Shown here: positions 1-64,000 of the stretch, piece after piece
Position numbering within the stretch: the stretch's first letter is position 1
Layout of the letters: each line of letters begins with the position of its first letter
NCBI GenBank assembly: GCA_030041535.1
Contig: JASHNR010000001.1
Coordinates: 38,109-102,108 of the forward strand
From: Nitrosopumilaceae archaeon
GTDB taxonomy: Archaea > Thermoproteota > Nitrososphaeria > Nitrososphaerales > Nitrosopumilaceae
DNA length: 64,000 nt
Reading direction: 5' to 3'
Position numbers and translations under genes: made by a program
Notes under the pieces: generated by a model
What the model saw: only the letters and a program-made list of their open reading frames with translations
What the model was told of the DNA's origin: nothing
The model's database searches: none

Positions 1-1
1 G

Positions 2-301
2 GAAAAGAGGAACAAGAGAAGTCTGCCACTGGGAAAAGTAAGAACGACTCTTGAATGCATAAACCCCGCAGCAGAGATTACTAACGAGAGCATATCTATC
101 ATAAAAAAGGCCTTTCACGCAGATGTCCCGGTTAGAATAATCGTAAAAGGTGAGGAAGACCTGTTGGTCTTACCTGTTGCTATACATGCTCCGAAAAACT
201 CGGTCATTATGTATGGGCAACCAAATGAAGGGTTAGTTATTGTAAAGGTAACCGAAGAGATAAGAAATAAGGCAACTAAGATTATGAATTCTATGAGTTA
301 G
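2..301 (+). CDS. GTP-dependent dephospho-CoA kinase (DUF359), C-terminal part, truncated by window edge
   Basis: Open frame from window start to TAG at 299-301; ...GEEDLLVLPVAIHAPKNSVIMYGQPNEGLVIVKV resembles DUF359. Confidence 0.7.
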   Translation, partial: EKRNKRSLPLGKVRTTLECINPAAEITNESISIIKKAFHADVPVRIIVKGEEDLLVLPVAIHAPKNSVIMYGQPNEGLVIVKVTEEIRNKATKIMNSMS

Positions 302-416
302 TTGGGGTATGATGACACGGTGGCTGTATGACATATGATTAAACTACACAAGTTCTGACCCTAAATAACTACTTTTTTGGTAAACTTGGAAAAATACACA
401 AACTCTTGCACGATAT

Positions 417-821
417 TTGACAATTCTAATTAAACTATTTCTCGAAGATCCTCAAGCAATGAAGTGTGATTTAGATTTGAAAGTTAAGATATTGGAGAAG
501 GTTGGAATCTATTCAAGCAGATTTGGAATTTCAGAACCTAAAGTTTTACTAACAACTAGAGAGGTTCTTGACATGCCAAAGGAAATTACCGAGGGAAGGA
601 GGACTTCGGCTTACAAATACTTGGGAGTGTCATATTTGCAACATAATCTCGTCTTTGTAAATATCAAGAAAATACCTGATGATAAGACCCTTGAAAATAC
701 CATAGTGCATGAGCTCATTCATTTTCGGTTTCCCTACTTGAGTCATGGAAAGCGTTTCAATAAGCTCGTAAGACAAGGCTTGGCAGGAAAAAATTTCAAA
801 CCATATAGAAAAAGAATATGA
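417..821 (+). CDS. SprT-like zinc metallopeptidase domain protein
   Basis: HELIH motif (HExxH) followed by SHGKRFNKLV; start codon uncertain (TTG 417 or ATG 459). Confidence 0.6.
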   Translation: MTILIKLFLEDPQAMKCDLDLKVKILEKVGIYSSRFGISEPKVLLTTREVLDMPKEITEGRRTSAYKYLGVSYLQHNLVFVNIKKIPDDKTLENTIVHELIHFRFPYLSHGKRFNKLVRQGLAGKNFKPYRKRI

Positions 822-920
822 AAATTCTTATTAAAATTATTTTAAATCATTCCATTATAACATTATATGAATAAAGTAGAATAAATTTATATAAATACCC
901 CGTCCGAGTCTTACTTTCAG

Positions 921-2954
921 ATGACGCTCAAAGAACTGATTCCGGTTGGTGCGTCAATCATCTCTTTTGTCATTGCAGCAGGACTTGCGGCATGGGTGTC
1001 TAAACAAAAGCCTGGAACACAGCAGATGCTAGATATTTCAAATGCAGTGGGGGTAGGTGCAATGGCATTTTTGAGAAGAGAGTTTAGAATTGTTATTCCT
1101 ATAGCCATAGGTCTTGCGGTCTTGATTGGTACCGCGATTGGCTTTACTAACGGTATTGCTTTTGCTGTTGGTGCAGGACTTTCTGCTATTGCCGGATTGA
1201 TCGCACTTAAAATTACAGTAAAGGCAGCGGTTCGAGCTGCAAATGCCTCTGGAAAAGGGCTTGGGCATACCTTTGCCCTTGCATTTAGGGGTGGAGCAAC
1301 AGTAGGCCTTGCTGTGCCTGCCATGGCTCTTTTGGGCATGAGTTTACTCTATTTTGCATTTCCAAGTCCTATCACAATTGCCGGTGTTGGTATCGGTGCT
1401 AGCTTGATTGCCTTGTTTATAAGAGTCGGTGGAGGCATATTCACAAAGGCTGCCGACATGGGTGCAGACTTAGTAGGAAAAGTGGAAGCAAATATCCCAG
1501 AAGATGATCCACGAAACCCCGCAACGATTGCTGATAACGTGGGAGACAATGTGGGAGACGCAGCTGGAATGGGGTCGGATATTTATGAGTCATATATTGT
1601 AACAATGCTTGCATCATTACTTATTGCTGGGCTGATTGGAACTCATCAGAACTTGTTTTATCCAATGTTAATTGGCGCATCTGGATTATTTGCATCTATT
1701 ATTGGCATTGCAACCATAACTCCAAGAAAGATGACGGATGTAAACAAGCCACTTGCCAACGCATTTTATGTTTCGGCCGCAATAGCAATTGCACTTAATT
1801 TTGTCTTCACATATCTATTTCTTGGTCATACAAAGATCGCATATGCACTATTTGGTAGTACTGTCATAGGAGTTATTCTGGTACCAGTAATACAGAGAAT
1901 CACAGATTACTTTACAAGTTATAGATTCAAACCAGTTCAAGAAATTTCTGCTTCTGCAAAATGGGGATACGCATCACTTACACTAATGGGAATAATACAG
2001 GGAATGCGTTCCACTGGCCCGTTTATGATTGCAATTGTAGTGGCTTTAGCTACGTCATTTGTATTGGCGTCATCTGCAGCACCAGATCCTACACAAACTA
2101 TGCTTTATGGAATATTTGGTACATCACTTACAGCCATGGCAATGCTAAGCCTTGCAGGAATCGTATTGAGTATAGATGCGTTTGGCCCTATTAGTGACAA
2201 TGCAGGTGGAATTGTAGAAATGACAGGTATGGGAGAAGAAAATCGTAAAGTTACAGATGAAATTGATGCAGTAGGAAATACTACAAAGGCCGTGACTAAA
2301 GGTTTTGCAATTGCAAGTGCAGGCCTTGCTGCATTAGCTATGATCCAAGCATTCCAGTATGAGGCAGGAAAAGTATTTCATCATATTTTTGATTATAGTC
2401 TTTCAAATCCTGCAGTAGTTGTAGGATTACTTGTAGGCGGCCTATTGCCGTTCTTTATTACAAGTCAGCTTATTGCCGCAGTGGCAAGGGCAGCTTCTAA
2501 AATGGTAGAAGAAGTAAGGCGGCAATTCAAGGAATCTCCAGGCATTTTGACCCACGAGGTAAAGCCTGATTATGCAAAATGTGTTGATGTTGCAACAGTA
2601 GCGTCATTACGTGAGCTTTGGAAATCTGCGGCAATAACAATTGCAGCGCCTATAGTACTTGGTATAGTTTTGGGCCCATCTGCAGTTGTTGGACTTTTGA
2701 TGGGCGCAGTAATTACAGGAATTTTTCTGGCATTTCATCTGGCAAATACTGGTGGTGCGTGGGACAATGCCAAAAAATACATGGAAATTAACAAACAAAA
2801 GGGAACAGAAGAACACAAGATAGCAATTGTTGGCGATATAATTGGGGATCCATACAAGGATACTGCCGGACCTGCACTAAATACAGTCATTAAATTGTTA
2901 AACACAGTAGCAATAGTCTTCGTATCTGCGTTCGTTGCTATCTTTGTCCTGTAG
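921..2954 (+). CDS. hppA: Membrane-bound H+-translocating pyrophosphatase
   Basis: DNVGDNVGD motifs, GNTTKAVTKGFAIASA (K+-independent type Lys), ~16 TM. Confidence 0.95.
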   Translation: MTLKELIPVGASIISFVIAAGLAAWVSKQKPGTQQMLDISNAVGVGAMAFLRREFRIVIPIAIGLAVLIGTAIGFTNGIAFAVGAGLSAIAGLIALKITVKAAVRAANASGKGLGHTFALAFRGGATVGLAVPAMALLGMSLLYFAFPSPITIAGVGIGASLIALFIRVGGGIFTKAADMGADLVGKVEANIPEDDPRNPATIADNVGDNVGDAAGMGSDIYESYIVTMLASLLIAGLIGTHQNLFYPMLIGASGLFASIIGIATITPRKMTDVNKPLANAFYVSAAIAIALNFVFTYLFLGHTKIAYALFGSTVIGVILVPVIQRITDYFTSYRFKPVQEISASAKWGYASLTLMGIIQGMRSTGPFMIAIVVALATSFVLASSAAPDPTQTMLYGIFGTSLTAMAMLSLAGIVLSIDAFGPISDNAGGIVEMTGMGEENRKVTDEIDAVGNTTKAVTKGFAIASAGLAALAMIQAFQYEAGKVFHHIFDYSLSNPAVVVGLLVGGLLPFFITSQLIAAVARAASKMVEEVRRQFKESPGILTHEVKPDYAKCVDVATVASLRELWKSAAITIAAPIVLGIVLGPSAVVGLLMGAVITGIFLAFHLANTGGAWDNAKKYMEINKQKGTEEHKIAIVGDIIGDPYKDTAGPALNTVIKLLNTVAIVFVSAFVAIFVL

Positions 2955-2955
2955 A

Positions 2956-3153
2956 TTAATCTGATTTTTTATCCTCAACAATCAATGTCATGTCAAGCTC
3001 GTCTATTTGGGCCTCTATTGTTTTTTTCATTGCATTGTTGTGTTCTGGACAAAACTTGAAGAACCCATCTATCGTCTCAAAACAGCCGCATATCCATTTA
3101 GTTTGGATCTCACCTTCCACTGTCAGTTTGTTGTATTTGCTATTGTTTACCAT
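2956..3153 (-). CDS. Conserved hypothetical small protein with Cys/His (CGCF...CPEH)
   Basis: ORF 2956..3297 with likely start at MVNNSKYNKL. Confidence 0.5.
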   Translation of the reverse strand: MVNNSKYNKLTVEGEIQTKWICGCFETIDGFFKFCPEHNNAMKKTIEAQIDELDMTLIVEDKKSD

Positions 3154-3223
3154 GATACCAAATAGGGCGGGTAATCTAAAAAGAGTTTTCAAAAATAAGA
3201 GTTTAAAAAATTGAAAAAGGTAG

Positions 3224-3481
3224 CTACGGGCAGCCTTCCATCTTCTGGATGAAATATCCTTTCTGTTGGATCTCGTTAGCAATTGGCTGAGGTGCACCTT
3301 GTGAGTGACAGAACTGGCACTCTTCGGTTGTAACTTTTGCTTCTGCCTCGTTTATTGTCTTGAGCCATTCTCTTGCATACTGGATTGCCTTTTGATGATC
3401 TTTTACATTTGTGATGACATCAAAGTGCATCGTATGGCCGTCCTTTGCCTCTACATATGTATCGTATACGTGAATTTCCAT
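3224..3481 (-). CDS. DUF2024 family protein
   Basis: MEIHVYDTYVEAKDGHTMHFDVIT...; recognisable DUF2024 pattern. Confidence 0.7.
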   Translation of the reverse strand: MEIHVYDTYVEAKDGHTMHFDVITNVKDHQKAIQYAREWLKTINEAEAKVTTEECQFCHSQGAPQPIANEIQQKGYFIQKMEGCP

Positions 3482-3894
3482 GTTTTTGATGGATAAAAAA
3501 GGGATATTTATTCTAAATCCCGTGGGTTTTTATTGTGATACGGAAACTATCGATCTTCCAAAGATCAAGAACATCATTCTAGAATTTAATAACGAAATTC
3601 TGCTACTCGATCATTTTAGTTGTTCTCTTTCCTATGGGATCAAATGATAGGATATGTATTTCTCCCTTCGAGTGTAATGGAAAGACACGTGCGACTTGCA
3701 AGGAATTTGTGAATAAAGTTCCTGATGACATAAAAAGACTACGTGTAGGTAGAGCAATTCTTTTACGTAACTTGCGTGTATTACTTGTCAGTGTGGGGCC
3801 AAAAAGCCGGATTCAAATGTAAGGATTGTAGCGCAACCTTTGTAGATAAAGAGCATTTTGAGCGACATAAAAAGAACATACACAAGCAATAATG

Positions 3895-4308
3895 CTAGAG
3901 GATTGTTACATTAACTGGTATGATAGTCGATTCTAAAATATATGCTCTAAATTCATTATTTGCATTTGAATAGATAACCCACGGAACTGGATTAACTTCC
4001 ATGTATTGGCGGTCAGTGGAAGAGGGATAGGCTGCCGAGTTTGGATGGGAGTGAAAAATTGCCACGACTTCTAAATTTCTCTTCTCAGATTCCTCATACG
4101 CTTTTATGAGTTCATCGTTTGATATAGTAAAATTAACAGGTGACGGCTCTGCATTCTCTGTTAGAAAGACATCTGATGTTAAAAATTGTCTATCGTCATT
4201 CTTTCCAAAAAGTATGGCACAAGATTCATTGGGTTCATTTTGCTTTGCATGTCGTATTAGTATGTCAACGTGATTTTTGGAAAGTGTTATCTCTTTTTGT
4301 AATGTCAT
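3895..4308 (-). CDS. JAMM/MPN+ domain metalloprotease (Mov34/MPN/PAD-1 family)
   Basis: E...HSHPNSAAYPSSTD JAMM motif; start chosen at MTLQKEITL. Confidence 0.8.
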   Translation of the reverse strand: MTLQKEITLSKNHVDILIRHAKQNEPNESCAILFGKNDDRQFLTSDVFLTENAEPSPVNFTISNDELIKAYEESEKRNLEVVAIFHSHPNSAAYPSSTDRQYMEVNPVPWVIYSNANNEFRAYILESTIIPVNVTIL

Positions 4309-5402
4309 CCTACTATTACTTTTCCAGTCATCCATGGATGAACTTGACAAAAGTATGGTGTTGTACCGGCTGTTGTAAACGTATGTTTGAATGTATCTCC
4401 TGGTTTGATCAGACTAGAATCAAATATTCCTGAGGGTCCAGCACTTGGATCACCGCTTGTGACTGTGTGAGCTGCAGCGTCTTGGTTGGTCCACGTTACA
4501 GTTGTTCCAACTTTGACAGAAAGACTTGCTGGATCAAAATATTTTTGTCCTGCACTTTGGGTGGAGGCACCTTTTGAGATTGTAACATTTGCAACAAGCG
4601 GCTGGGTTATCACTATCTTGCCAGTCATGAATGGATGCACTGTACACATGTAATCATATTCGGTTCCATTTAATTTTGATGTATCAAGTGAGTATGTCTT
4701 ACCGGGTGTAATCAAACTAGAATCAAATATTGAACCATCTGGAGCATTTGTGACAGTGTGAGGTACCGTATCATTATTGGTCCACTGTATTATGTCTCCT
4801 TTTGGAACTGTGACGGTATTGGGAGTAAAGTTTGGATTTCCTTTGATGGATGCATTAACTGGAATGGTGACGTATATTACTGGAGCTGTTGGTAAAGTTT
4901 GATTAGCTGTCTGTGTTGCATTGGTTTCATTTAGTGTATGCAACGAGAACTGTGCACCTGGTCCTATGAATCCAAATACAGTAAATGATCCTACTCCAAC
5001 TGCCATCGCAGCCAAAAATATTACAGCTATGGGCCTGAAATATTTTTGTGCCCTCATAGAAGAAAACGCTATGACAACACTTGGTATGATTATGATGATT
5101 AAAACGCCTACAAATCTGGGCAATGATGTTATGACTGTATTCAAGCTTATTGCATAAGCTCCTACCGAGCCCGCGATTCCAAATATTACAAGAGTTGTTG
5201 CTTTGGCTCTTGGGCTAGTTGAAACACCGCCGCTTAGAATTCCTGCGGACAAGAACACCATGCCTACAAACATGGTCAAACCTGAAAGTGCTTGCATTCC
5301 TGTAAGGAAAGTATTGGCAATTCCCAAGTAGGATAAAATGACTCCTCCAAGACCTATAGAGGTCAAACCCATGCCAGGCATCATTAGATCCCAGTCACTC
5401 AT
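4305..5402 (-). CDS. Membrane protein with two C-terminal cupredoxin (plastocyanin-like) domains
   Basis: N-terminal TM segments; two type-1 Cu motifs: H...MCTVHPFM and H...YFCQVHPWM. Confidence 0.85.
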   Translation of the reverse strand: MSDWDLMMPGMGLTSIGLGGVILSYLGIANTFLTGMQALSGLTMFVGMVFLSAGILSGGVSTSPRAKATTLVIFGIAGSVGAYAISLNTVITSLPRFVGVLIIIIIPSVVIAFSSMRAQKYFRPIAVIFLAAMAVGVGSFTVFGFIGPGAQFSLHTLNETNATQTANQTLPTAPVIYVTIPVNASIKGNPNFTPNTVTVPKGDIIQWTNNDTVPHTVTNAPDGSIFDSSLITPGKTYSLDTSKLNGTEYDYMCTVHPFMTGKIVITQPLVANVTISKGASTQSAGQKYFDPASLSVKVGTTVTWTNQDAAAHTVTSGDPSAGPSGIFDSSLIKPGDTFKHTFTTAGTTPYFCQVHPWMTGKVIVG

Positions 5403-5448
5403 CTGTGGTAATTCGATTAAGTGAGGTACTTAATTCTTTTGACTTCTC

Positions 5449-6375
5449 ATGACAAACTTCGAAGAAATTAAATTCCCAGCAGACTCGCTAAGACTAGTGG
5501 GATTAAAAGAAGTACTGGAGATATCAAAACCCCGTATAGTAGTTTTACTTGTAATTACCGCCGTAACATCAATGTACGCAGCCAGCAAATTGATAGGTCC
5601 GCCACTTAACTATGTTAGCCTATTACACATAATCATAGCCGGATCGCTTTCTTCAGCCGGTTCAAGTGCCCTTAATCACTATTATGATCGAGACATCGAT
5701 CTGTTGATGAAAAGAACCAGTAACCGACCAATCCCATCCGGAAGGATGTCTGCAAGAAATGTTTTGATATATGGTCTAGTTGTAAGTGCCGTCTCTGTAA
5801 TTTATGCATGGTTTACCCTGAATCCAATTTCTACATTTTTCATTGCGCTAGGAGTTTTCTTTTATGTGATAGTCTATACGGCATGGCTCAAGCGTACAAA
5901 TTCATCTAATATTGTAATTGGAGGCTTTGCTGGTAGCTGTGCTGCAATGGCAGGGTGGTCTGCTGCGACTGGCTCCATGGACATACTGGGAGCACTTGTG
6001 GGTATTCTTGTCTTTGCGTGGACTCCTTCCCACTTTTGGTGTCTTGCAATGAAGATAAGAGATGATTATGCAGAAGCACACGTTCCAATGTTGCCAGTAT
6101 TGATTGGCATGCAAAGGACATCAAAATACATACTTGTCAACACCGCAATATTGCTTCCATATTCATTGGCCCTTGTAGCATTTGGATTAGGTTACGTCTA
6201 TCTTGCAATTGCTGCAGTATCAGGTAGCCTGATGTTACTGTATCATTACAAACTGACAAAGACTCCAACTTCTGACTTTGCGTGGAAAGCCTACAAGGTG
6301 ACTGCTCCATACCTTACGATAATATTTGTAGGAATTGCACTTGATGCTGCGTTCCACTTTCCTGTGATGAAATAA
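5449..6375 (+). CDS. ctaB: Protoheme IX farnesyltransferase
   Basis: NHYYDRDIDLLMKRTSNRPIPSG prenyltransferase motif, multi-TM. Confidence 0.93.
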   Translation: MTNFEEIKFPADSLRLVGLKEVLEISKPRIVVLLVITAVTSMYAASKLIGPPLNYVSLLHIIIAGSLSSAGSSALNHYYDRDIDLLMKRTSNRPIPSGRMSARNVLIYGLVVSAVSVIYAWFTLNPISTFFIALGVFFYVIVYTAWLKRTNSSNIVIGGFAGSCAAMAGWSAATGSMDILGALVGILVFAWTPSHFWCLAMKIRDDYAEAHVPMLPVLIGMQRTSKYILVNTAILLPYSLALVAFGLGYVYLAIAAVSGSLMLLYHYKLTKTPTSDFAWKAYKVTAPYLTIIFVGIALDAAFHFPVMK

Positions 6376-6376
6376 A

Positions 6377-6694
6377 TTATTCTTGGGTGTCTTGTTCTTG
6401 CTCTACACCAGGAAATCCTGCTTCGTATTCTTTTTCTAGACTTTCCCTGTTCTGTTTTTCTATGTCGTCTTCGTTTTCCTCTTTTTCATAAATCTCAACT
6501 CTTCTCTCATCTTTTGTTAGCCAAGTAACCTTGATGAGGCCATAAATTTCGAGATTCAGTAATGTTTTATTGAATTCATCCTCAGGAATTGAAATTCCAG
6601 ATTTTATCAATGCCTTTGAGAGCTCAGAGTCTGTCATAGAACCTGCATTTTTTACTATTTCATATACTGAATTTCTAAGAGGAATAGTTGCCAT
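6377..6694 (-). CDS. Small winged-helix-like protein
   Basis: wHTH-like sequence, adjacent to CDC48 gene. Confidence 0.5.
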   Translation of the reverse strand: MATIPLRNSVYEIVKNAGSMTDSELSKALIKSGISIPEDEFNKTLLNLEIYGLIKVTWLTKDERRVEIYEKEENEDDIEKQNRESLEKEYEAGFPGVEQEQDTQE

Positions 6695-6696
6695 AT

Positions 6697-8868
6697 CTAA
6701 CCATAAAATGCCTTGTCAATTGGCTTGGGTAATGCGTATGATATATTGTCTTTGATTGCAGAATACCAATCTTCAACGCCTTTGGTGATAGAAGGCTTGA
6801 TGACTTTTAATGCCGCGGCAAAGTCTACGCTACTGATTTTTGGCGTATTGTTTCTCATTGCTTGTACTGCAGATTCTCTGCACACTGCTACCAAATCAGC
6901 TCCTGTGTATCCCTTTGTTGAAAGCGCAATCTCCTTCAAGTCGACATCTCCAGATAGAGGCATCTGTCGTGTGAGTGTCTTGATTATCTCAAATCTTCCC
7001 TTTTCTTCAGGCGGAGGAATAAAGAGTATCAAATCTAAGCGACCGGGTCTTAACAGCGAGGGATCTATCAGATCAGGTCTATTGGAAATTCCAACAACTA
7101 TCACTCTTGCAGCTCCCCCATCTTCCATCTCGGTGAGCAACTGGCTGAGTAGTCTTTCTCCAACTCCTCCTTCTTCAAATGATTTTGATCTTGCCAACGA
7201 ATCAAGTTCGTCAAAAATTATAATGCATGGTGATGATGCTTTTGCCTTTCTGAAAATCTCTCTTATCGCCTTTTCAGATTCACCTACCCATTTTGACAAG
7301 ATTTCTGCTCCTCTTACCAATATCATGTTGCCACCGCTTTCTGTTGCAAGTGCTCTTGCAAGCATTGTCTTTCCACATCCTGGGGGTCCATAAAGCAAAG
7401 CACCTTTTGGAGGTTTGATACCAATCTTCTGAAATTTTGCCGGTTCCTTTATGGCTGTAATTAAATTATCATTTAGTGTTCTTTTTGCGTCATCTAATCC
7501 CCCGACATCTTTCCACCATACTTTTGGACTTTCAACGTAGAACTCTCTCATTGCAGTTGGAACAATTTCATGTGTTGCATCGTAAAAGTCTTGAAGGCGT
7601 ATGGTCATCTTCTGCAAAATTGCAGGTGATATCTTTTCAGTCTCCATCTCAATCTCTGGTAAAAATGCTCTAAGAGCTTTCATTGCTGCCTCTCTGCAAA
7701 GTGACTTGATATCAGCACCAGTATATCCATGAAGCTCTGCTGCAAGAACCTTCAAGTCAACATCATCTGCAATAGGCATTCCTCTTGTATGAATATGTAA
7801 AATCTCTAATCTGCCATCGGCATTTGGTACTGAGATTTCTATCTCTCTGTCAAATCTACCGGGCCTTCTCAATGCAGGGTCTACACTTTCTGGCCTGTTT
7901 GTTGCCCCAAGTACGATGACATTCCCTCTATCTGTTAGACCATCCATTAATGCCAATAGCTGAGCCACTACTCTTTTTTCAACATCGCCGTAAGCTTCTT
8001 CTCTTTTTGGAGCAATAGCATCAATTTCATCAATAAACACCACACTTGGGGCATTGTCTTTTGCTTCCTTGAAAATATCTCTAAGTCTTGCCTCTGTCTC
8101 TCCATAATACTTGTTCATTATCTCAGGACCGTTTATGGAATAGAAATTGGCTTCTGATTCACTTGCAAGTACTTTTGCAATCAGTGTCTTTCCGCATCCT
8201 GGAGGTCCATACAAGAGAATCCCACTATGTGGTTCTATGTTTAATCTACTGAAAACTTCGGGATGTTTTAATGGTAGTTCTACAATCTCACGCATTCGGT
8301 CTATCTGTGCTCTGAGTCCGCCTATCTCCTCGTATGTGACCCGTGCCTTTTTGTCGACTGACGTGTCAGTTAAAATGGTAAGTACTGTGCCACGGTCTAT
8401 CTTGGCTACACTTTTTGGTGAAATCTTGTGTATCTTAAAGTCCATGGAATTTCCAAGAATCATTACTGATATCTCATCTCCTTCAGAAAGGGGTAATCCT
8501 TTTAGCCTATTTTTGACAAAATCTGTAAATTCCTTATCTACTGTAACATTTCCATTAACTGGCATCAAGACTACACTTTTTGCTGGTTTTGCGACAACTT
8601 TTCTAACATTGACCAGATCGTTTATTCCTACCCCGACATTCTTTCTTGTCTGACCGTCTATTCTGACCATGTCTGGTGCTTTGTTATCATCATCTGCAGG
8701 CCATACTATTGCACAGCTAGATTTTTTCCCTATAATCTCTATCATGTCTCCTGGTTCGACTTTTAAAAATTCCATAGCTTCTGGTTCTATTCTGGCTCGT
8801 CTTTTACCTACGTCTCGCTGCTTGGCTTCACCAACGCGCATTTGGAGCAGCTCATCTTTTTTTACCAA
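6697..8868 (-). CDS. cdc48: CDC48/VCP family AAA ATPase
   Basis: Two AAA modules: GPPGCGKT twice, Walker B FIDEIDAI / IFDELDSL, N-terminal double-psi barrel. Confidence 0.95.
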   Translation of the reverse strand: MVKKDELLQMRVGEAKQRDVGKRRARIEPEAMEFLKVEPGDMIEIIGKKSSCAIVWPADDDNKAPDMVRIDGQTRKNVGVGINDLVNVRKVVAKPAKSVVLMPVNGNVTVDKEFTDFVKNRLKGLPLSEGDEISVMILGNSMDFKIHKISPKSVAKIDRGTVLTILTDTSVDKKARVTYEEIGGLRAQIDRMREIVELPLKHPEVFSRLNIEPHSGILLYGPPGCGKTLIAKVLASESEANFYSINGPEIMNKYYGETEARLRDIFKEAKDNAPSVVFIDEIDAIAPKREEAYGDVEKRVVAQLLALMDGLTDRGNVIVLGATNRPESVDPALRRPGRFDREIEISVPNADGRLEILHIHTRGMPIADDVDLKVLAAELHGYTGADIKSLCREAAMKALRAFLPEIEMETEKISPAILQKMTIRLQDFYDATHEIVPTAMREFYVESPKVWWKDVGGLDDAKRTLNDNLITAIKEPAKFQKIGIKPPKGALLYGPPGCGKTMLARALATESGGNMILVRGAEILSKWVGESEKAIREIFRKAKASSPCIIIFDELDSLARSKSFEEGGVGERLLSQLLTEMEDGGAARVIVVGISNRPDLIDPSLLRPGRLDLILFIPPPEEKGRFEIIKTLTRQMPLSGDVDLKEIALSTKGYTGADLVAVCRESAVQAMRNNTPKISSVDFAAALKVIKPSITKGVEDWYSAIKDNISYALPKPIDKAFYG

Positions 8869-8881
8869 AAAGATACCTCCA

Positions 8882-9163
8882 TCACTTGGCGTCTACAGAA
8901 GCTCGACTTACTCCGAGTACCTCGAACTCTCCTACGCCTTCGATTGAACGTACACTGTTTTCAAGTGAGTCCATCTGTCCTTCCTTGTCATCTAAGAAGA
9001 ATTCGGCATTAATAAAGTAGAGACCAAAAGCAAGTGGCTCTTTTGTATATTTTGAGAGTGTTATGCCGTCCTTTAGAGTTGTGGTGATATTCTTGGCAAC
9101 GTTGTCGAGATCTATCTCAGTACCTGTTGGTAAAATCTTTGCTCGTAATACTAGTCGAGGCAT
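8882..9163 (-). CDS. Translation elongation factor aEF-1 beta
   Basis: MPRLVLRAKILPTGTEIDLD...YFINAEFFLDDKEGQMDSLE. Confidence 0.85.
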   Translation of the reverse strand: MPRLVLRAKILPTGTEIDLDNVAKNITTTLKDGITLSKYTKEPLAFGLYFINAEFFLDDKEGQMDSLENSVRSIEGVGEFEVLGVSRASVDAK

Positions 9164-9168
9164 TTTCT

Positions 9169-9348
9169 TTATGGTCCTTCGAAATCACATGATTTGCACT
9201 TGTATGTTCTAGCTGCCTCTCTACAACTTTCACAGCGCCAAAGCAATACCGAGCCGCAGTTGGGGCAGTTGAATTTTACACATTTATCATTAGGCATGAT
9301 TGGTCTATGGCACGAACTGCATACTGGCAAAGTAATTGACGATGACAT
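9169..9348 (-). CDS. Small double zinc-ribbon protein (DUF1610-like)
   Basis: Read by hand: MSSSITLPVCSSCHRPIMPNDKCVKFNCPNCGSVLLWRCESCREAARTYKCKSCDFEGP; four CxxC knuckles; adjacent to aEF-1beta. Confidence 0.8.
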   Translation of the reverse strand: MSSSITLPVCSSCHRPIMPNDKCVKFNCPNCGSVLLWRCESCREAARTYKCKSCDFEGP

Positions 9349-9403
9349 GTTAGAAGCTGGACTTTCTACCGAATTTATATCTTCCTTATGAATAGATGCA
9401 CAT

Positions 9404-10540
9404 TCAACTCAATAATCGTCTTAATTCATTTCCTAATATTGCCTGAATAGCTTTTACAGATCCCTTTACTCCTAAAAGTTTTGCAACCGATACTGTGTGG
9501 AAATCAAAACTTCCCTCTTTTGAAATATCCTCTAACACTTGAGGAGTTACTGATTCAAAAAGATCATTGATCGATTTGTTGTCAAGTCTTTCAAGAAGAG
9601 ATCTGGCAAGAAGCATCTGCTCAAATTCTTTTCCAAATTTATCTGACCACTCTTTCTGATATTTCTGTAACTCATTTTCTTTTCCAGATTCCAAAAACTT
9701 GGATATGGCATTTCCAGCTAGTATTCCACCAAGTCCTGAGGAATAAATTCCACCTGCTGTAGTGGGCTTTGCCTGTCCTGCTGCGTCTCCTACCGTTACT
9801 ATGTTCCTTGTTACAAATTCCTTGATTGGACCTTTTATCCATATTGGTGCAAATATCTTTCTTACTGTGGAATAGCTACCTTTTTGCTTCAAAAAGTCTT
9901 CTAGCACTGCTGCGGGGTTGATTCCTTTTCCAGCAACTCCTACCTTTGCCTCGTCGCGTCTAGTTGGTATTACCCATGCAAAGAATCCAGGATATTTTTC
10001 TTGATCAAGATATACTTCGACTTGTTCCTTGTCAATCCAGTCTGCATATACCTCGTATTGTGCAGATTGTAGTGTTCCCGTACGGTCCTTGTGAATCAAA
10101 GAGGATACTCCTCTTGCATCAACTATTATCTTACACTTGATATCTCCATCAGTTGTCCTAACACCCTCTTTGGTTATTTCTCTAAGTGATGATCTCACTC
10201 GTATTTCAGCACCATTGACTTTGGCTTGATGCGCAATTTGCTTATCAAATTCTCTTCTATCTAGTACTATGACCTGTTGCGGTCTTGCATCAAGTGTAAA
10301 GCTCTTTCCTGACGGTGCTACCATCCGGGCTGATCTCACCTTGTTATCAAGTGTGGCCCTCATTGGGATGATTCCAAGATCATCCATGGCTGATATGCTT
10401 ACAAGCCCTCCGCAGTGTTCTGGCGTTCCAATCTCGTAGTCTTCTTCTATGACAAGAACATTATGGCCTCGTACTGCAATTTCTCTTGCACACAAGAGTC
10501 CTGCCACACTTCCACCTGCTACAACTACATCGTAATCCAC
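9404..10540 (-). CDS. Geranylgeranyl reductase family FAD-dependent protein (archaeal lipid reductase)
   Basis: N-terminal GGSVAGLLCARE dinucleotide fold; VGDAAGQAKPTTAGGIYSSG. Confidence 0.88.
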   Translation of the reverse strand: MDYDVVVAGGSVAGLLCAREIAVRGHNVLVIEEDYEIGTPEHCGGLVSISAMDDLGIIPMRATLDNKVRSARMVAPSGKSFTLDARPQQVIVLDRREFDKQIAHQAKVNGAEIRVRSSLREITKEGVRTTDGDIKCKIIVDARGVSSLIHKDRTGTLQSAQYEVYADWIDKEQVEVYLDQEKYPGFFAWVIPTRRDEAKVGVAGKGINPAAVLEDFLKQKGSYSTVRKIFAPIWIKGPIKEFVTRNIVTVGDAAGQAKPTTAGGIYSSGLGGILAGNAISKFLESGKENELQKYQKEWSDKFGKEFEQMLLARSLLERLDNKSINDLFESVTPQVLEDISKEGSFDFHTVSVAKLLGVKGSVKAIQAILGNELRRLLS

Positions 10541-10568
10541 ACCTTGTTATTTTTTATCATTTATTTAT

Positions 10569-10624
10569 ATCAAACATAGTGTTTGAAACCGCTGTCTCTT
10601 GTTTGGAATACAAACTACGTGTTT
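10569..10624. promoter_or_regulatory. Cluster of GTTTG/CAAAC palindromic half-sites (candidate operator)
   Basis: CAAACA-TAG-TGTTTG (10569-10583) and ACAAAC-TACGT-GTTTGT (10608-10624) with an intervening GTTTG..CAAAC arrangement in the divergent intergenic region. Confidence 0.5.
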
Positions 10625-10749
10625 GTAAAAAACAGAACAAATTCCTAGTTCTTCAACCGTTGAATCTTTTAGGTCTCAAGCCAGTTAGTCCATACAAAAA
10701 TACTTTCAATTCAAAAGTTTAACATGTACTATTATTATTCCAAATTGAT

Positions 10750-11106
10750 ATGGGTACCATTAAACAAGTAATAGTGGTAAGAAAGGATCTAGGAATGGGT
10801 ACTGGAAAGATTGCAGCCCAAGTGGGGCATGCATGTGTTCTAGGTGCAGAACACGTGAGAAAGTCTCATAGAGAATGGTATGACGCATGGCAAGAATCTG
10901 GTCAAGAAAAAGTGGTGCTCAAGGTTTCAAGTTTATCTGAATTGGAAAATATAAAAAAACATGTAATCACTCTTGGCCTACCATGGTCAGAGGTAACCGA
11001 TGCGGGTCATACTCAGATTGAACCTGGAACAGTAACTTGTATCTCTATAGGTCCTGCTCCTGAAGACACAATTGATAAGGTTACACAAAGCCTGAAATTA
11101 CTTTAG
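10750..11106 (+). CDS. pth2: Peptidyl-tRNA hydrolase, Pth2 family
   Basis: KQVIVVRKDLGMGTGKIAAQVGHACV...GLPWSEVTDAGHTQIEPGTVTCISIGP. Confidence 0.95.
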   Translation: MGTIKQVIVVRKDLGMGTGKIAAQVGHACVLGAEHVRKSHREWYDAWQESGQEKVVLKVSSLSELENIKKHVITLGLPWSEVTDAGHTQIEPGTVTCISIGPAPEDTIDKVTQSLKLL

Positions 11107-11360
11107 ATCTGTTTTTCACGGTCTCTTACTTTTGCATCAAATGTCGCTGTGATATTCTGCCCAGGCTGTGCATTGCATGGAGGTATCTTTATGACGAAAT
11201 GATCATGAGTCTCAACATAACAACCGTCTTGGTCTACTGCTTTTACTGTAACTTCCTCAGTTACCATTGTGGGAATGAGATTCCAAAATGGGAAAACAGC
11301 TGTCGTCATAATTACAATTGCTGCTGCAATTCCGCCAAATATGAGCAATCTTTCATTCAT
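11103..11360 (-). CDS. Small membrane-anchored protein, paralogue of 31578..31853
   Basis: N-terminal TM then VKAVDQDGCYVETHDHFVIKIPPCNAQPGQNITATFDAKVRDRE; start at MNERLLIF. Confidence 0.55.
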   Translation of the reverse strand: MNERLLIFGGIAAAIVIMTTAVFPFWNLIPTMVTEEVTVKAVDQDGCYVETHDHFVIKIPPCNAQPGQNITATFDAKVRDREKQI

Positions 11361-11473
11361 ACATCTGATCGAAAGTAATCCTGTATTTAGCATTATTGCG
11401 TCTATTGTGACCTTATTTACAAAGAGTGGGAATATTAGAAATCCTCTTAAATCCTTGGTCATCGAAGAATTCT

Positions 11474-11758
11474 ATGTTCGTAGTTGTAGTTGAGGTTCAA
11501 CTCAAAAGTGGAGCAGAAGAGGAATTCAAAAAATGGGTAAGTGAATCTAACAAGGATCTTGCCAAGTTTGATGGATTCGTTAACCGAAGATTGCTGGCAA
11601 CTCGTACTGGTAAACATACTCTATTGGTAGAGTTTGAGAGCCAAGAAAAGTTTGAAAAAATGCATCAAACGCAAGAACATTTTAGAATTCAATCAAAGGG
11701 TCATTCATACATGCAAACCCCTCCTAGACCGATATTTTACGAAGTAGTTACCAGCTAG
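11474..11758 (+). CDS. Antibiotic biosynthesis monooxygenase (ABM) domain protein
   Basis: MFVVVVEVQLKSGAEEEFKKWV...ABM-like ferredoxin fold. Confidence 0.65.
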   Translation: MFVVVVEVQLKSGAEEEFKKWVSESNKDLAKFDGFVNRRLLATRTGKHTLLVEFESQEKFEKMHQTQEHFRIQSKGHSYMQTPPRPIFYEVVTS

Positions 11759-11863
11759 CAAGTCCACGCATACGTCATTTCTCGTGTGTGAAAGCAGTTC
11801 GTTGAAGGTCTAATTGTGAGGTTTTTGGTTATTGAACAAGAAAAGGTCTGATCAAGACGCATC

Positions 11864-12232
11864 CTATAGGTAATGAATCTTCATGTGATTTCTGTGCACT
11901 GTTTCAAACTGGGTAACATGGCCACAATGAACACACGAAAAAAACTGGTCTGAGGTATCTTGTGGTGGCGCCTCTATCTTGTATCCGTCAAGTGCTACTA
12001 CTGAAATGACATCGTTTTTCTGTATAACTGCAAAGTGTCTTTCACATCCCAAAGATGCAAGGAACATTTTGATTGCTGTGATTACATTTGCAGCGTTGAT
12101 CTCCTCGTCTTCTATAGGGGCAAGAACAAATTCGCGTGACTTTAAGGCTGGAACTGCTCCCACCTGGTCAGAAGTATATACTGCCAATGTTGATTTTATG
12201 GGAAGAATATCCCTACAGTTGACAGTGATCAT
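11864..12232 (-). CDS. Conserved archaeal hypothetical protein with C-terminal zinc finger
   Basis: CVHCGHVTQFETVHRNHMKIH C2H2-like tail. Confidence 0.55.
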   Translation of the reverse strand: MITVNCRDILPIKSTLAVYTSDQVGAVPALKSREFVLAPIEDEEINAANVITAIKMFLASLGCERHFAVIQKNDVISVVALDGYKIEAPPQDTSDQFFSCVHCGHVTQFETVHRNHMKIHYL

Positions 12233-12258
12233 GTCATATACAAAATCAACACTTTATT

Positions 12259-12552
12259 TTAGTTTAACAAAAGCTCTTCCCATTCAGGTGTTTTCTTTAA
12301 AACAGAAAAATTACTCTTGTAGAGTATCTCTCTTTTACCTGCCTCATTTATGATTCCAATTCTGCGTATTACTTTGTAGTCGAGCAGTTTTTGCATCTTT
12401 CTGTACGCCGTGCTTGTAGGTATGTTACACTCTATGCAAAGTTGGGTTGTAGATTTTGGAACCGTCATAATTGATTTCAGTATCATTCTATTGGCTTTGT
12501 CTGACAAGAGATCTTGCATCGCCTCATCGTTGATATCTCTAATCTCCAGCAT
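12259..12552 (-). CDS. Winged-helix transcriptional regulator
   Basis: QLCIECNIPTSTAYRKMQKLLDYKVIRRIG HTH. Confidence 0.7.
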   Translation of the reverse strand: MLEIRDINDEAMQDLLSDKANRMILKSIMTVPKSTTQLCIECNIPTSTAYRKMQKLLDYKVIRRIGIINEAGKREILYKSNFSVLKKTPEWEELLLN

Positions 12553-12740
12553 TGTTCTTAATCTTACGTCTTTGATTTAATGGGTTACTTAACTAAGTTA
12601 CCTAGCCTTTTTGTACATGTCTTTTTTTAGCATCTTAAAATAAAAATTTGATAGACGCGATCTTACATTTATTGACTTGAAAAGAATCCATGGTAAAAAA
12701 GAGCAAAGATTTACATAAATAACTTGACAGAGTTCTGCCA

Positions 12741-13541
12741 GTGACTAACATATATGAGAATGCAGCACATGACTTTCTTGAACTTGCAAGCGAACAACGT
12801 CTGAACATAATATTCAAACTTTTAGAGAAAAAATCCAAGATCTCAAACATGGCAAAAGAACTGCACGCCACGGTTCAGGAGGTTCATAGGAACTTTGAGC
12901 GACTCGCAGATGCAGGGTTGATTGTAAAGGACCGTGATGGCTTGTATGATCTTACTACATATGGCAAAACAATGTGCACCCAAGTCCCATCGCTGTTGTT
13001 TCTTTCTAAGAATAGAAAATATTTTGAGAATCATAATTTTGGAGATGTTTCGATGAAATTTATACAAAGAATAGGTGCACTTGCGGGAGGACAACAGGTA
13101 AAAGGGTTTGTCAAGGTTTTAGAGCAATGGAAGTCAATTTACAAAAATGCGGATGAGTTTGTTTATGAAATTTTCACCGAAGTACCACTTGATCTAATAG
13201 AACCACTTTTAACCAAAGTAAGAAAGGGAGTTAAACTAAATTACATTTTTTCAGAATCTGTTATAGTCCCCAAAGGCAGACAAAACTTGCTCAAAAAATT
13301 AGGCATGAAAGATTTAATTGATAAAGGCTTGGTTGAGCGAAAAATGAGTGCAGACACAGATGTGATCGTAGTATTAAATGAGAAAGAAGCATGTGTTGGT
13401 TTTCCCACCATGGATGGCGTCACAGACATACGTGAAATGTTTTATAGTAAAGATCCTCTATTCCACGAATGGTGTCTGGACTATTTTAGATACTGCTGGT
13501 ATAACTCTGACTCGTTTCAAGAAAGTAAAATTCGTGAATAA
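12741..13541 (+). CDS. HTH regulator with FilR1-middle/DUF1724-like domain
   Basis: N-terminal wHTH; C-terminal LLTKVRKGVKLNYIF...VCVGFPTMDGVTDIREMFYSKDPLFHEWCLDYFRYCW. Confidence 0.7.
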   Translation: MTNIYENAAHDFLELASEQRLNIIFKLLEKKSKISNMAKELHATVQEVHRNFERLADAGLIVKDRDGLYDLTTYGKTMCTQVPSLLFLSKNRKYFENHNFGDVSMKFIQRIGALAGGQQVKGFVKVLEQWKSIYKNADEFVYEIFTEVPLDLIEPLLTKVRKGVKLNYIFSESVIVPKGRQNLLKKLGMKDLIDKGLVERKMSADTDVIVVLNEKEACVGFPTMDGVTDIREMFYSKDPLFHEWCLDYFRYCWYNSDSFQESKIRE

Positions 13542-13584
13542 ATAACGGTATAAATTTAATCTTGTAATATATTCTAAAATTTCA

Positions 13585-14460
13585 TTGCTTGACTTTACCC
13601 TAGAATATCTGTGTTGCATAAACTGCAAGTCAGATCTATCAATTGAACCATTGACATATAGTGAAGAAATACAAGAAGGATTTCTCAATTGTGTAAAATG
13701 TGATCATAGCTATCCTGTGATATCTTCTGTACCTTTTATGTTAGACAACTTTTCGTCGTACCTCTCAATTCGAATGGCACTAGGGGGCCAGTTGATGCTG
13801 ATGGCAAAATCTCAAAAAATGAAGTCATTTGTAAAGAACACCTTGGGAAAGATAAATCGTGCATCTGAAGATACTTCGAATCTGGAAAGAAATTGGATAG
13901 GGATTTACAAACGTAGCATGGGATCAAAATTCTATGCGCATGTCAAAGACTCGATTCAGAAATTACATCGATGCGATCTTGTACTGGAACATGGATGTTC
14001 AGTAGGTTATATGGCAAGAGAAGCTGCAAAACAAAACTCGCGTGTATTTGGAATAGATAAATCATTTTATGCAATTCTGGAAGCAAAGAAGCATCAAAGA
14101 AAAAATTCAGATTTTGTGGTAGCTGACTCGCTGAACACTCCTTTTGGAAATAAAAAATTTGATTTGGTAATTGCCTTAAACTTGCTTGATATCGTAGAGC
14201 CATCAGAACTTTTACAGATTGTTTCACATCAAACGCGGCAATTTCTTGTGTTGTCAGATCCATATGACTTTGAGCGAGGGAAAAACTCTGTAAAATCAAA
14301 AACAAGTCCAGGAGAATTAAGATCGTACCTGAGAAATGCTGGATTTAAATTAATTCAAAGAACAACCAATACAAGCTTTATTCCATGGAAATTAAACATG
14401 AATTCTAGGCTAAGTTTGAATTACAAAGTAGATCTGATTGTTGCGCAAAAAAGCAATTAG
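13585..14460 (+). CDS. SAM-dependent methyltransferase with N-terminal Trm112-like zinc ribbon
   Basis: CINCKSDL...NCVKCDHSYPV; VLEHGCSVGYMAREAAK; start codon TTG. Confidence 0.75.
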   Translation: MLDFTLEYLCCINCKSDLSIEPLTYSEEIQEGFLNCVKCDHSYPVISSVPFMLDNFSSYLSIRMALGGQLMLMAKSQKMKSFVKNTLGKINRASEDTSNLERNWIGIYKRSMGSKFYAHVKDSIQKLHRCDLVLEHGCSVGYMAREAAKQNSRVFGIDKSFYAILEAKKHQRKNSDFVVADSLNTPFGNKKFDLVIALNLLDIVEPSELLQIVSHQTRQFLVLSDPYDFERGKNSVKSKTSPGELRSYLRNAGFKLIQRTTNTSFIPWKLNMNSRLSLNYKVDLIVAQKSN

Positions 14461-15533
14461 ATTTGCTGTACCGTGTCAGGAACGCGCTGGTTAATCATCT
14501 TGGATAGACCTCGCATATAGTTTTGGGCAAAAGTTGTTACAGGTTGGGAGGAATACCATATGCATCCCAACACTTCGCAGTCATGGCACGTCTTTGCAAT
14601 CTCCCACTGTGGTGCACTCCATATTTCATCCACGCTTTTTTCAAGAAGGTTGTACGTGTTTTCTGGTTTGCTATATTTCCAGCATGGCACCATGACTGTG
14701 CCATTTCCGTTGACAAAGATGCTCTTCCAAACCCCGCATTCATCATACATGCCACGCCCGTGTTCAATTATTTGTTCAAAGTATTGCGGTGGGATCATGA
14801 TTTGAGGGTCTTCTTTACTATGTATGTGCTCAAGCACACTCTGACAAACTTTCACGATGGTTTCCCTGTCAGGAAGTAGAGAATAGTCCACATCTGATCT
14901 GTCTTCTACGAAGGTCAGAGAAACTGAATTCACACCAAGCTCTTTTGCTCTCTTAAAATATGATTTGTCGATGAATTCTTTTGTGTTAAACTTGGTTATG
15001 ACAGAATTGAAGTAATGTGGAACCTTGTACTCTGTTAACAATTGTAGGTTTTGCATTACGCGCTGGTACGTCTGTGGAGTAACTCCGCGAACTTTGCAAT
15101 AGGATTCCTCAAATACAGAATCTATACTACATGTGATGAACTGAACATAGTTTTTTAGTTCGTCAAGATCAATTGTATGTAACAATGAACAGTTTGTAAT
15201 CAATGTAATTGGCAATTTGAGGTTGTACACATGGCGTACAAGCTCCATGAAATCTGGCCTGCTCGTAGGTTCTCCGCCCTCTATTATAGACCAAATGCAG
15301 TACTCTGCAACTTTGTCAAAAATCTGTTTCCATTGATCAGTTGTCAAGTCGTTTTTGCTTGCAAGCTTTATCTGGCCTTGCTTGTCCGAATCCCCAAATG
15401 GGCACATGGGGCAGTAGTAATTACAATAATGGGTAAGGCTAAAAACTGCAATTATGGGTCTTCTTCTTCCAACTGCTCGATTCAAAGACCACTTGCCCAC
15501 TCTATTGATTGTCCTAATTACGTCTACGACCAC
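14457..15533 (-). CDS. Radical SAM/SPASM protein
   Basis: THYCNYYCPMCPFG CxxxCxxC motif; C-terminal cysteine-rich region. Confidence 0.85.
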   Translation of the reverse strand: MVVDVIRTINRVGKWSLNRAVGRRRPIIAVFSLTHYCNYYCPMCPFGDSDKQGQIKLASKNDLTTDQWKQIFDKVAEYCIWSIIEGGEPTSRPDFMELVRHVYNLKLPITLITNCSLLHTIDLDELKNYVQFITCSIDSVFEESYCKVRGVTPQTYQRVMQNLQLLTEYKVPHYFNSVITKFNTKEFIDKSYFKRAKELGVNSVSLTFVEDRSDVDYSLLPDRETIVKVCQSVLEHIHSKEDPQIMIPPQYFEQIIEHGRGMYDECGVWKSIFVNGNGTVMVPCWKYSKPENTYNLLEKSVDEIWSAPQWEIAKTCHDCEVLGCIWYSSQPVTTFAQNYMRGLSKMINQRVPDTVQQI

Positions 15534-15644
15534 GGTTCTAGTTCATTCTTAAATCTATTAAAATCTTGTAATTTCCTTGCTTGTTTTTTAATAGGTGTTT
15601 GTGGCCTTGAATTAATTTATTTAAAAGCATAACCTAGTTTTCAC

Positions 15645-16184
15645 ATGAAATCTTTGGTTTATGTTATACCTATTGCTGCCATAATTTTTACAATATCTTT
15701 CTTACTTGTGCGGGAAAATGTAATTCCAGCAGGACACAATCAAACTTTTGTGCTATCAAGTTCTGCATTTGAAAATAATGGAACTATTCCATCACAATAC
15801 ACATGTGATGGTAATAGCATATCGCCGCCTCTTGCAATATCTGGCGTTCCACAAACCGCAAAAAGTCTCGCACTCACTGTTGTTGATGTTGATGCTCCAA
15901 AAGGGCCATTTACGCATTGGACAATGTGGAATATTCCAATCAATAACACCACATTCTATGCAGGTGAAGACATGATGTTTCCTCAAGGGATTACAAGTGC
16001 TAGAACCAATGGCTACAAAGGGCCATGTCCTCCATCTGGAACACACCGGTATTTCTTTACCCTCTATGCCTTGGACACTCTTCTTAATCTTGGTCAAAAT
16101 ACAACAAGAAATGATCTGGAACAAGCCATGAATGGACACATCGTAGACAAGACTGAACTAATGGGACGATATTTCAGGAGCTGA
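15645..16184 (+). CDS. PEBP (YbhB/YbcL, Raf kinase inhibitor-like) family protein
   Basis: SPPLAISGVPQTAKSLALTVVDVDAPKGPFTHWTMWNIP. Confidence 0.9.
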   Translation: MKSLVYVIPIAAIIFTISFLLVRENVIPAGHNQTFVLSSSAFENNGTIPSQYTCDGNSISPPLAISGVPQTAKSLALTVVDVDAPKGPFTHWTMWNIPINNTTFYAGEDMMFPQGITSARTNGYKGPCPPSGTHRYFFTLYALDTLLNLGQNTTRNDLEQAMNGHIVDKTELMGRYFRS

Positions 16185-16269
16185 TTTTTTCATATTATTG
16201 TACAAGTGTAAGACAAATCATGCACTAACCAAAAATTATAAATGTGATCTAGAAGATTACAGAATATGC

Positions 16270-16355
16270 GGCTATGGCATTAGCCTTGAAATAAAAAATT
16301 CTAAACCGCATCAAATGATGCTAATAATGTCTACCAAAATAAAAAATAGGTAGAC
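16270..16355 (+). promoter_or_regulatory. Fluoride riboswitch-like leader, copy A
   Basis: GGCTATGGCATTAGCC..AAACCGCATCAAATGATGCTAATAATGTCTACC..GGTAGAC, ATG 2 nt later; TATA-like TTATAAAT ~30 nt upstream. Confidence 0.9.
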
Positions 16356-16357
16356 AA

Positions 16358-16933
16358 ATGAAAACAAAAAATTCAAAAGGTTCACTTCTTACTGATGTAG
16401 GACTTGATCCTGAAACTGATTATGAATTAGGATTCTATTATGGATATATTTTTGACGGACTCGACGATGAGATCAGACACGACATAATGGAATTGATAGA
16501 CATAAACAAAGTGTTCGCAAGTGCATTTGGTCGAGGTTCTGGCTGGAAGTTTACCAAGTCATCAGTTCGTACAAAACAAATTCTAATGGAACTCTGCAAG
16601 TCTAACCACGAACTGGCAAAACAATTCTGTCAAAGCATTGGAAATCATATGGGAAAGCTTACTGATAGTACACTGAATAGTCTTTTGAACCTTGCAAAAG
16701 ATGATCCTTTCTTTGCAGCTAGACTGGGTTATGAAATTGGATACAATTTTTATAAATTGAAAGAAAATATGACGCAAATTGTATTTGATTTTGCTTCTCT
16801 AAAACTTGATTTTGCACATAAGATGGGGATTGGTGTTAAAGATACTTTTAGCAAGTTGGAAGATGATGATAGAAAACTAACATTGAATTTTGCAAAAAAG
16901 AATAAAAGTTTTGCAAGCGGTATGACAAATTAA
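16358..16933 (+). CDS. Helical-repeat protein of unknown function under leader A
   Basis: ORF immediately after leader; repeating ...FA.xxGxGxG../LAKxNxxFA pattern. Confidence 0.75.
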   Translation: MKTKNSKGSLLTDVGLDPETDYELGFYYGYIFDGLDDEIRHDIMELIDINKVFASAFGRGSGWKFTKSSVRTKQILMELCKSNHELAKQFCQSIGNHMGKLTDSTLNSLLNLAKDDPFFAARLGYEIGYNFYKLKENMTQIVFDFASLKLDFAHKMGIGVKDTFSKLEDDDRKLTLNFAKKNKSFASGMTN

Positions 16934-17068
16934 TCCTTAGTGTGTGGGATTAAATCATTACAATGACACAAAAGACGATCTATCGTATTTGGGATGATTT
17001 GTTTTTTAAATGATTAAGAAAAATACTATTTACTCATAGTTTTGATTTTATGATCTATAAAACATTGG

Positions 17069-17320
17069 TTATGATTCATTTTCTTCATTTACTATCATTG
17101 TTATAGTTGATGTAATTTTGTCAATTTTTCTAATTTTTTCTAGTATGTTCTGCATGTCGTTCATACTGATACTTTCTATTTTTAGAACCATGTTGTACAC
17201 GCCATAAACTTCTCGGATCTCATACTTTGTAGCTGTATCTCCCTTCATTATCTCTTCAACATTGTTGAGTATTTCGCCTTCTGAATCTGGCTTACTGTTT
17301 AACAAAATGTATGCCATCAT
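17069..17320 (-). CDS. Stand-alone Lrp/AsnC ligand-binding (RAM) domain
   Basis: YEIREVYGVYNMVLKIESISMNDMQNILEKIRKIDKITSTITMIV; no HTH. Confidence 0.8.
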   Translation of the reverse strand: MMAYILLNSKPDSEGEILNNVEEIMKGDTATKYEIREVYGVYNMVLKIESISMNDMQNILEKIRKIDKITSTITMIVNEENES

Positions 17321-17793
17321 ATTTTTGTCCTAGCATACAAATCAAGAAATGCGTCCACATCTATTGGTTCTTCCATGATTTCAGATATTTGTTCTATCTT
17401 GGTTACTATGGAAAAACACTGTTTCTTGAAACTATCTTCGTTAAATCTCATCACAGTTATCTGTTTTGGGATGTCGACAAATTTGTTCTCCAAGTCAGTG
17501 TTTGTCAAAAGTATGAGATTCAATCCCTTTCCTTGTGCATATCCTATCCCCTGATTAATCGCACTCGAGTTTATGATCTCTGCATCGGTGATGAGAATTA
17601 GGCATATGCTAGAACGCACTATTTCTTTAAATTCTGAGGATATGAAATTACCTTGTAATTCACTATAAACTAACTGTGTCTTGAATCCTTTTTCTTCAAG
17701 TATGGATTTTAAAACACACGCATATGTCTCATAGTCTGTTTTATTGTAACCTATTGAAACTTTGAATCTTGGATGTATCATTTTATGGTTCAC
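17317..17793 (-). CDS. TIR-like nucleotide-binding domain protein
   Basis: FKVSIGYNKTDYE...CLILITDAEIINSSAINQGIGYAQGKGLNLILLT; overlaps both neighbours. Confidence 0.55.
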   Translation of the reverse strand: MNHKMIHPRFKVSIGYNKTDYETYACVLKSILEEKGFKTQLVYSELQGNFISSEFKEIVRSSICLILITDAEIINSSAINQGIGYAQGKGLNLILLTNTDLENKFVDIPKQITVMRFNEDSFKKQCFSIVTKIEQISEIMEEPIDVDAFLDLYARTKI

Positions 17794-18805
17794 TACGATC
17801 CAATTTTCTTGATCTTTGTAAAAAATGCTGAGGACCTTTATTCATTACATCTGTCAAATGATAACGCGCGACATGATGTTTGCCTTTTTTCTTTTTTATT
17901 TCTGTATGTGATGACATGGCAAGTACTTTGTAGCTATTTCGTAGGGTTACTTCGGTTACATGAGACGCTCTTGCAATATTCTTCTGAGTCATTCTAACGC
18001 CGTTTATCACGCAGGATAAGTATATAGCTGCAGCTGCTACCCCTTTTGGGGCCTTTCCTATTCTAATTCCGTCTTCTACTGCGTCATTGAGAATAAGTAT
18101 CGCATTTCGTTTGATTTTTTCACTGACCTCAATATTGCTTGCTATGTGTGCTATGTATCTTATTGGATCTGCTATTGGCATATTTAGATCGAGTTCGAAG
18201 ATAAGTAACCTGTAGCATTTAGCAAGTTCTCTTTTTTGTATTCCTGTTGCCGACGAAATATCTTTCAAAGTTCTCGGAATTCCGCCATCTCTACAAGCAG
18301 CATATACTGAAGCCCCCAGTAAGATTGCTATGGAACGTCCTTTTACAAGGCCTCTTGCAAGAGCTTTTCTATAGATGTGCGCTGATTTTTCTACTATGTT
18401 ATCGGGTAGAGTTATTTTATCTTTTATTCTAGCAAGTTCAGAAAAAGCGATTCTGAGATTTTTTTCAATCAATATTCCACTTATGTTACTTCTGTTATCT
18501 AATTTCTTTAGCTGTATCATCATTGTCTTCATAAAAGGAGATAAAGGCCTTCCAAATGCATCTCTGTACGCAGGATTGATTATTGTTGTTAATCCCTTGT
18601 CTGATCTTGCAAGTGATTGTGCCATGCCACCTGTTTGTTCCCCGTCCTTTGAAAACCCTCTCGCGTTTACCTCGTCTATTCTCTGTTCTAATACTAGGCC
18701 ACATCTGCCACAAATAACTTCTCCAAGCACGGTGTCTGTAAATATTGATTCTTTAAGGCATCTAGGACACTGATTCTGCTTTGTGTTGCTTATATTGCGT
18801 TGCAT
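17783..18805 (-). CDS. tfb: Transcription initiation factor TFB
   Basis: CPRCLKESIFTDTVLGEVICGRCGLVLEQ zinc ribbon plus cyclin repeats. Confidence 0.93.
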   Translation of the reverse strand: MQRNISNTKQNQCPRCLKESIFTDTVLGEVICGRCGLVLEQRIDEVNARGFSKDGEQTGGMAQSLARSDKGLTTIINPAYRDAFGRPLSPFMKTMMIQLKKLDNRSNISGILIEKNLRIAFSELARIKDKITLPDNIVEKSAHIYRKALARGLVKGRSIAILLGASVYAACRDGGIPRTLKDISSATGIQKRELAKCYRLLIFELDLNMPIADPIRYIAHIASNIEVSEKIKRNAILILNDAVEDGIRIGKAPKGVAAAAIYLSCVINGVRMTQKNIARASHVTEVTLRNSYKVLAMSSHTEIKKKKGKHHVARYHLTDVMNKGPQHFLQRSRKLDRSEP

Positions 18806-18807
18806 TT

Positions 18808-19209
18808 TTATCTAGCCCTCTGGCTGAATTCAGCTTTTAAAAGACGCATTATCAAAAACGCAACTTTTAACACATCACTTCTCTTTTCTATGTAAATGTA
18901 CAATATTTCCTTATCCAAAGGAAAGATCATTGTTATTATTGGGCCATAAGATATAGTGAAATCTTGTGGCCCAATATGACGATCGTGTTCTCTTCTCATC
19001 CTCACTCCTAATGCTATTTCCATTAGCAATACTTCATCTTGTAGCCCCAACCAACGCGTGTCTGTTTTGTTTTTTTTACTTTGAGCAAGTAATTTTCCCT
19101 TGTCATCAATTATTCCAACAAACACTATATTGGAATCTAAGTTAAGGACTCTATCACAAACAGATTCTAATGCATCAGTTTGTATAGTCATGTTCTGATT
19201 CCTTACCAT
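18808..19209 (-). CDS. Roadblock/LC7-like conserved thaumarchaeal protein
   Basis: ALESVCDRVLNLDSNIVFVGIIDDKGKLLAQSKK; overlaps preceding small ORF. Confidence 0.6.
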   Translation of the reverse strand: MVRNQNMTIQTDALESVCDRVLNLDSNIVFVGIIDDKGKLLAQSKKNKTDTRWLGLQDEVLLMEIALGVRMRREHDRHIGPQDFTISYGPIITMIFPLDKEILYIYIEKRSDVLKVAFLIMRLLKAEFSQRAR

Positions 19210-19339
19210 TTAATTGAGCATTAGAACGGGGGTGGAGTCGTACAATGTTAGATGACTCTGGATCTCTTTGTATGTTTGCCCAGTTTATTGTGGGAATATA
19301 TCCCTGAGTATACTCCGCATTTTTCTCTTTGTTTGTCAT
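19175..19339 (-). CDS. 54-aa small ORF directly controlled by leader B
   Basis: Hand translation MTNKEKNAEYTQGYIPTINWANIQRDPESSNIVRLHPRSNAQLNGKESEHDYTN; overlaps start of downstream gene. Confidence 0.55.
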   Translation of the reverse strand: MTNKEKNAEYTQGYIPTINWANIQRDPESSNIVRLHPRSNAQLNGKESEHDYTN

Positions 19340-19342
19340 TTT

Positions 19343-19424
19343 GTCTACCTTTTATTTTGGTAGACATTATTAGCATCATTTGATGCGGTTTAGAATTTTT
19401 TATTTCAAGGCTAATGCCATAGCC
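19343..19424 (-). promoter_or_regulatory. Fluoride riboswitch-like leader, copy B
   Basis: Reverse complement GGCTATGGCATTAGCC..AAACCGCATCAAATGATGCTAATAATGTCTACC..GGTAGACAAAATG. Confidence 0.9.
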
Positions 19425-19559
19425 TACTTAATATGCGACTATCCGCCTTTTATTCTTTTTTAAAATACTAATTGTGGACTGGTCAAGAAATTGAACATAC
19501 ATAAAAAACCGAGATATATAAAACATCTAAATCATAGAGCAGCTATTTGTATTTGAAGA

Positions 19560-19976
19560 ATGCCTATACAAAAAATACTGGTGGGTTATGATGGTACAGA
19601 ATCATCTGAACATGCATTAGAATTTTCTATCGACATTGTCAAACAGCATGATGCAAAGTTGTATCTGGCATTTGTTGTCAATGAACCAACTGGAATGTCA
19701 GGCCCTGTACCGGATGAAGTGTATCAATCTCTAGTAAATATAGGGCAGAAGACTTTGTCTAACGCGGTTCAACAAGTAAAAAAGCAATTTATTAAATATG
19801 AAACTTGCCTGGAGACAGGTAATCCGGGTCAAAAATTATTGGCATTAGCAGATAAAATTAAACCGGATTTGGTAGTATTTGGTGCCATCCAGCATTCCTC
19901 GTCCGAAAAAGCACTTGGTACAACATCTTCTTATTTTTTAAAATCTGGAAGGCATCCGCTTCTTCTAGTGCCATAG
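19560..19976 (+). CDS. Universal stress protein (UspA family)
   Basis: KILVGYDGTESSEHALEFSIDIV...; weakly conserved C-terminal Usp motif. Confidence 0.88.
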   Translation: MPIQKILVGYDGTESSEHALEFSIDIVKQHDAKLYLAFVVNEPTGMSGPVPDEVYQSLVNIGQKTLSNAVQQVKKQFIKYETCLETGNPGQKLLALADKIKPDLVVFGAIQHSSSEKALGTTSSYFLKSGRHPLLLVP

Positions 19977-19978
19977 AT

Positions 19979-22018
19979 TTACATGATGATAAAGAAAGTG
20001 TACAACAGAACAAAAATGAATGCTGCCATAATGTATATGAGGTAAACGAAAATCTTACCAGGCATGACTTTTCTGGCAGTGTGGTATGACAGAGATAGCG
20101 TAAATTTTGTCAGTATGTCGTAGAATTTTTTAAAGACATCTAAAACTTCTACTTCAACGATGTATTCTTCAGGTGACAAAATGACTGGCCTACGTGTAGC
20201 GCCAACTTGGATGATCCTCTCCTTCGTTCTGAATAGGAAACTTAACATTATTCTAATTGGTGTGCTGTAACCAAACGAATTATACAACTCAAATGTATCA
20301 TTTGGCTGGTTCTGGCCACTAAACCAACCATGCGTTCTCCTCACTTTCCATTTTGTGCCCCATCTTGTTATGATAAATGGTATTACAAGTAAGCCTGTCA
20401 TAAAAACAGCTACAAATGTTGGAGAAAATCCGCCAAACGGTTTTCCTGATAAAATAACAAAATATGCCGGAATTCCTAAGAGCCCAGTGACAAACGTATC
20501 AAATGTTTTTTCCTGTAAAATCTGATTCGTACTGCTTGAGGCAAGGAAAAACACCCCTGGTGCCATTACTCCTATGCCAACCACAAGAAACAAGAAATAG
20601 TAAAAACTTGTTCGTATCGATAACATTTGCTGAAAGACATTTTTGATTTTCAAATCTGTCGTTCCAGACCATAAAATACCAAATCCATATGCTTTAGTCA
20701 TTGCAATAATTATTATGCCAGCAGCCAATGCTGTTATGGCTCCAGTTATGGTTCCAATTATCTGGCTAGTAACATCTCCAAATCTGAATGATTGAAACAA
20801 TGCTTCTAGAATCATCCACTCTGATACAAATCCCGCAAGTGGGGGTACAGCTGCCAACGAGAACACTGTAATGATTCCGGACAGGTAGGAGCCTCTTCTC
20901 TCATCCTTGGAAATGGGAACTTGATTATTAAGATCAAAACTTCCCTTAACCTTGCTTATCCAACCCATGATTAAGAATAATGACGCCTTGGATATAGAAT
21001 GCGAAAATGCATGATACAGTGCAGCTACTAAGGCAAAACCCCCAAGTAATGTAAGATGATAATAAGATGATAAAAGATAGACACCAATGGCTACTATGAT
21101 CAAACCATTATTTTCTATAGTGCTGTATGCCGGTAATCCTTTATTGTGCTCTGATACCGATGCAAATAAAGCGCCCAACAGAGTCGAAATTCCTCCGATG
21201 GCAAGTGTAATCCAACCCCACCACAGTTCTGATTGACCAAGATGAGTTAAGACATTGATATATCCGTAAACGCCCATCAGAGTCAAAGTAGCTGAAAGAA
21301 TGGCTGACGCATTAGATGGTGCGTTTGAGTGAGCAATGGGTAACCATTCGCTCATATGAAATGGCGCAATGCCCATCTTTAATCCAAATCCTACTAGTGC
21401 AGCGACAAAAACCCATGAAGCGGTAATCCCACTAACATGAATTGTTGATATTGAAAGAAAGTCAAAACTCCCAAAAGATGAAAACATTCCTCCAAAGGCT
21501 AACATGATAAATACTGTACTTGCCTCTCCAAACCCTAAAAAGAGAAACGCGGCTCTTCGGATGACGTCTGGTTTGCCTTTTCCCATGAGAATCATGAAAA
21601 AAGAAGTTATGGTCATTGATTCCCATCCTACCAGAAATGAGACTGCATCTCCGGCCAAAATTATGACAACCATGGATAACATTGTAAGAACAAGCAGAGA
21701 TGCTAACCCCCTTGGATAATCGTCATATCTTAAAGAGTACAAGCATGTTCCAAGCCAGACAAGGCAGCAAATAAGCAAGAAATAGGCATTAAAAGAAGAT
21801 AATGAAAATTCAAATGTACTATGTTGCGTTACTTTCCAAAATGTCAGATCTATTGGAGTGGTGTTTGCCAAAAGCATCCAAAATGCTAAGATGATTCCAA
21901 AAGATGAGCCTATTATTCCAAGTGTGTAGCATGTTTTTTTAGAAATATATCCAATTACAGAAGCAGAAGCAAATGAAGCAAAGATTCCAATAATGGTAAC
22001 AGTCTGTATTATGTCCAT
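19979..22018 (-). CDS. NuoL/HyfB-like antiporter subunit of Ehr/complex I-like complex
   Basis: Proton_antipo_M-like: GWESMTITSFFMILMGKG...LPIAHSNAPSNASAILSATLTLMGVYG. Confidence 0.88.
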   Translation of the reverse strand: MDIIQTVTIIGIFASFASASVIGYISKKTCYTLGIIGSSFGIILAFWMLLANTTPIDLTFWKVTQHSTFEFSLSSFNAYFLLICCLVWLGTCLYSLRYDDYPRGLASLLVLTMLSMVVIILAGDAVSFLVGWESMTITSFFMILMGKGKPDVIRRAAFLFLGFGEASTVFIMLAFGGMFSSFGSFDFLSISTIHVSGITASWVFVAALVGFGLKMGIAPFHMSEWLPIAHSNAPSNASAILSATLTLMGVYGYINVLTHLGQSELWWGWITLAIGGISTLLGALFASVSEHNKGLPAYSTIENNGLIIVAIGVYLLSSYYHLTLLGGFALVAALYHAFSHSISKASLFLIMGWISKVKGSFDLNNQVPISKDERRGSYLSGIITVFSLAAVPPLAGFVSEWMILEALFQSFRFGDVTSQIIGTITGAITALAAGIIIIAMTKAYGFGILWSGTTDLKIKNVFQQMLSIRTSFYYFLFLVVGIGVMAPGVFFLASSSTNQILQEKTFDTFVTGLLGIPAYFVILSGKPFGGFSPTFVAVFMTGLLVIPFIITRWGTKWKVRRTHGWFSGQNQPNDTFELYNSFGYSTPIRIMLSFLFRTKERIIQVGATRRPVILSPEEYIVEVEVLDVFKKFYDILTKFTLSLSYHTARKVMPGKIFVYLIYIMAAFIFVLLYTFFIIM

Positions 22019-22798
22019 CTAGAGGCCACCTTTTGATCCTGGTATTCTCTCATCCTTTTCAATTTTGTTCATGCATAGAAGCAAGCCCTGTAGGATCTGA
22101 ATTGGTGAAGGCGGACACCCAGGAACTGTTACATCGACAGGTATTACTTTATCAATGGACGAGACAAAACTTTCAGTCTCCTTAAAGATTCCGCCACTTA
22201 TGGCGCATGCACCGATTGATATTACGAGCTTGGGTTCTGGCATGCTGTCGTAGGTTTGTTTTAAGACATCTACCATAGCTTTGTTAAGCGCGCCAACTAC
22301 AACAAGTACATCTGCGTGTTTTGGTGAATTTGTGAAAAAAATACCTAATCTGGTAAGATCATAATATGGATTGGAAAGATTGAGAACTTCCAAATTACAC
22401 GCATTACAAGAGCCTACATCTATCATTAAAATATGAAAGGATTTTCTAAAGATGTTTGTCTTTTTACTGAATATCCCAGCTACTTCTTTTCTTATTAGTT
22501 CATTTTGAGAAATTTTTGCCTGTAGTGATTTATGTCTATCTTCAGGGTTATCATCGAAGATAAAACCTGCATCAGAACAACGTCTGCAGTATATGCATCT
22601 TCCAAGGTCCAATGAATTAGTGTTATTTTCTATTGCATCGGTTGGACATGTTTCTTGTCCTTGAATCCAGTTTGATTCTGGTGCTGCAAAGGGTGGAACA
22701 GATCGAGCTGGAATCTCTTCTTCGGTCGGCTTTTTTTTGGGGTACTTTGTAGTCAGTATCCCATTTTTGATTCCATGTAAAATCCAGAATTTAACCAA
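22019..22798 (-). CDS. HycG/HyfI/NuoB-like small subunit with N-terminal 4Fe-4S ferredoxin domain
   Basis: CPTDAIE..CIYCRRC; DVGSCNACNLEV...SIGACAISGGIF..VPGCPPSP. Confidence 0.88.
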   Translation of the reverse strand: MVKFWILHGIKNGILTTKYPKKKPTEEEIPARSVPPFAAPESNWIQGQETCPTDAIENNTNSLDLGRCIYCRRCSDAGFIFDDNPEDRHKSLQAKISQNELIRKEVAGIFSKKTNIFRKSFHILMIDVGSCNACNLEVLNLSNPYYDLTRLGIFFTNSPKHADVLVVVGALNKAMVDVLKQTYDSMPEPKLVISIGACAISGGIFKETESFVSSIDKVIPVDVTVPGCPPSPIQILQGLLLCMNKIEKDERIPGSKGGL

Positions 22799-22810
22799 TT
22801 CTTGTACACC

Positions 22811-24154
22811 CTATCTATCCGAATCAGCATACGATAATCCGAAACTCTCGTACGCAAATTGAAAGTCAGTAAATACATTTCCTTCAAGACTCTTGGCAAA
22901 TGGTAGCCAGTTGACAAGTGAGGGAGGTCTAATATGTAAAAATTTGATATAGCCTTCTTTATCAAGTTGAACCACTTGTATGAGATCTCCACTGGGACTT
23001 TCTATTCTGCAAAATGAAAAGTTATCTTGCATGTAATTTAACCCATTGTCAGACGTTTTATCTGACATCGTCTCATCTGAGGGCATTCTGTCTAAAAGCT
23101 GTTCTAGCATGAGCATACTTGACTGAATTTCTCTGATTCGCACCATTGTTCTTGACATCGTGTCTTCCTCGTCTTCGGTCTCAATCTCAACAAAAATGTC
23201 ATTGTATGGCTCAATTGGGTATGTAATCCTGTCATCCCAATCAATTGCAGAAGCTCTTGCAGATGGGCCTACAGCTCCTAGCTTTAGTGCATCCAAGTGT
23301 GGTAATCTGGCAGTATTTTGCAGCCTGTCCAAAAATATTCTAGATGAAAGAAAGTATGTGACAAGATGAGAAAAATCACGAGTTATGTTCTTGATATCGT
23401 TTACAAGATCCTTTCTTCTGTCTTTAGTGAAGTGATTTTGGTAAACAGATCCAATTCGATTAAAGCCAAATAGATATCTGTGGCCGAAATATTTTGCATT
23501 GATCCTAAGAACTCTTTCTTTTAACACATTTGCCTCCGCGGCAGCTACGTTTTGTGTAGCCGTTTCTGATAATCGGGCAAAAACGTGTAAATGATTGTAA
23601 ATTCTTTCCAGTTCTATTGCAACTGCTCTCATCCATCTTGATCTTGAGGAAACTTGCAAGCCCAGTATGTTCTCAATGGTAGTTACAAAACAAGTGGAAT
23701 ATGAAGCAGAAAAATTCCCTGCCGACCTTTCAACTAAAAGTAAGGCATCTTCAGGTTTCATGCCTATTGCTTTATGTTCAACGCCTCTTTTCTTGAAATT
23801 AATCTGTGGAACGACTTTTACAATGCGTTCTCCATACGTTATTAGTTTAAATCCTCCAGCTTCTGTAACTCCGGCACTAACTGGACCATAGGAAAAGGAA
23901 AAAACTCCATATCCCTCAACCTTGCTACCTGTGTCTAGGTTAATTTGAGCTCCTGTTTTTTCCTCTGATTTTAGAAGAATATCTGCCTCTTCACTAAGTT
24001 TGGAAGGAACTGTGCTCAAAATTGTTCGTTTCTTCTCGATGTCTGAGAGCAACGCCAATGTTCTGCCTTCTATCTCAAATATGGCTGAGATCTGAATACT
24101 GTCGCTACTCTCTGCAACATCCTTTCGTTCTATAAAACTAGGAATCAATCCCAT
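22811..24154 (-). CDS. HycE/HyfG/NuoCD-like large subunit lacking NiFe ligands
   Basis: ERSAGNFSASYSTCFVTTIENILG at L1 position; SFGLSYADSDR at L2 position. Confidence 0.85.
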   Translation of the reverse strand: MGLIPSFIERKDVAESSDSIQISAIFEIEGRTLALLSDIEKKRTILSTVPSKLSEEADILLKSEEKTGAQINLDTGSKVEGYGVFSFSYGPVSAGVTEAGGFKLITYGERIVKVVPQINFKKRGVEHKAIGMKPEDALLLVERSAGNFSASYSTCFVTTIENILGLQVSSRSRWMRAVAIELERIYNHLHVFARLSETATQNVAAAEANVLKERVLRINAKYFGHRYLFGFNRIGSVYQNHFTKDRRKDLVNDIKNITRDFSHLVTYFLSSRIFLDRLQNTARLPHLDALKLGAVGPSARASAIDWDDRITYPIEPYNDIFVEIETEDEEDTMSRTMVRIREIQSSMLMLEQLLDRMPSDETMSDKTSDNGLNYMQDNFSFCRIESPSGDLIQVVQLDKEGYIKFLHIRPPSLVNWLPFAKSLEGNVFTDFQFAYESFGLSYADSDR

Positions 24155-24162
24155 TCCACATC

Positions 24163-25620
24163 CTATTTCATTCCTGTGACGGCATCAAGAAATACTGGTA
24201 ACATGTATATTCCAATTATCAATGATATAGTAAGATTTACAAAAGGAATTAAAACAGAAATAAAATTTTCTTTATTGGTCGGTGTTAATCTCACATCTTT
24301 ACTGATAGACAATGAAGAATTCGCTGATGCATTTGTTTCATCTTCCTTTGACTGTTGACCAAAAATCATTGAAATTGTTTGTCTATTCAAACCTATGAAC
24401 GCATACATGTAGACAATTGCCAGTATTGCAGCTAAAATAAAATTCTGTGCTATTATAGCTTGTGTGAGAATCATAAATTCGCCAAGAAAGACTCCGAAGG
24501 GAGGTGCACCAGTTACAGAAAAACAAGACAGTGTAAAAAGATAGGAGGTTGTTTTGAGTTTATTTATGACCCCTTGTGCATCTTGCATCTTTGTACTGTC
24601 ATAAGCAACAGCTATGTTTCCTGATGAATAGAAGGCGGCTGATTTTGCAAAGGCATGTGATACTATCTGAACAATGGCTCCGAGTGTACCTATTCCACCT
24701 AATGCAAATCCGACTAGAATTATTCCCATGTTCTCCATGCTGGAATAGGCCAGCATTCTCTTGTAGTTTCGCTGATATCCCATTATTATTGCAGCAATTA
24801 GAGCAGTCAAAACACCAAACCCAATTACCAAATTCTGCAAGTCAGCAAATGTCTGACTGCCTTGCAAAAGGACAAACGTCCTCATAAATGCATAAAGTGA
24901 AGTTGGTAGGAGGACTGCAGAGAACAAAGCACTAACAGGAGATGGTGCTTCACTATGTGCGTCTGGGAGCCAGGTGTGCATGGGTACTATGCCAGCTTTT
25001 GTGCCATATCCAACCAGGGCAAAGCCTACCGCCATGGACATTATCATGAAATTATTGATAGGTTGGTGCAACAATGTGCTGAACTCCAGAGTTCCTTGTG
25101 AGGTAGATACGAAGATCACAGACAAAAGGGAGATGACAAGGCCAGCTGATACAATCAAAGTGTATCTCCATGCTGCCTCTACACTGGTTTTTTTCCTTTC
25201 AAGTGCAACCAGCAAGGCGCTGGTAATGGTGGTAGCCTCTACTGCAAGCCAAACAAATCCCAAGTCATTTACAGTTATTGCAAGGAGCATAGTAAATGCA
25301 AAGAGATTGACCAAGCAATAGTACCATCGAAATCTGATGAATGGTTCTTTTATTTTTCTTATGTAAAAAACTGAGTATGATGTAGATGTCAGAAAGATTG
25401 ACGATACTGTTATTGCCATTATCCTAGTTAGACTGTCTGCATAAAAGTAGCCAAAAGTACCAGAAATTCCTAAAACTAACAAAACAAGTGATGTTACAAC
25501 AGTAACAACTGCCGCAGACAGTGAGGCAATTATCTCTACTCCTTGTTTTGGTAACAGAGAAATCAATGATCCTGTTACTGGAGCTCCAAGTAAAATGAAG
25601 AAGATGATTTCTGGCTCCAT
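24163..25620 (-). CDS. HyfF/NuoN-like antiporter subunit
   Basis: AGIVPMHTWLPDAHSEAPSPVSALFSAVLLPTSLYAF. Confidence 0.88.
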   Translation of the reverse strand: MEPEIIFFILLGAPVTGSLISLLPKQGVEIIASLSAAVVTVVTSLVLLVLGISGTFGYFYADSLTRIMAITVSSIFLTSTSYSVFYIRKIKEPFIRFRWYYCLVNLFAFTMLLAITVNDLGFVWLAVEATTITSALLVALERKKTSVEAAWRYTLIVSAGLVISLLSVIFVSTSQGTLEFSTLLHQPINNFMIMSMAVGFALVGYGTKAGIVPMHTWLPDAHSEAPSPVSALFSAVLLPTSLYAFMRTFVLLQGSQTFADLQNLVIGFGVLTALIAAIIMGYQRNYKRMLAYSSMENMGIILVGFALGGIGTLGAIVQIVSHAFAKSAAFYSSGNIAVAYDSTKMQDAQGVINKLKTTSYLFTLSCFSVTGAPPFGVFLGEFMILTQAIIAQNFILAAILAIVYMYAFIGLNRQTISMIFGQQSKEDETNASANSSLSISKDVRLTPTNKENFISVLIPFVNLTISLIIGIYMLPVFLDAVTGMK

Positions 25621-26279
25621 TACCCGCTCAACTGTTCCAAATCTGAAGGCTCTAATGTTTTAAAGACGTCTCTTTGTGCAGAAAGAATTACTCCTATTAC
25701 TACTACTCCAAAAACATCAAGTACGACAGCAAATTCTGTAAGGATCTGGATTCCAGGCGCAATTAAAGCACCAGCATATAGTATTGCATTTTCTTCTTGG
25801 ATGTAACCACACATTTGTGTGAGAGAATTTTTTCTTGTTATGATTAAAAGAAAACCAAGTAAGAGTAGAATAAAAGTAATTGCTACCTGTGGATCAGGAA
25901 AATAGGAAGCAAGGACAGATCTGAACATGGCGTACCCAATTATTATGACAATAATTCCTGATAACACAAGCGATGGGGTTTTTTGACTACTCCCAGTTTC
26001 TCTTAGTTTGTGTTTAAAACGCCGTACTTGGTATCGCATAAAGAGTGGAAAAACTACACCACGCATAACCCCTGTTATTATTGCAAGATAGAGTAGATTC
26101 AAATCTCCAGTGTGTAAGAATAAAATTACAATTAGTACTGTAATTATCAAAGACTGGATTGATATGGCTCGTATTGTTGGATCTACAAATGACTGACCCT
26201 GCATATACAAGCTTGTTAATATTGTAGAGATTCCAAGAAACCCAACAATTTCGTCATAAAATGGAATCACAAATGTCAA
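25620..26279 (-). CDS. HyfE-like membrane subunit (NuoK-related)
   Basis: Multi-TM protein, position and pattern of HyfE. Confidence 0.75.
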   Translation of the reverse strand: MTFVIPFYDEIVGFLGISTILTSLYMQGQSFVDPTIRAISIQSLIITVLIVILFLHTGDLNLLYLAIITGVMRGVVFPLFMRYQVRRFKHKLRETGSSQKTPSLVLSGIIVIIIGYAMFRSVLASYFPDPQVAITFILLLLGFLLIITRKNSLTQMCGYIQEENAILYAGALIAPGIQILTEFAVVLDVFGVVVIGVILSAQRDVFKTLEPSDLEQLSG

Positions 26280-27247
26280 TTTGTAATGCCCTTTCCAACT
26301 AGGAATAGTGATAGCACAGAAAGTAGTGCTAAACTAAAGGCGATTGCAAGAAAATCTAGAATTTTAAAAAGACGCAGCTTGGCAAATGTTTCTTCAATTA
26401 TGACCACTACGCCCACTAGTACTAGTAGCTTGAGAAATAGTGTGCCAACCGAATAGAGAGCGCCTGTAACGCTGACATCGCCTGACATCCACCACGGAAT
26501 GACAAATACATTAAGAAAGATTGACATTAGAAGAAATTGTTTCATGTAACCTCCCCATCTTGAGAGGGCAAGTAACTTGCCTGAATATTCTATTATTTTT
26601 GCATCATCTATCATGCCAAATTCTACTAGGCCGGAGCTTTCAACGGGAAGGCGTCCAGTTTCTACCAAGATGAGCATAAAAAATGCGACCATTACTAGTA
26701 CGTGTGTAGAAGAAAGATACCAAGAGGCTGAGCCTGACAAGAGATTGTTAGTTACATATGGGTTGTCTGTTCCCGTGATCATGGCAACTGCGATAAAGAT
26801 CATTATCAAAGTAGGTTCTGCTAGGGCAGTGAAAGATGCACTTCGACTAGCCCCCATTGCAGAATAGTTAGTACGCGCATCTATTGCTGCAATTATGCTG
26901 ACAATTCCTGCAAGTCCAAACATAAGGGCACCACCGAGCAAGTCCAGCAGGATGCCATACGGAAGAGGATATGGAGTCACAATTGGGACCACTAGTGATA
27001 TCACTAAATATGCTGTAAATGAAATGAAAGGTGCTATGATGAAGATTGACGATGATCTTTCTGGCACAACAACTTCTTTTTTGAGAAGTTTTGAAAGATC
27101 GTAGTAAGGTTGAAAAATTGATGGACCATGTTTTGATTCAATCATTGCCTTTAGACGATTTATGATTCCAGCTATTAGGGGAGAAAGAAACATGACGGTC
27201 CCAACTTGTATTATATTTATGATTTGGAGAGTTTGCTCATTGTTCAT
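26276..27247 (-). CDS. HyfC/HycD/NuoH-like membrane subunit
   Basis: LAGIINRLKAMIESKHGPSIFQPYYDLSKLLKKE; ETGRLPVESSGLVEFGMIDDAKIIEYSG. Confidence 0.9.
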   Translation of the reverse strand: MNNEQTLQIINIIQVGTVMFLSPLIAGIINRLKAMIESKHGPSIFQPYYDLSKLLKKEVVVPERSSSIFIIAPFISFTAYLVISLVVPIVTPYPLPYGILLDLLGGALMFGLAGIVSIIAAIDARTNYSAMGASRSASFTALAEPTLIMIFIAVAMITGTDNPYVTNNLLSGSASWYLSSTHVLVMVAFFMLILVETGRLPVESSGLVEFGMIDDAKIIEYSGKLLALSRWGGYMKQFLLMSIFLNVFVIPWWMSGDVSVTGALYSVGTLFLKLLVLVGVVVIIEETFAKLRLFKILDFLAIAFSLALLSVLSLFLVGKGITN

Positions 27248-27383
27248 TATTTTCGCCTTGCCAAGTTACCTGTAGTCGTGTGGTGCTGAAATTCTGTTGT
27301 ACATTAAGCATATGAAAAGTTATTATCGCTTTCACGTGATTGATTGATATGCTTATTTTTGTCTCTTGATTTTTGTTTATCAT
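27237..27383 (-). CDS. 48-aa small ORF directly controlled by leader C
   Basis: Hand translation MINKNQETKISISINHVKAIITFHMLNVQQNFSTTRLQVTWQGENNEQ; stop overlaps the start of the NuoH-like gene at 27247. Confidence 0.55.
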   Translation of the reverse strand: MINKNQETKISISINHVKAIITFHMLNVQQNFSTTRLQVTWQGENNEQ

Positions 27384-27386
27384 TTT

Positions 27387-27468
27387 GTCTACCTATTTTT
27401 TACATTTTGGTAGACATTATTAGCCATGTTTGGCAGTTTAGACCAAAGTCTTGGCGAATGTCATCGCC
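27387..27468 (-). promoter_or_regulatory. Fluoride riboswitch-like leader, copy C
   Basis: Reverse complement GGCGATGACATTCGCC..AAACTGCCAAACATGGCTAATAATGTCTACC..GGTAGAC; P1 compensatory change T-A to G-C. Confidence 0.92.
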
Positions 27469-27736
27469 ATATTTATCACTAATTAATAGCTACCTTAAAA
27501 GTTTCTGTCATGTCTGTCTTTTGCGCTATATGTAACTGATTCGCCTGAATTGTGTATTTTAGATAGAATGATTTTATGTATGTCTATTGACAAGAGCAGA
27601 AATTTTACAAAAGGATCATTGCAAGTTGTATACTCATTTAATACATCTGTCTTTTTCTTACACAATTTTTTCTAACCATATTCGAAAACCAGGTTTTACA
27701 AAAACATTATATGTATTAACATGCAAATAACAAACA

Positions 27737-27824
27737 GGCTATGACATTAGCCATGGATTAGAGATCCGAAACTGCTCAAAAGAGATGATAATGTCTACTC
27801 AAGAGGAAATTAAAATGAGTAGAC
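27737..27824 (+). promoter_or_regulatory. Fluoride riboswitch-like leader, copy D
   Basis: GGCTATGACATTAGCC..AAACTGCTCAAAAGAGATGATAATGTCTACTC..GAGTAGAC; most divergent copy, platform stem covaries. Confidence 0.82.
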
Positions 27825-27862
27825 AAAAAATAAAATCAAATGAAAAGAGAGGACAAGGATAG
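27815..27862 (+). CDS. 15-aa small ORF between leader D and ferredoxin
   Basis: MSRQKIKSNEKRGQG, TAG, then in-frame TTG start of ferredoxin at 27866. Confidence 0.3.
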   Translation: MSRQKIKSNEKRGQG

Positions 27863-27865
27863 ACT

Positions 27866-28357
27866 TTGGCTATTGATCCCAATTTTCCAGAAAACCACAA
27901 GCCGGTTGGAAAACATAAACATGCAGATGGAGAACATTTCCATTTTGTTTGGGGACCTGGCAGGGTTGCTGATGCTGCTGAGAATCCAAGTGTCAAAGCC
28001 GCTTATGATGCAAGACATGAGGCACTTGAACCCTTAGGAGTTCACGGCACTATGGTTGCCGTAGACTGGGATTCGTGTATTGCAGATGGGGGGTGTATTG
28101 AGGTTTGTCCAGTACAAGTGTATCAATGGTATAGGACAGAAAACGATGTTCCAGCAATCAAGATGGTAACTGTAACAAGCTCTGGTACAGGAGAAGCAAG
28201 TAAAAAAGATGGACGAAAAGACTATACTGACAAATCAGATCCAATCAGAGAACATGACTGCATTTGGTGCATGGCATGTGTTACAGTATGTCCTACAGAA
28301 TCAATTAAAGTGAGTCAGTCAAACACAGATTTTCATAAAAAGGCTGCGGGAATTTAG
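27866..28357 (+). CDS. Zinc-containing-type ferredoxin (two 4Fe-4S motifs, His-rich N-terminal extension)
   Basis: HKHADGEHFHFVWGPG; CIADGGCIEVCP; CIWCMACVTVCP. Confidence 0.88.
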   Translation: MAIDPNFPENHKPVGKHKHADGEHFHFVWGPGRVADAAENPSVKAAYDARHEALEPLGVHGTMVAVDWDSCIADGGCIEVCPVQVYQWYRTENDVPAIKMVTVTSSGTGEASKKDGRKDYTDKSDPIREHDCIWCMACVTVCPTESIKVSQSNTDFHKKAAGI

Positions 28358-28362
28358 AAAAG

Positions 28363-28497
28363 ATGGTTAAAACCAGTGATCTTCGAATATGTGTGCAATG
28401 TGGTATTGTGTATTCTAAACATGTGGGAGGAAAGACAATCTGGGATTGCCCTAGTTGTGGCTCTCCTAGTGTTTTCACACTGGATAAACATGCCTGA
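28363..28497 (+). CDS. 44-aa zinc-ribbon protein
   Basis: Hand translation MVKTSDLRICVQCGIVYSKHVGGKTIWDCPSCGSPSVFTLDKHA; two CxxC. Confidence 0.65.
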   Translation: MVKTSDLRICVQCGIVYSKHVGGKTIWDCPSCGSPSVFTLDKHA

Positions 28498-28514
28498 AAA
28501 CTATGGGTAGACAA

Positions 28515-28661
28515 ATGAAAACAAATAATTCAAGAGGTTCGCTTCTTACTGATATAGGACTTGATCCTGAAACCGATTGTGAATTGGGATTCTATTGTGG
28601 ATATATCTTTGACAGGTTCAACGGTAATGTCAAACACGATGTAATGCATGGGAGAATCTGA
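28515..28661 (+). pseudogene. Truncated 48-codon copy of the 16358..16933 gene with residual leader platform (GGTAGACAAATG)
   Basis: MKTNNSRGSLLTDIGLDPETDCELGFYCGYIFDRFNGNVKHDVMHGRI versus MKTKNSKGSLLTDVGLDPETDYELGFYYGYIFDGLDDEIRHDIMEL. Confidence 0.75.
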
Positions 28662-28663
28662 CC

Positions 28664-28978
28664 ATGGATGGTAAAAAGATGTGGCGTCTAGTACTACAAT
28701 TTAAGAAAGATGACAAGATAGGTAAAGCACTGCTAAGAAATGAAGTTTTGAACATTCTAAAGAAAGGAGAGATTTCAGGTGCAACCGAGTGGATCGGACT
28801 AGGGGGATATGGTAAACATGGAACATATTATGCTCAAATAGAAGGAATGCAGTTTAACGCTCCATGCATTATCGAGACAATAGATGAATTTGAAAAATTC
28901 CGAGTTATACTTCCAATGTTAAAAGAGATAATAAATGATCATGGAATTATTACACTTCATGAGGTTCTAGTAATCTGA
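28664..28978 (+). CDS. DUF190 family protein
   Basis: ISGATEWIGLGGYGKHGTYYAQIEG; paralogue of 36992..37306. Confidence 0.85.
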   Translation: MDGKKMWRLVLQFKKDDKIGKALLRNEVLNILKKGEISGATEWIGLGGYGKHGTYYAQIEGMQFNAPCIIETIDEFEKFRVILPMLKEIINDHGIITLHEVLVI

Positions 28979-29135
28979 TAGGAACTGTAGCTAGATCGAA
29001 TATGGAATAATTTTTGGCATGGTTATGTTTTGATTGGTTTGATGAAACATATCTTTGATCGATCAAGGAACTTAGCCATTCTTGGTTTCACTAAATCCTA
29101 TTCCTGAGAAATATGATTCTACTGGTGCATCTAAC

Positions 29136-29933
29136 TTACTTTAGTTTGTACAATGGATTTTTATTTAATTGTAACAATTCTGGATCAAATCTTAATTTAT
29201 TCTGAATGAGTTTTTTCAAAAATAGATTTAGTTTTTCATAACGTATAAGATATTCACACTTTAACACGGGATTCACTTGTCTTCTAGTAACCCCTATGGA
29301 TATTTCGCTTTCTTCAAAGGCAGTATTGTCATTTTCTGAATCTCCAAGATATAGAATTTGACCTTTGATTTTTAAATCTCTCTTTAATTTTTGTAAAGCT
29401 TTACCCTTATCTGGTTTTGCAGCATAGACATCAAAAAAAGGATGATCTCGATAAGTAATTACGTCTAATCCCTCTTTCATTGATTTTTGTATTAACGGTC
29501 TCATTATATTTTTATAAGAACTCCAATCTTTAGACATGCGCCAATCTACAGTAAAACCAAATAACTCATTTATTGCAGTTCTCTTCTCTTCTAATATGAT
29601 GTTGGGCATATTCTTTGTGAGTGAAAGCGCATGACTCAGTATTGTTTCAAGTAACTGTATCTTATATGCAGGAACCCTTCTTGTGTGTATTTCATCGTCT
29701 ATTTTGTATTCTAATCCGCCCATGCCAGAAATCACTTTGGCAAATTCTATCTTTTGTTCTAGATAGTTAATGGTCTTGGTAGAAATAATGCCAAGAGGAA
29801 TTATTTTTGAAATTCTCCTTAGAGTTTCATATAGTGGTAAGGGAATCAGAGCATTGTCTCTGTTAACATCAAATGGACTTAATGTTCCGTCATAATCTGA
29901 AAATATGGCATCTACATTCAATTCGGTGTGCAT
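29136..29933 (-). CDS. HAD superfamily phosphatase (sucrose/trehalose-phosphatase-like)
   Basis: FSDYDGTLS...LGDSENDNTAFEESEISIGV. Confidence 0.78.
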   Translation of the reverse strand: MHTELNVDAIFSDYDGTLSPFDVNRDNALIPLPLYETLRRISKIIPLGIISTKTINYLEQKIEFAKVISGMGGLEYKIDDEIHTRRVPAYKIQLLETILSHALSLTKNMPNIILEEKRTAINELFGFTVDWRMSKDWSSYKNIMRPLIQKSMKEGLDVITYRDHPFFDVYAAKPDKGKALQKLKRDLKIKGQILYLGDSENDNTAFEESEISIGVTRRQVNPVLKCEYLIRYEKLNLFLKKLIQNKLRFDPELLQLNKNPLYKLK

Positions 29934-30100
29934 TTGTTTTATCGCGGATAAAAACCTGTGTAGTTGATCTAAATGTGTCTAATATTCAGTCTATAAAATG
30001 GCATCTTTGGAAAGCTATGATGATGTTAGCCGTTTACTCACCTAAATTGTGTCTTGAATCTCGATGTCTGCACAAGTTTCATAAGACTTGGATCTATGTA

Positions 30101-31387
30101 TTATGAGAACAAATTGGAAGACATTTGGCTTAATTCTTCTATCTGCATTAGTCTATTGTATTTTGTAATACGTTCTCCACGGGCAGGTGCTCCTGCTTTG
30201 ATTCCGTTTGCTGCAATACCGACAGCAAAATCAGCCAACCAATCATCATTAGTTTCACCAGATCTATGACTTGCTATTACATTCCACGAATCAGAAAAAG
30301 CTACTCGAGCTGCTTCTATAGCTTCAGTCAAGGTCCCTATTTGATTTACTTTGATTATGACTCCATTTGCTGTATGCCTTCTAATTCCTTCGGTAATTCT
30401 TGAGTGGTTTGTTACAAAAATATCATCTCCTATGATGGAGGTTTTCTTGCCTAATTCTTCAGTAATCCTGATAAATGATTCAATATCATCTTCTTGAAAA
30501 GGATCTTCGATGATTTTTATGTGGTATTTGTCGACCAATCGACAGTAATAATTAAGCAACTCTTCAGAATTAACCAGTTTGTTGTCGATACTGTATTTTC
30601 CTTTAGATGAATCAAAAAAGCTAGAAGCAGCACAGTCCATACCTAACACTACATCTTTTCCAATATTGTAACCACATTTCATTATGGCATCAGAAATATG
30701 AGACAATGCCAATTCATCATGGCCAAGCACTGGTGCAAAGCCTCCTTCATCTCCGACATTAATTGCTGATTTGTTTATTTTTGTTGCTAGTATATTTCCT
30801 AATTGATGATAAATTTCTGAACCCATCCTAATTGATTCTTTTACACTTTTTCCTAGACTAACTGGTAATATCATAAATTCTTGTATTGCAAGCCCACTTC
30901 CAGAATGTTTACCACCGTTTATGATGTTCATAAAAGGAATGGGAAACGACGGAGCATGTTCTGTGCCATTGAACATTTCAGAAATATGCTGGTACAGATG
31001 AATTTTCTTTGTTCGTGCTGCTGCCTTTGCACATGCTATGGAAACTGCAGTGGTCGCATTTGCTCCAAATCTTAGTTTTTCAGAGTCACTTGCCTCGATC
31101 ATAATCTTGTCGATCTCATCTTGGTTTGTGTAATCTCTATCTCTTAGCAATGCAGATATCTTTGTGTTTACGTTATCAACTGCGCGCAAAACTCCTTTGC
31201 CAAAGAATCGTTTATTGTCGCCGTCTCTGAGTTCACGAGCTTCATTTTTTCCTGTTGATGCGCCAGAAGGAGATGATGCCACAGATCTAATGCCCGATTC
31301 GGTAATGACTTCTACTTCAATTGTTGGATTTCCTCGGGAATCAAGAATTTCTCGTGCTCGCAATAATTTGATTTTAGCTGTGGTCAC
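30101..31387 (-). CDS. eno: Enolase
   Basis: AREILDSRGNPTIEVEV; NVGDEGGFAP; KVNQIGTLTEAIEA; SHRSGET. Confidence 0.97.
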   Translation of the reverse strand: MTTAKIKLLRAREILDSRGNPTIEVEVITESGIRSVASSPSGASTGKNEARELRDGDNKRFFGKGVLRAVDNVNTKISALLRDRDYTNQDEIDKIMIEASDSEKLRFGANATTAVSIACAKAAARTKKIHLYQHISEMFNGTEHAPSFPIPFMNIINGGKHSGSGLAIQEFMILPVSLGKSVKESIRMGSEIYHQLGNILATKINKSAINVGDEGGFAPVLGHDELALSHISDAIMKCGYNIGKDVVLGMDCAASSFFDSSKGKYSIDNKLVNSEELLNYYCRLVDKYHIKIIEDPFQEDDIESFIRITEELGKKTSIIGDDIFVTNHSRITEGIRRHTANGVIIKVNQIGTLTEAIEAARVAFSDSWNVIASHRSGETNDDWLADFAVGIAANGIKAGAPARGERITKYNRLMQIEELSQMSSNLFS

Positions 31388-31577
31388 GGTTACTCATCTA
31401 AAACTGTATTTTATTGATAATAAACATGTATTTGGTTATATTTTAAACAAGTCAATAATTGTGATACTAGTACAAAATCATCTATTCATTACTTTACATG
31501 TAATAGAGGGAATTGTACAAACCATGTCTTGAGTTGTTACTTCTGTTTGTAGTTAAATGGAAATTTGATTCCATCTT

Positions 31578-31853
31578 TTATCCTCCATTCAAATGCGTTG
31601 CGGCATATCTCTCACGTATATTGGAGTCAAAAGTTGCATTTATCATGTCTCCAACCTTGCCTGTGCATTGACCTATGTTTATGTCAAATCCATCTGATGT
31701 CTCAACGGTACAGCCTGACTGATCCACAAAAACAATCTTTGCTATTTCTGTGGTCTCTTTTGGAATTAAATTCACTCCCATTATAACAACAACTGATATT
31801 CCAACACACAAGGAAACAATACCAGCTGTTATGATAAATCTTTGATGTCTCAT
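31578..31853 (-). CDS. Small membrane-anchored protein, paralogue of 11103..11360
   Basis: FVDQSGCTVETSDGFDINIGQCTGKVGDMINATFDSNIRER. Confidence 0.55.
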   Translation of the reverse strand: MRHQRFIITAGIVSLCVGISVVVIMGVNLIPKETTEIAKIVFVDQSGCTVETSDGFDINIGQCTGKVGDMINATFDSNIRERYAATHLNGG

Positions 31854-32027
31854 AATTTGTCTGTCTTTTTCAGTAGTTCTTTATACGCGTAATCGTTTGT
31901 ATTATGAATAACCTATCAATTTATTTAACTAGATAAAACAAATGCCCTGTGATTAGATCTCATCATCGCACAGCAAAATTTTTTAAAAAAGATTAAAAGT
32001 GAGTATGGCTAATGTTAATGTAGTTTA

Positions 32028-32116
32028 GGCTATGATATTAGCCTTGGAAGAAAATTCCTAAAATGCATCTCATGAGGTGCTAATAATGTCTACCAAAATG
32101 TAAAAAATAGGTAGAC
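32028..32116 (+). promoter_or_regulatory. Fluoride riboswitch-like leader, copy E
   Basis: GGCTATGATATTAGCC..AAAATGCATCTCATGAGGTGCTAATAATGTCTACC..GGTAGACAAAATG. Confidence 0.9.
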
Positions 32117-32119
32117 AAA

Positions 32120-32305
32120 ATGAAAGAACTAGAATCCATAGTAGGCTCATATAGGCAAAATTTGTTATCGTTAAATCAGAGTATCGTTTCACAAATTTTA
32201 GAGTATGATAGAAAACTTCACAGACTAATTTTTGTCCTTTATTGTGTACTCTGGCATCAGCGTTTCAAAGCAATTGTTTTATCAACTTTCAGAAGGAAAA
32301 GATAA
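32120..32305 (+). CDS. 61-aa small ORF directly controlled by leader E
   Basis: MKELESIVGSYRQNLL...; stop/start overlap TAATG with next gene. Confidence 0.55.
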   Translation: MKELESIVGSYRQNLLSLNQSIVSQILEYDRKLHRLIFVLYCVLWHQRFKAIVLSTFRRKR

Positions 32306-32562
32306 TGATAACTGCATACATTCTGCTGACCAATAATGTTGGTTCAGAATTTGAAGTAATTAAAAGAATGAAAAAAGTCTTTGGGAGACATGACCAATCC
32401 ATAGCATATGAGATACAAGGGGTAAATGGTGTTTATGATATAGTTGTAAAAATAGAATGTATCAGCATGAACGATATGAAAAATGTTATAAATGAAATTA
32501 GGAAGATCAATATGATAACCTCAACTGCAACTATGATGGTAAATGAAGAACAAGAGACATGA
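32305..32562 (+). CDS. Stand-alone Lrp/AsnC ligand-binding (RAM) domain, paralogue of 17069..17320
   Basis: GVNGVYDIVVKIECISMNDMKNVINEIRKINMITSTATMMVNEEQET. Confidence 0.8.
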   Translation: MITAYILLTNNVGSEFEVIKRMKKVFGRHDQSIAYEIQGVNGVYDIVVKIECISMNDMKNVINEIRKINMITSTATMMVNEEQET

Positions 32563-32580
32563 GCCGGTGTTTTTCATGAC

Positions 32581-33300
32581 TTGGATCAATCTGAATCTAA
32601 ATACAAAAATTATTGTGAATTTCGGGTTGTGCTACATTGTATGAATATGCAGGCCAATGATATCATACAAAAGTTCTTGGAACGCGTCTCATCCGTTTAT
32701 GGTACTCTAGAGTCACGTGAACAAATTGCTTTGAATGAGGCCAGAATGCTTTGGCTTGCGTGGCGTGGAAACGAAGACTATCTGACTGTACACATTGCAA
32801 GTGAGAAAGGAAAAGAATCTGCATGGCAAATTATACCATACTGCAAGCTCCCATATTTTTTTGATAAATATGAAAGTGTTGAAGCAAGAACTTTTGGTAA
32901 TGATTTTGACGATCATATCGTGACCTTCCTTTATAATTATATTAGAAACGAAATGGACAAGGCCGCAGTAGAACTATATGCAGAACCCAATTATGAAGAG
33001 ATAGGAAATCCATCTGTTCCAGTTCATGTACGTATTGAAGCGATAGATTTGTTTGATAACATAAAATCAAAAAAGATCATAGTTATCAAGTGGCCAAGCA
33101 ACGAAACTCCGGAATTATTTTCAAGAATCTTGGTCTTGTCTGCTACTAGTATAAAAAATTCAAAATTTCCTGGCTTGGAGAAGAAGTTTGATCCAAGACA
33201 GATGGGAGGAAAAGGATTCATGAAATTTATAAAACGAGAGGAGCTCTCAAGTAGGAGAAGACGTAAAAGGTCTCTTATAAGGTGGGTGTTACATGGATGA
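32581..33300 (+). CDS. Conserved hypothetical protein
   Basis: 239-aa ORF downstream of AsnC domain gene; no recognised family. Confidence 0.6.
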   Translation: MDQSESKYKNYCEFRVVLHCMNMQANDIIQKFLERVSSVYGTLESREQIALNEARMLWLAWRGNEDYLTVHIASEKGKESAWQIIPYCKLPYFFDKYESVEARTFGNDFDDHIVTFLYNYIRNEMDKAAVELYAEPNYEEIGNPSVPVHVRIEAIDLFDNIKSKKIIVIKWPSNETPELFSRILVLSATSIKNSKFPGLEKKFDPRQMGGKGFMKFIKREELSSRRRRKRSLIRWVLHG

Positions 33301-33397
33301 GTTGTAGTAATTTTGAACTATTGCAAACATATTATATGTTAACAGTTTTACAACGAAATTTAACAATTAAAATCATGGAAAGAAAATGTGAGAAAAT

Positions 33398-33589
33398 ATG
33401 AAAGGTTTGGAAAAAGCCATGAGAAAACAATATGAATATCATCGCAAAAGTAATGAGGAAAAAGATAAAGCTTTGCGATTCGTACATAACTGGGCCGAAG
33501 AATGGATTGTAAAAATAAATGGCAAATTGACATTAGATGATGAGAAAGAAATACGAAAAATCTTGGAAAAATTGAATTTAAAAATGTGA
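33398..33589 (+). CDS. Small hypothetical protein
   Basis: 63-aa charged ORF. Confidence 0.4.
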   Translation: MKGLEKAMRKQYEYHRKSNEEKDKALRFVHNWAEEWIVKINGKLTLDDEKEIRKILEKLNLKM

Positions 33590-33718
33590 AATGGTTGATG
33601 AAGATATGCTCAAATCACTGTACTAACATGTGAACAAGAAAACTTCAGACGATATTCGGATCTCTTTTTGCCTGACTGTTAGAGTTATAAAGGCATAAAG
33701 AAGTGACAGAAATTAAAC

Positions 33719-33804
33719 GGCTATGACATTAGCCATGGAATATTCCTAAACTGCGTCAGGATTGATGCTGATAATGTCTACCTAATGGAATCTAACAGGT
33801 AGGC
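33719..33804 (+). promoter_or_regulatory. Fluoride riboswitch-like leader, copy F
   Basis: GGCTATGACATTAGCC..AAACTGCGTCAGGATTGATGCTGATAATGTCTACC..GGTAGGC; TATA-like GTTATAAAGG upstream. Confidence 0.9.
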
Positions 33805-33806
33805 AA

Positions 33807-33950
33807 ATGAACATAAAAAATCAAAATGAATCGGATGTAGACTGTCTCTTTAGTGATAATGTTAATTGTATTTTTAATGTTGTAGAAAAAATAAACATTG
33901 AATCAATTTCTACAAATACTCATCTTTCAAAAATCATGGGATTCACATGA
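33807..33950 (+). CDS. 47-aa small ORF directly controlled by leader F
   Basis: Hand translation MNIKNQNESDVDCLFSDNVNCIFNVVEKINIESISTNTHLSKIMGFT; ATGA overlap with TFB start at 33947. Confidence 0.6.
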   Translation: MNIKNQNESDVDCLFSDNVNCIFNVVEKINIESISTNTHLSKIMGFT

Positions 33951-34852
33951 CTCTAATCATAAAAAAAGAACAAGCATGTAACGTGTGTAAGAAAGGAATC
34001 ATTATATCAGATATGGAAATTGGCGAACTAGTTTGTACTAACTGTGGTTTTGTTCTTCTTGAAAAAATGGAAGATCAAAGCCCGGAACGAATAATCACTG
34101 GTGAAGGTTTTAAGACTACAAGAATTGGGTCTTCATATTCGCTTGCAAAGCATGATAACGGGCTTGCGACTGTTATTGGTAATGTAGATCGTGACGCATT
34201 TGGAAGACCGCTTTCAGCTTCTATGAAATACAAGATTGACAGGCTTAGGATGTGGGATACCAGAAGTCAAGTTCATACTACAAAAAGCAGAAATTTTCGT
34301 GCGGCTTTCAGTTTACTTGATCGATTAAGAGATTCACTAGTACTTTCATACATGGTAAACGAAAAAGCGGCACATATCTATAGAGTTGCAGTTGGAAAGG
34401 GGTTAGTTAAAGGAAGAACTATTTCTGACATGATGGCTGCATCTGTTTATGCTGCATGTAGACATACTGAAACACCACGTAGCCTAAAAGAAATTTCAAG
34501 GGGAGCTAATCGAGATAGAAAAACCGTAGCTAAATGTTACAGACTACTCCTCATAGAACTTGATCTAAACATGCCTATAGCAGATCCAATGAAATGTGTA
34601 GCAAAAATTGCAAGCAAGATAGATATGAATGAAAAAATAAAACGTAAAGCACTAGAGATCATCAGACATGCTACTGAAGTAGGTATTGCAGTGGGAAAGG
34701 ATCCAAATGGTTTTGCCGCATCTGCGTTATACCTTTCTTGTGTGATAAGCGGTGTTAGAATAACTCAGAAGAGTGTTGCACAAGCAGCTGGGGTAACCGA
34801 AGTTACTCTAAGAAACAGGTACAAAGGGCTGAAAATAATATGTTTGCAGTAA
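33947..34852 (+). CDS. tfb: Transcription initiation factor TFB (second paralogue)
   Basis: CNVCKKGIIISDMEIGELVCTNCGFVLLEK; DRDAFGRPLS; cyclin repeats. Confidence 0.93.
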   Translation: MTLIIKKEQACNVCKKGIIISDMEIGELVCTNCGFVLLEKMEDQSPERIITGEGFKTTRIGSSYSLAKHDNGLATVIGNVDRDAFGRPLSASMKYKIDRLRMWDTRSQVHTTKSRNFRAAFSLLDRLRDSLVLSYMVNEKAAHIYRVAVGKGLVKGRTISDMMAASVYAACRHTETPRSLKEISRGANRDRKTVAKCYRLLLIELDLNMPIADPMKCVAKIASKIDMNEKIKRKALEIIRHATEVGIAVGKDPNGFAASALYLSCVISGVRITQKSVAQAAGVTEVTLRNRYKGLKIICLQ

Positions 34853-35213
34853 AAAGTAGATACGCCATAACACTCAAGTTTTGAAGAATGAAATTTCTAC
34901 GACAAAGATTCACCGCATTTCAATAATTGGTAAATCTTCAATGAATGCGAAAAGATCCTTTTTCTTGGTTTTTTTCGTTGTCACAATACTGTCGTTTGCA
35001 GTAAATTTTCTAATCGTACTATCAAAGCACCAAAAACTATTTTCATCATGAAATTGGATACTATGTGGGTTCTCTCCTTGCTTCCTCCACCATAGGATCA
35101 TAATTGCCATCATAGTGACAATAATGTGGAAGAGAATATATCGTATCTGAAATTAAATGACGAGATTCGGATCGTAAAAACCTTTAAAGGTGTGGTGTAA
35201 AGATGAGACACTA

Positions 35214-35301
35214 GGCTATGACATTAGCCTTGAAATAAAAAATTCTAAACCGCATCAAATGATGCTAATAATGTCTACCAAAATGTAAAAAATAGGTAGG
35301 C
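35214..35301 (+). promoter_or_regulatory. Fluoride riboswitch-like leader, copy G
   Basis: GGCTATGACATTAGCC..AAACCGCATCAAATGATGCTAATAATGTCTACC..GGTAGGCAAAATG; TATA-like CCTTTAAAGG upstream. Confidence 0.9.
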
Positions 35302-35304
35302 AAA

Positions 35305-36474
35305 ATGATAGACAAAAAACAAAAAATATGTGAAAGCAAGACGTTGTCTTGTTCTTTGGTACTGGTTACAGTCATTATATTTGGCGTGTCTGTTGTACCT
35401 GCACATGCAGTAGAACTAAATGCGATACTTAGCTCTACATCAACTAGTGCACAACCGTCATTTGTATTTGAAAGGTCATATGTGATTGATTATCCAAACG
35501 GGGGAAATCTGGAAAATCTCCTTAGTGGAAAAAATGTCACCATGACTTATCATGTTGATCCATCTGATCCCATGAAGAAAGCATTGATAAACAGTCTTAA
35601 CCAACAAATATCTCAAGGCCTCGGTAGTGCTGCAAACATCACAGATGTTGATATTACATACGAGGCGATGCTATATCCTAGTAATTCCGAGACTCATGTA
35701 GATTATAAGATAACATTTATTCCAACTGTATCAAATTATGTGTTAAGAAAGGCCACAAGTGATAGCGCGGCAATACTTGATGTCCAGTGGATGGGACTTA
35801 CGGTAAATGGTACCATGATGGTGAATATTCCAAACTATGGTCAGTTTGATCTCAACTCGCCAATTGATTTTATAAAAATGCAATCTCCAGAACTTTACAC
35901 ACAGTTACAGGGAACTGCTGCAGGGAATCTATTTGACGATCCATTGATGGCATCAAATGATCTTCTGCTTGATCCGATATCCCAGTGGCAGCATCTGTTT
36001 GACCCAGCCTATACGCTGGTCGATACCAATATTCTTGGATACAAGGGACAAAAAATAGTCATCTCTACATATAGTACTGGCGAGAGCAACATAAGTGAAG
36101 GACGAATGCTTCCAACTGTTAAGAATGCTGATTTGAAATTAGATGTGGATTATCCAGTCAGCTACACCGAAAGAGCAAGCTTGGCCAGTATCCAAATTGA
36201 TGGTTACGTAGCTGTGACAGACATTAACGAAATAGAATATTTTGGCTCAAGCCCGCAGGCGCCTCAAGGCAGCGGTATCTCGTCAACTGGGGATTATCCA
36301 GTCCAAGTGATATATTCAATGGCAGCATTTGGTGTGGTTGTAGCAATAGGGGTGTTTTATTGGAGTAGTAGAGTAACAAAACAAGAAAAAGCAAGAGCAA
36401 ACGAAGTTGTTGGACCTAGTGGTCCTATTCAGTATGAAGAGAGAAAACACTGGGCAGATAGATTTGATCAATAA
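35305..36474 (+). CDS. Secreted/membrane-anchored protein of unknown function under leader G
   Basis: N-terminal signal-like segment (VTVIIFGVSVVPAHAVE), C-terminal TM segment. Confidence 0.75.
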   Translation: MIDKKQKICESKTLSCSLVLVTVIIFGVSVVPAHAVELNAILSSTSTSAQPSFVFERSYVIDYPNGGNLENLLSGKNVTMTYHVDPSDPMKKALINSLNQQISQGLGSAANITDVDITYEAMLYPSNSETHVDYKITFIPTVSNYVLRKATSDSAAILDVQWMGLTVNGTMMVNIPNYGQFDLNSPIDFIKMQSPELYTQLQGTAAGNLFDDPLMASNDLLLDPISQWQHLFDPAYTLVDTNILGYKGQKIVISTYSTGESNISEGRMLPTVKNADLKLDVDYPVSYTERASLASIQIDGYVAVTDINEIEYFGSSPQAPQGSGISSTGDYPVQVIYSMAAFGVVVAIGVFYWSSRVTKQEKARANEVVGPSGPIQYEERKHWADRFDQ

Positions 36475-36605
36475 TAGGATAACTCATTTTTTTAATACTT
36501 TTGGAATTTGATATGTTAAATGAGATCTAGTCTGAGGAGTTTTCTCTATTGCATTGGGAAAACCAAAAATGTAGTTAATTTAAGTAACCAATACACTAGC
36601 CAAAT

Positions 36606-36995
36606 ATGAAAATGATAGAACTGTTATTTCTTGCAGCCGGAGGAACGGCAGGAACTTTCATAAGATATGGTATTACAAAGTCGCCATTATTACTTGGTAC
36701 ATTACCTGTAAATGTATTGCTTGTAAATGTGATTGGAAGTTTTGTTCTTGGTGCATTTGCAGTATTTTCACAGCAATGGAATCTCGATGAAAAATATGCA
36801 TTGCTTATAGCAATAGGATTTTGTGGAGGGCTGACCACCATGTCATCATTTGCGCTTGAAACTTCAAATCTAATTGATAACAAACAATACATGATAGCTG
36901 CAATCAATGTTATGACTAATGTAGGATTGTCACTTGGAGCCATATTTGGCGGCAAGGCTTTAACAAGCGTGATTCTTGAAGGGGGATTTAGATGA
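36606..36995 (+). CDS. crcB: CrcB/Fluc family fluoride channel
   Basis: GGTAGTFIRYGI...TLPVNVLLVNVIGSFVLGAF...GFCGGLTTMSSFALET. Confidence 0.95.
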   Translation: MKMIELLFLAAGGTAGTFIRYGITKSPLLLGTLPVNVLLVNVIGSFVLGAFAVFSQQWNLDEKYALLIAIGFCGGLTTMSSFALETSNLIDNKQYMIAAINVMTNVGLSLGAIFGGKALTSVILEGGFR

Positions 36996-37306
36996 GAACT
37001 CTGGACATGTGGGCGCTTGTGATAAGGATAAAGCGTAATGACACATCCAAAGGAAAACGTGTCCATAATATGATATTGGATATTCTAAAGAAAGAACACA
37101 TTTCTGGTGCTACGGTATGGACCGGAATAGCTGGATATGGCAAGCATGGCAAATCCAATTTTCAGGTAGAGGGAATATCAGTTAACATGCCACTAATAAT
37201 AGAAGCAATAGATGATCTACAAAAAATTGAAAACATACTGCCCGCGATTAAAGAAATTATTGGAGATAATGGTCTTGTCACTGTACATAAAGTGGGCGTA
37301 ATATGA
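36992..37306 (+). CDS. DUF190 family protein
   Basis: ISGATVWTGIAGYGKHGKSNFQVEG; overlaps crcB stop. Confidence 0.88.
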   Translation: MRTLDMWALVIRIKRNDTSKGKRVHNMILDILKKEHISGATVWTGIAGYGKHGKSNFQVEGISVNMPLIIEAIDDLQKIENILPAIKEIIGDNGLVTVHKVGVI

Positions 37307-37424
37307 CTGAGCTTGGAACCAAATAAATCTCGTCTATTTTAATACGCGATATTACTAGATGTCGTAACTATTTTTGATATCCATACACAAGATATTTTAC
37401 TAGTTGTGAATTCTCACAAGTGAA

Positions 37425-38345
37425 ATGAAATCAATCAATTATACATTACTTGGCGATGAATCAATAGCCAAGGATTTTGGCAAAAAAGGGACTGCCACCG
37501 ATATTACCATATATGATAAAAAAGATGCAGATTTTGTAAAAACATGGACCATACCTACGGGTTTTCCTGAAAAAATTCCTCCACTTCTTCAGGCCATCAA
37601 CATGGGAGAATATGTCATTTTCCATGTGTCAAAACTTGATAAATTCACAGGCGAACAGATTGTAGCCCTTGACGTATTAAGAAAAAACAAAGGGTTACTA
37701 ACTCACTCTTATGAGGTAGACCGAGAAAAGCTCCTTTTGATGATAAAAGGAACTGTCGTCGAACAATACAAGGTGGTGGAACTATCGGATCTTAGAAAGG
37801 AAATGGACTCTTTAGAGCCGGTATCTCAAGAAGGAAATGTAAGAATACCAATTGATCACTGTTTTGATGTAAAAGGTGTAGGTACAGTCATACTTGGCAA
37901 AGTTGCACAAGGTAAAATCAAGGCATATGACAAGCTCAAACTATTACCCAAAGGGGACGAAGTTGTGATAAAATCAATTCAGATGCATGATGATCCAGTA
38001 GAAGAGGCCGCGTCACCTGCACGAGTAGGACTTGCTGTCAAGGGAATTGTATCCGATGATGTTCAAAGGGGTGACCAACTATGTATTGGTGACGAAATCC
38101 ATGTATCGCAGGACATAGCACTGGATTATCTGCAAAATAAATTCTTCAAGGATAATCTGACCGAAAACCAGACGTTTCTTGTCAATATAGGTCTGCAGAC
38201 AAGAGCTGCCAAAATAATATCTCTCAAACCCATGAAACTTTCTCTCAATAAACCTGCATCATTTGTAAAAAACGACATTTGCGTAATTCTAAAACCCGAA
38301 TCACAAACAATACGTATAGTGGGAAGCGGGCAAATTATGGTATAA
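37425..38345 (+). CDS. EF-Tu/SelB-like protein with degenerate GTPase domain
   Basis: C-terminal domain II-like HCFDVKGVGTVILGKVAQGKIKAYDKLKLLPKG...; no intact P-loop. Confidence 0.75.
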   Translation: MKSINYTLLGDESIAKDFGKKGTATDITIYDKKDADFVKTWTIPTGFPEKIPPLLQAINMGEYVIFHVSKLDKFTGEQIVALDVLRKNKGLLTHSYEVDREKLLLMIKGTVVEQYKVVELSDLRKEMDSLEPVSQEGNVRIPIDHCFDVKGVGTVILGKVAQGKIKAYDKLKLLPKGDEVVIKSIQMHDDPVEEAASPARVGLAVKGIVSDDVQRGDQLCIGDEIHVSQDIALDYLQNKFFKDNLTENQTFLVNIGLQTRAAKIISLKPMKLSLNKPASFVKNDICVILKPESQTIRIVGSGQIMV

Positions 38346-38483
38346 TGATATCCAAAATGCAAGTTTAGCTCAAATGATTTTATAGTTTATTCTCAAATTA
38401 TTTTCTTGGGCAATCTTTTGAGTCAGTTACACATACGTAAAATGTGAATGCGGCCCAAGTAAAGTCTCATAGGCCTAAAATTC

Positions 38484-38523
38484 CGGCCAGATTTACGAAC
38501 GAAACTGGCCGCAAAACGGCCAG
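38484..38523 (+). other. Three-arm competing hairpin (CGGCCAG / CTGGCCG / CGGCCAG)
   Basis: CGGCCAG 38484-38490, CTGGCCG 38505-38511, CGGCCAG 38517-38523 in intergenic region. Confidence 0.6.
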
Positions 38524-38620
38524 AATCTGTTTTGGTTAAATATTTAACTGATTTGACGTCTTGCATTGAAAATAAACCCGACATGAACTAAAATATCTGT
38601 AAATGATACGGTCCTCGTAC

Positions 38621-38746
38621 ATGGCTCAGTTTGATATGGTCGCCTTTATCTCGTGGTCATCTATTACAGCTATTTTTATTGTTGTAACAGGGCTGGTTTA
38701 TAAGAAATTTGTAAAAAGAGACAGAAATGAATCACCTCAGACTTGA
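38621..38746 (+). CDS. 41-aa single-TM small protein
   Basis: Hand translation MAQFDMVAFISWSSITAIFIVVTGLVYKKFVKRDRNESPQT; overlaps start of DUF99 gene. Confidence 0.5.
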   Translation: MAQFDMVAFISWSSITAIFIVVTGLVYKKFVKRDRNESPQT

Positions 38747-39302
38747 GAAAAAAGGCTTGCGTGGACTTGCTATTGCAGAGAGCTTTCGAGAGACTGATTT
38801 AAAATCAAAATTGGCAGGAGTTGTGATGCGAAGAGACTTTGTAATTGATGGATTTGTTTTTGGTAACGCTACAATTGAAGGGGATGACGCTACTGATGCC
38901 ATGATATCCATGTATGAGAAATTAGATCGTAATGACATTAGCTTCATTCTGGTCTCAGGACTGATTATCTCAATGTATAACATAGTAGACATGATGAAAC
39001 TATGGAAAAAAATCAAGATGCCAATCATTGGCGTTACATATGGCGAGTCTGATGGAATGGAAGAAGCAATTAGGCACCATTTTCCTGATTCCTACGAGTC
39101 CAAAATAAAACAATATAGAAATCTTGGTACAAGGACCAAGATATCGTTACACACAAAACATGACATTTACCTCAGGGTGGAAGGATGCGACATAAGAGAA
39201 GCAAAAAAACTACTTGATACATTTACGTTACAGGGAGCAGTACCTGAACCATTAAGGGTAGCACAAATTCTTGCCAAGGCAGAACTTGATTTGAAACCTT
39301 GA
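38727..39302 (+). CDS. DUF99 family (endonuclease V-like) protein
   Basis: LEKKGLRGLAIAESFRE...GVVMRRDFVIDGFVFG. Confidence 0.85.
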   Translation: MNHLRLEKKGLRGLAIAESFRETDLKSKLAGVVMRRDFVIDGFVFGNATIEGDDATDAMISMYEKLDRNDISFILVSGLIISMYNIVDMMKLWKKIKMPIIGVTYGESDGMEEAIRHHFPDSYESKIKQYRNLGTRTKISLHTKHDIYLRVEGCDIREAKKLLDTFTLQGAVPEPLRVAQILAKAELDLKP

Positions 39303-39304
39303 CC

Positions 39305-39733
39305 CTACTTTCGCTCTTCCTTGCTTACCACCCATTTACTATTTGTTAATCGTGAAGAGGTAAACTCGATCTGTCCTATCACGCGGTCTCCCTTTCGCAC
39401 AATTCCGTATTCGTTGCGTGATGATACTTTGATAATCAGTCGTATTGGAGTATATCCGCCTTCGATGACCTTGATCTTAAATCGCCTGCTTGCTTTGATA
39501 GTCAAGTCACGTGCAGTCTTTGACTCTCCAATCCATGAAAACATCTCAAAATTGCCAAAATTCTTGGTACTTATCTCGTAATCGTACAACCTGGCTTCAA
39601 ATTTCAAATCTGATCTCTTTGCCTCTTCATTCATCCAGTCTATGGCTTGCCTTCCATAGCCTTTTTCAATTCCAAAAGATTCTGCATCTGCCAATTTTTG
39701 ATACTGTTTGGAAAATAGTTGAATATAATTCAA
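39305..39733 (-). CDS. Conserved hypothetical protein
   Basis: 142-aa ORF without recognised motif. Confidence 0.5.
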   Translation of the reverse strand: MNYIQLFSKQYQKLADAESFGIEKGYGRQAIDWMNEEAKRSDLKFEARLYDYEISTKNFGNFEMFSWIGESKTARDLTIKASRRFKIKVIEGGYTPIRLIIKVSSRNEYGIVRKGDRVIGQIEFTSSRLTNSKWVVSKEERK

Positions 39734-39778
39734 AAGTGATTATATCAGATATATTAGTCACAACAGACTCGGAAATAG

Positions 39779-40939
39779 TTGCCCCGGACTGCTTCAGACA
39801 TAAGAAAAGCCATAGAATCTAACTGGAATGAATATTTATCAAAATATGCCAATCTGTTTTCTTCAAATTATGTGGAAGGTTCTAGCCCGCCTTCAGTTTT
39901 TGTTGGCTCTTATGGATATCCCAAAGTCTTGGTAGGACCAATGGTGCCTCCAATCCATGGCAATACACTCACTATGGACTTGCCTGAGTCTTGGCTGGGA
40001 AAAAGTTTGGAGGATATTGTGAATTACAGGTTATCTCTGGTGCGAGGAATCAAAGCAGTTCCTATAAAAGAACCTCAGGGAAGATACATTGAAAGTTTAC
40101 AAGAGCTTGCAATGTCATCCCAGTCTACTGACTCTGAAGTAGAATTTGTAAAAAATACACACCATTCTTTATTTGTAGATGGGGAGAATGCGCCTTTTGG
40201 CCCCGTTGGTGAAATAAAAAATGCCAAGTTCTCAAATTCATCCTCAGACAAGAACATTCAACGATTATTTTACGACAAAGACATTTTGGCACAAGATGCA
40301 GTTCTTGAACTCTACAATCGTGGTATAGAGGTAAGCAAAATTCAAAAATGTTTCAGTATTGGAATGTTTGGAAAAAATAGGAAGCTTGTGCCTACAAGGT
40401 GGAGCATAACTGCAACTGACGATATAATTTCTAAATCTATGGTTGAACAAATAACAAGTTTTTCAGAGATTGACAGCTGCTGCCTTTTCACCTATGAACA
40501 TCTTGGTAACTTGTATGCTGTAATCATGTTTCCAAGTAGGTGGATGTTTGAGATGCAAGAGGCGTGGTACGATCAGGATGGAAACATAGGATTTGGGTCA
40601 GATTTTGAAGATACGCACGGTCTTTCACACTATCCGGAGACTGCAGGGGCTCATTTTGCATCACGGCTTGCAGTTGCTGAATATCTCTTGGCAACTAGTA
40701 CCCAGGCAGGAGTTATGGTACTTCGTGAGATAAGGCCTGAATATGCAGTTCCAGTGGGTGTCTGGCAAGTAAGAGAAGGAGTCAGGATGGCGCTAAAACA
40801 AAAACCAGTTATAGTACACAATTTTGAACAAGGCCTAGATCTTGCATGTAAAGGTATGAGTGTAGACAAGAAAGAGTGGCTGGTAAGAAGCAAATTATAC
40901 AAAGCAAGAAATCAAAAATCAATAAAAGATTATTTCTAA
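39779..40939 (+). CDS. nreA: NreA-type DNA repair protein with C-terminal PIP box
   Basis: SPPSVFVGSYGYPKVLVGPMVPP; ends QKSIKDYF. Confidence 0.88.
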   Translation: MPRTASDIRKAIESNWNEYLSKYANLFSSNYVEGSSPPSVFVGSYGYPKVLVGPMVPPIHGNTLTMDLPESWLGKSLEDIVNYRLSLVRGIKAVPIKEPQGRYIESLQELAMSSQSTDSEVEFVKNTHHSLFVDGENAPFGPVGEIKNAKFSNSSSDKNIQRLFYDKDILAQDAVLELYNRGIEVSKIQKCFSIGMFGKNRKLVPTRWSITATDDIISKSMVEQITSFSEIDSCCLFTYEHLGNLYAVIMFPSRWMFEMQEAWYDQDGNIGFGSDFEDTHGLSHYPETAGAHFASRLAVAEYLLATSTQAGVMVLREIRPEYAVPVGVWQVREGVRMALKQKPVIVHNFEQGLDLACKGMSVDKKEWLVRSKLYKARNQKSIKDYF

Positions 40940-40976
40940 CTGCTAGAGTTTTTATTGAACGCGTTTTGCATCTTAA

Positions 40977-41930
40977 TTGTTGCAAAACAGAAGTATGATT
41001 ATTGCTATAGCGATCATAGCATCGCCAATAATTTTTGCATTGGCTATCTTTCCAGATACGTTCAGTCTTGGCTGGAACCAGGGTCGAGGAGGACTTCTCT
41101 TTGCATTGGCATTTGTTGCAGCAGAATTGATAGGCATAAAACTTGAGATTCCAAAGAAAAGACTCTTCGCTGCAATTCCACTGGCAGGAGCAGCTATTGC
41201 ATATTTGGTAGCTATTGAATTTGGTCTCAAAAATTATCTTACTACAATTGCACCCATGTTTCATGTTTTGTTATTGGATTCATGGGATTGGATGTGGGAC
41301 TTTATTGTATTTGCAATCTTCTTTGTATCTATACTGACTGTGCTTTTTGGCAAGAGATGGATAAGAATCTCTCCGGCAGGCCCAATCTATACTGCCGGCA
41401 CTGCAATAATTCTATCACTTGATGCATTCTTTCCGTATGACTCGCTTGGTCCCTTGCAGTATGTTGTACCATATCTTGTAAAACTAGATGTCTTTTTGAT
41501 AACAGCTTTTAATCTGGGGATTGCCAGTGCACACGGAAATATTATGTTCCTCAGCGGTGATCATGGTCCATTTGCGCTTCAGGTATTCTGGCCATCGGCG
41601 GGTGTTCATAGCATGATAATCTACTCTCTTGTCATGATGGCATTTTTGCTTAAGATGAATATACCGCGAAACAGAAAGGCTGTTTACTTTGCACTTGGGG
41701 TAGTTGGAACCATTGGAGTAAATGTAATTCGAATACTATCTCTTTCACTGTTTGTACTCAAAGTATCTACCAACGTAAATGAATTTCAATCATTTCATGG
41801 CATTGCAGGAGAGATAATGTTTCTCCCATGGCTCTTTGTATTTCTACTCATTGTCACATATATAGAAACAAGACGATTGAAAAAAAATGAAATAAAAATT
41901 GCAAAACATGAATACGATAAAAATCAATAG
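40977..41930 (+). CDS. Exosortase/archaeosortase family protein
   Basis: Multi-TM; QVFWPSAGVHSMIIYSLV...GVNVIRILSLSLF...FHGIAGEIMFLPWL. Confidence 0.75.
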   Translation: MLQNRSMIIAIAIIASPIIFALAIFPDTFSLGWNQGRGGLLFALAFVAAELIGIKLEIPKKRLFAAIPLAGAAIAYLVAIEFGLKNYLTTIAPMFHVLLLDSWDWMWDFIVFAIFFVSILTVLFGKRWIRISPAGPIYTAGTAIILSLDAFFPYDSLGPLQYVVPYLVKLDVFLITAFNLGIASAHGNIMFLSGDHGPFALQVFWPSAGVHSMIIYSLVMMAFLLKMNIPRNRKAVYFALGVVGTIGVNVIRILSLSLFVLKVSTNVNEFQSFHGIAGEIMFLPWLFVFLLIVTYIETRRLKKNEIKIAKHEYDKNQ

Positions 41931-42396
41931 AGAAATAAATCCGGGAACTTATGAGATCGAAGATATTTTTGATGGATTAAAGAAAGTTGAAATTCTACAA
42001 AAGATCTTCGGATCAATTACAGAGCTTGATGACGTCTTTTCAAAGACAAAAGTAATTGTGGACACAAGCAGTCACTACATGCACGTAAAAAACGAAGATG
42101 CTATAATTGTGATTGGACTCAATCACTTGAAAAACTCGGATAAGATAACTCTCTACCTTGACATAGTGCATGAACTTGTACATGTGAAACAACAAAGGCG
42201 AGGTTTAGATCTATATGATAAATCATATTCTTATGTGGATAGACCAACTGAAATTGAGGCCTATATTGTAGCTGTCGAAGAGGCAAAAAGACTAGGTATG
42301 CAATACCATGAGATAATAGATTACTTGCAAGTGGAATGGATTACACCTGATGAACATCAGAGACTTGCAACACATGTGGGGCTTGAAAAGCCTTAA
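41908..42396 (+). CDS. Putative zinc metallopeptidase-like protein
   Basis: IVHELVHVKQQRRG HExxH motif plus downstream E. Confidence 0.6.
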   Translation: MNTIKINREINPGTYEIEDIFDGLKKVEILQKIFGSITELDDVFSKTKVIVDTSSHYMHVKNEDAIIVIGLNHLKNSDKITLYLDIVHELVHVKQQRRGLDLYDKSYSYVDRPTEIEAYIVAVEEAKRLGMQYHEIIDYLQVEWITPDEHQRLATHVGLEKP

Positions 42397-43547
42397 AAAA
42401 ATCTTGTAATGTCTACCTGTCCTGCCACTTCTGAAAAATCAGAAACTTTTACACCTAGTCTTCTGATAAGTAACTTTTGGTCCTCTAATGATTCTTTGAG
42501 TAATTGAAGTGCAGTTTTTTTCAATTCTTCAAGACTAGATGTTGGATTTTTCAACATTCTGGACTTTGTCCTATTTGAAAGGTCTTCTTGGACAAATTGT
42601 ATTCCAACAGACTTGAAAACAAGGTTGTCTCTTACAATGGCTTCATGTATATCCGCACAAAGTTGTTCCAGATCTTTTGACAAGAATTCAAAGTCTTTTG
42701 TGTCTTGTTTTAATGTGATTATTCTGCTGTATTGTATTGGTTCTGCTCTTGGCGATACTGGTTCATCATCAATTCCTCTTGCTGCATTGTAAATGTAAGT
42801 TCCAATCTTTCTCCCAAATAGACTGTTAAGTGAGAATACGTCTAGCCTCTTCAGATCAGATATTGTCTGAAGATTCATCTCGTGAAATTTTTCTTCAGAC
42901 TTGTTCCCAATACCGGGTATGACCTTAATTGGCAGTGAACCAAGAAAAGATTCAATCTTATCTGGTTCTATCACGGTAAGACCATCAGGTTTTTTAAAAT
43001 CAGAAGCTATCTTTGACACAAGCTTGTTTGTTGATGCCCCAATTGTTGATGAAAGTTTAGTATTGCTGCGAATGGAATTCTTTAGTTGCTGAGCCAGATG
43101 AGCCGCCTTTGCAAAATTGCCTTCTGTTCTTTTTGTAACGTCAAGATATGCCTCGTCTCTTCCTACGTATTCAAAGACATCTGCATACTTTCTAATTAAG
43201 TTCATTGCATTCTCTGAAACCTCTGAATAATAGTCAAAATCCGTAGGAAGAAATACAGCTTCTGATACATCTTCGAGCTTTCTTTTGGCAAATTTTATGG
43301 GCATTCCTGATTTTACTCCATATCTTCTTGCTATGTAATTGGCAGTTGCTATGGCTCCACTGTCACCGCCTCTGTCAGAAAATACACACACGGCAACGGG
43401 TTTTGTCTTCAACTCTGGATTTCTCAACTCTTCGCATTGTGCGTAAAAATAGTCAAAATCAATATGGAAGATGACCCGTTGGCTCACAAGTTTTTCTAGT
43501 ATGATTTTACTTATTACATTATTGTAAAGCGATTTTATACCAATCAT
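42393..43547 (-). CDS. dpo4: Y-family DNA polymerase IV (Dpo4/DinB)
   Basis: FHIDFDYFYAQCEELRNPELKTKPVAVCV; C-terminal little-finger domain. Confidence 0.95.
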   Translation of the reverse strand: MIGIKSLYNNVISKIILEKLVSQRVIFHIDFDYFYAQCEELRNPELKTKPVAVCVFSDRGGDSGAIATANYIARRYGVKSGMPIKFAKRKLEDVSEAVFLPTDFDYYSEVSENAMNLIRKYADVFEYVGRDEAYLDVTKRTEGNFAKAAHLAQQLKNSIRSNTKLSSTIGASTNKLVSKIASDFKKPDGLTVIEPDKIESFLGSLPIKVIPGIGNKSEEKFHEMNLQTISDLKRLDVFSLNSLFGRKIGTYIYNAARGIDDEPVSPRAEPIQYSRIITLKQDTKDFEFLSKDLEQLCADIHEAIVRDNLVFKSVGIQFVQEDLSNRTKSRMLKNPTSSLEELKKTALQLLKESLEDQKLLIRRLGVKVSDFSEVAGQVDITRFF

Positions 43548-43660
43548 TAAATGAATTAGTTCGTTTTTTCATTATGTTTTCGTATAATTGGCAAGATACC
43601 GTAATCTTTTACCGAGTTTTTCAAATTACATCTAAATACCGATCTTATTAATGAATATCG

Positions 43661-43906
43661 ATGGATTATCCTGTTTCAATAAACGAAGAAGGAATCAAAC
43701 TGCAACCCGAAAAAATGGATGTTGATAAACCGTATTATTGTATTTACCAAGAAAAGGTGATGCTTTTTTTCAAGGACAAAAATGACCTTCTAAATTGTTA
43801 TGAAATCGAAGAAAAAGAAATTGTTGATGAAGTAAAACAAGCTAAATTGGAAGATATCGATAATATTATTGAGAAATACGTAGAAAAAAAGAATCTGAAC
43901 CATTAA
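43661..43906 (+). CDS. Hypothetical protein
   Basis: 81-aa ORF. Confidence 0.45.
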   Translation: MDYPVSINEEGIKLQPEKMDVDKPYYCIYQEKVMLFFKDKNDLLNCYEIEEKEIVDEVKQAKLEDIDNIIEKYVEKKNLNH

Positions 43907-43930
43907 ATAAAACACAAAAAGAGGTGGTCT

Positions 43931-44218
43931 GTGCCAAGACCGCCAAATATCATCTTTATTGGTAAAAAACCCATTCTTACATATGTGAATGCTACTCTAA
44001 CATTGCTTGCAAATGAGCCCACGGTTACAATAAAGGCAAGGGGTAAGAGCATGACTGCAGCAGTAGATGTGTCACAAATGATAGTTAAGAGAATGAATGC
44101 AGTGGGTTACAAGGTCAGTGGTGTAAGAATTTTTTCTGAAAAAATGGAATCAAAGGACGGAAAAGCAAGAAACGTATCAACAATAGAAGTTGATGTTTCT
44201 AAACCCGAAGATGGTTAG
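43931..44218 (+). CDS. albA: Alba DNA/RNA-binding protein
   Basis: NIIFIGKKPILTYVNATLTLL...VTIKARGKSMTAAVDVSQMI; GTG start. Confidence 0.9.
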   Translation: MPRPPNIIFIGKKPILTYVNATLTLLANEPTVTIKARGKSMTAAVDVSQMIVKRMNAVGYKVSGVRIFSEKMESKDGKARNVSTIEVDVSKPEDG

Positions 44219-44450
44219 CAAGTTTCTAAAGTATGTCTTGGTCATAGTTTTGTCTGGTATAGTTACAATAGTTGTATTGTATAATTTTGGACTTGTCGAC
44301 AAGTGTCCAATAAAACAAATTTACATTGAGGGCAATCTAAAAACATACGAGCAAACAAAAGATCCAGAACTGTGTGCTCAACTAAATGACAAGATATCTC
44401 AGTTTGACGATGAATGCAAGGGAGACATAGAGATACTTGATTGTGGTTAA
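44211..44450 (+). CDS. Small single-TM protein
   Basis: MVSKFLKYVLVIVLSGIVTIVVLYNFGLVDKC. Confidence 0.45.
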   Translation: MVSKFLKYVLVIVLSGIVTIVVLYNFGLVDKCPIKQIYIEGNLKTYEQTKDPELCAQLNDKISQFDDECKGDIEILDCG

Positions 44451-45064
44451 TGGACTGCTTGGGATAGGAAGCTTATTCCAAAATAAACTAAAACACCACT
44501 TAGCGCAATCATGAAAACCTTGTAGTTTCTAGTTGAGAGGATCTTTTTTCCACGGCTAGACAAAAACCCTACAGCCCCTAGCCACGCATAGTCCATCCAT
44601 ATGTGAAATCCAAACATTATGCCAATTCCAACAAGTGAGTATAGTAGTATAGCATCAGAGATTAACTTGAAACCTATTGTAATCCACCAAATCAAGAAAA
44701 ATGGATTGAGTGCGCTCAATAGAATTCCTATAAAAAATGGACCATGTTTTGGTAAACGGCCCGAATCTGATTCTCTTAGAGTGGTTCTAACCTGTAGCCC
44801 TGCAAAAACAAAGAGGCTTATGGAGCCAAGTATTGCAATGTATTCTCTGAACTGTGGAAAGGTAGCAAATGAAATCGCTCCAATTCCAAGAAGTATTACA
44901 AGTGGAAGCTCAACAACTGTGTGTCCAAATGCCATTTTAATTCCTGTTTTCCACCCACCTCTTATGCCGTATGCAACATTTGCTGTAAAAAGGGGTCCTG
45001 GAGACATTACCCCGGAAACTGAAATCGTAATGACTGTTAATGCAAATTCTAGTAGCGTAGTCAT
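44447..45064 (-). CDS. LysE/RhtB family transporter
   Basis: SPGPLFTANVAYGIRGGWKTGIKMAFGHTVVE. Confidence 0.85.
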   Translation of the reverse strand: MTTLLEFALTVITISVSGVMSPGPLFTANVAYGIRGGWKTGIKMAFGHTVVELPLVILLGIGAISFATFPQFREYIAILGSISLFVFAGLQVRTTLRESDSGRLPKHGPFFIGILLSALNPFFLIWWITIGFKLISDAILLYSLVGIGIMFGFHIWMDYAWLGAVGFLSSRGKKILSTRNYKVFMIALSGVLVYFGISFLSQAVH

Positions 45065-45083
45065 GTAGACATTTTTCTAATAT

Positions 45084-45332
45084 CTAGTATGCGAAAATTT
45101 TTGATAGGGGGTCTATCTTGTTTGCCAAAAAATTCAACACATCGTCAGCATTATACATGTAGAAAAATTCATCAAAACCGTTTTTTGATACGTTCACACA
45201 ATATCTTCTAGATATTTTATTGATAAAAACAAACCCTATTTTATCTTCGATTCTTATTCCCTCATCGGAATCTAAGACTCGGAGATGTTTTGGCAGACTA
45301 TCTTTTGCGATCTCTCGCTCTTGATAACTCAT
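45084..45332 (-). CDS. Hypothetical protein
   Basis: 82-aa ORF overlapping PAC2 gene. Confidence 0.45.
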   Translation of the reverse strand: MSYQEREIAKDSLPKHLRVLDSDEGIRIEDKIGFVFINKISRRYCVNVSKNGFDEFFYMYNADDVLNFLANKIDPLSKIFAY

Positions 45333-46042
45333 CCGTAAATTGCATCTCGTAGTGGGCCAGCTTCTTGTTCTGTTTGTTTTAGATTCTGTTCAATGTTTTC
45401 TGCCTCGCTCATTAGAGTTCGGAAATCACATGATGCACCTGGGACAAGCTTTGCCATTGCCATGCAAATTTCTGCACCTGCTCTAAAGTCTGGTCCAGTC
45501 TCTTGGCCTTTGTACAAAAGAACTATTACGTTAGTTTTTGTAATAAAGCCTTCATTTAACAAAATTCCAGGGATCCCAGGTACAGTGCCATTTCTAAGTA
45601 TTGGAATTTCGGCATCAGCCAATCGTTTCTTTGCGGTTTCAGTACTGGCAACTCCTATGACAAACGGCTTTTCATCCGTTTTTACTGCAGAACTGCTTAC
45701 TATGAGAGAGCATTTGTGATCATTTGCCCAATTTAACATGGTTCTTGCTACCTCTCTATGAAGTGATTCATGTGGTGTTAAATAAGATGAAAATACAGCT
45801 ACCCTGAGATCCTCGTTGACAAATATTCTTGCAGGAAAATTAGGTACCTCGTCTCTTATGATGCTGATGGGAGGGAAAAGTTCTGAATCAAGCACACCTG
45901 CCAATTCAAATTTAGATGTTGTAGTTATCAGAGATTCTGTGGCTATGGCATTGGCCAATCCTGCATAAGGAAAGCCATCTACTACAAAACCTCCTTCTAT
46001 GTTGATTGATTTTAGTTCTCTAACAGTTATTTCGTTACCCAT
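45329..46042 (-). CDS. PAC2 family proteasome assembly chaperone-like protein
   Basis: GFVVDGFPYAGLANAIATESLI...GIPGILLNEG. Confidence 0.82.
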   Translation of the reverse strand: MGNEITVRELKSINIEGGFVVDGFPYAGLANAIATESLITTTSKFELAGVLDSELFPPISIIRDEVPNFPARIFVNEDLRVAVFSSYLTPHESLHREVARTMLNWANDHKCSLIVSSSAVKTDEKPFVIGVASTETAKKRLADAEIPILRNGTVPGIPGILLNEGFITKTNVIVLLYKGQETGPDFRAGAEICMAMAKLVPGASCDFRTLMSEAENIEQNLKQTEQEAGPLRDAIYG

Positions 46043-46089
46043 GATATCACATACTACTACATCCTTTTAAAGCATGGATATCATTTTAT

Positions 46090-47295
46090 GTGTCAAATTC
46101 TATCGATGGCTCAGTGTACGATAGCGAACACGTCATGATAAAGATCTTCAATTCCTTTTCCTCAAATAAAGACAAATTAGAACCGTTTGAGAAAAACATG
46201 GTAAAGATCTTCATCTGTGGCCCAACATTGTATGATTATACCCATCTGGGGCACGCTAGAATATTTCTCACATACGACCTTTTGTGTAGGCATTTGCATG
46301 AACGAGGTTATGACACTGACGTTCTAGTCAATATGACTGATATTAATCAAAATGTATTCAATAAAGCAAAAGACGAATCAAAAGATTATAATGCAATTGC
46401 TAGATTCTATGCACAGAAATTTGCAGAAGATCTAAATCTCTTAAATATCAAAAGCATAAGCAGGTTTGCATATGTTTCAGATTATGTCTGTTCTATGGAA
46501 AGTCACATATCTCAATTATTGGAACAAAAATTAGCATACTATGCAAATGGCAATGTTTATCTTGATATCTCAAAAGATGGAAAATACGGAACGCTATCAA
46601 AGCAATCGCGAAACCAGCTTCAACTTCACAGATTGGATATAGGTCCTAACAAGAAAAGCCCTGAAGACATTATGCTATGGAATTGTTCTGATGATTTTGG
46701 ATTCTCATGGAAGAGTAAGTTTGGGAGCGGAATTCCTTGGTGGCACATGCAAGACACTACTGTTGCATTGGAAAATTTTGGCCCAAATTATGATATACAT
46801 GGGGGTGCAAGGGAACTCTTGTATCCTCACCATGAAGCGCACCTGGCCCAATACAAGATGTTTTCAACATATGAAAACCCAGTCAAGACGTGGATGCATG
46901 TAGGACTTGTTCTCTCAAATGGGGAAAAGATGTCAAAATCGCTTGGTAATGTTGTGTGGTCAAGAGATCTAACACAAAAATATGGCCAAAATCTGTTACG
47001 GCTCTATATTTTTTCTACCCATTATCGTGAAGATGTTAATTTTGATGAAAAGCAAATTGATGGAAAAAAACAATTCCTAGAAAAAATCAGTCTTGCAGGA
47101 ACAAAAACATCCAAAAAAACTGATTCTGAACTCTCCACACTAGTTGATGAATTTTTTGCAGAATTAGACGATGATCTGAATTCTCCAAAAGCGCTTGAAA
47201 TATTTGAAAATATTTGTTCCAAAGTAATTGCAGGAAGTAATATAGGATATGATGATTTTCAACTAATATGTCAAGTATTGGGAATAATAATCTAA
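46090..47295 (+). CDS. cysS: Cysteinyl-tRNA synthetase
   Basis: ICGPTLYDYTHLGHARIFLTYD; GEKMSKSLGN; GTG start at 46090. Confidence 0.93.
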   Translation: MSNSIDGSVYDSEHVMIKIFNSFSSNKDKLEPFEKNMVKIFICGPTLYDYTHLGHARIFLTYDLLCRHLHERGYDTDVLVNMTDINQNVFNKAKDESKDYNAIARFYAQKFAEDLNLLNIKSISRFAYVSDYVCSMESHISQLLEQKLAYYANGNVYLDISKDGKYGTLSKQSRNQLQLHRLDIGPNKKSPEDIMLWNCSDDFGFSWKSKFGSGIPWWHMQDTTVALENFGPNYDIHGGARELLYPHHEAHLAQYKMFSTYENPVKTWMHVGLVLSNGEKMSKSLGNVVWSRDLTQKYGQNLLRLYIFSTHYREDVNFDEKQIDGKKQFLEKISLAGTKTSKKTDSELSTLVDEFFAELDDDLNSPKALEIFENICSKVIAGSNIGYDDFQLICQVLGIII

Positions 47296-47993
47296 TATCG
47301 CAACTAGAAGAAATAGGAAATTCTTTCACGAGTCTGTGGACAAGTTCAACAACTCTCAAATGTGGCACATTTTTTTTCAATCCAGATCTTTTAAATGACA
47401 TTTTTTTTGACAAACTCACAAATATCACTTGTATCAGCAACGAAATGATAGATGATGCTCTGGCACTTTTTGCTAAACATAATACAACTCCATATGTTTA
47501 TACATTGAATAATCCTGAACTTGAAGAAAATCTACTCAAAAAAAATTTTAGACTCTATGATGTTCAACATGTTTTCATAAAAGTGCCTAATTCGTCAAGA
47601 ATCCCAAAAGTACGCATGATATCTAATAGTGATTCCATGCTATGGTCAAAAACGTTCTGTAGTGCATATGATTGTCATGATTGGCTTGCCCCTGTGGACA
47701 ACATAGTGAAAAAATCCCTGCCCTCGATAGGGTATTACGTTGACGATTCAATTAGCTCCTGTGTTGCACTATGTGAAAAAAATTCAATGTTGGGACTTTA
47801 TTGCCTTGGAACTATCCCTGGCATGAGAAAGAAAGGTCTTGCAGCTTTGCTGGTTGATTTTGCGCTCAGTGAAGTAAAAAAGCGTAATCTAGAGTTGCTT
47901 ATGCTTGAAACATATCAACAAGACAGGTTACTTGATTTCTATTTGAAATTAGGCTTCAAAGAGATTTATCAAAAAAATATCTATACTATTTGA
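47268..47993 (+). CDS. GNAT-family acetyltransferase
   Basis: LGTIPGMRKKGLAALLVDFALSEVKKRN...FYLKLGFKEIY. Confidence 0.75.
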   Translation: MSSIGNNNLISQLEEIGNSFTSLWTSSTTLKCGTFFFNPDLLNDIFFDKLTNITCISNEMIDDALALFAKHNTTPYVYTLNNPELEENLLKKNFRLYDVQHVFIKVPNSSRIPKVRMISNSDSMLWSKTFCSAYDCHDWLAPVDNIVKKSLPSIGYYVDDSISSCVALCEKNSMLGLYCLGTIPGMRKKGLAALLVDFALSEVKKRNLELLMLETYQQDRLLDFYLKLGFKEIYQKNIYTI

Positions 47994-48963
47994 TCTTGGA
48001 AAGCAGTGCCAAATATAGAAATGGTAGAATTGTGGTTGCCTCCGCATGTATGGTTGTCTGTTTTGCATCTTGGGTGACCTTGCCCCATGAGATTGCTTCT
48101 CTTACAAGTGCGCCGCTCAGACTACCATCAAATTCCTGCGCAGTTGTAATATACACTGCATAATCCAATCCTCCTCTATATTGATTCCACCATAATGTGT
48201 GGTGTTTTGATATTCCGCCGCCTATCATTAAAGCGCCGGATTTTTTTGCCTTGAAGATTAGACCTGACAGTAAATCTCCATCCAATGTAACATTTAGTCT
48301 AAAGTCGTTGTGTTTTTGTGTAAACATCCAAATCTGACTGCCTACTGCACCGTCCATTATTCCTGGAACTATTACAGGTATGTTGTTCCTGTTTGCCCAG
48401 TATAGGAAAGAGTCTTCACCGAGATTAGCACCTATTGCTTTACAAATATCATACGTTGACATTTCTTTTTTTCCACTGGCATATTCTTTTTCTAAAAATG
48501 CTTGAACTTTTTCTTCAATCAAAGGACCATAACTCTTCAATGGCACTAGAACATTTCCAAGCCTGTGAATTTCTTTATCAGCTAATTCACCATCGTCAAG
48601 AGTAAAAGATCCTTCTAAATAATTTGAATAATGTCTTGCAATGTCATGGTCAAGAGCGCCACACGTAGTTATGATCACATCGCACATCCTATTCTTTATC
48701 ATGTCAGTAATTACTCCTCTAAGACCAGTGGATACAATTGCTCCGACAAAAGAGAAAAATTTCAAACAATCCTTATCTTTTATCATTGCAGATAAAATGT
48801 TTAATCCGTCTGACAGATTTCTTGACTCAAAGCCGCCTGACTTTGACATTTGCTCAAAAATAACACCGACGGTGTCATCTTTTTTTATCGAGATGTCTTC
48901 TACTGGCCTACCGGAATTTATCACACGTCTGGAATCAAGTCTGGGATATAAAATCCTCTGCAC
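47986..48963 (-). CDS. dhs: Deoxyhypusine synthase
   Basis: MTSGSGFESRNLSDGLNIL-like start, MIGGGISKHHTLWWNQYRGGLDYAVYITTAQEFDGSLSGA. Confidence 0.93.
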   Translation of the reverse strand: MQRILYPRLDSRRVINSGRPVEDISIKKDDTVGVIFEQMSKSGGFESRNLSDGLNILSAMIKDKDCLKFFSFVGAIVSTGLRGVITDMIKNRMCDVIITTCGALDHDIARHYSNYLEGSFTLDDGELADKEIHRLGNVLVPLKSYGPLIEEKVQAFLEKEYASGKKEMSTYDICKAIGANLGEDSFLYWANRNNIPVIVPGIMDGAVGSQIWMFTQKHNDFRLNVTLDGDLLSGLIFKAKKSGALMIGGGISKHHTLWWNQYRGGLDYAVYITTAQEFDGSLSGALVREAISWGKVTQDAKQTTIHAEATTILPFLYLALLSKIK

Positions 48964-49017
48964 TTGCCAATCACAAGTAATTAATATGTAGGTATAATTT
49001 TGTAGCTATCGATTAAG

Positions 49018-50085
49018 TTGGGAAAGAAGATCAAGATTGCTATAGCCGGTGTAGGCAATTGTGCTTCTGCACTCATTCAAGGTGCGAAATATTATACGGA
49101 TAATCCTCATGATGTCATAGGACTTACTGCTTACAACCTGGGAGGATACGAACCAGGTGATATCGAAGTGGTAGCAGCATTTGATGTTGCAGATACAAAG
49201 GTTGGAAAAGATATTTCTGAGGCAATATATGCGCGACCAAACAACACCATCACTGTTGCCGAAGTTCCCCGTACGGGAATAACAGTCCAACGAGGGCCTA
49301 CAAAGGACGGTCTGGGGAGACACCTTAGTCAAATAGTTACACCTTCTCCCGAACCTGAGGTTAATGTCAAAAAGGTACTGCAGGATACTGGGGCTGAAAT
49401 GCTTGTGAACTACCTTCCTGTCGGAAGCACGGAAGCTGTGAGGAATTATGCAAACCAGGCACTTGAGGCAGGCATCGGATTTCTTAACGCAATTCCAGTG
49501 TTTATTGCATCAGAACCAAAATGGCAGCAAATGTATGCAGAAAAGAAGATTCCTCTTGCTGGGGACGATGTGATGAGTCAACTTGGTGCTACTGTAGTCC
49601 ACAAAACACTAGTGAAACTTTTCGTAGATAGAGGAGTATTAATCGATGGCACATATCAGTTGAACATTGGAGGCGATATGGATTTTTACAATATGCTTGA
49701 TGAAGAACGACTTGAAGACAAGAGAATAAGCAAGACAAGTGCAGTAAAAGCAATGGCAGACTATGACATACCAATGAGAATAGGCCCAAGTGACTATGTT
49801 GACTTTATTGATAATGAGAAGATTTGTTATATTAACATTGAAGGAAAATACTTTGGCAAGATCCCAATTAAACTCGATCTGAAGCTCAAGGTAATTGATG
49901 CATATAACAGCGCAGGAATAATGATCGATGCTATACGTGGATTAAAGATAGCGTTAGACAGAAAGCTTTCAGGACCAATGACAAGCATCTCCTCTTATTG
50001 CTTCAAGCATCCTCCAATACAGATGCCATATACTGAGGCAATGAAGGCCTTCACAGAATTTGTCGAAGGCAAACGAGACAAATAG
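49018..50085 (+). CDS. ino1: myo-Inositol-1-phosphate synthase
   Basis: IAIAGVGNCASALIQG; VNYLPVGSTEAVRNYA; GDDVMSQLGATVVHKTLVKLF. Confidence 0.93.
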   Translation: MGKKIKIAIAGVGNCASALIQGAKYYTDNPHDVIGLTAYNLGGYEPGDIEVVAAFDVADTKVGKDISEAIYARPNNTITVAEVPRTGITVQRGPTKDGLGRHLSQIVTPSPEPEVNVKKVLQDTGAEMLVNYLPVGSTEAVRNYANQALEAGIGFLNAIPVFIASEPKWQQMYAEKKIPLAGDDVMSQLGATVVHKTLVKLFVDRGVLIDGTYQLNIGGDMDFYNMLDEERLEDKRISKTSAVKAMADYDIPMRIGPSDYVDFIDNEKICYINIEGKYFGKIPIKLDLKLKVIDAYNSAGIMIDAIRGLKIALDRKLSGPMTSISSYCFKHPPIQMPYTEAMKAFTEFVEGKRDK

Positions 50086-50163
50086 TCACACATTGTAATT
50101 ATTGTTAGCCTAGTCAATGAAACTTGTCAATAATCTGTTATTTCAGATGTTAAACCACCGACT

Positions 50164-53100
50164 TTGTTGGTCCATATACGCAAGCTAGAGATCTTTGGAT
50201 TCAAATCATTTGGGTACAAGAACACACTAGTTAACTTTGAACCTGGCCTCATAGCCATCTCGGGTGCTAACGGATCTGGTAAAAGCAACATTTTGGATGC
50301 AATCTCGTTTGCTCTAGGTGAGAACGCTCCAAAGATTATGAGAGTAGACAAACTACGTTCGCTATTACATGATGTAGATAATGCACACCATGGTGCAAAG
50401 ATAGCACGAGTAAGCTGTCACTTTGATAATTCTGATCGAAAGATCCCTGTTGATTCCAATACCGTGACAATTACAAGGGAGATGGACGAGTCAGGTGAGA
50501 ATATCTATTATCTAAACCAAAAAAAGGTACTGAGGAATCACATTTTAGATCTTCTAGAGGTAGCAAACTGTGGTATTCACAAATTAAATATTGTACAACA
50601 GGGCACAATTACTAGAATTTCAGAATTTAACTCAGAAGAGAGAAGAAGAATAATTGAGGATATTATAGGACTTGCCTATTTTGATGAGAAAAAAACAGAA
50701 GCATTAAAACAGCTGGATGAGGCAGACCGAAGACTTGAGATTGCGCTAGCCCGAATGGATGAGATAAAGAAACGTATTGATGAGCTAGAAGAGGAACGAA
50801 ATAACCAACTCAGATATGATTTCCTAGACCGAGAACTGAAGAGACTTTATGCCATTCAAGCCTCAAACAAACTCAGGGATATTGACACTCAAAAGGTATC
50901 AAAAGAAAGAAGCCTTAATGCTATTCAGTCTGAATACAAAAAACTCGATGAACAGCGTGGACAGTTACGAGACGAGATAAAGAAACTCGAAGAAGAGAAA
51001 CAAAAGTTCATGGAAGAGGTCAATGCATACAACATTGCAAAGGCCTCAATCGATTCTGAACTTTCTGACGCAATGCACCAGTCAGAATCAGCAAATAGTA
51101 AATTGATTACCAATGCAAGAAGAATGGCAACAATCGAAGCCAGACTGCCAGAAATTCAAACTGACCTAACAGGCATACATGAAAACCGTTCTATTTTAGA
51201 ATCTCAAATTGCAGAGCTGAAAAATTCTATCCACATTATCAATGAATCAAGAAAGAACATCAATACAGAACTTGCATCCGTTGATTCTGAAATTAATCAA
51301 ACCATGAGGCAGCAGTCACAAGTTACAAGTAACAAAATCAAAACTGATGAAAAGGTACGAAATCTTACTAGCACATTAAATGATGCAAAGCTTTCCAGCT
51401 CAAAACTAGAACAAGAACATTTAGACATTCAAAGCAAGGTTGATCAAAACTCGCTTAAGACAAAAGCACTATTGGATGAAAAAGAAAAACTACTTGATCT
51501 TGAGCAAAAACTCAGGCAAGTAAGAGCAGGTCATGAGTTGGCTATCAACGAGCTAAAATCTAGACTGGCAGACTTGCGTGATAAACGTACAAAGATAGAA
51601 AAAGATGTTGAAGAAACTACATTGATTTTTGAAAAAGCAAGCAAGGCTGCTGCTCAATATGAGGCAAAAATTAAAGTTGTAAAAGAAGTCATGCATGAAG
51701 ATTACTCTATTGCAAAGCTCAAAGAAGATTCAAGAAGACTGGGGATTCAAGGTCTTGTCTATGAATTACTTTCTTGGGATAAACAATACGAGAGAGCAAT
51801 CTTATCAGTAGGTTCTGACTGGCTAAAGGCGCTTGTTGTAAATGACTTTGCAACTCTTCTTGGGATTGCCGAATTTGCGCAACAGAAAAAACTTCCAAAA
51901 ATTAGGATAATACCATTAGACGCTGTATCTAATTCCAAGGTGACTATACCGCAAGAGGAAGGAATACTTGGAGTCATTTCAGATTTTATAAAATGTGATG
52001 AAAAACTAGAGTCGATCAAAAACTTTATCTTTGGGAGCATAGGTCTTGCCTCTTCAAAAGAAGCAGCTTATGCATTATCGAAAAAAGGGTATAAGGCAGT
52101 TACACTTGATGGACACTTCTTTGAGGCAGATGCAAATGCAGTAATTGTAGATATGAATTCCAAGGTCTCAAATCTTACAAAGATAATTCTTCTTAGTACT
52201 TCAGTAGATGGGCTAGTACAATCTCTTGAATTGTTAAAGAAATTTATTCAAAACAAGAGAGGGCAATTAAAGAAGATTGAAAGAATAACAAGAAACTTGG
52301 ATGGCAGGTATCATTCTTCAGAGACTGGACTTGCCAACGTAGACATGAGTCTTACAGACGTGAGATCAAAACTAAAGACAATATCTGTATCTCTAGACCA
52401 GATTTCGTCAAGAATATTGCAGCTTAGGCGCAGAGAAGAAAATATTCTAGTTGAACTCTCAAAGACAGAGTCATATATTGCATCTTTAGAAGAGCGAATA
52501 TCCCTAACTAGAGAAAATTATGCTGAAGAAGAGCAGGCAAGAATTGCTACAGCAATCTCTTCGTTAAATGAGAAAAAAGCCACTTTATTGAGTGCGCAAA
52601 GCACCATTTCTACTGAATTTCGTGAATTAAGTACGAAAATTACTGAACTTACCAATGAAGAAAACTCGCACAAGGCAAACTTGCGACGCTTATCCGAAGA
52701 ACAGTCTTCTCTAAACCATGAAAAACACGATCTTGAGGTGCAATCAAGGGCATCATCGAAGGAAAAGGAAAGTGTTGATGTCTTACTTGTATCATTGAGA
52801 GAAAAAGAACAACAGTTGATATCTACATCTGGTACTTCGGTATCAACACTCAAAGAATACGACACCAAACTGAAGACTCTTTATGAATCTGAGAGAACAC
52901 TCACAAAAGAAATCAACGGGATGGAAAGACAGTCTGATTCTATTTTACGCGATATTAAGGATCTTAACGAAAATGAAGAAAGAATCCGTAAAACCCTTCT
53001 CTCATATGGTTATGAGACTTTGCTTGAATCATTTGATGTTGATGAAATTCTTGTAGAACTAGAATCTGAGAAACAAAAAATGTCTGGCTCTCTTAACACA

Positions 53101-53694
53101 AGAGCTCCTGAGACATATGTTGAGGTCTCAGATGGATATCGTTCAATGTCTACGCGAAAGAACGAACTGGAGGCTGAAAGGAATTCTATTGTAAAATTCA
53201 TTGAAGAAATAGACAAGGATAAGAGGCAGACATTTTTGGAATCTTATGACAAGGTCGATAAAGATATTCGAGAAATCTTCAACAAGATGACAGGAGGAAA
53301 CGCTTGGCTTGAGATTCAAAATGAAGATGACATATTCACATCAGGAATTTCATATCTGGTGCAATTTCCAAATAAACCAAAAAGAGAATCAACATCAATT
53401 AGTGGTGGAGAAAAGACTCTAGCCGCAATTACGTTCTTACTTGCTCTTCAAAAACTAAAGCCATCGCCATTTTACCTTCTTGATGAGGTTGACGCTCACT
53501 TGGATGCGCTAAATACAGAAAGATTAGCTAAGATACTTGAAGATAGGTCTGGAGGAAGCCAGATCATAATGGTATCACTGAAGGACTCTGTAGTGCAAAA
53601 GGCAAAATTGATCTATGGTGTGTTTCCACGAAATGGCGTATCACACGTTGTATCGCATAGAATTTCCAATATATCGCAAGAAGTTGCAAACTAG
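50164..53694 (+). CDS. smc: Chromosome segregation protein SMC
   Basis: SGANGSGKSNILDAI; coiled coils and hinge; SISGGEKTLAAITFLLALQ; LLDEVDAHLD. Confidence 0.96.
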   Translation: MLVHIRKLEIFGFKSFGYKNTLVNFEPGLIAISGANGSGKSNILDAISFALGENAPKIMRVDKLRSLLHDVDNAHHGAKIARVSCHFDNSDRKIPVDSNTVTITREMDESGENIYYLNQKKVLRNHILDLLEVANCGIHKLNIVQQGTITRISEFNSEERRRIIEDIIGLAYFDEKKTEALKQLDEADRRLEIALARMDEIKKRIDELEEERNNQLRYDFLDRELKRLYAIQASNKLRDIDTQKVSKERSLNAIQSEYKKLDEQRGQLRDEIKKLEEEKQKFMEEVNAYNIAKASIDSELSDAMHQSESANSKLITNARRMATIEARLPEIQTDLTGIHENRSILESQIAELKNSIHIINESRKNINTELASVDSEINQTMRQQSQVTSNKIKTDEKVRNLTSTLNDAKLSSSKLEQEHLDIQSKVDQNSLKTKALLDEKEKLLDLEQKLRQVRAGHELAINELKSRLADLRDKRTKIEKDVEETTLIFEKASKAAAQYEAKIKVVKEVMHEDYSIAKLKEDSRRLGIQGLVYELLSWDKQYERAILSVGSDWLKALVVNDFATLLGIAEFAQQKKLPKIRIIPLDAVSNSKVTIPQEEGILGVISDFIKCDEKLESIKNFIFGSIGLASSKEAAYALSKKGYKAVTLDGHFFEADANAVIVDMNSKVSNLTKIILLSTSVDGLVQSLELLKKFIQNKRGQLKKIERITRNLDGRYHSSETGLANVDMSLTDVRSKLKTISVSLDQISSRILQLRRREENILVELSKTESYIASLEERISLTRENYAEEEQARIATAISSLNEKKATLLSAQSTISTEFRELSTKITELTNEENSHKANLRRLSEEQSSLNHEKHDLEVQSRASSKEKESVDVLLVSLREKEQQLISTSGTSVSTLKEYDTKLKTLYESERTLTKEINGMERQSDSILRDIKDLNENEERIRKTLLSYGYETLLESFDVDEILVELESEKQKMSGSLNTRAPETYVEVSDGYRSMSTRKNELEAERNSIVKFIEEIDKDKRQTFLESYDKVDKDIREIFNKMTGGNAWLEIQNEDDIFTSGISYLVQFPNKPKRESTSISGGEKTLAAITFLLALQKLKPSPFYLLDEVDAHLDALNTERLAKILEDRSGGSQIIMVSLKDSVVQKAKLIYGVFPRNGVSHVVSHRISNISQEVAN

Positions 53695-54674
53695 TTTATC
53701 TTTACAAAACAAGCAGCAGATCTTTGTTCTCCTGCCGGTTCAAGCTCTGGCTCTTGCTTGCATTTTTCAATAGCATATGGGCACCTTGCTCTGAATCTGC
53801 ATCCTTGATAGTCATTTACATCTATGGGATTGTTGATGCGAATTTTTTTCTCTTTTTGCAAGTTGGCTGGATCTGGCTCAGAAATGGAATCCATGAGTGC
53901 TTGTGTATATGGATGTCTTGGATGCAGTAACACGTCATTGATGAGACCAGTTTCAACAATTTTGCCAAGATACAATATGGCAATCACATGACCCACGTAT
54001 CTTGCAGTGGAAAGATCATGTGTTATGTACAAAAATGAGATTCCATGTTTGTTTTGCAGTTCTTTTATCAATTCTAAAATTCCAACCCTGACTGATACAT
54101 CGAGCATTGAGACTGGTTCATCAGCTATGATCAACTTGGGTTTAGTTGTAATGGATCTGGCAATGGCAACACGTTGTCTTTGACCTCCTGATAACATGTG
54201 TGGATATTTTGAAGCAATTTCCTCTGGCTCTAATTTTACGTCTCTTAATGCTTCAAAAACTAAATTTCTTCTCTCACTTGATTTGCCTATATCATGTATG
54301 TCAAGCGGTTCCCTAACTATGTCAAAAATTTTCATTCTAGGATCTATTGATGCATAAGGATCCTGGTGTATCATTTGACATTCAGTTCTTATCTTTTTGA
54401 GACTTGATACATCATTAGTTATTTTGGCACCATCAAAAACTATTTCACCTGACTCTGGTTCTATTGCCCTTAATATCAAACGAGCAACTGTTGTTTTGCC
54501 AGATCCTGATTCGCCAGCAAGAACAAATGTCTGGTTACTCTTTATTGAAAATGATGTGTCGTCAACTGCTCTTACTGTTTCTTTTTGGCGAGAAAACCCA
54601 CCTTTTACAAAGTATTTCTTCAGATTTTTTACAGAAAGGATCTCTTCCACTATAATTACCTCTCCGTCACGCAT
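53691..54674 (-). CDS. Oligopeptide ABC transporter ATP-binding protein (OppF-like)
   Basis: AGESGSGKTTVAR, LSGGQRQRVAIARSI, C-terminal oligo_HPY CRFRARCPYA. Confidence 0.92.
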   Translation of the reverse strand: MRDGEVIIVEEILSVKNLKKYFVKGGFSRQKETVRAVDDTSFSIKSNQTFVLAGESGSGKTTVARLILRAIEPESGEIVFDGAKITNDVSSLKKIRTECQMIHQDPYASIDPRMKIFDIVREPLDIHDIGKSSERRNLVFEALRDVKLEPEEIASKYPHMLSGGQRQRVAIARSITTKPKLIIADEPVSMLDVSVRVGILELIKELQNKHGISFLYITHDLSTARYVGHVIAILYLGKIVETGLINDVLLHPRHPYTQALMDSISEPDPANLQKEKKIRINNPIDVNDYQGCRFRARCPYAIEKCKQEPELEPAGEQRSAACFVKIN

Positions 54675-54842
54675 ATTGAGAAAACTGTATAAAACATATC
54701 CTATGGCACAAAGTGCAGCAAAATGGTAATTATTAATCCAACGTTAATTAGCAACTGATGTATAATCTAGGCATCAGGCGATCACTTTGTCAAATTCTTA
54801 TTATCGCAAAGTTTTAAAGGCCATAATATATGATATTCAAAC

Positions 54843-55760
54843 GTGAATGCCAAACTCCTAGCCGTAGTAATGATCGGCGGTTTAGTTCTAAGTGGTAGTT
54901 CTGTTTACCTAAGTAATATGGCCTTCGCAGATGATCCATGGTCTCAGATAGCTCAGCGAGAACTTGTTGCTCAGCAAACAGCGGCCTTGGCCTATTCTGA
55001 CAAGTATCCGTTTAACAACATGAACGCATCGCATAGTACTTGGTCCGGAATGTCTTTTGCTACAACAGATGAGAATACTGTAGGACGAAACTTGGCAGCA
55101 GGAGAAAACGCCTCTTTGAATAATGCCCTCTCACAATTTGATAAAATTCATGTAGGACAACTTCAAAACTATCAATATACCAACTACACCGGCTTGAACA
55201 GTAGCACAACTGACGAGCAAGGCAGAGACAGGAACGCCCTGATTGCTGATGCAAGAGATCAATCATTGAACGCATCTGAATCTATCATCTCACAGCTATC
55301 TATGATATCTACCAAATATGAAAATCTGACAGACTCTGGAACAACAGATGAACAAAACTCTGGTAACAGACAAGCTCAGATTGATAAGACTTGGGATGCA
55401 ATGGACACAGAAGCAACTGCTCTTCTGGGTAATCTTACAAGAGTTGACATGGCTTACCTGAATCTACAAGAAAATGCTACTACAAACGAGAATACCCAGG
55501 GTCGTCAACTAGACGCAGAACAGGCAGATTCCCTGAGCAAAGCAATTCAGATATTCCAAGAGATCCATGCAAAGACGCTTGCAACAACTCAGTCCACAAA
55601 TTATGCTGGTCTTAACAGTAAAACTACAAATGAACGAACTCCAGATAATAGAAATGTGGATATTGCAAATGGAAGTCAGTTAGCATTACAAAATGCAGTG
55701 AATCTTTACGACGCATACTACAATGGTGACGGTCTGAACCAAACAACATATTCTCACTAG
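54843..55760 (+). CDS. Secreted protein with tandem TT(D/N)E repeats
   Basis: Signal peptide; five units beginning TTDEN/TTDEQ/TTNEN/TTNER. Confidence 0.75.
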   Translation: MNAKLLAVVMIGGLVLSGSSVYLSNMAFADDPWSQIAQRELVAQQTAALAYSDKYPFNNMNASHSTWSGMSFATTDENTVGRNLAAGENASLNNALSQFDKIHVGQLQNYQYTNYTGLNSSTTDEQGRDRNALIADARDQSLNASESIISQLSMISTKYENLTDSGTTDEQNSGNRQAQIDKTWDAMDTEATALLGNLTRVDMAYLNLQENATTNENTQGRQLDAEQADSLSKAIQIFQEIHAKTLATTQSTNYAGLNSKTTNERTPDNRNVDIANGSQLALQNAVNLYDAYYNGDGLNQTTYSH

Positions 55761-55788
55761 CTTAAGAAAATTTCTTTAATTATTTATC

Positions 55789-56724
55789 CTATTCATAGAG
55801 CCAGCATAATACATGGCCTAATTCTGTCTTAATTTTGGGTGGCTCTTTTCTACATTTTTCCATTGCATGCGGACATCTGTCATAGAATCTACATCCTACG
55901 GGTAGATCGATCAAGCTGGGCGGATTACCTTTTAGAGATATCAACTCTGACTCACCTTTGATTTTTGGCATGGACTTGAGCAATGCCTGTGTGTATGGGT
56001 GTTTGGGGTTTGAATAAACCTCTTGCAAAGTACCGAATTCCACTATCTTTCCAGCATACATTATTCCGACTTTGTCTGCTATCTCCGATATTATGCCAAG
56101 GTCATGGGAGATAAGTATGAGTGACATACCTTCTTTTTTCAGTTTTTTAAGCAAACTTAGGATCTGGGCTTGTACTAGTACATCAAGTGCAGTGGTAGGC
56201 TCATCTGCAATTACTAGATTTGGTCGTAAGATCAATGCCATGGCAATTACCACTCTTTGTTTCATACCTCCGCTGAGTTCATGAGGGAATTTGTCTAGTA
56301 CGGTGGAGGGCAAACCGACCGAGTCTATAGTATCATTTATCATTTTTAGGTGATCTCCACTGTAATTATGGGCCTTCAAGATCTCTTCGAATTGCTGTTT
56401 GATTGAAAAAACTGGGTCCAGTGAGTTCATTGCCCCTTGAAATACCATTGATATCTTCTTCCAACGGACAGTCTTTGCAAATTCCTCTTCTGATATTTTT
56501 AACGTAGATTTTCCATCTAGCAATATGTTACCTTCAGCAATCCTGCCGCCTGGAACCGATCTGATAATTGCAAGCCCAAGAGTGCTTTTTCCACACGCGC
56601 TCTCACCTACTATGCCCAATGATTCGTTGCTCTCAAGTGAAAAGGAGACTCTGTCTACTGCATGAACTGTTTTATCACGTAATTGATATTGAACTTGGAG
56701 TTCTTCAATGGAAAGTGTGGTCAA
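55789..56724 (-). CDS. Oligopeptide ABC transporter ATP-binding protein (OppD-like)
   Basis: VGESACGKSTLGLAI, LSGGMKQRVVIAMAL, CRFYDRCPHAMEKC. Confidence 0.92.
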   Translation of the reverse strand: MTTLSIEELQVQYQLRDKTVHAVDRVSFSLESNESLGIVGESACGKSTLGLAIIRSVPGGRIAEGNILLDGKSTLKISEEEFAKTVRWKKISMVFQGAMNSLDPVFSIKQQFEEILKAHNYSGDHLKMINDTIDSVGLPSTVLDKFPHELSGGMKQRVVIAMALILRPNLVIADEPTTALDVLVQAQILSLLKKLKKEGMSLILISHDLGIISEIADKVGIMYAGKIVEFGTLQEVYSNPKHPYTQALLKSMPKIKGESELISLKGNPPSLIDLPVGCRFYDRCPHAMEKCRKEPPKIKTELGHVLCWLYE

Positions 56725-56854
56725 TAGTTAGATTATGATGTGCAAGTAAATCTGCCTTTTGAAATCATCTGATCGGCAGCTAGATCTTGTAACTATATAG
56801 ATCATGTAGCCTATATACATCAGACATTTAACTATGAAGTTTTAGAGTAGCTAT

Positions 56855-57487
56855 ATGACTCAATGGATGTCGTGGATAAAGTCAAACGAAAAGGAGATTT
56901 TATCGCTTCTAAATGGTCTTGCCTGCAAGGCAGAAGAAGCAGCAAAACTACTGGTAGACATATTTAGCAATTTTGATAAACTAGATGAAAATCACGCCAA
57001 AATAAAAAAGATAGAAAGAGAAGCAGATGAGCTAACTCACTCTGTTTTTGAAGAACTAAACAAAACATTCATCACGCCACTAGATAGGGAAGATATTTCC
57101 CGTATTGCTTCAAAGACTGATGATATAATAGATTATACTGAAGGCATCTCTGGGCGAATTGTTAATTTTAAGATAAAATCTCCTCCTCCATACATGTTGG
57201 AGTTGGCAAAAGATCTTCAGTACTCTGCAAAAGAGATTAATCTCATGATCACAAGCTTGAACAAACTGAAGGTAAACAAGTCTATCATAGAACACTGCCG
57301 TACCATTAGCGAAATAGAACATCATGCAGATGATGTATACCGAAAGGCTGTTGGGGACCTACTAGAAACAACTGACATTATCAATATTATAAAACTGAAG
57401 GATATCTACGAAGCGTTGGAAGAAGCCTCTGACCGATGTCTCGATGTTGCTGACTCTATAGAAGACGTTGTTCTAAAATACACGTAG
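56855..57487 (+). CDS. DUF47/PhoU-like phosphate transport regulator
   Basis: READELTHSVFEELNKTFITPLDREDI. Confidence 0.88.
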   Translation: MTQWMSWIKSNEKEILSLLNGLACKAEEAAKLLVDIFSNFDKLDENHAKIKKIEREADELTHSVFEELNKTFITPLDREDISRIASKTDDIIDYTEGISGRIVNFKIKSPPPYMLELAKDLQYSAKEINLMITSLNKLKVNKSIIEHCRTISEIEHHADDVYRKAVGDLLETTDIINIIKLKDIYEALEEASDRCLDVADSIEDVVLKYT

Positions 57488-57495
57488 ATTTTTGT

Positions 57496-58482
57496 ATGAT
57501 CCTGCTTGCCATAGGAGCTATAATAGTTGCACTAGTTTTTGATTTTCTAAACGGATTTCATGATGCCGCAAACTCTATTGCAACCATTATTGGAACCCGC
57601 ATTCTCAAACCACTTCCAGCAGTAGGTATTGCTGCCTTTGCTAACTTTATTGGTCCATTTCTCTTTGGTGTAGCCGTCGCAACTACCATAGGAAAAGGAA
57701 TCATTCATCCAGATTTTGTCACACTTGACATAATCATAGGTGCTTTGGCAGGCGCAATAGTATGGGATATCGTAACTTGGGTTTTGGGGTTGCCAACGTC
57801 TAGCAGTCACGCACTAGTTGGTGGTATTCTAGGCGCAGGCATAGCAGGGGCAGGATTTAAAGCAGTAATTTTTAGCGGTCTTCAAACTGTAGTGACTGGA
57901 ATAATAGTCTCGCCAATAGCCGGATTGGCATTATCTTTTCTAGTGGCGTTATTGATAATGAAAATTTTTGCAAAAAGAAAACCAAGTACGGTAAATTCTG
58001 TTTTTGGCAGGTTACAGCTTGTTTCATCGACATACTTTTCGTTAACCCATGGTGCAAATGATGGCCAAAAAACAATGGGTGTAATAGCACTTATTTTACT
58101 TACTCAAGGCGTCATAACAAAATTTGAGATTCCGTCTTATGTGATCATAATGGCTGCAACTGCGATGAGTCTTGGGACATTTTTTGGTGGATGGAGAATA
58201 ATTAAAACAATGGCCCTGAAGATAACTAATCTTAGACCATATCAAGGATTTTCTGCAGAGACAGGAGCCGCTACACTTCTTGCAACGCTTGCCTGGGCTG
58301 GAATTCCGGCAAGTACAACGCACGCAATTTCTGGAGGCATAATGGGAGTTGGAGCAGTAAAACGACTATCTGCTGTTAGATGGGGAGTGGGAAAAAGAAT
58401 TGTATGGGCATGGATAATTACAATCCCTGCCAGCGCATCAGTTTCGTTTGTAATCACGATGATAATAAACGGCTTTAAATGA
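57496..58482 (+). CDS. pit: Inorganic phosphate transporter, PiT family
   Basis: FDFLNGFHDAANSIATIIGTR; SSSHALVGG; THGANDGQKTMG; PASTTHAISGGIMG. Confidence 0.95.
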   Translation: MILLAIGAIIVALVFDFLNGFHDAANSIATIIGTRILKPLPAVGIAAFANFIGPFLFGVAVATTIGKGIIHPDFVTLDIIIGALAGAIVWDIVTWVLGLPTSSSHALVGGILGAGIAGAGFKAVIFSGLQTVVTGIIVSPIAGLALSFLVALLIMKIFAKRKPSTVNSVFGRLQLVSSTYFSLTHGANDGQKTMGVIALILLTQGVITKFEIPSYVIIMAATAMSLGTFFGGWRIIKTMALKITNLRPYQGFSAETGAATLLATLAWAGIPASTTHAISGGIMGVGAVKRLSAVRWGVGKRIVWAWIITIPASASVSFVITMIINGFK

Positions 58483-58630
58483 TTTGAATGTCGTTTTACA
58501 ACACCCGCTTGAGGTTCTAGAAATCAAGTGTAGAATAAGAATAAATGAATACAATTATCCATAATGAGAGAAAATATGACTAATTTGAATAGTTTTTGGA
58601 AATAGTTAAAACTACAACCGTTATTGAATT

Positions 58631-58921
58631 GTGGTGGGGAATTTTCATGAGCAACATGGAGTTGCCTTAATGTCATGTATAGAAGTTGTCCTAATGAGAA
58701 GAAATGGCGCTAATTACCATTTGATTCAAGCCAGACTAAATGCTATCTGTAACCGAAATCTTATGGATTGTTACGAATATCCAAAATACTTGCGAGATGT
58801 ACTCAAAGAAGTATACAAAGAGAACTATGCTTCGATAATAGAGGAGATCAAATCGTATCTAGGTGACGATCTAAGCCATGAAAAAGACATTGTCGATTTT
58901 TTTAAAATTATGGAAAGTTAA
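58631..58921 (+). CDS. Small hypothetical protein
   Basis: 96-aa ORF. Confidence 0.45.
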   Translation: MVGNFHEQHGVALMSCIEVVLMRRNGANYHLIQARLNAICNRNLMDCYEYPKYLRDVLKEVYKENYASIIEEIKSYLGDDLSHEKDIVDFFKIMES

Positions 58922-59290
58922 GATTATCAACCAATTTTATGCCTGTAGAAGATCAATCATAGATTATGCAGAGTCCATTTCGGGCACTAATTGACAGTTG
59001 ATCTTATTCTTGTCTAAAATCGGTTGATAATTTTATTTTGTATTCATCACATTATATCTTCTGAGGTCATATAGAATACTGATCAATATTACTATACCAA
59101 AAACAGCAAAGAGTAATGGTATATCTATTATTAATCGGTCTGGTGTTAGGGCATTCTTCTGCATAACATAATAGGAAATTATTGAAAAGGCAGTAGTAAT
59201 AATACAAACTCTTACAATCAGATCTGTTCTTATATTGAGCATAAAAAGACAAAACGATGTAAGATTAATGAATATGTCGCATGATTGTTT

Positions 59291-59562
59291 TTTACTAGCA
59301 TTTTGAATTAAGGTAACCCATTTGTTCTCTCCTTCAACTTTGATCCCTGCTACTTCCGAAGGAGTTTTTCCATCCAAACTCATGCGTGGTCTAATATAGT
59401 TATGAAATATCTGGTAGCCTGTTAGAATTGGAGTGTCATTTATCTTCAATCAACTTATTACCTTCTCACGATCTCTAATCTCGCCATTTAATCTCTCCAT
59501 CATGTTGTTATTTCTATCCCCTTTCAAGGTGATATGGCGTTCATGGGCTACTCGAGAGTTTC
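59291..59562 (-). pseudogene. DDE transposase/integrase C-terminal remnant with internal stop
   Basis: HERHITLKGDRNNNMMERLNGEIRDREKVIS* LKINDTPILTGYQIFHNYIRPRMSLDGKTPSEVAGIKVEGENKWVTLIQNASK on minus strand. Confidence 0.8.
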
Positions 59563-59842
59563 TCTTGTGAATAATTCCTTTAAAGATGCTGACCTAATCA
59601 AGATGGTCATAGCAGAATACGATAAGGCGCCACACATGACGAAGATGAATCAAGAGTTATACGAACAACTGGCGGGTCTATCTATTACATTATCAAATAC
59701 TGTGAAAAGAATGGATTCCATTACTAAAGAAGGACGAACTATTATCCATGATTCAAAAGACTAGTTCTTTGCTTGATCAATTAGCTCCATCCCGCAACCG
59801 ATTTTATACGGATGGAGAATCCGCCTCAGGTTATACAGTACC

Positions 59843-59850
59843 CCATTTCG
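59843..59850 (+). repeat. 8-bp target site duplication CCATTTCG (left)
   Basis: Identical to 60671-60678. Confidence 0.88.
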
Positions 59851-60670
59851 TACACTGGATAGTTAGAGGGTCAAATCATTGACTTGTTTTGGTTGTAAAG
59901 AAACGGGTCATTTTTCGGTATCAAAAAGTTGGTGTAAAGTTACGGTTGAATTATTTATCTTGAATCTTCAGACCAGATTCTTGCCCACATTTCATACAAT
60001 ATGAATAAAACACTATATTCGGGCCTTTATCGATAAGTCCTAAAGTTTCACTATAGTATTCTTCTTTTGGTGTTATTTCTTTATTACATCTTTTACAGGT
60101 ATGATTTTTTCTGGCTTTCTTAAGGATAAGGATATTGCTGGCTAAAACTACTCTCCTAAATTTTTTATTTTGATATTGGTTACATTTGACATGATTATTT
60201 CTGACAAGTAATCCAAACTCCTATAAATCAAAAGCATAGAAGATTATGAATGCGAATAACGACACAGCATCCATACGGTCGTTACGTGGGTGGGGCTCTG
60301 TTTATGCTTGGATGGGTGCTTTTCGTCTTAGGGCTGAGCACTTTTCTATGCGGTTCGTCTTTGTGGGGGTCCAATTGTTTTAAGCTTGGGCTTTCAGTCG
60401 CCAGCGGCCTAGCACTTTTCGGCATAATGTTAGTTGGAGGAGGCATGTTTCTTGTGGGTCGAAGTTCAAATCGCACAGCAGATCGGAACCCCATTAGAGA
60501 GAATACCGCGTCATCTTGACAAACTAAATTACAATCTTAAAACTCATAATTTTGAAACCACCATTACCTGATCAACCGTAACTTTACACCAACTTTTTGA
60601 TACCGAAAAATGACCCGTTTCTTTACAACCAAAACAAGTCAATGATTTGACCCTCTAACTATCCAGTGTA
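59851..60670. mobile_element. 820-bp non-autonomous (MITE-like) element with perfect 99-bp terminal inverted repeats
   Basis: TIRs 59851-59949 and 60572-60670 (TACACTGGATAG...ACGGTTGA) perfectly complementary; CCATTTCG duplicated at both borders; no transposase inside. Confidence 0.93.
60250..60519 (+). CDS. Small two-TM protein carried inside the mobile element
   Basis: GGALFMLGWVLFVLGLSTFL... and VASGLALFGIMLVGGGMFLVG. Confidence 0.6.
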   Translation: MRITTQHPYGRYVGGALFMLGWVLFVLGLSTFLCGSSLWGSNCFKLGLSVASGLALFGIMLVGGGMFLVGRSSNRTADRNPIRENTASS

Positions 60671-60678
60671 CCATTTCG
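60671..60678 (+). repeat. 8-bp target site duplication CCATTTCG (right)
   Basis: Identical to 59843-59850. Confidence 0.88.
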
Positions 60679-60721
60679 CATAGTTTATCTTCCAGTTCTA
60701 GTAAGCAAAAAACCGATTTCC

Positions 60722-61231
60722 TTGAGGACGCCTATTTGTAGCTTTGATGCAATGAATGGTATTCTTTGTCCACAATGCGAATCTAAGTTGGATTCTGGAC
60801 AGCTGACAAAGTCCGATGTAGACGCTTCGATAAAACTAGTTCAGCTGTCTCAAAAAATTCCACAAATTGAAAAATTTACACTCAATTCCTGCCGAGAATC
60901 TGATGGAAATTATGTACTGTATCTTAGTAGTGTTGATATTATGACTATCAGGCAAAGTAGGGAACTTTATGGGATACTTCAAGGAGAATTTGTTGGCAAG
61001 ATCTGGCTAGTTGAACAGGGCTGTGACGATAAAAAGTTCATTGAAGACATGTTCTTTCCAATCAAGATCTTGGCAATCAACCAATTGTGGGCTCCGGGAG
61101 GTGTTAGGAAGACCAAAGTCATCGTTTCGGGAAGAAAAACATCCAGATTCCCAATTGATGTAGACAAAATCATAGTAATATCGCAGCACCTTAGAAAAAT
61201 AGAGCTAGTTGTTGAATTTGAAAGAAAGTGA
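60722..61231 (+). CDS. KH-domain/NusA-like RNA-binding protein
   Basis: CPQCESKLDSGQL zinc-binding start, KH-like VGKIWLVEQGCDDKKFIEDMFFPIKILAINQLWAPGGVRKTKVIV. Confidence 0.65.
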   Translation: MRTPICSFDAMNGILCPQCESKLDSGQLTKSDVDASIKLVQLSQKIPQIEKFTLNSCRESDGNYVLYLSSVDIMTIRQSRELYGILQGEFVGKIWLVEQGCDDKKFIEDMFFPIKILAINQLWAPGGVRKTKVIVSGRKTSRFPIDVDKIIVISQHLRKIELVVEFERK

Positions 61232-61240
61232 GAAACTCAA

Positions 61241-62530
61241 TTGGATTTGAAAAGAACACATTACATGGGTAACCTAAACGCATCTCTAAAAGGTCAGAAG
61301 GTGACAGTTGGCGGATGGGTAGAAGATCTTCGTGAATTGGGCAAACTCACTTTTCTCACATTAAGGGACGTTACAGGAGTTGCCCAAGTGGTAGTGGTTG
61401 GAGAAGAAGGTATCAAACAGGTAAAAGACCTCAATAGGCAAAGCGTAGTTAGAATTACTGGAACAGTGCAAGAGACTAAATCCCGTGATTTCCCGTTTGA
61501 GATAAAATCAGAAAAAATAGAAATCTTGTCGCGTGCCGTGCATCCATTACCAATTGATCCAATAGGGAGACTGGAAAGTAATATAGATAACAGACTAAAT
61601 GCACGAGCACTTGACTTACGAAATCAGAAAACTGCATCTATTTTCAAAATACGTCATCACGCATTACAGTCTATACGAAAAACTCTTGTCGAACTTGGTT
61701 TCATTGAGGTAAACACGCCCAAAATAATTGGCAGTGCCAGTGAAGGGGGCGCAAATCTATTTTCTTTAAAATATTTTGATAAACAGGCATATCTTGCGCA
61801 GAGTCCGCAACTTTACAAGGAGCAATTAACAATTGGCCTTGAGAGAGTTTTTGAGATAGCGTCATTTTACAGGGCAGAAAAATCACATACTGTCAGACAT
61901 CTTACTGAATTTACAAGTGTGGATATGGAAGCTGATTTCATGGATTATTTTGATGTCATGGAAGTTCTAGAAACAGTTGTAACAAATGTTTTTGACCATG
62001 TTCAAAAAAACTGTATTGAAGAACAAAAGACTCTGGGAATAGATGTAAAAAGGCCAACAACACCCTTTGAGAGGATCACATACAAGCAAGCCATAGAGGA
62101 GCTTGGTCGCGAAGACATCCGTCTTGAACTCGGCGATGATCTGCTAGATTCTCATTTAAGAAAACTTGGAGAGTTACATCAAGGATTCTACTTTTTGGTA
62201 GACTGGCCTATGAAATTAAAACCATTCTACATACATGAAAAGGAAGATGACACATCATTATCCAAATCATTTGATTTACAATATGGGTACCTTGAATTGT
62301 CATCTGGCGGTAGACGTCTGCATGATCCAAATAAGATTAAGGAAAGACTGATTGAGCAAGGGTTAAACCCATCTCAATTCGAGGATCACCTCAAAGCGTT
62401 TGATTGGGGAATGCCGCCTCATTCTGGATGGGGATTGGGTCTTGATAGGTTAATGTCTGTCTTGACTAAAATTGATAATGTACGGGAAGTCGTTCTATAT
62501 CCAAGAGATCCAGAAAGGCTATTTCCATAA
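61241..62530 (+). CDS. aspS: Aspartyl-tRNA synthetase (archaeal type)
   Basis: VGGWVEDLRELGKLTFLTLRD; YLAQSPQLYKE; GWGLGLDRLMSVL. Confidence 0.95.
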   Translation: MDLKRTHYMGNLNASLKGQKVTVGGWVEDLRELGKLTFLTLRDVTGVAQVVVVGEEGIKQVKDLNRQSVVRITGTVQETKSRDFPFEIKSEKIEILSRAVHPLPIDPIGRLESNIDNRLNARALDLRNQKTASIFKIRHHALQSIRKTLVELGFIEVNTPKIIGSASEGGANLFSLKYFDKQAYLAQSPQLYKEQLTIGLERVFEIASFYRAEKSHTVRHLTEFTSVDMEADFMDYFDVMEVLETVVTNVFDHVQKNCIEEQKTLGIDVKRPTTPFERITYKQAIEELGREDIRLELGDDLLDSHLRKLGELHQGFYFLVDWPMKLKPFYIHEKEDDTSLSKSFDLQYGYLELSSGGRRLHDPNKIKERLIEQGLNPSQFEDHLKAFDWGMPPHSGWGLGLDRLMSVLTKIDNVREVVLYPRDPERLFP

Positions 62531-62562
62531 AAAGATAAATCTAGATCTCACGGCAATTATTT

Positions 62563-62904
62563 ATGCAACAGTGCGACTTTTGCGGCTCAGGTTTTGGTGA
62601 TCATACATGTTATTTTTGTGATAAGCATTGCTGTAATTCTTGCATGACTGATGACAAGACGCGTTGCAAGAAATGCTATATCACAAAGCGAAAACTTGGA
62701 TGGAGAGTTTTTAAGCGAAACAAGGTCATCTTAGGGTTCATAGCCTTTGTGTGGGCCTATACAGTATTTCCAGTGCCTCTAATCAAGGGAATTGATCCAA
62801 CTTTCTATTGGGTATGTTTTGGTGTGGCAATAACTATCATGATACCGATTGGTTTTGCAATGTTCTTTTGGTCAAGAGAGCCGCCAGTGTCGGATCTCAA
62901 ATAA
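62563..62904 (+). CDS. Zinc finger membrane protein (AN1/B-box-like)
   Basis: CDFCGSGFGDHTCYFCDKHCCNSCM plus TM segments. Confidence 0.6.
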   Translation: MQQCDFCGSGFGDHTCYFCDKHCCNSCMTDDKTRCKKCYITKRKLGWRVFKRNKVILGFIAFVWAYTVFPVPLIKGIDPTFYWVCFGVAITIMIPIGFAMFFWSREPPVSDLK

Positions 62905-63913
62905 GTTTTGAGATTACCTGTTGGGTGAACTCTTGGGTGGTTTTATCTCCGCCAATGTCTTTTGTCTTGATGCCTTTGCTTACAACGCAATATACCGCCT
63001 CTTCTATCTTCTTTGCTACTTCAAAAGATGTCGAGTCATTGTTTTTCATACCTAACCACTCAAACATCATTTTTGCAGATAAGATAAAAGAAGATGGATT
63101 GGCAACCTGCTTTCCAGCAATATCAAAGGCTGCTCCGTGAACAGGTTCAAACAAGGCAAAATTATCCCCTATGTTAGCTGCAGGAGCCATCCCAAGTCCG
63201 CCTACTACTTGGGCTGCCTCGTCAGACAAGATGTCTCCAAACAAGTTAGTTGTCACTATGACATCAAAAGATTCCGGTTGTCTTATGAGGTTCATGGCAC
63301 ATGCGTCTACATACATTTGTTCAAACGTGATATCTGGAAAATCGTTTGCTACCTGAGTACATGATCTTGCAAAAAGGCCATCTGTCTTTCTCATTACATT
63401 TGACTTGTGAACGCAGGTTACTTTTCTCTGTCTGTTTCTTTGGCCTGCAATAATGCAAGCATATTTTGCAATGCGTTTTGATGCATATTCAGATATGGTT
63501 CTTAACGCAACTGCAGAATTGCCAACCTCAAACTCCATTCCTGTGTAGAGGTCTTCTGTGTTCTCTCTTACTATGACTAGGTCAATGTTTTCCTTAAGGG
63601 ATGGCATGTTGGGATATGATTTTGCCGGCCTTATGTTGGCATAAAGATCCAATGCCCTTCGTAGAAACACAATCACATCGGCAGCACTTTCTCCGACTGG
63701 GGCTTTTAGGCATGCATCAGATTTTTTTATTGTATCAAAAGTTGAATCAGGAAGCGCCTTGCCTGTTTTTTTTAATGCACCATCACCAGCTTCAACTGTA
63801 TTGATTTCTAACTTTAATCCAATCTTGTCATTTATAGCGTGTAACATATCTGTAACAGATTCTGATAGTTCCGGGCCTATGCCATCTCCAGTTATGAGGG
63901 ATATTTTATACAT
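62897..63913 (-). CDS. Isopropylmalate/isocitrate dehydrogenase family
   Basis: ISLITGDGIGPEL; VIVRENTEDLYTGMEF; TTNLFGDILSDEAAQVVGGLGMAP. Confidence 0.92.
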   Translation of the reverse strand: MYKISLITGDGIGPELSESVTDMLHAINDKIGLKLEINTVEAGDGALKKTGKALPDSTFDTIKKSDACLKAPVGESAADVIVFLRRALDLYANIRPAKSYPNMPSLKENIDLVIVRENTEDLYTGMEFEVGNSAVALRTISEYASKRIAKYACIIAGQRNRQRKVTCVHKSNVMRKTDGLFARSCTQVANDFPDITFEQMYVDACAMNLIRQPESFDVIVTTNLFGDILSDEAAQVVGGLGMAPAANIGDNFALFEPVHGAAFDIAGKQVANPSSFILSAKMMFEWLGMKNNDSTSFEVAKKIEEAVYCVVSKGIKTKDIGGDKTTQEFTQQVISKLI

Positions 63914-64000
63914 CTAGTGTCCCAAGTTTTTTTGTTTGAGAATTTTTTTGAGCATTATTCTGTTTATACCATCAATCATGGCTTGAACACTGGTAATTAC
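63914..64000 (-). CDS. C-terminal fragment, possibly isopropylmalate/homocitrate synthase family (truncated by window edge)
   Basis: VITSVQAMIDGINRIMLKKILKQKNLGH* adjacent to IPMDH-like gene. Confidence 0.4.
   Translation of the reverse strand, partial: VITSVQAMIDGINRIMLKKILKQKNLGH

Follow-up and report, generated by a model that had tools for sequence, protein, structure and literature searches.

An archaeal genome of 1.83 Mb (G000, completeness 99.9%) contains, within a 64-kb stretch (hereafter the window), seven leaders that are very probably translational fluoride ON riboswitches in which a hairpin masks the start codon; copies B to F are likely to feed a reinitiation relay. A fluoride-ON translational switch is the best reading because GUC(U) is needed both for the hairpin and for the pseudoknot and linchpin of the aptamer. 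Without fluoride, P1, P3 and a hairpin of 7–9 bp would coexist, the hairpin being built from the aptamer 3′ end UGUC, the linchpin U and ACC, and lying against or over the AUG, so that initiation would be blocked. Upon binding of Mg-fluoride, UGUCU would be held by the pseudoknot and the linchpin, leaving about three to four weak pairs, and the AUG would open. In copies A and G the opened AUG would start the gene itself; in copies B to F it would start a leader ORF that ends in overlap with, or next to, the start of the target, which would let the ribosome pass on. The switching, as well as its direction, we infer from the sequences.

Fluoride aptamers and their probable promoters

Six copies in the window are matched by the Rfam covariance model RF01734 with 37.6–46.3 bits, all above the gathering cut-off of 34: A (16261–16340, + strand, 41.8 bits), B (19354–19433, −, 42.6 bits), C (27404–27477, −, 46.3 bits), D (27728–27804, +, 37.6 bits), F (33710–33787, +, 37.9 bits) and G (35205–35284, +, 40.1 bits). 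The seventh, E (32019–32099, +), is weak, its 31.8 bits lying below the cut-off; it carries AAAATGC where the other copies have AACCGC or AACTGC, so that a conserved element is lost and the aptamer may be weakened. These are all the fluoride aptamers of the genome, and they lie within 16–36 kb of the window in one fluoride-resistance island. In all seven, loop 1 (GACAUU, GGCAUU or GAUAUU) can form the pseudoknot with AAUGUC (GGCAUU/AAUGCC in G005 and G062), and the conserved CUAC end with the linchpin U is present as GUCUAC. The link to fluoride genes is given by CrcB, which lies downstream of copy G and in most instances of the family. By the features checked by computation (score, pseudoknot, linchpin, fluoride-gene link) the seven leaders are members of RF01734, and their aptamers are predicted to bind fluoride.

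For comparison, the RF01734 model was run on genomes of the genus (37, of which 28 matched), the family (201) and the phylum (401), from which 62 instances were extracted for the family and 53 more for the phylum; these are related, so that the counts given below are not independent trials. Most relatives have one copy, and its downstream gene is either crcB or a long gene that has crcB behind it. Within the window, aptamers A, B and G are 99–100% identical, a sign of recent copying within the island. Copy A is preceded by a TATA-like box (TTATAAA, 16236–16242, +), and across the family TATA-like motifs are found at −50 to −22 of the aptamer in 48 of 62 instances against 17 expected. Because of these boxes 22–50 nt upstream, each copy probably has its own promoter, with the leader starting just 5′ of the aptamer.

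A hairpin against the start codon

An earlier note had proposed that each leader ends in a hairpin abutting the AUG, and this hairpin is indeed seen in all seven copies. Leader A (16329–16355, +) reads GTCTACC-AAAATAAAAAATA-GGTAGAC, followed by AA and the ATG at 16358; its loop has 13 nt, its ΔG is −8.2 kcal/mol, and it is equalled by 3 of 2000 shuffles. The arms GTCTACC/GGTAGAC recur in B (19343–19365, −; loop 9, ΔG −8.6), C (27387–27415, −; loop 15, ΔG −8.1) and E (32088–32116, +; loop 15, ΔG −8.1), while G (35273–35301, +; ΔG −7.5) has GTCTACC/GGTAGGC. D (27793–27824, +; ΔG −10.2, 0 of 2000 shuffles) pairs through the variant arms GTCTACTCA/TGAGTAGAC (GUCUACU/AGUAGAC), with its AUG at 27815 partly in the 3′ arm. 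The arms of F (33776–33804, +; ΔG −9.9) are GTCTACCT/AGGTAGGC. As the earlier note had said, the 3′ strand lies close to the ATG in six copies, but the gap, given there as 2–4 nt, measures 2–3 nt. Folding adds a further U-A pair, which brings the helix to at least 8 bp, and when the downstream 50 nt were shuffled with dinucleotides preserved, the observed helix was equalled by 0–20 of 2000 shuffles, depending on the copy. In the whole genome the pattern GTCTACC-N3..30-GGTAGRC is found at six riboswitch copies only (D having the variant arm), with 0 control matches. Part of the cassette also occurs apart from an aptamer: a partial duplicate of gene A at 28505–28661 (+), a remnant of a former cassette, still carries GGTAGAC-AA-ATG and about 45 initial codons, whereas aptamer and 5′ arm are both missing.

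The 5′ arm coincides with the conserved 3′ end of the aptamer, namely UGUC (the 3′ strand of the pseudoknot), the U in the linchpin place, which was assigned by its position in the CUAC element, and then ACC. In the literature on the B. cereus and T. petrophila fluoride riboswitches the linchpin pair is A40-U48 (PMC11077080). ViennaRNA, which cannot draw the pseudoknot, folds every one of the seven leaders with both P1 and the hairpin, and most of them also with P3, so that the hairpin competes with the pseudoknot and the linchpin rather than with P1 or P3. The isolated hairpins of the window copies, calculated without Mg or pseudoknot, have a ΔG of −7.5 to −10.2 kcal/mol, which drops to −1.9 to −4.3 when GUC is withheld by the pseudoknot and to −0.4 to −4.3 when GUCU is withheld. 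Two further proposals of the earlier note, that the 5′ strand is common to pseudoknot and hairpin and that aptamer fold and hairpin are mutually exclusive, are supported by the shared UGUCU and these energies, the latter also by the folds and by the covariation described next.

The hairpin is kept in nearly all of the 62 family instances, with loops ranging from 3 to 39 nt, and its two arms change together. GUC/GAC is replaced by GCC/GGC in the arms GCCUACC/GGUGGGC (G005, G062, G528, G396 and G415) and by UUC/GAA in UUCUACC/GGUGGAA (other lineages of the phylum), and G035 has GUCUCCA/UGGAGAC. Across 21 distinct arm pairs 95% of the cells are paired, with 18 double-change cells, compared to a mean of 81% paired and 4.9 double changes for shuffled 3′ arms, of which 0 of 2000 reach either observed value; this count leans towards structure, because the 3′ arms were located by pairing. 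Free of this selection bias is the comparison of own with other arms, which for the better-populated classes agreed with the structure and gave 14.9 vs 9.8 for GCCTACC, 12.9 vs 9.5 for TTCTACC and 18.0 vs 10.1 for GTCTCCA, although several small arm classes do not agree with the structure in this comparison. Weak or imperfect hairpins occur in two or three copies of G035 (46798, 45102, 33468). The first of these (L038, C57:46798) has a degenerate hairpin with a ΔG of −1.0 before a 389-aa transporter-like gene, and is possibly decaying or constitutive.

The position of the start codon is supported from the protein side. Among the instances of this genus and of other genera there are 13 in which the AUG abutting the hairpin, at a distance of 0–6 nt, encodes residue 1 of CrcB (MKGIELLLLAAGG and similar), so that the start codon is fixed by protein homology independently of the RNA. 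The 16S rRNA of the genome ends in GGATCACCTCCT, to which AGGT is a 4-nt anti-SD match, and AGGT stands 6–7 nt before the AUG in all six window copies other than D, where it is a plausible weak SD. The SD-like AGGT that the earlier note had seen in the 3′ strand is thus present in these six copies, but does not seem to belong to the platform in general: it precedes the AUG in 30 of 62 family instances, 21 of 62 being without any SD-like motif, and in several CrcB leaders GUAGAC lies directly against the AUG. For these reasons, occlusion of the start codon is the common feature and masking of the SD at most an extra, and an AGGU-based SD mechanism is not supported as a general rule by its family frequency. 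GGTAGRC-ATG was likewise rejected as a general start context, since it is not enriched genome-wide (22 matches vs 42 in the control).

Other roles for the inverted repeat have been weighed against masking of the start. Transcription is the level at which most characterised fluoride riboswitches act (PMC2864571, PMC11077080), and the hairpin could belong to a terminator or antiterminator of the Bacillus cereus kind; yet in 58 of 62 family instances no TTTT follows within 25 nt of the hairpin, the earlier note having already argued against termination from the lack of a U-tract, and the hairpin tracks the start codon, down to the short distances seen before CrcB. A terminator was therefore rejected, and control of transcription is highly improbable. 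The same can be said of GTCTACC...GGTAGAC as a DNA palindrome bound by a repressor, such as the AsnC/Lrp-type regulator of the island: the inverted repeat is perfect and the island holds AsnC-like and HTH genes, but a spacing that varies from 3 to 39 nt and a repeat never found away from an aptamer led to rejection of an operator, the more so as its 5′ arm is the conserved aptamer end and changes in the arm track changes in the pseudoknot (GUC to GCC). A constitutive 5′ structure, which would serve RNA stability or definition of the start site without fluoride switching, would suit the copies with an altered aptamer or hairpin (E and G035 46798), but is very unlikely, since the pseudoknot and linchpin bases, needless for a stability element, are always used and the aptamer is conserved together with the hairpin. 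The fluoride-responsive masking of the start codon is therefore preferred for the window and its family. Some wider lineages of the phylum use other platforms. The leaders sampled from another family of the same phylum (f22) have a different arm, CCUAUCUC/GAGAUAGG-AUG, and in several lineages (L085, L091, L096 and similar) AACCGCC of the aptamer has its complement, GGCGGTT, within or close to the coding start, which suggests a different expression platform there.

Leader ORFs and probable reinitiation

The AUG behind the hairpin had been taken as the start of the gene in every copy, which holds for A and G, but in B to F it opens a short leader ORF. Such ORFs, of 13–61 codons, are opened by the hairpin AUG in five of the seven window copies and in 24 of the 62 family instances. 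Leader ORF C (27237–27383, −, 48 codons) shares 11 nt with the nuoH-like gene that starts at 27247, D (27815–27862, +, 15 codons) stops 3 nt short of the TTG that opens a ferredoxin gene, E (32120–32305, +, 61 codons) overlaps the AsnC-like ATG at 32305 by 1 nt, and F (33807–33950, +, 47 codons) has an ATGA overlap with the TFB gene at 33947–34852. Leader ORF B (19175–19339, −, 54 codons) overlaps the DUF6659 ORF at 18808–19209 by 17 or 35 nt, which is a poor geometry for coupling. Relative to the target start, 18 of the 24 leader stops lie at −4 or −1 and 22 within −11 to +3 nt, copy B and G035 46798 being those outside. An automatic count by a fixed rule placed 20 of 24 stops within −12 to +3 against 5.2 expected from shuffles, a null that is conservative because the ATGA is already in the unshuffled tail.

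In Haloferax volcanii and E. coli experiments coupling is lost by a distance of ~20 nt (PMC10666635), and termination-reinitiation coupling can be strict in archaea (PMC6728339). Together with a known landing-pad ORF, that of the M. tuberculosis ppe2 riboswitch discussed below, these distance data and the geometry of stop and target start point to termination-reinitiation. From the −4/−1 geometry, which is kept in unrelated peptides, it is likely that in B to F the ribosome terminates on the leader ORF and reinitiates on the target. The AUG could also be masked with the leader ORFs as mere by-products, the targets being translated de novo from their own SD and the stop positions reflecting chance or compactness. 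Indeed, an SD-like motif precedes 15 of the 24 target starts, so that de novo initiation is possible and coupling may be partial; furthermore, −4 overlaps are common in prokaryotic operons (PMC10666635), and the leader peptides are mostly not conserved. Nevertheless, this explanation is rather unlikely, since it leaves the excess of stops near the target start unaccounted for, and independent target starts would leave the hairpin nothing to gate. It is also at odds with a second island, in G035 (eight copies), where the nuoH, TFB and AsnC leaders end at −4, 0 and −4: the geometry persists in both islands though the nuoH and TFB leader peptides differ between them, those of AsnC being partly alike (38% over 63 aa). 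Termination-reinitiation remains the likelier reading for B to F.

Frameshifted N-termini instead of leader ORFs were considered and rejected for the CrcB, NuoH and TFB targets, which align from residue 1. The G035 orthologue of DUF6659 starts at the hairpin AUG, and in copy B the DUF6659 ORF may have a frameshifted N-terminus rather than a leader ORF. The crcB leaders of G019, G010 and G023 have an N-terminus like that of the long first gene in relatives, as though this gene had been lost and what was left of it rejoined to crcB with an overlap. In three further genomes (G369, G436 and G496; L115–L117) an 8-codon leader ORF, ATGTTGGGGGATGATGTAGATTGGTAG, overlaps the TTG start of a VDLYS-type protein; the hairpin is imperfect and bulged there, and a VDLYS-type protein also follows leader ORFs in G005 and G062.

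The predicted island regulon and related systems

As read from their positions, the seven switches head a regulon that comprises a complex-I/hydrogenase-4-like operon, a ferredoxin, two TFBs, an AsnC-family regulator and CrcB. Gene A (16358–16933, +), a protein of 191 aa whose AUG follows the hairpin by 2 nt, has no Pfam match and is 59% identical to a protein of the G035 island. Downstream of copy B and DUF6659 lies a TFB paralogue (17783–18805, −; PF00382), and copy C precedes the operon at 19979–27247 (−), in which the nuoH-like gene comes first and which matches PF00146, PF00361 (twice), PF00346 and PF01058. Copies D, E and F are followed by the zinc-ferredoxin-like gene (27866–28357, +; TTG start), the AsnC-like ORF (32305–32562, +; ATG start) and the second TFB gene (+). 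Copy G heads a gene of 389 aa with a hydrophobic N-terminus (35305–36474, +), its AUG 3 nt after the hairpin, and the only CrcB/Fluc fluoride channel of the genome (36606–36995, +; PF02537, 84 bits), which is accompanied by DUF190. Genes for enolase, a universal stress protein and a HAD-IIB phosphatase lie between the switch-headed units without an aptamer of their own. The enolase gene (30101–31387, −) encodes a protein 32% identical to the enolase of the G035 island; enolase is a classical fluoride target. Fluoride riboswitches are known to occur with enolase, HAD phosphatases and formate hydrogenlyase (PMC11139923, PMC2864571).

Both TFB paralogues (17783–18805 and 33947–34852) are located in riboswitch-headed transcription units, and a fluoride-triggered transcription programme acting through them is possible. 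A more far-reaching proposal, which we regard as tentative and would not favour at present, is that a portable cassette of promoter, aptamer, hairpin, AUG and A-rich first codons was copied before unrelated genes within fluoride islands of archaea, with leader ORFs as landing pads and a TFB/AsnC cascade downstream. If true, a gene with its own start would have received the cassette with its AUG kept, the leader ORF thus serving as a landing pad for ribosomes, and an ion sensed by RNA, with two TFBs and an AsnC-family regulator under the switches, would feed a transcriptional cascade. That two TFB factors and a complex of respiratory type are linked to fluoride sensing suggests an archaeal fluoride regulon reaching well past CrcB.

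Archaeal crcB RNAs and formate hydrogenlyase targets are already known (PMC2864571, PMC11139923), and an archaeal translational fluoride riboswitch was reported by Speed et al. (2018, AEM 84:e02306-17), as cited in PMC11077080 and PMC8241225, so that the kind of platform, translational and archaeal, has a precedent. That system resembles the present one in its fluoride-responsive control of translation, here predicted, but belongs to a hyperthermophile and, according to the citing papers, has neither a leader ORF nor a multi-gene regulon. A paper from 2021 counted one natural archaeal riboswitch as experimentally studied (PMC8241225). The B12 riboswitch of M. tuberculosis ppe2 acts through the landing-pad leader ORF uPPE2 (PMC11260477), with which the window copies share a riboswitch-gated short ORF, the AUGA overlap and translation of the target by termination-reinitiation, as proposed here; ppe2, however, is bacterial, responds to B12, is an OFF switch and concerns one gene, whereas the present switches are archaeal, are predicted to respond to fluoride as ON switches and precede many genes in many lineages. 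Haloferax volcanii offers similar −4/−1 overlaps and distance-critical reinitiation (PMC6728339, PMC10666635), but its upstream genes are ordinary, whereas the upstream ORF of the present leaders resembles a landing pad under the control of an RNA switch. In the literature searched, with most subscription journals outside the search, no description of the start-abutting hairpin, the leader-ORF relay or a multi-gene island was found. With its many natural copies, this conserved and simple platform could be used to study the gating of archaeal initiation when SD pairing is weak, as well as a riboswitch-controlled landing-pad ORF that feeds reinitiation.

With the RF01734 fluoride (crcB) riboswitch itself the window copies have in common not only the aptamer score, the pseudoknot and the linchpin element but also the site in the 5′ UTR and the CrcB/fluoride genes downstream. 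In bacterial models the aptamer overlaps a terminator, whereas in the window a terminator-free hairpin abuts the AUG, and the seven copies in one island set the window further apart from the RF01734 models. A multi-riboswitch island was also observed in a distant genome of the phylum (L134, G378:C13:112000-130500), with 5 matches in 18 kb and 6 in the genome.

What the first reader, a model, noticed from the sequence alone, without database searches (positions are those of the whole stretch)
27387..27468. Covariation across copies supports P1, P3 stem and a 6-bp pseudoknot
P1: GGCTA/TAGCC in six copies but GGCGA/TCGCC in copy C (double compensatory change). Internal stem: GCATCA/TGATGC (A,B,G), GCCA/TGGC (C), CTC/GAG (D, weak), GCATCT/AGGTGC (E), GCGTCA/TGATGC (F). 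Pseudoknot: loop GACAUU pairs with AAUGUC; A and B have GGCAUU (G-U) and E has GAUAUU (U-G), so pairing persists in all seven. This matches the GAGGCC/GGCCUC pairing of the T. petrophila aptamer.
Basis: seen in the sequence. Interest (0 to 1): 0.85.

Follow-up and report, generated by a model that had tools for sequence, protein, structure and literature searches.

The report
Archaeal fluoride riboswitches controlling stress genes
A relative of ammonia-oxidizing archaea carries seven copies of a known RNA switch that senses toxic fluoride; sequence changes across 116 related copies support the predicted fold, and a matching stretch beside each start codon suggests that fluoride lets the ribosome in and turns on a fluoride-defence gene set.

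Summary
The seven elements are fluoride riboswitch aptamers (Rfam RF01734): six above the gathering cut-off, copy E at E = 6e-5. They are the only copies in the genome and lie in a 19-kb island with the fluoride exporter CrcB. In 116 copies from Nitrososphaeria, P1, P3 and the pseudoknot covary. New here: each window copy is followed by GGUAGAC or a variant at the start codon, complementary to the aptamer's 3' tail (pseudoknot strand plus linchpin U48), so this helix excludes the pseudoknot. Helices of at least 8 bp occur in 55/61 family copies (at most 4/61 in shuffles), and one platform pair covaries. Best model: a translational ON switch, carried on a roughly 105-nt cassette (aptamer, anti-aptamer, AUG, first codons) copied within the genome. 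It precedes CrcB, a complex-I-like complex lacking NiFe ligands, a ferredoxin and two TFB genes, often via short leader ORFs overlapping the gene start. Fluoride binding and regulation were not tested.

The parts
27409..27468 (-). Copy C, fluoride aptamer P1 to UACC: P1 GGCG/CGCC, PK GACAUU/AAUGUC, P2 AGAC/GUCU, P3 GCCA/UGGC
   Evidence: RF01734 46.3 bits; letters
27387..27393 (-). Copy C anti-aptamer GGUAGAC, complementary to GUCUACC at the aptamer 3' end
27237..27383 (-). Copy C leader ORF, 48 aa; its end overlaps the start of the NuoH-like gene by 11 nt
19979..27247 (-). Operon behind copy C: NuoH-, HyfE-, NuoN/M-, 49-kDa-, 20-kDa- and NuoL-like subunits; the 49-kDa subunit has no CxxC NiFe ligands
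   Evidence: Pfam/NCBIfam
16270..16335 (+). Copy A aptamer
   Evidence: RF01734 41.8 bits
16349..16355 (+). Copy A anti-aptamer GGUAGAC; ATG of the 191-aa gene at 16358
19359..19424 (-). Copy B aptamer
   Evidence: RF01734 42.6 bits
19343..19349 (-). Copy B anti-aptamer GGUAGAC
19175..19339 (-). Copy B leader ORF, 54 aa, overlapping the DUF6659 gene (start about 19191), followed by TFB 17783-18805
27737..27799 (+). Copy D aptamer
   Evidence: RF01734 37.6 bits
27816..27825 (+). Copy D anti-aptamer UGAGUAGACA (pairs with UGUCUACUCA and includes part of the start codon); leader ORF 27815-27862, ferredoxin TTG 27866
32028..32094 (+). Copy E aptamer (below the Rfam gathering score)
   Evidence: 31.8 bits, E 6.1e-5; pattern scan
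32110..32116 (+). Copy E anti-aptamer GGUAGAC; leader ORF 32120-32305, AsnC/Lrp-like gene from 32305
33719..33782 (+). Copy F aptamer
   Evidence: RF01734 37.9 bits
33798..33804 (+). Copy F anti-aptamer GGUAGGC; leader ORF 33807-33950 with ATGA overlap to TFB 33947-34852
35214..35279 (+). Copy G aptamer
   Evidence: RF01734 40.1 bits
35295..35301 (+). Copy G anti-aptamer GGUAGGC; ATG of the 389-aa gene at 35305
36606..36995 (+). CrcB/Fluc fluoride exporter, downstream of copy G; the only PF02537 gene found in the genome
   Evidence: Pfam 8.1e-24; TIGR00494 88 bits, cut-off 80.45

Best explanation
Each element is a fluoride riboswitch that most likely works as a translational ON switch. A TATA-like promoter about 30 nt upstream starts the mRNA close to P1 (inferred). 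Without fluoride, the 3' end of the aptamer (pseudoknot strand AAUGUC plus UACC, with linchpin U48) pairs with GGUAGAC or its variant at the start codon, which blocks ribosome entry. [quoted passage not shown] The seven cassettes drive a fluoride-stress set: CrcB exporter, a probably ion-pumping complex-I-like complex, ferredoxin, two TFB factors, an AsnC-like regulator and unknown proteins. Shown: the fold, its covariation, the conserved complementarity, the positions. Inferred: fluoride binding, direction of switching, coupling.
For: Aptamer: RF01734 hits; covariation of P1, PK, P3 and A6.U38; G8, A40, U41 and U48 invariant in 116 copies. Ligand: the genome's only CrcB lies behind copy G, and CrcB is the commonest gene behind copies in relatives. 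Platform: a helix of at least 8 bp between aptamer tail and downstream strand in 55/61 f1 copies and 23/26 f3/f11/f14 copies, against at most 4 in dinucleotide shuffles; pair PK3-5/anti covaries (E 0.0025, second of 1176 pairs); separate re-pairings such as ACUC/GAGU (copy D) and CUCCAG/CUGGAG (G138); MFE folds of all seven contain it; the helix is predicted more stable than the bare pseudoknot in 87/87. Start codons lie 11-21 nt past each window copy, within a few nt of the anti strand or inside it. Leader ends lie -17 to +3 nt from the next gene start in five window copies and similarly in G138.
Against: No fluoride-binding, transcript or protein data. The anti strand was not found in families f2, f20 or f22 (except G215), and f4/f12 use another pairing, so the platform is lineage-specific. 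Only one platform pair passes E < 0.05 in the alignment made without regard to pairing. Promoter and transcription start are inferred from an A/T-rich block. Control of mRNA stability or termination is not excluded.
Confidence: 0.82

Rival explanations
1. Fluoride riboswitch acting on transcription: the GUCUACC/GGUAGAC hairpin works as or with a terminator rather than by blocking the start codon.
For: Bacterial fluoride switches often use an intrinsic terminator overlapping the aptamer (PMC2864571); the hairpin lies in the same place.
Against: The hairpin is followed by AAAAUG, not by a U run, and sits on the start codon in nearly all copies. The one archaeal example tested is described as presumably translational (PMC8241225).
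Confidence: 0.1
2. A fluoride-type fold that now senses another ligand, or a decayed relic spread as a repeat.
For: Copies A, B and G are 88-94% identical and the shared unit is about 105 nt; copy E is below the Rfam cut-off.
Against: G8, A40, U41 and U48 are invariant, pairing is kept by compensatory changes, every copy lies just upstream of a start codon, and CrcB and enolase are in the island.
Confidence: 0.04
3. The leader ORFs carry the function (attenuator or regulatory peptides) and the aptamer is secondary.
For: Short ORFs end at or overlap the next gene start in five window copies and most G138 copies.
Against: Leaders differ in length and sequence (15-61 aa in the window); in relatives some begin like the 389-aa protein and look like its remnant (G133); copies A and G have none.
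Confidence: 0.04

Closest known systems
Fluoride riboswitch / crcB RNA motif, Rfam RF01734 (T. petrophila and B. cereus aptamers)
   Same: P1, P3, 6-bp pseudoknot, A6.U38 and A40-U48 contacts, conserved G8/U41/U48; upstream of CrcB.
   Different: P1 is 4 bp and P2 is a variable hairpin; the expression platform is a start-codon helix, not an intrinsic terminator as in B. cereus; seven copies lie in one island.
Thermococcus kodakarensis fluoride-responsive riboswitch (Speed et al. 2018, as cited in PMC8241225)
   Same: Archaeal, linked to fluoride export, presumed translational control.
   Different: Different phylum; its sequence was not at hand, so the platform was not compared.
Translational fluoride riboswitches of Pseudomonas syringae and Burkholderia pseudomallei (controls in PMC13273304)
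   Same: Control of translation rather than termination.
   Different: Bacterial; platform sequences not compared here.
'Formate hydrogen lyase' genes behind crcB RNAs (PMC2864571, PMC11139923)
   Same: A Hyf/complex-I-like membrane complex directly behind a fluoride riboswitch, also seen here in bacterial loci L150, L151 and L153.
   Different: The 49-kDa subunit lacks CxxC NiFe ligands in all 14 sequences checked, so it is unlikely to be a hydrogenase; it resembles the energy-converting-hydrogenase-related (Ehr) complexes (own knowledge).

Membership tests
Fluoride riboswitch RF01734 | Covariance-model score above the gathering cut-off (34 bits) | tested here: met
   Six copies 37.6-46.3 bits; copy E 31.8 bits, E 6.1e-5, below the cut-off but with all other features
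Fluoride riboswitch RF01734 | P1, P3 and pseudoknot supported by covariation | tested here: met
   class-wide; not significant for the pseudoknot in family f1 alone
Fluoride riboswitch RF01734 | Conserved ligand-site residues (A6, U7, G8, U38, A40, U41, U48) | tested here: met
   All seven copies carry them; G8, A40, U41, U48 in 116/116; A6-U38 is A-U in 103 and G-C in 13, none mixed
Fluoride riboswitch RF01734 | Position upstream of fluoride-stress genes | tested here: met
   CrcB behind copy G; complex-I-like operon behind C; start codons 11-21 nt past each copy
Fluoride riboswitch RF01734 | Binds fluoride with Mg2+ | not testable with these tools
   Needs in-line probing or calorimetry
Translational ON riboswitch | Alternative helix, exclusive with the ligand-bound fold, masking the start region | tested here: met
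Translational ON riboswitch | Ligand raises translation | not testable with these tools
   Needs a reporter or ribosome profiling
NiFe hydrogenase 4 / formate hydrogenlyase | CxxC motifs binding NiFe in the large subunit | tested here: not met
   No CxxC in the window protein or 13 homologues

The most novel reading that the evidence does not exclude
A copy-and-paste riboswitch cassette (aptamer, anti-aptamer, AUG, first codons) has been used repeatedly in one archaeal genus to build a fluoride regulon that includes general transcription factor TFB paralogues, so that one RNA sensor both switches genes directly and redirects transcription initiation through TFB.
Probability: 0.4. Interest if true: 0.7.

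Novelty: new variant of a known kind. Interest (0 to 1): 0.5.

Why it matters
By a 2021 account (PMC8241225) only one natural archaeal riboswitch had been tested experimentally. Here the switch comes with a predicted, conserved expression platform containing a covarying pair, so its mechanism can be tested by simple mutations. It also points to a fluoride regulon with TFB factors and a dedicated complex-I-like complex in relatives of ammonia oxidizers, and the joint A6.U38 to G.C exchange supports a tertiary ligand-site pair from sequence alone.

Tried and rejected
P1 as a 5-bp stem: rejected, no covariation at A5-U12 and the two bases have other roles. Covariation from the family alone: insufficient for the pseudoknot (f1 only: P1-4 E 0.045, P3-2 E 0.005, pseudoknot pairs not significant). 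Terminator platform: no U run after the hairpin. NiFe hydrogenase: ligand cysteines absent. The first genome-contig scan with the 49-kDa subunit found nothing; the NuoH alignment worked. R-scape itself was not available. A structure prediction of the 389-aa protein was considered and left out as peripheral. The RF02172 match at 11495-11566 is far below its cut-off and belongs to a human lncRNA family: chance.

Full report
What is there. Rfam RF01734 matches seven places in the window: C 27404-27477 (-) 46.3 bits, B 19354-19433 (-) 42.6, A 16261-16340 (+) 41.8, G 35205-35284 (+) 40.1, F 33710-33787 (+) 37.9, D 27728-27804 (+) 37.6 and E 32019-32099 (+) 31.8 bits, the last below the cut-off of 34 with E = 6.1e-5. 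A search of the whole 1.83-Mb genome finds no others. A pattern scan that I wrote (P1 pairing, six pseudoknot pairs, conserved joints) finds exactly the same seven in both strands of the window.

One assignment is not: the fifth P1 pair. In T. petrophila numbering (own knowledge of the structure; PMC8752731 for A40-U48) that A is A6, which contacts U38, and the opposite U is the last pseudoknot base. P1 is GGCU/AGCC, with GGCG/CGCC in copy C. The weak P3 of copy D has a G.A at its base; the same A occurs in 7 other copies of the 116 collected, one of them before the orthologous complex-I-like operon of G138, so it is a recurrent variant.

Is it more than chance? I collected 116 copies from Nitrososphaeria genomes. 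My covariation test used a tree-based null in which columns evolve independently; it resembles R-scape but is not R-scape. The inner P3 pairs lie too close in my composite alignment to be in the scanned set of 666 but were scored against the same null. Counting on a plain MAFFT alignment of 65 copies gives 96.3% paired cells, 161 cells with changes on both sides (43 in shuffles) and a score of 0.446 (0.173 in shuffles; none of 500 reaches it); shifting partners by one to three columns lowers the score to 0.045-0.122. Within family f1 alone only P1-4 (0.045) and P3-2 (0.005) reach E < 0.05, so the seven copies could not have proved the pseudoknot.

The expression platform. Downstream of each window copy stands GGUAGAC or a variant, complementary to the aptamer's last bases GUCUACC. 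GUC belongs to the pseudoknot 3' strand and the following U is U48, whose pair with A40 is the fluoride-dependent linchpin in B. cereus (PMC8752731). The two pairings exclude each other. Helices of at least 8 bp occur in 55 of 61 f1 copies and 23 of 26 f3/f11/f14 copies; the highest count in 100 shuffles was 4 in each. In an alignment made without regard to pairing, the pair between pseudoknot position 5 and the anti strand is second of 1176 (E 0.0025). That base is U in most f1 copies and C in f3, with A or G following in both its partners, a three-way agreement. Single re-pairings exist: copy D UGUCUACUCA/UGAGUAGACA, G138 before NuoH AUGUCUCCAG/CUGGAGACAU. Families f4 and f12 lack this helix and instead place a complement of the P3 5' strand (CCGCUCGC/GCGAGCGG) downstream in 10 of 12 (at most 2 in shuffles): a second solution to what looks like the same task. 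Predicted duplex energies favour the anti helix over the bare pseudoknot in 87 of 87, which fits a default-OFF switch; these are crude, without tertiary or ligand terms.

The cassette. Similarity among the window copies begins at P1 and ends a few codons after the AUG, about 105 nt; A, B and G are 88-94% identical. A/T-rich TATA-like blocks lie near -25 to -36 from P1 in f1, f3 and f4, suggesting that each copy has its own promoter and that transcription starts close to P1 (inferred). In A and G the AUG opens the gene. In B, C, D, E and F it opens a short ORF (54, 48, 15, 61, 47 aa) after whose stop the next gene starts at -17, -11, +3, -1 and -4 nt; G138 shows the same habit. I take this as translational coupling; it is inferred.

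The island. Behind the copies lie: A, a 191-aa protein without Pfam match; B, DUF6659 and TFB; C, a six-gene complex-I-like operon; D, ferredoxin and further on DUF190; E, an AsnC/Lrp-like protein and a 239-aa protein; F, TFB; G, a 389-aa protein (probably exported, judged from its hydrophobic N-terminus), CrcB and DUF190. An enolase and an HAD-type phosphatase lie between; enolase is a known fluoride target (PMC11139923), and the genome has a second, different enolase. G138 (same genus; its 65,450-base contig corresponds to JASHOW010000025.1, Nitrosopumilaceae archaeon JOPF033) holds a rearranged version with eight riboswitches and many of the same genes at 32-87% identity. Other genomes with the element have one to three copies, commonly before CrcB.

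The complex. Among 201 family genomes only G138 has a close homologue of the 49-kDa subunit (73%); others are 28-38%. NuoH relatives in other Nitrososphaerota, Thermoplasmata, Spirochaetales, Eremiobacterota and Solirubrobacterales records were found, and fluoride riboswitches, or strings fitting the pattern, lie upstream in several, for instance L135, L138, L147, L148, L150, L151 and L153; in others, such as L133, L136 and L143, none was seen. The link to fluoride is therefore recurrent in both domains and agrees with the 'formate hydrogen lyase' noted for crcB RNAs (PMC2864571). No CxxC motif is present in the 49-kDa subunits checked, so a hydrogenase is unlikely; an ion-pumping complex that restores the membrane gradient strained by fluoride and acid is my preferred reading (inference).

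Verdict. The translational platform, its covariation, the cassette copying and the TFB targets are the new parts. My searches of the held library showed no paper on fluoride riboswitches in these archaea, but that library lacks most subscription journals.

Noticed in passing
window 28503-28661 (+): GGGTAGACAAATG followed by a 52-aa ORF resembling the N-terminus of the 191-aa protein behind copy A, with no aptamer upstream; it precedes DUF190 at 28664. Looks like a cassette fragment.
   Followed up: partly
116 riboswitch copies; families f4, f12 and one f20 copy: The ligand-site pair A6.U38 is exchanged as a unit for G.C: 103 A-U, 13 G-C, none mixed.
   Followed up: yes
f4/f12 loci such as L090, L094, L100, L105: A different platform: the P3 5' strand CCGCUCGC is complementary to GCGAGCGG just before the start codon.
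   Followed up: partly
L150 (Spirochaetales record DAHVAK010000082.1): Five fluoride riboswitches within 13 kb, one directly before a NuoH-like gene: a bacterial fluoride island.
   Followed up: partly
L112 and L061: Fluoride riboswitches directly before genes with a MutS domain V, in line with the mutS association in PMC2864571.
   Followed up: no
L039 472-978 (-): A TIR-domain gene stands behind a fluoride riboswitch in G138.
   Followed up: no
L018, L020, L033, L038 and others: In many relatives the first gene behind the riboswitch is a 340-520-aa protein, with a cupredoxin (plastocyanin-like) domain in those tested.
   Followed up: partly
window 30101-31387 (-) and G000:C54:93568-94377: Two distinct enolases in the genome; the island one scores 335 bits against Enolase_C, the other 203. 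The island one has no riboswitch of its own.
   Followed up: partly

Follow-up and report, generated by a model that had tools for sequence, protein, structure and literature searches.

A transposase-less 820-bp cassette in an ammonia-oxidising archaeon as a probable deletion derivative of cargo-carrying IS6-like transposons

The window analysed here, a stretch of 64,000 nucleotides from a Nitrosopumilaceae archaeon, contains an 820-bp segment enclosed by inverted arms and by two copies of an 8-bp sequence. This locus raises the questions of what kind of element the segment represents, from which parent it is derived, and how it came to share its insertion site with a second element. The original prediction described a non-autonomous, MITE-like element, recently inserted or with strongly homogenised arms, that needs a helper in trans, left the family open, and proposed searches for further arms, for a transposase-bearing element with the same ends and for an empty site.

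Anatomy of the element and its insertion site

The two arms are reverse-complementary at 99 of 99 positions, as predicted, and diverge at the next inner bases (Table 1); by chance, about 1e-49 perfect inverted pairs of that length would be expected in 64 kb. The proposed 8-bp target duplication is likewise present, with CCATTTCG at both borders. The second and third motif copies of the arm are 40 bp apart, and the length of 99 bp is explained by the arm ending with the last of these spaced copies. Such length had been regarded as unusual; it is not odd for the group, in which arm lengths of 60-110 bp are usual and the perfect arms of sister elements measure 109, 69 and 61 bp.

Table 1. Features of the locus (window positions) and delimited related transposons in the genus (asterisks in peptides, stops)
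Feature	Position	Strand	Size	Remarks
Third exact CCATTTCG	58975..58982	+		left border of X'
X', older decayed element of the same group	58983..59842	.	860 bp	tips GGCACTAATTGAC.. and GGTACTGTATAACC..
IS6-like transposase remnant in X'	59282..59560	-		32% identical to G189 transposase residues 300-395
Left 8-bp target duplication CCATTTCG	59843..59850	+
Left arm	59851..59949	+	99 bp	motif blocks are conserved columns of 14 arms
Left-arm tip TACACTGGATAGTTAGAGGGTCA	59851-59873
Left-arm subterminal motif copy GGTTGTAAAGAAACGGGTCA	59891-59910
Left-arm subterminal motif copy GGTGTAAAGTTACGGTTGA	59931-59949
Zinc-ribbon ORF, left passenger	59951..60133	-		ILILKKARKNHTCKRC...KIQDK*
Transposase 3'-end relic	60102..60159	+		..DFFWLS*G*GYCWLKLLS*; intact counterparts in G189, G180, G212, G210
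Two-helix membrane-protein gene, right passenger	60250..60519	+	89 aa
Right arm	60572..60670	-		perfect reverse complement of left arm
Right 8-bp copy CCATTTCG	60671..60678	+		conserved promoter-like block (CATAGTTTATC) directly after
G189 transposon			6380 bp	duplication ACAAAATG, tip TACACTGGTAACTTGAGTGG
G180 transposons			5878 bp and 2904 bp
G184 transposon			3710 bp
G203 transposon			2630 bp	perfect 61-bp arms
G197 transposon			5419 bp	perfect 69-bp arms
G193 transposon			6172 bp
G206 transposons				two
Own-genome transposon (G000:C30)	L163:5294-8360		3067 bp	duplication GTAAAAGA, tip GGTGCTGTACAGTTTGAGGG

A full-length transposase is absent from the interior, in agreement with the original prediction, but the interior retains 58 bp from the 3' end of a transposase gene. 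The description of the element as MITE-like therefore holds for the missing transposase and fails for the passenger ORFs, one of which is under purifying selection, and for the relic of the transposase gene. The selected ORF is the 89-aa membrane-protein gene (dN/dS of 0.15-0.32 in three comparisons), a homologue of which lies beside the same arm in G212. Another homologue, in G201:C65 (L046:2950-3261), has no arm nearby, so the gene may be a captured host gene. The stop codon of the zinc-ribbon ORF adjoins the left arm and a proper start codon is absent; this passenger was probably truncated by the deletion discussed below. No homologue of it was found in the other fetched loci, and Pfam returned no confident domain for either ORF.

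The right flank, found in 34 of the 37 genus genomes searched, precedes a conserved ORF and, after it, an aminoacyl-tRNA-synthetase-like gene. When the left flank, with one copy of CCATTTCG, is joined to the right flank, the resulting sequence aligns without a break in at least seven congeneric genomes (G205, G197, G210, G212, G207, G199 and G180; 82.7% over 179 columns in G205), so that the 820 bp are an insertion which these relatives lack, and the empty site that had been sought is found. In G186 the site is present with no transposon end whatever. Promoter-directed insertion as a general rule was rejected, because inspection by eye of the flanks of 14 elements revealed no shared promoter-like motif.

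The parent transposons and their family

A sequence search found the arms at no other place in their own genome, and the exact tip was not found in IMG/VR. About 10 genomes of the genus contain homologous arms of roughly 100 bp with 67-89% identity, in most cases singly, and the exact arm start recurs in the Thaumarchaeota archaeon isolates REEA14 and REEA70. The proposed arm search thus yields a single locus in the own genome and related elements in other genomes of the genus, and these relatives, together with the empty site, support the prediction of a recent, non-autonomous element dependent on a helper. The notion that all relatives possess inverted arm pairs was rejected, as most have one arm.

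The transposase-bearing element with the same ends is found in G189:C17, where like arms 7.66 kb apart enclose a 458-aa protein with an IS240/IS6 DDE domain (PF13610). This transposase has an N-terminal CxC..CxH motif, which is SWIM-finger-like by eye and is not called by Pfam, followed by a zinc ribbon, the DDE domain and a C-terminal extension. Comparison with G189 identifies the conserved stretch at 60102-60177 of the window as the 3' end of a transposase gene: the G189 protein ends in ..NGKDSCWLKLLS*, while the last 19 codons survive in frame in the 820-bp element as ..*G*GYCWLKLLS*, with two stops ahead of the original one. The right half of the element has its counterpart in G212, where the same membrane gene and the arm come after the transposase C-terminus. 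The relic and these two layouts together give the structure of the element as arm, truncated left passenger, deleted transposase, right passenger and arm. Two other candidates for a second end were rejected, namely the conserved interior module, which is the transposase 3' end, and the GGTTCTGT-type tips, which belong to neighbouring stacked elements.

The comparison genomes are mostly drafts; within them, PF13610 scores above its cut-off in 19 of 37 genus genomes, and the two G189 enzymes reach 61.2 and 59.9 bits against a cut-off of 27. All nine enzymes have NF033587, the curated IS6 transposase model, as their best match and cover nearly its whole length; their scores are 95-132 bits, and only one enzyme exceeds the cut-off of 125. 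The transposase group occurs in 60 of 250 genomes of the family and in 13 of 22 genera (E <= 1e-30). A scan around the PF13610 hits of the genus for 8-bp duplications with inverted tips delimited the clean transposons of Table 1; across all fetched loci, every inverted pair of at least 24 bp with an exact 8-bp duplication bears tips of the group, and the duplication is exact in the 820-bp element and in 12 of 13 delimited relatives. In the ends a motif recurs two or three times at intervals. They measure 50-109 bp, whereas IS6 ends are typically short (about 14 bp) with a GG tip and cTGTt/caaa motifs; GG..CTGT tips occur only in some subgroups (the 820-bp element has TACACTGG), and full-length members are 2.4-7.7 kb long with passengers, unlike IS6 elements of about 0.8 kb in which the transposase is the only gene. 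The catalytic domain and the duplication therefore fit IS6, whereas size, end length, tip and cargo do not, and the family that had been left open is assigned as IS6/IS240-like, not as plain IS6.

Among described elements, the nearest comparison is with the long-transposase IS6 clades h and i (Varani et al. 2021; PMC7986276), of which clade i has transposases of about 450 aa with a zinc finger and an N-terminal extension. The present group shares with these clades the IS240/IS6 DDE domain (PF13610, with NF033587 as best match) and the 8-bp duplication; members of clades h and i measure 1.2-1.8 kb and have a GG tip on ends of only about 14 bp (PMC7986276), whereas the present group has lengths of 2.4-7.7 kb, several-motif ends, tips such as TACACTGG and passengers on both sides. 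ISDsp3 is the only passenger-bearing IS6 member in that review, alongside two MITEs of 227 and 336 bp. Like such IS6-derived MITEs, the 820-bp element lacks a transposase and has the IS6-type duplication, but the MITEs are shorter and ORF-less, while the element holds a selected gene and a transposase relic.

The cargo of the group is varied. The 7.66-kb G189 transposon contains, at L048:5951-11425, type I methylase and specificity genes and a CAP12/Pycsar-type TIR protein, which are probably anti-phage cargo. The same arm-flanked transposon also holds a TATA-binding-protein gene (PF00352, E 2e-31; L048:5323-5880), and a mobile general transcription factor is an unexpected cargo. G197 carries an AAA_15 ATPase with defence-type matches and G193 a DUF3800 protein, and the own-genome 3067-bp transposon, a member of the wider group, encodes a 393-aa transposase and a 227-aa passenger. 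A transposase-less sister cassette of the same design as the 820-bp element lies in G180 (L157:3476-5824; 2349 bp); it is flanked by CAAAATAC at either end, its arms of 109 bp are perfect, and its cargo is an aldo/keto reductase and an epimerase. Both transposase-less cassettes have perfect arms (99 and 109 bp), while those of many autonomous relatives are 67-93% identical, and a homogenising step behind the perfect arms is possible.

Taken together, this evidence makes it very probable that the 820-bp element arose by deletion from a cargo-carrying transposon with an IS6/IS240-type DDE transposase, is non-autonomous, and was mobilised in trans and stacked on X'. Three observations count against this reading: the 7.66-kb G189 relative has no matching duplication at its two ends, most relatives have a single arm, and the own genome encodes no transposase above 39% identity.

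Mobilisation and alternative explanations

The ancestor is envisaged as having the layout arm - gene(-) - transposase(+) - gene(+) - arm, from which a deletion would have removed all but the last 19 codons of the transposase together with part of the left passenger, leaving the right passenger and both ends intact. A transposase acting in trans would bind the three-motif arms, whose motifs are putative binding sites, and pair them, and the paired arms would be joined to the target with an 8-bp stagger, so that 8 bp of the target would be duplicated. The element would have landed on the 8 bp already used by the older X', giving a tandem stack directly upstream of the conserved promoter-like block. 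This mobilisation in trans is inferred from sequence comparison. A close helper is missing from the own assembly, where the only related transposase shows 39% identity across most of its length and lies between different tips; the element may therefore be stranded now.

The lack of a close helper, the single copy of the element, and the passenger stop codons which adjoin the arms in several genomes would also suit a dead relic that was inserted together with its transposase and lost it in place, its arms being kept identical by gene conversion or by another role, for example as terminators beside passenger genes. This course of events is improbable, because two stops have accumulated in the 19 relic codons while the arms and the duplication are perfect, so that the loss of the transposase looks older than the insertion, and because a cassette built in the same way, its arms perfect, is intact in G180. 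Much less probable still is a site-specific recombinase or integron-like cassette system with the 99-bp arm as recombination site: single arms do occur after small ORFs and elements do lie in tandem, but neither strand has an attC-type single-strand fold above that of shuffled sequences (z-scores 0.46 and 0.07), the 8-bp sequence varies freely between sites, and DDE transposases lie between the arms in relatives. The least credible alternative is an assembly artefact that created a false palindrome, since perfect inverted identity over 99 bp in a 66-contig draft genome is offset by arm limits that match those in independent genomes, by the exact duplication and the empty sites, by interior halves that differ, and by arms shorter than common sequencing read lengths.

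As a deletion derivative that carries a selected 89-aa gene and a truncated zinc-ribbon ORF, the 820-bp element resembles a mobile insertion cassette rather than an empty MITE, and by analogy may work like one. The MIC231 cassettes of Bacillus cereus, of which MIC231A1 was mobilised in trans (Chen et al. 1999, as summarized in PMC3913671), likewise have inverted IS-type ends around passengers, no transposase and a target duplication. Their ends are those of IS231, of the IS4 family, whereas the present cassettes are IS6-like and have perfect arms of 99-109 bp.

Stacking on a shared 8-bp site

The sequence CCATTTCG is present three times in the same orientation (Table 1), and the tips of X' are unlike those of the 820-bp element, so that two unlike elements occupy the same 8 bp. 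At this hotspot a group tip stands directly before the 8 bp in 10 of 29 relatives, which fits both shared ancestry and repeated insertion. Across element flanks, scoring with a leave-one-out tip matrix finds another transposon tip at a distance of exactly 8 bp in 8 of 28 cases against about 0.04 expected (random rate at that tip score, 0.0013), and offset 8 exceeds all other offsets on average. A T-A-T-B-T layout is found twice in G180, in L157 (CAAAATAC at 3468, 5825 and 11711) and in L158 (TGATGGTA at 5872, 8784 and 9604), and is partly present in G189; such exact 8-bp triples suggest that one element after another inserted at the same 8 bp. Within the window, a further transposon end (TCAACCAATTTTATG...GCAGAGT) probably lies at 58922-58982, after the stop of the ORF at 58631-58921, and the stack may thus extend leftward. 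A second hotspot was observed in L158, L164 and L166 (G180, G193 and G197): the left flank ..CAAATAATAAGTGTTT is common to all three genomes and runs straight into TGATGG/TGATAG duplications that belong to different elements.

It may be proposed, tentatively and with somewhat more doubt than confidence, that IS6-like transposases in these archaea take a resident transposon end, even one of another subfamily, as a guide and insert exactly on the 8-bp duplication beside it, and that cassettes with or without a transposase thereby build islands which share one 8-bp sequence; such islands would be a DDE-transposase counterpart of integron arrays and would collect defence, metabolic and regulatory genes. 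As in tandem casposons and Tn7 islands (PMC6563490, PMC4046053), several elements accumulate at one target site; those systems use Cas1 or Tns proteins and a defined target, whereas the present stacks involve a single IS6-like transposase, variable 8-bp sites and unlike tips.

IS6 elements are known mainly as simple insertion sequences of 0.8 kb that shuffle resistance genes in bacteria, and a 2019 survey of thaumarchaeal mobile elements describes IS-like transposons as one- or two-gene units (PMC6563490). In ammonia-oxidising archaea, IS6-like transposases are found in multi-gene transposons with restriction, TIR-effector and metabolic cargo, and in transposase-free cassettes derived from them. 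No description of these transposons was found in the open-access literature; they are a little-described group, whose restriction, TIR and other cargo is unusual for IS6. The reuse of the same 8 bp by unlike elements offers a specific instance in which end-directed insertion can be put to the test, and also a way in which gene islands of archaea could expand.
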